The notes under the pieces: generated by a model
Told to the model about the DNA's origin: nothing
The model's database searches: none
Seen by the model: the letters and a program-made list of their open reading frames with translations, nothing else
Shown here: one piece after another, positions 1 through 7,349 of the stretch
How the letters are laid out: each line of letters opens with the position of its first letter
Position numbering within the stretch: position 1 is the stretch's first letter
Position numbers and translations under genes: made by a program
Source: an uncultured Clostridia bacterium
GTDB taxonomy: Bacteria > Bacillota_A > Clostridia > TANB77 > CAG-508
NCBI GenBank assembly: GCA_947594095.1
Contig: CANQEA010000064.1
Span: 1-7,349, forward strand
Reading direction: 5' to 3'
DNA length: 7,349 nt

Positions 1-63
1 TGGAGGTGTAAGTGCAGTAATGCATTAAGCTGACCAATACTAATAAATCGAGGGCTTAACCAC
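1..63 (+). rRNA. rrl: 23S ribosomal RNA, 3' end only
   Basis: This is the last part of a large-subunit rRNA gene whose body lies to the left of the window. The stretch running from the GTGTAAGTGCAGTAATGCATT block, through GACCAATACTAATAAATCGA, to GGGCTTAACC matches the conserved 3' end of bacterial 23S rRNA (compare the GTACTAATGAACCGTGAGGCTTAACC type of ending). The exact mature 3' end is not visible; it should lie within a few bases of the CTTAACC at 55-61. The gene is followed by a spacer of about 113 bases and then 5S rRNA, the usual order, with no tRNA in the spacer. Confidence 0.93.
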
Positions 64-137
64 AATTTTATAAAAAAAAGAAAAAGGGAGCAATCGAACT
101 AAAACAAAAAACCTAAAAATCATCTATGTATTTTTCA

Positions 138-168
138 GTGTGCTTTAAGTTTTTAACTTAATAAACAC
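138..168 (+). other. Hairpin in the 23S-5S spacer
   Basis: The spacer between 23S and 5S contains TTAAGTT (145-151) and AACTTAA (155-161), a perfect 7-bp stem with a three-base loop, flanked by GTGT (138-141) and ACAC (165-168) that could extend it. It is probably a processing structure in the precursor transcript. It lacks a following T-run, so it is not read as a terminator. The rest of the 64-176 spacer is A-rich with no gene. Confidence 0.35.
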
Positions 169-176
169 GATAATTT

Positions 177-293
177 TCTAGTGACGATGACATTTAGGGT
201 AATACCTGTTCCCATTCCGAACACAGAAGTCAAGCCTAAATGTGCCAAAAATACTTGTGGGTTACCCTGCTGGGAAGATAGGTTGTTGCTAGA
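177..293 (+). rRNA. rrf: 5S ribosomal RNA
   Basis: This is a complete 5S rRNA gene. The landmark CCCATTCCGAACACAGAAGT at about 211-230 is the highly conserved loop B/C region of bacterial 5S. It is followed by AAGCCTAAATGTG, then GGGTTACCCTGCTGGGAAGATAGG, which corresponds to the CCC-TG-GAGAGTAGG 3' half. The ends pair: TCTAG at 177-181 with CTAGA at 289-293, forming helix I. The length of about 117 bases is normal. It is followed by a T-run at 294-302 and, about 70 bases on, by the operon terminator. The exact ends are inferred from the closing helix. Confidence 0.95.
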
Positions 294-365
294 TTTTTTT
301 TATTTTATTAAAAAGTGAATTACGGGAATTTTACAATATAAAATAAATAAAACAAACAACAAAGA

Positions 366-418
366 TAAACCAGAAAATAGCATTTGTTGCTAATTTGTGG
401 TTTATTTTTGATTTTTTT
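366..418 (+). terminator. Intrinsic terminator of the rRNA operon
   Basis: TAAACCA (366-372) pairs with TGGTTTA (398-404), and the inner arms TAGCA/TGCTA close over a TTTGT loop, with a partly paired A/T stretch between the two stems. A T-rich run (TTTATTTTTGATTTTTTT) follows. The location just downstream of 5S fits termination of the rRNA operon. Confidence 0.75.
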
Positions 419-436
419 AGAAAAATGTGGTAAAAT
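408..436 (+). promoter_or_regulatory. Putative sigma-A promoter for the 511-1911 gene pair
   Basis: TTGATT (408-413) and TAAAAT (431-436) are separated by exactly 17 bases, and a TGG just before the -10 box gives an extended -10 (TGn). It sits about 75 bases upstream of the first gene and overlaps the T-run of the rRNA terminator. A second A+T-rich block (TATTATA) follows at about 439-445. The call rests on sequence match only. Confidence 0.6.
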
Positions 437-510
437 ATATTATAGAAGTGTAATATATTAAAAAGCTATAACTTTTAAGCAATCTAAACTTAGAAAGGAA
501 AGTGAAAAAT

Positions 511-1248
511 ATGGATGCATATAAAGTTTTACATATAAATAGATACGAAAATTCAGGGAGGACACCATTAGAAGAAGACAAATATATTAAAGATAGAGCT
601 GAATCAATGATGAAAGAAATAGGAAAAGAGATTGATGCAGAAAAAAAGAGGGGAAGAGACAAGCATAAGTTACAAATATTATATAAAATGCATGATGATA
701 TATACAAAGCATATCAATGTCTTAGAGATGAAGATTTAAGACATGAATATAACATGAAGTTAAAATATGATAAATCTAATTTTTTTAGTGAAAATTGTAT
801 AATTGGTAATCCTACTTTAGAAATACGTAATGATTATGAAAAGATAAAATCAGAACCTATTAAAGATAACTTATCTATAAAAGAAATAGGTAGACTAAAC
901 TACAGATGTTTTTCTGGTGTATATGATTATCTAAACTGTTATGAAGTAACTATAATTAATGAAAAAGGAGAAGCAGAAAAATATAATGTATTTTCTGACA
1001 TCATATGGGATAAATATTCAGAGAATGGTGACTATAGATACTTTATCAAAAATATACTATTATCTCCAGAAAACGTAAGAAATTGTTATAAATATACAAG
1101 TGGATATTTAGGAATGCCAATAAAAGAAGACGGGAAATATAAATTAGGCTATTATAAAGAACATGTAACAGCAACTAGAAAAAATGAAATAAGAGAAGAA
1201 ATTTTAAAAAATATAGTATCAAAGGCAAATGAAAGAGAAGGAAGATAA
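511..1248 (+). CDS. Hypothetical protein with a J-domain-like N-terminus lacking HPD
   Basis: The 245-residue product is not recognised as a named family. Its first 81 residues resemble the layout of a DnaJ domain: a short D-A-Y-K-V-L-H-I opening (2-9) like helix I, a charged helix at about 23-41, and I-Y-K-A-Y-Q-C-L-R-D-E-D-L-R-H-E-Y-N (64-81), very like J-domain helices III-IV (AYEVLSDPEKRxxYD). The HPD tripeptide needed to stimulate Hsp70 ATPase is absent; a longer charged linker (GKEIDAEKKRGRDKHK) lies there instead. If this is a J-like fold, it is probably not a functional Hsp70 co-chaperone. Residues 90-245 are Tyr/Lys/Glu-rich and unrecognised. No signal peptide or membrane helix is seen. 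ATG 511 is preferred over GTG 502 because AAAGGAA at 494-500 is well spaced only for the former. The next gene starts 24 bases downstream, suggesting co-transcription. Confidence 0.8.
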   Translation: MDAYKVLHINRYENSGRTPLEEDKYIKDRAESMMKEIGKEIDAEKKRGRDKHKLQILYKMHDDIYKAYQCLRDEDLRHEYNMKLKYDKSNFFSENCIIGNPTLEIRNDYEKIKSEPIKDNLSIKEIGRLNYRCFSGVYDYLNCYEVTIINEKGEAEKYNVFSDIIWDKYSENGDYRYFIKNILLSPENVRNCYKYTSGYLGMPIKEDGKYKLGYYKEHVTATRKNEIREEILKNIVSKANEREGR

Positions 1249-1272
1249 ATACTAGAAAAGGAACTATGATTT

Positions 1273-1911
1273 ATGAATGAAAAAGTAAAATGGAAAGCAG
1301 GAACATTTCTATATCCAATACCTGCTGTAATGGTATCTTGTGGAGATATGAAAAAATCAAATATAATAACAGTAGCATGGACTGGTGTAATTAACACTAG
1401 TCCTGCTATGGTGTATATATCAGTTAGACCAACAAGATATTCATATAAAATAATTAAAGAATCAGGAGAATTTGTTATAAACCTAACAAATGAAGAATTA
1501 GCATATAGTACAGACTGGTGCGGAGTTAAAAGTGGTAAAGATGTAGATAAATTTAAAGAAATGAAACTAACAAAGCAAAAAGCAAATTTTGTTAAATGTC
1601 CACTTATAAAAGAAAGTCCAGTTTCTGTTGAGTGTAAGGTAAAAGAAATAAAAGAACTAGGCTCACACCATATGTTTATTGCAGAAGTATTATGTATTAA
1701 TGCAGATAAACAATATATAGATAAAAACGGAGCATTTGATATTTCAAAATGTAATTTGATTACATATTCAAATGGGCATTATTATAAGCTTGGAAAGAAA
1801 ATTGGCAAATTTGGATTCTCTGTTCAAAAGAAAAAAAAGAAAAAATCAAAAAATTACAAAAATAATGCGAAAAAATCGCCAAAAACCATTGACAGAACTG
1901 AAAAAAAATGA
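1273..1911 (+). CDS. Flavin reductase-like domain protein (flavoredoxin type)
   Basis: The 212-residue protein belongs to the flavin-reductase-like FMN-binding family, soluble beta-barrel proteins that bind FMN and either reduce flavins or carry electrons. The visible hallmarks are the opening K-W-K-A-G-T-F-L-Y-P-I-P-A-V-M-V-S-C-G (6-24), the N-I-I-T-V-A-W-T-G block (30-38), T-S-P-A-M-V-Y-I-S-V-R-P (42-53) followed by S-x-x-I-x-x-S-G-E-F-V-I-N-L (57-71), and H-H-M-F-I-A-E-V (132-139). The physiological partner is unknown. Family members usually end near residue 185; here a tail follows with six lysines in a row (186-191) and a Lys/Asn/Ser-rich stretch to 212. The tail's DNA carries the promoter of the ribosomal gene cluster at 1889-1917, so the tail may be shaped by that overlap. 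ATG 1273 follows an AAAAGGA site at 1255-1261. An ATG at 1266 hits a stop after four codons. Confidence 0.88.
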   Translation: MNEKVKWKAGTFLYPIPAVMVSCGDMKKSNIITVAWTGVINTSPAMVYISVRPTRYSYKIIKESGEFVINLTNEELAYSTDWCGVKSGKDVDKFKEMKLTKQKANFVKCPLIKESPVSVECKVKEIKELGSHHMFIAEVLCINADKQYIDKNGAFDISKCNLITYSNGHYYKLGKKIGKFGFSVQKKKKKKSKNYKNNAKKSPKTIDRTEKK

Positions 1912-1917
1912 TAAAAT
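1889..1917 (+). promoter_or_regulatory. Near-consensus sigma-A promoter of rpmG-secE-nusG
   Basis: A perfect TTGACA -35 box (1889-1894) is followed after exactly 17 bases by TAAAAT (1912-1917). The predicted start is near 1924, about 78 bases before rpmG. The whole promoter lies inside the last codons of the flavin reductase gene, so the upstream transcript runs over it. There is no intrinsic terminator between them, so some read-through into the cluster is possible. Confidence 0.8.
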
Positions 1918-1920
1918 AGT

Positions 1921-1950
1921 TGAGCATATGTTATTACGGACATATGCTCA
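1921..1950 (+). promoter_or_regulatory. Strong hairpin at the 5' end of the rpmG transcript
   Basis: TGAGCATATGT (1921-1931) and ACATATGCTCA (1940-1950) form a perfect 11-bp stem over an 8-base loop. It begins around the predicted transcription start. It is not followed by a T-run (ACATCG comes next), so it is more likely a 5' stabilising or regulatory structure than a terminator. As a DNA palindrome it could also be an operator. The function is unproven. Confidence 0.5.
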
Positions 1951-2001
1951 CATCGTTTCAAAAAAGTAAATTAAGGTAAAAAATACGGAGGTGTTATTGA
2001 T

Positions 2002-2166
2002 ATGGCAGCAAAAGGACCAAGAGAAAACATCACATTAGAATGTACAGAATGCAAAAGAAGAAATTATACAACATCTAAAAATAAGAGAAATAATACAGAT
2101 AGGTTAGAAATTACTAAATATTGCAAATTCTGTAAAAAACGTACAACACACAAAGAAACAAAATAG
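2002..2166 (+). CDS. rpmG: 50S ribosomal protein L33 (zinc-ribbon form)
   Basis: The 54-residue protein L33 sits near the E site of the large ribosomal subunit. It opens [22 protein letters not shown] and has the two CxxC pairs of the zinc-binding form, C14-T-E-C17 and C41-K-F-C44, so it should bind one zinc ion. The [17 protein letters not shown] core between them is typical of L33. The length matches the family. The start follows a CGGAGGTG ribosome binding site at 1986-1993. It is first in the cluster, followed after 31 bases by secE, the common rpmG-secE-nusG order in Bacillota. In many species the zinc form is replaced by a zinc-free paralogue under zinc limitation; no Zur-like site is evident here. 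Confidence 0.95.
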
Positions 2167-2197
2167 TAATTTAGAGCTATTTTAAGGAGGAAATAAA

Positions 2198-2632
2198 ATG
2201 GCTAAAAAAGAAGAAAAAATAAAAAATCAAGATAGCAAAAAAGAAAACAAAAATAAAAAAAGTTTTTTTAAAAGCTTTAAAGCAGAATTAAAAAAGGTAG
2301 TTTGGCCAACACCAAAACAATTAGTAAATAATACAACAGCAGTAATTGTAATTGTATTACTTACAGCAGCAATTGTATTTGTTTTAGACTTTATATTTGA
2401 AAGTATAAATAAAGGTAGTGTAAATATAGTTAAATCTATAGTTCAAACAACAGAAGAATCTGACAATAATACAACAGATGGTTCTGAAGAAACTAACACT
2501 ACTGAAGGAACAGATACAACTGAAAGCACTGAAAACACAGAAACAGTAGAGCCAACAGAAGACACAGAAGGTCAAACGGAAAATAATAGCGAAACAACAG
2601 AAAATACAGAAAATCAAGAAAACAATCAATAA
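2198..2632 (+). CDS. secE: Protein translocase subunit SecE with a long acidic C-terminal tail
   Basis: SecE is the small clamp subunit of the SecYEG protein-export channel in the cytoplasmic membrane. The diagnostic F-K-A-E-L-K-K-V-V-W-P-T-P-K-Q-L motif (27-42), the amphipathic helix that lies on the inner membrane face, is followed by one membrane helix at about 46-66. Single-helix SecE proteins of Gram-positive bacteria are usually about 60-75 residues. Here, after residue 80, about 60 further residues are low complexity, made almost only of Thr, Glu, Asn, Ser, Asp and Gln with many TE, TEN and TTE repeats. With the standard SecE topology (N inside, C outside), this tail would be extracytoplasmic and very acidic. 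The reading frame is intact: the stop is 15 bases before nusG and the AAGGAGG site for secE is at 2184-2190. The core call is firm; the tail's role is unknown. Confidence 0.95.
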   Translation: MAKKEEKIKNQDSKKENKNKKSFFKSFKAELKKVVWPTPKQLVNNTTAVIVIVLLTAAIVFVLDFIFESINKGSVNIVKSIVQTTEESDNNTTDGSEETNTTEGTDTTESTENTETVEPTEDTEGQTENNSETTENTENQENNQ

Positions 2633-2647
2633 AAAGGAGGCTAAAAA

Positions 2648-3184
2648 ATGTCTCAAAAAGATTATGATAATGTACCTAGATGGTATGTAGTTCATACTTA
2701 TTCAGGATATGAAAATAAAATAAAAACAGACCTAGAAAAAACAATTAAAAACAGAGAATTAGAAGATTATTTCTTTGACATTGTAGTTCCAATGGAAGAA
2801 CAAATAGAAATAAAAGATGGGAAAAGAAAAACAAATCTAAAAAAAGTATTTCCAGGGTATGTTTTAATAAAAATGATTGTAACAGAAGAATCTTGGTATA
2901 TAGTTAGAAATACAAGAGGTGTTACTGGATTTGTAGGTTCGGGAACAGATCCCATTCCACTAACAGACGAAGAAATCAGAAACATGGGATTCGAAGATGT
3001 TCCAGTTAATGTAGACTACGAAGTAAACGAACAAGTTCAAATAATGAATGGACCATTCGAAAACTTTATAGGTACAGTTCAAGAAATAAATACAGAAAAA
3101 CACAAAGTTAAAGTTCTAGTATCTATGTTTGGTAGAGAAACACCAGTAGAATTAGAATTTTCACAAGTACAAAAAGTACAATAA
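2648..3184 (+). CDS. nusG: Transcription termination/antitermination protein NusG
   Basis: NusG binds the clamp of RNA polymerase and modulates pausing and termination; it also links polymerase to the ribosome or Rho. The 178-residue product has both standard domains. The NGN domain (about 10-118) includes [12 protein letters not shown] (11-22), [10 protein letters not shown] (67-76) and R-G-V-T-G-F-V-G (90-97). The C-terminal KOW domain (about 125-178) has the [16 protein letters not shown] motif (129-144). Its length is normal for the family. It starts at ATG 2648 after AAGGAGG (2634-2640) and is tightly coupled to secE, as in most bacteria. Nothing is unusual in the protein. Confidence 0.97.
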
Positions 3185-3200
3185 GAAAAATAAAATAACC

Positions 3201-3216
3201 GCACAAGTAGTTGTGC
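3201..3216 (+). promoter_or_regulatory. Short hairpin in the nusG-rplK gap
   Basis: GCACAA (3201-3206) and TTGTGC (3211-3216) form a perfect 6-bp stem over a GTAG loop, immediately upstream of the rplK ribosome binding site (AAAGGG at about 3220-3225). There is no T-run, so it is not a terminator. It could affect rplK translation or mRNA processing; this is a structural observation only. Confidence 0.35.
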
Positions 3217-3237
3217 AAGAAAGGGATGAAAATTAAA

Positions 3238-3666
3238 ATGGCAGAAAAAGAAATTTCAAACATTATAAAATTACAAATTGAAGCAGGAAAAGCATCACCA
3301 GCTCCACCAGTAGGACCAGCATTAGGATCAAGTGGTGTAAATATCATGCAATTCGTAAAAGAATTTAATGATAGAACAGCTAATCAACCTGGGATGATCA
3401 TACCAGTTGTAATCACAGTATATCAAGACAAAAGTTTTGATTTCATAACAAAAGTTCCACCAGTAGCTGTATTAATTAAAAAAGCAATTAAAATCCAAAA
3501 AGGTTCAGGAAAACCAAATATGGAAAAAGTTGCAAAAATTACTAAAGCACAAGTTAGAGAAATAGCAGAACAAAAAATGCCAGACTTAAATGCAGCATCA
3601 ATTGAAACAGCAATGAGCATGGTAGAAGGTACTGCAAGAAGTATGGGTGTAGTAGTTACAGATTAA
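3238..3666 (+). CDS. rplK: 50S ribosomal protein L11
   Basis: L11 binds 23S rRNA in the GTPase-associated centre, contacts the L10-L12 stalk and is the site of thiostrepton action. With the start at ATG 3238 the protein is 142 residues, the normal length. It opens [19 protein letters not shown], followed by the proline-rich loop [11 protein letters not shown] (20-30) and [12 protein letters not shown]. It ends with the conserved [10 protein letters not shown] block. In-frame TTG 3211 and ATG 3226 would add residues not found in L11, and ATG 3226 directly abuts the AAGGG site, so 3238 is preferred although its spacing is slightly long. rplA follows after 98 bases. Confidence 0.96.
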
Positions 3667-3757
3667 AACGAATCCAAATCATCATCTTGAATCGTTTTAT
3701 ATAAAAAAATTTTAATTGGGAGAATTGTTATTAGCAATTCGTTATAACCAAAGGAGG
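3665..3757 (+). promoter_or_regulatory. Structured rplA leader (rplK-rplA intergenic region)
   Basis: The 98-base gap before rplA has competing inverted repeats. AAAACGA (3665-3671) can pair with TCGTTTT (3692-3698). GAATTG (3722-3727) pairs with CAATTC (3735-3740), and outer TTGG (3716-3719) can pair with CCAA (3748-3751), which reaches the AAGGAGG ribosome binding site at 3751-3757. The upstream AACGAAT (3667-3673) can instead pair with ATTCGTT (3737-3743), which breaks the second hairpin. Feedback control by L1 binding to its own mRNA is known in other bacteria, so this is a plausible control site, but no specific L1-binding consensus was confirmed. Confidence 0.4.
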
Positions 3758-3764
3758 TAAAAAA

Positions 3765-4445
3765 ATGAAATTATCAAAAAGATATGCAGAAAGTGTCAAA
3801 TTAGTTGACAAATCAAAAGAATATAGTGTAAAAGAAGCACTAGAAATTATTGAAAAAATGCCAAAACCAAAATTTGATGAAACAGTTGAATTACATGTTA
3901 AATTAGGAGTGGATTCTAAACATGCAGATCAACAAGTTAGGGGTACAGTAGTACTTCCAAATGGAACAGGTAAAACACAAAAAGTTTTAGTATTTGCTAA
4001 AGGACCAAAAGCAGAAGAAGCTGAAAAAGCCGGAGCAGACTATGTTGGAGGAGAAGAATTAATACCAAAAATTCAAAACGACAACTGGTTTGACTATGAC
4101 GTTGTAGTTGCAACACCAGATATGATGGGAGTTGTTGGACGTCTTGGTAAAGTATTAGGACCAAAAGGTTTAATGCCAAACCCAAAATCAGGAACAGTTA
4201 CAATGGATGTAACAAAAGCAATTAGTGAAATTAAATCTGGTAAAGTAGAATATAGATTAGACAAAAATAACATTATTCACTTAGGATTTGGAAAAGTTTC
4301 TTTTGGAGCTGACAAATTAGCGGAAAACTATGAAACAATTATAAATGCAATAATAAAAGCAAAACCAGCTGCTGCAAAAGGACAATACATTAAGAGTATA
4401 TCTATTGCAACAACAATGGGACCTGGATTATATATTGCACAATAA
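3765..4445 (+). CDS. rplA: 50S ribosomal protein L1
   Basis: L1 forms the mobile L1 stalk of the large subunit and helps release deacylated tRNA from the E site. It is also an mRNA-binding autoregulator in well-studied bacteria. The 226-residue product begins [10 protein letters not shown] and has the family signature [19 protein letters not shown] (128-146). It also has [10 protein letters not shown] (41-50), [10 protein letters not shown] (56-65), and the C-terminal [12 protein letters not shown] (211-222). Its length is within a few residues of typical L1 (about 230). The start follows AAAGGAGG at 3750-3757 with good spacing. It is followed by a 181-base gap that holds the L10 leader. Confidence 0.97.
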
Positions 4446-4462
4446 TTAAATAAAAACAAAAT

Positions 4463-4585
4463 AGCCAAAGACAGTAGGCAAAACTTAAAATAATTTAAGT
4501 AAAATAAGCCCTACCGAGGTAAAAATTAAGAATGTATTATGCACTCTTTGTATTACTTCGGTAGGTACAAAGAGTTTTTAATTTT
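4463..4585 (+). ncRNA. L10 leader (rplJ autoregulatory mRNA element)
   Basis: The rplA-rplJ gap carries the conserved ribosomal L10 leader of Bacillota. AGCCAAAGACAGTAGGC (4463-4479) and GCCCTACCGAGGT (4508-4520) are its hallmark sequences and pair through GTAGG/CCTAC. They are joined by a variable stem, ACTTAAA/TTTAAGT (4483-4500). Downstream, TTACTTCGGTAGG (4553-4565) is nearly complementary to CCTACCGAGGTAA (4510-4522), giving an antiterminator that competes with the terminator at 4543-4580. Known model for this family: the L10-(L12)4 complex binds the upstream structure, frees the terminator arms and stops transcription before rplJ-rplL. Confidence 0.9.
4543..4581 (+). terminator. Attenuator terminator of the L10 leader
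   Basis: ACTCTTTGTA (4543-4552) and TACAAAGAGT (4566-4575) form a perfect 10-bp stem, followed by TTTTTAATTTTTT. The loop between them (4553-4565) is the strand that can instead pair with 4510-4522 in the L10 leader, so the terminator and antiterminator conformations are mutually exclusive. Confidence 0.88.
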
Positions 4586-4626
4586 TTAAATTTATAAATA
4601 ATACAAAAGGTGGAGGTGAAAAATAA

Positions 4627-5142
4627 ATGGCAAGCGAAAAAGTACTAAATCAGAAGAAAGAAGAAGTATCAAAATTAGCTGCAGAAATGAAAGAAGCAAA
4701 AATAATACTTCTAGCTGACTACAGAGGGATAAATGTTACAGATGTAACAGATTTAAGAACAAAAATAAGAAATGTAAATGGAAAATATGCTGTTATCAAA
4801 AACAACATAACAAAAAGAGCATTAGCTGAATGCGGAATTGAAGGATTAGATGAAAAACTAACAGGTCCAACTGCTGTAATTATGAGCAATGAAGATTACT
4901 TAGAACCTGCAAAAGCTATCTATGAATTCACAAAAGACAATGACTTTTATAAAATTAAAGGTGGAGTTGTAGAAGGTAAAGTTATGACAGCAGAAGAAAT
5001 CATTACACTTGCAAAACTACCATCAAGAGAAACATTGCTATCTATGCTTGCAGGTGCTTTACTTGGAAATATTTCAAAAGTTGCTGTTGCACTTGACCAA
5101 GTAAGAATCAAAAAAGAAGCAGAAGTAGGAGCAGAAGCATAG
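4627..5142 (+). CDS. rplJ: 50S ribosomal protein L10
   Basis: L10 anchors the L7/L12 dimers to the large subunit and forms the base of the stalk that recruits translation GTPases. The 171-residue protein has the family features: an N-terminal domain with I-I-L-L-A-D-Y-R-G-I-N-V (26-37), L-R-T-K-I-R (43-48) and Y-A-V-I-K-N-N-I-T-K-R-A-L (54-66), then L-T-G-P-T-A-V-I-M-S (78-87), K-G-G-V-V-E-G-K (111-118), and a helical C-terminal tail that binds L12. Its length is typical (165-175). The start follows GGTGGAGGTG at 4609-4618. Expression should be controlled by the L10 leader immediately upstream. rplL starts 103 bases after the stop. Confidence 0.97.
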   Translation: MASEKVLNQKKEEVSKLAAEMKEAKIILLADYRGINVTDVTDLRTKIRNVNGKYAVIKNNITKRALAECGIEGLDEKLTGPTAVIMSNEDYLEPAKAIYEFTKDNDFYKIKGGVVEGKVMTAEEIITLAKLPSRETLLSMLAGALLGNISKVAVALDQVRIKKEAEVGAEA

Positions 5143-5207
5143 ATTAAAATTTTAATTAGGATTGTTTAAAAATAAAATTAGAGTGGTGAGCTTATATCAC
5201 TAGAAAG

Positions 5208-5220
5208 TGGCTAAAAGCCA
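5208..5220 (+). promoter_or_regulatory. Small hairpin before the rplL ribosome binding site
   Basis: TGGCT and AGCCA form a 5-bp stem with an AAA loop, ten bases upstream of the AAGGAGG site (5230-5236). A neighbouring GTGA/TCAC pairing at about 5186-5200 may extend the structured region. The rplJ-rplL gap (103 bases) otherwise contains no gene. L12 is made in excess over L10, so structures that raise rplL translation or protect its mRNA are plausible, but this is inference. Confidence 0.3.
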
Positions 5221-5245
5221 AACAAATTTAAGGAGGATTTTTAAA

Positions 5246-5617
5246 ATGGAAAAAATAGAAAAATTAATTGAAGAAATAGACAGCTTAACAGTTGTTGAAT
5301 TAGCTGATTTAGTAAAAGCTATTGAAGAAAAATATGGAGTATCTGCAGTAGCAGCTGCTGCACCAGCAGCTGGAGCAGTTGCAGGTGGAGCTGCAGCTGA
5401 AGAAAAATCATCATATGATGTTGTTTTAGCAGAAGCTGGAGATCAAAAAATCAAAGTTATCAAAGTTGTTAGAGATGCAACAGGTTTAGGATTAAAAGAA
5501 GCAAAAGACTTAGTTGATGGAGCACCAAAAACAGTTAAAGAAGGAGTTTCTAAAGAAGAAGCTGAAGACTTAAAAGCAAAATTTGCAGAAGTTGGAGCTG
5601 TTGTAGAATTAAAATAA
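5246..5617 (+). CDS. rplL: 50S ribosomal protein L7/L12
   Basis: L7/L12 is the multicopy stalk protein that recruits and activates EF-G, EF-Tu and other translational GTPases. With ATG 5246 the product is 123 residues, the normal size. The N-terminal dimerisation/L10-binding helix pair [24 protein letters not shown] (1-24) is followed by an Ala/Gly-rich hinge (about 33-52). The globular C-terminal domain includes the conserved [24 protein letters not shown] (68-91) GTPase-contact surface. AAGGAGG at 5230-5236 fixes this start; an in-frame ATG at 5207 would add 13 residues foreign to the family. It is the last gene of the cluster here. The terminator at 5636-5680 follows at once and rpoB does not. 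Confidence 0.97.
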
Positions 5618-5635
5618 TGTTACTTTATAACATAA

Positions 5636-5680
5636 CAAAAAGCCACAGACTTAAATATGAGTCATGTGGTTTTTATTTTT
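5636..5680 (+). terminator. Intrinsic terminator after rplL
   Basis: CCACAGACT (5643-5651) pairs with AGTCATGTGG (5660-5669) with a one-base bulge over an 8-base A+T loop. It is preceded by an A-run and followed by TTTTTATTTTTT. It marks the end of the ribosomal cluster and insulates the downstream switch region from ribosomal transcription. Confidence 0.85.
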
Positions 5681-5737
5681 TATAAAAAATGTAATTTATA
5701 TGTATAAAAAAGAAAAATAATTTCTATTATATATCAA

Positions 5738-5765
5738 TTTTGTCTTTAAGTAAGATACTTAAAGA
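5738..5765 (+). repeat. Left inverted repeat of a putative invertible segment
   Basis: Positions 5745-5765 are the exact reverse complement of 5921-5941 (21 of 21). Extending outward to 5738, the match is 27 of 28, with the single mismatch at 5744/5942. The core is itself nearly palindromic: arms CTTTAAGTA (5744-5752) and TACTTAAAG (5756-5764) around an asymmetric AGA centre. Two recombinase-binding arms around an asymmetric centre is the usual form of a site-specific recombination site. A rival reading is a weak A+T-rich terminator hairpin, since T's follow at 5767-5772. Confidence 0.8.
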
Positions 5766-5796
5766 ATTTTTTATTATTACAATAATATCAAAATAT

Positions 5797-5824
5797 ACTA
5801 TAAAAATCAATACAAAATTGTAAA
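5797..5824 (-). promoter_or_regulatory. Promoter-like sequence inside the invertible segment, pointing left
   Basis: Read on the minus strand, TTTACA (5824-5819) and TATAGT (5802-5797) are separated by 16 bases, each matching 5 of 6 consensus positions. As sequenced it points away from the pilin-like gene, toward the rplL terminator; after inversion it would point into the gene. The best + strand alternative, TTTAAA (5861-5866) and TATAAC (5885-5890) with an 18-base spacer, is somewhat weaker. In DNA this A+T-rich, chance matches are common, so confidence is modest. Confidence 0.35.
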
Positions 5825-5847
5825 AAATAATAAATTATTTTTTACAA
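5818..5847. repeat. 30-bp perfect palindrome within the invertible segment
   Basis: The 14-base arm starting TTGTAAAAAATAAT at 5818 is repeated as its exact reverse complement ending TTTTTTACAA at 5847, with only AA between. It overlaps the -35 box of the minus-strand promoter candidate. It could be an operator for a regulator or an accessory-protein site for recombination, or an A+T-rich cruciform. Function unknown. Confidence 0.6.
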
Positions 5848-5920
5848 AACTAATAATAGATTTAAAGTGCAAAATACTAATAATTATAACATCATCAATA
5901 ACTATAGTCATTTTTATAAA

Positions 5921-5948
5921 TCTTTAAGTATCTTACTTAAAAACAAAA
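5921..5948 (-). repeat. Right inverted repeat of the putative invertible segment
   Basis: This is the inverted partner of 5738-5765: the 21-bp core at 5921-5941 is identical in reverse complement. Arms CTTTAAGTA (5922-5930) and TACTTAAAA (5934-5942) surround a TCT centre, the complement of AGA in the left copy, so the two sites are in head-to-head orientation. Recombination between sites so arranged inverts, rather than deletes, the DNA between them. The repeat ends just before the AAGGAGAGG site of the pilin-like gene at 5956-5964. Confidence 0.8.
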
Positions 5949-5970
5949 ACATAAGAAGGAGAGGTAAAAT

Positions 5971-7119
5971 ATGTTAAAAGAAAAAGTAAAAAACAAAAGA
6001 TTAAACATTAAAGGTACTAATAAAGGTATCACTCTAATTGCCTTAGTTATTACAATAATTGTTATCTTAATCCTAGCAGGAGTAAGTATTAACACATTAT
6101 TTGGAGATAATGGGTTACTAACAAAAGCACAAGAAGCAGCAGATGCAAACACAAGAGCAGGGGCGTACGATAAGGTAGCAACAGAAGTATTTGCAAGTTA
6201 TGATAATGATGGAACTTTAAATGAAGACACATTAAGAACAAATTTAAAAAGAATAGGAGGAACAACAGAAGATGGAAAAGATTTAGAAGACGAAGAGCAA
6301 GAAGGATTTCCAATAACAATAAAAATGGATGGAAGTACATTTCTCATAAATGGTGAAGGAAATACAATAAGTACAGATGAAATAAAAATAGGAAATGCAA
6401 TAAATGCAGAAAATTATGGAAATGAAGTAAAAACAAAAAATTCAAAAACAGAATTATCAAATGGAACATGGAGATTATTTTATCAGGATGGGAATTACAC
6501 ATATATAATACATGATGAGTTAGTATCATTAAATGGTTCATTAGAAGATAAATATGGAGATAATTATAACAGTGGAACAGTAGGAGCAATAGGACAAGCA
6601 TTAAATCCAATGATAAAAGCACAAAAACCAGACATGTTTACATTAAGTGACGGTCTACAAAATATGAAAGGAGTAGCTTACTTAACAGATCCGGATAAAT
6701 GGAAAGAATATTCAAGCGGATTAAATGGAGCATTATATGCGATAGGAGGCCCAACAATAGAATTATTTAGAGCATCATTTAATGCTGCAATAAAAACGCA
6801 TGAGGAAATGAATGATGCAACGGAAATATCGGAATTCACAATTGGTGACACTGGATATAGTGAGGAAGAAGTGATGATAGGTAACGATTTTTTCAAAACA
6901 GACTATAGCAAAGGAATATACAGAAAAGGAGATGAAGACGTCGGTTGGTGGTTGGCTTCGCCTCGCGGGTACTACAATGATTTCGCTTTGTGGATAGTTA
7001 GTGAGTATCAGGGGATTTTGAGCGAATGTGAAGAAAATTGGGTGGCGGGTTTTGTCCGTCCTTTGGTTTGTTTTCAAACATCAGAATTCAACTCATTATA
7101 CAGTTGTGACTCAGAATAG
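5971..7119 (+). CDS. Pilin-like surface protein with a C-terminal WWLASP...VRP domain
   Basis: The 382-residue protein begins with a short basic leader ending in K-G (18-19), then I-T-L-I-A-L-V-I-T-I-I-V (20-31) and a hydrophobic helix to about residue 40, the plan of a type IV prepilin/pseudopilin signal. The usual glutamate at +5 of the mature protein is Ala24. The leader is probably cut by prepilin peptidase or kept as an anchor. Residues 41-165 are Asp/Glu/Thr-rich; T-W-R-L-F-Y-Q-D-G-N-Y-T-Y-I-I (166-180) recalls surface proteins of gut Firmicutes. The C-terminal V-G-W-W-L-A-S-P (324-331) to G-F-V-R-P-L-V-C-F (360-368) resembles DUF6273/C-type-lectin-like domains, some of which are targets of diversity-generating retroelements. 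Codons for 324-368 are conspicuously richer in G+C than the rest. ATG 5971 follows AAGGAGAGG with ideal spacing. Expression probably depends on the upstream invertible segment. No ligand is assigned. Confidence 0.85.
   Translation: MLKEKVKNKRLNIKGTNKGITLIALVITIIVILILAGVSINTLFGDNGLLTKAQEAADANTRAGAYDKVATEVFASYDNDGTLNEDTLRTNLKRIGGTTEDGKDLEDEEQEGFPITIKMDGSTFLINGEGNTISTDEIKIGNAINAENYGNEVKTKNSKTELSNGTWRLFYQDGNYTYIIHDELVSLNGSLEDKYGDNYNSGTVGAIGQALNPMIKAQKPDMFTLSDGLQNMKGVAYLTDPDKWKEYSSGLNGALYAIGGPTIELFRASFNAAIKTHEEMNDATEISEFTIGDTGYSEEEVMIGNDFFKTDYSKGIYRKGDEDVGWWLASPRGYYNDFALWIVSEYQGILSECEENWVAGFVRPLVCFQTSEFNSLYSCDSE
6940..7074 (+). other. Candidate variable region (G+C-shifted 3' cassette)
   Basis: Counting bases by eye, the block around 6937-7077 is about 47% G+C (67 of 141), against visibly A+T-rich sequence on both sides. 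It uses codons avoided elsewhere in the window, such as CGC, GGG, GCG, TCG, CGT and CCT. It encodes fixed-looking ends (GWWLASP and FVRPLV) around a middle that is chemically mixed (Tyr, Phe, Trp, Ile, Cys, Glu, Gln). This is the pattern expected of a diversity-generating retroelement variable region at the 3' end of a lectin-like gene. No template repeat or reverse transcriptase is present in the window, so the assignment is tentative. Confidence 0.45.
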
Positions 7120-7137
7120 TTGAAGATTTTACTGAGT
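7087..7137. repeat. Overlapping short inverted repeats at the end of the pilin-like gene
   Basis: TTCAACT (7087-7093) pairs with AGTTGAA (7118-7124), CAACT (7089-7093) alternatively with AGTTG (7102-7106), and ACTCAG (7109-7114) with CTGAGT (7132-7137). They straddle the stop codon just after the G+C-rich block. Hairpins placed just after the variable region are known to assist retrohoming in some diversity-generating retroelements; these are short and could be chance. Confidence 0.3.
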
Positions 7138-7193
7138 TTTGAGGGGAAATTGCCATAATATTATAAATCATTAGGATGGGGACGAAAAACATC

Positions 7194-7239
7194 AAAAAGA
7201 GCATATGTTTATCTTAGGATAAATCTATGCTCTTTTTTT
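7194..7239 (+). terminator. Strong intrinsic terminator after the pilin-like gene
   Basis: AAAAAGAGCATA (7194-7205) pairs with TATGCTCTTTTT (7226-7237) and, after a two-base internal mismatch, TTTATC (7208-7213) pairs with GATAAA (7218-7223) over a TTAG loop, followed by more T's. The A-run on the left means it could also act on the other strand. The 7120-7193 stretch before it contains no gene. Confidence 0.88.
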
Positions 7240-7260
7240 ATGTTTCTTCATTCTAAAACC

Positions 7261-7289
7261 TTGTTTTTTTCGTAAAAACATTATATAAT
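7261..7289 (+). promoter_or_regulatory. Sigma-A-type promoter for the gene starting at 7321
   Basis: TTGTTT (7261-7266) and a perfect TATAAT (7284-7289) are separated by exactly 17 bases. The predicted start near 7296 leaves a short leader of about 25 bases before the start codon. The downstream gene therefore appears to be transcribed independently of the pilin-like gene. Confidence 0.65.
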
Positions 7290-7320
7290 ATAAAGCATAT
7301 TGAGGATAGGAGATGATATC

Positions 7321-7349
7321 ATGCAAGTTAGCAAAGAAGAACTTTTGCA
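7321..7349 (+). CDS. 5' end of an unidentified gene (truncated by the window)
   Basis: ATG 7321 follows AGGAG (7308-7312) with eight bases of spacing and a promoter at 7261-7289. The visible residues are M-Q-V-S-K-E-E-L-L and part of the next codon, which is too few to identify a family. It does not look like the start of rpoB, the usual neighbour of rplL. An alternative ATG at 7313 in another frame has poorer spacing. Confidence 0.6.

Follow-up and report, generated by a model that had tools for sequence, protein, structure and literature searches.

What accounts for an inverted repeat lying in front of a putative surface-protein gene within a ribosomal-protein region of an uncultured member of the Clostridia? 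The window analyzed here, i.e., the whole stretch of 7,349 nucleotides, is presumably such a region, the end of the 23S rRNA gene, the 5S rRNA gene, and the genes for L33, SecE, NusG, L11, L1, L10, and L7/L12 having been named from open reading frames (ORFs). The host is A+T-rich, and the closest L10 loci, among the best 80 that were kept, belong to uncultured Clostridia (88-91%). An ORF of 248 aa (502-1248) between the 5S gene and a flavin reductase-like gene gave no match in Pfam or NCBIfam at E 1. Region 5738-5948 is very probably an invertible promoter, flipped by a tyrosine recombinase encoded elsewhere, which would read into a pilin-like gene in the ON state and toward rplL in the OFF state. 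The features concerned are as follows.

5619-7259: putative inserted cassette (switch, gene, and terminator), missing here in relatives that retain the downstream flank
5738-5768: left arm of the inverted repeat, with the site core TTAAG-TAAGATA-CTTAA at 5746-5762
5763-5923: putative invertible segment of 161 bp, flanked by the two site cores, gene-free
5782-5810, minus strand: predicted sigma-A-like promoter, -35 TTGATT at 5810-5805, 17-nt spacer, -10 TATTAT at 5787-5782, leftward and hence OFF
5918-5948: right arm, the same site in inverted orientation, with its core at 5924-5940
5971-7119, plus strand: pilin-like gene, 382 aa, with a hydrophobic N-terminal helix, a candidate C-type-lectin-like C-terminal domain, and a hypervariable patch at residues ~332-360
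7194-7237, plus strand: terminator-like hairpin 3' of the pilin-like gene, 20-nt arms (90%), loop of 4, followed by a T run

The two arms, 31 nt each and 149 nt apart, are 94% complementary. They contain a perfect core of 21 bp (5745-5765 and 5921-5941) with a spacing of 155 bp, or 28 bp with one mismatch, around a gene-free segment, exactly as the first-pass annotation had described them. No ORF of at least 50 aa was present inside the 5738-5948 segment in the ORF list of the window, and the antisense ORF 5937-6152 overlaps the right arm only. When the longest perfect inverted repeat at a gap of 20-400 was recorded in shuffled sequences, 300 dinucleotide shuffles of the window reached 15, and 3000 shuffles of the intergenic region 5618-5970 (84% A+T) reached 17, compared with the 21 observed. 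The earlier argument that A+T richness alone hardly explains the repeat was upheld by these shuffles, but as an argument from length it is incomplete, each arm being itself near-palindromic (TTTAAGTA-AGA-TACTTAAA, with TTAAGT-N5-ACTTAA as the general pattern). Because of this near-palindromy, the distinction between inverted and direct pairing rests on the centre of the site and its outer flank, the repeat length is also compatible with two operators, and inversion can be decided only by comparison with relatives.

The gene behind the repeat starts at 5971 after an AAGGAG-type ribosome-binding site. It had been called a pilin-like surface gene directly downstream of the switch; its position and the term "pilin-like" are appropriate, but a type IV pilin is not established. 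Type IV pilins are defined by an N-methylation motif in which position 5 is Glu; the window protein (KGITLIALV) has Ala where this motif has Glu, and its score for PF07963 (13.4 bits) lies below the cut-off of 21.2, so that only "pilin-like" is used here. The score for DUF6273 (17.9 bits) is likewise below the Pfam cut-off of 23.5. The C-type-lectin-like fold of residues ~146-381 is a candidate assignment from a structure model based on 99 sequences, which was used in place of a poor model from 14 sequences (pLDDT 56.6). No match to the window protein was found in phage records. The tail of the gene is G+C-rich (0.45-0.53 at 6931-7050 vs. ~0.3, the G+C-rich region being noted up to 7080), and the hypervariable patch lies between the conserved motifs WWLASP and VRPLVC. 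From these two features, variation of the gene by a retroelement was considered; no DNA similar to the gene tail that could be a template repeat was found in the relatives' loci examined. Reverse transcriptases accompanied by repeat pairs were observed for other genes in relatives (L133, L134, L141, and L148), where 22/23, 20/20, 25/25, and 17/18 of the repeat-pair differences, respectively, fall at adenines of one copy; judged by sequence, these pairs are diversity-generating retroelements, some of them located beside pilin-like genes.

Comparison with relatives revealed a family of similar elements. As a single copy, the site is rare, which is counted against the inversion reading: when two mismatches were allowed, it was found at 10 positions spread over 7 of the 22 near genomes vs. 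4 for the reversed pattern. Two of these ten sites form an inverted pair in G013 (23 bp perfect, 155 bp apart) directly before another pilin-like gene. Pairs were then sought as two palindromic sites at a given distance, irrespective of orientation and with the reversed pattern as control: 3 elements were detected in 2 of the 22 near genomes (control 1), and 66 elements in 14 genomes among 387 relatives of G013 (control 2 places). An unsupervised look at pilin upstream regions, which found a repeat of at least 13 bp in 13 of 39, prompted the use of widened arms (TWRAGT-N5-ACTYWA), with which 64 elements were detected in 20 of 241 genomes and none with the control. These searches overlap one another. 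A total of 104 elements from the window and 26 genomes were parsed, one of which (in L244) overlaps another and was dropped, leaving 103; in G079, 5 of 10 elements lie outside the parsed set, identical copies being counted once. The members share the same site, a spacing of ~135-175 bp, an internal promoter, and a position before pilin-like genes, and the largest number (20) was found in one genome of 1.4 Mb. A second arm type (TAGAGT-N5-ACTCTA) occurs with the same spacing before pilin-like genes (L085, L104, L108, L110, L295, and L300), and arm types can be mixed inside one element. While 83 of the 103 elements sit before pilin-like genes, 20 have no pilin-like start in reach, which is counted against the inversion reading. 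Thirteen of these 20 lie no more than 350 bp from the end of a contig (e.g., L169, L200, L201, L255, L258, and L262), where recurring gene starts or a mixture of orientations could disrupt assemblies.

Conservation of the repeats in relatives, by which the first-pass annotation had proposed to judge its switch, was found in part: homologous elements do precede pilin-like genes, but the repeats are not kept at the same place, because the whole switch together with its gene is an insertion in the window. At 19 of 77 loci, the downstream flank is retained and the cassette is missing; there, 31-295 bp separate the rplL stop from the matching base, compared with 1643 bp in the window.

The centres of the sites carry much of the argument, since strand exchange in the centre requires that the two sites match there, whereas two operators do not. 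The central 5 nt are identical between an element's two sites in the inverted reading in 101 of 103 elements and in the direct reading in none, the two exceptions being G056 L171 and G014 L331, although 47 forms of the centre exist among the 103 elements, or 48 with the dropped row, and the arms differ between partner sites in 20 of 104. Random reassignment of partners over the 104 rows gave 4.2 matched centres on average (maximum 13). Shuffling of partners inside genomes (104 rows) gave a mean of 48.8 (maximum 66), which is high because centres are near-uniform in G182, G079, G125, and G136; many centres being alike within such genomes, a match says less there. Without these four genomes, 60 of 63 elements were matched vs. 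16.1 in the shuffle (maximum 29), one of the three misses being the dropped row. Near-uniform centres were seen in 15/20 elements of G182 (L197 and L251-L262), 5/5 parsed elements of G079 (L189-L192), and 6/6 of G125 (L360-L365). Other genomes have centres that nearly all differ, e.g., G001 (6/6 distinct) and G025 (5/5). Between orthologous elements of G013 and G001, a single centre base has changed, and it has changed in both sites.

Orientation was assessed from the internal promoter. Across the family, a sigma-A-like promoter (best TTGACA-N17-TATTAT) lies ~15-22 nt from one site; the window promoter, on the minus strand at this very position, scores 10 of 12, a value reached by 0.24% of shuffled interiors. 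The window element is thus predicted to be in the OFF orientation, its promoter facing away from the gene, and after inversion transcription would start ~60 nt before the ATG and read into the gene. Position-bound promoter scoring was used for the family, as position-free scoring gave unreliable states. With the gene side as reference, 62 of the 103 elements were called OFF and 5 ON, whereas 36 were uncalled (the 20 that lack a reachable pilin-like start, and a further 16 whose scores were too close); an earlier pass over 62 elements had given 27 OFF, 4 ON, and 31 uncalled. The rarity of ON (5 of 67 called elements) is counted against the inversion reading, and some ON calls are weak (e.g., G120 L183, 9 vs. 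7). A hairpin with a T run at -8 kcal/mol or below faces the gene in 21 of 62 OFF elements vs. 0 of 124 base-shuffled controls, and at -4 kcal/mol the counts are 30/62 vs. 28/124; a search of the window's own segment for such a terminator-like hairpin was negative.

Paralogs within one genome were compared as well. In G182, the interior of the element at L197:595 matches that at L255:2207 at 65% directly and 96% inverted, with 94% in the gene-side flank and 64% in the far flank, and that at L256:283 at 64% directly and 95% inverted (flanks 91% and 67%); in a tandem pair of G117, the values are 63% and 84% (flanks 88% and 70%). Because the interiors match in inverted form beside a flank that runs the same way, inversion has happened in this family, and the comparison of orientation in related genomes that had been recommended at the outset indeed found both orientations among paralogs of the relatives' elements.

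A candidate recombinase was found in relatives. Among the PF00589 matches in the 22 genomes is a recombinase gene of G057 whose end lies 6 bp in front of an element, which in turn is followed by a pilin-like gene. The protein has Phage_integrase and SAM-like domains (PF00589, 109 bits vs. a cut-off of 27.1), its closest solved structures carry the name Int protein, and R, HxxR, H, and Y are conserved in at least 95% of aligned full-length copies. Matches at E 1e-30 exist in at least 73 of 387 genomes, a lower bound since up to five candidates were scored per genome. The recombinase is present in 23 of 25 element genomes vs. 50 of 362 others (Fisher 2e-16, kinship ignored, with the widened site pattern covering 241 of the 387 genomes). 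Two results are counted against the association: none of this family was found in the element genomes G051 and G117, and 50 genomes have the recombinase with no element found. Of the 21 recombinase loci read, 8 have an element no farther than 5 kb away (L244, L294, L295, L300, L305, L307, L308, and L313), neighbouring matches having been noted for L244 and L305 before these loci were read. There is no recombinase inside the 7.3-kb window, and it would be a member of this family that acts on these sites. Together, the matched centres, the opposite-orientation paralogs, and the linked tyrosine recombinase in relatives support the initial proposal of a probable invertible switch before a pilin-like gene.

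The recombinase gene has a peculiarity of its own. In 14 near-clade genomes (L294-L304, L272, L273, and L277), a T9-T11 tract lies between the first catalytic arginine and HxLRH, which leaves the gene out of frame in 11 and in frame in 3; five more distantly related copies carry 8-9 consecutive T in frame at this position, and the copy in G042 is split without the tract. Beyond the tract, the 11 out-of-frame copies differ by 0.020, 0.017, and 0.318 at codon positions 1, 2, and 3 (4125 codon pairs), and since differences are concentrated at position 3, the out-of-frame part is under selection. Among the 22 near protein clusters compared (of 120 listed), 11 are full-length (309-310 aa) and 11 stop at the tract or shortly beyond it (227-244 aa), and the cut P0163 and the full P0129 are 97.3% identical over 226 aa. 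Replication slippage and transcriptional slippage would both fit the tract, and single assembly errors may lie behind some of the frames.

Different explanations of the repeat can be weighed against these results. Two operators of a dimeric regulator flanking a promoter, with an inverted look that merely stems from near-palindromes and nothing that flips, would agree with the near-palindromic form of each site and with the likeness of arms across the family, but a regulator would neither force equal inverted centres (101/103 vs. 0 direct) nor place paralog interiors in opposite orientation; this reading is very unlikely and was rejected on the matched centres and inverted paralogs. It is extremely improbable that the repeats mark the termini of a small element that can move or be excised (attachment sites or transposon ends). 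Insertion of switch and gene at this place and the integrase family of the recombinase would suit such an element, but the repeats enclose the promoter segment only and leave the inserted gene outside, the same segment precedes a wide variety of genes, in paralogs the interior is inverted while the flank on the gene side stays as it is, and among the loci read none has the gene but lacks the segment, cut out exactly at the repeats.

A fossil switch, in which the promoter is locked OFF and no longer flips here, appears unlikely. The OFF state of the window and of 62 of 67 called elements, the absence of the species' recombinase from the 7.3-kb window, and the frame loss in 11 of the 14 near relatives with the tract speak for it, whereas the window's sites and promoter are intact, a full-length recombinase is present in the other 3 of these relatives and in half (11/22) of the near protein clusters compared, and strong selection acts on the sequence beyond the tract.

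For the invertible promoter, the following mechanism is proposed. A tyrosine recombinase from elsewhere in the genome would bind both near-palindromic sites, and strand exchange in the 5-7 nt centre would flip the DNA that they enclose. The internal promoter would read into the pilin-like gene at 5971 in one orientation (ON) and back toward rplL in the orientation assembled here (OFF). We infer that the segment inverts in this strain, that inversion affects expression, and that the gene product acts as an adhesin. A two-tier switch is a tentative extension, somewhat less than an even prospect, in which slippage at the tract might gate the recombinase in some cells or transcripts and thereby reset many adhesin promoters, while element-specific centres might confine flips to single elements and guard against deletions between copies.

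Similar arrangements are known. In Bacteroides fragilis, one recombinase serves many invertible promoters of surface structures per genome (capsule promoters; Mpi and others), which is similar in having many switches per genome, although pilin-like genes and a tyrosine recombinase are involved here. In sites of the loxP type, palindromic arms enclose a short asymmetric centre, which has to be the same in the partner site, as in this family, whereas here many natural centres coexist per genome. Within Clostridia, inversions with tyrosine recombinases have been described in PMC5903667 and PMC11892184. According to PMC5903667, the invertible promoters of C. difficile (cwpV, flagellar, and other Cdi switches; RecV), a member of the same bacterial class, have short inverted repeats in intergenic segments before surface-protein or signalling genes and a tyrosine recombinase; their geometric resemblance had been pointed out by the first-pass annotation. 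However, the repeats of different C. difficile switches are mostly unrelated in that account, whereas here many pilin-like genes share a single family of sites, with a centre specific to each element. Clostridia inverton group 139, with tyrosine invertase group 35, is described in PMC11892184 and likewise has a tyrosine recombinase within 5 kb. In the literature searched (open-licence PMC), no paper was found on invertible promoters that precede pilin-like genes in these uncultured bacteria, nor any on a DNA invertase under a homopolymer tract.

By its testable features, region 5738-5948 belongs to a known class, the invertible promoter. As far as these searches go, two things are new: many pilin-like genes share a single site family whose centres differ from element to element, and the candidate recombinase contains a slippage tract. 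These findings bring to light numerous promoter switches in front of adhesin-like genes of uncultured gut Clostridia. Centres that match within and differ between elements represent an inversion record readable from assemblies without reads, and therefore invertible promoters could be detected and classified in their thousands. If the tract truly gates the recombinase, the way in which bacteria set the rate of phase variation would become directly testable.
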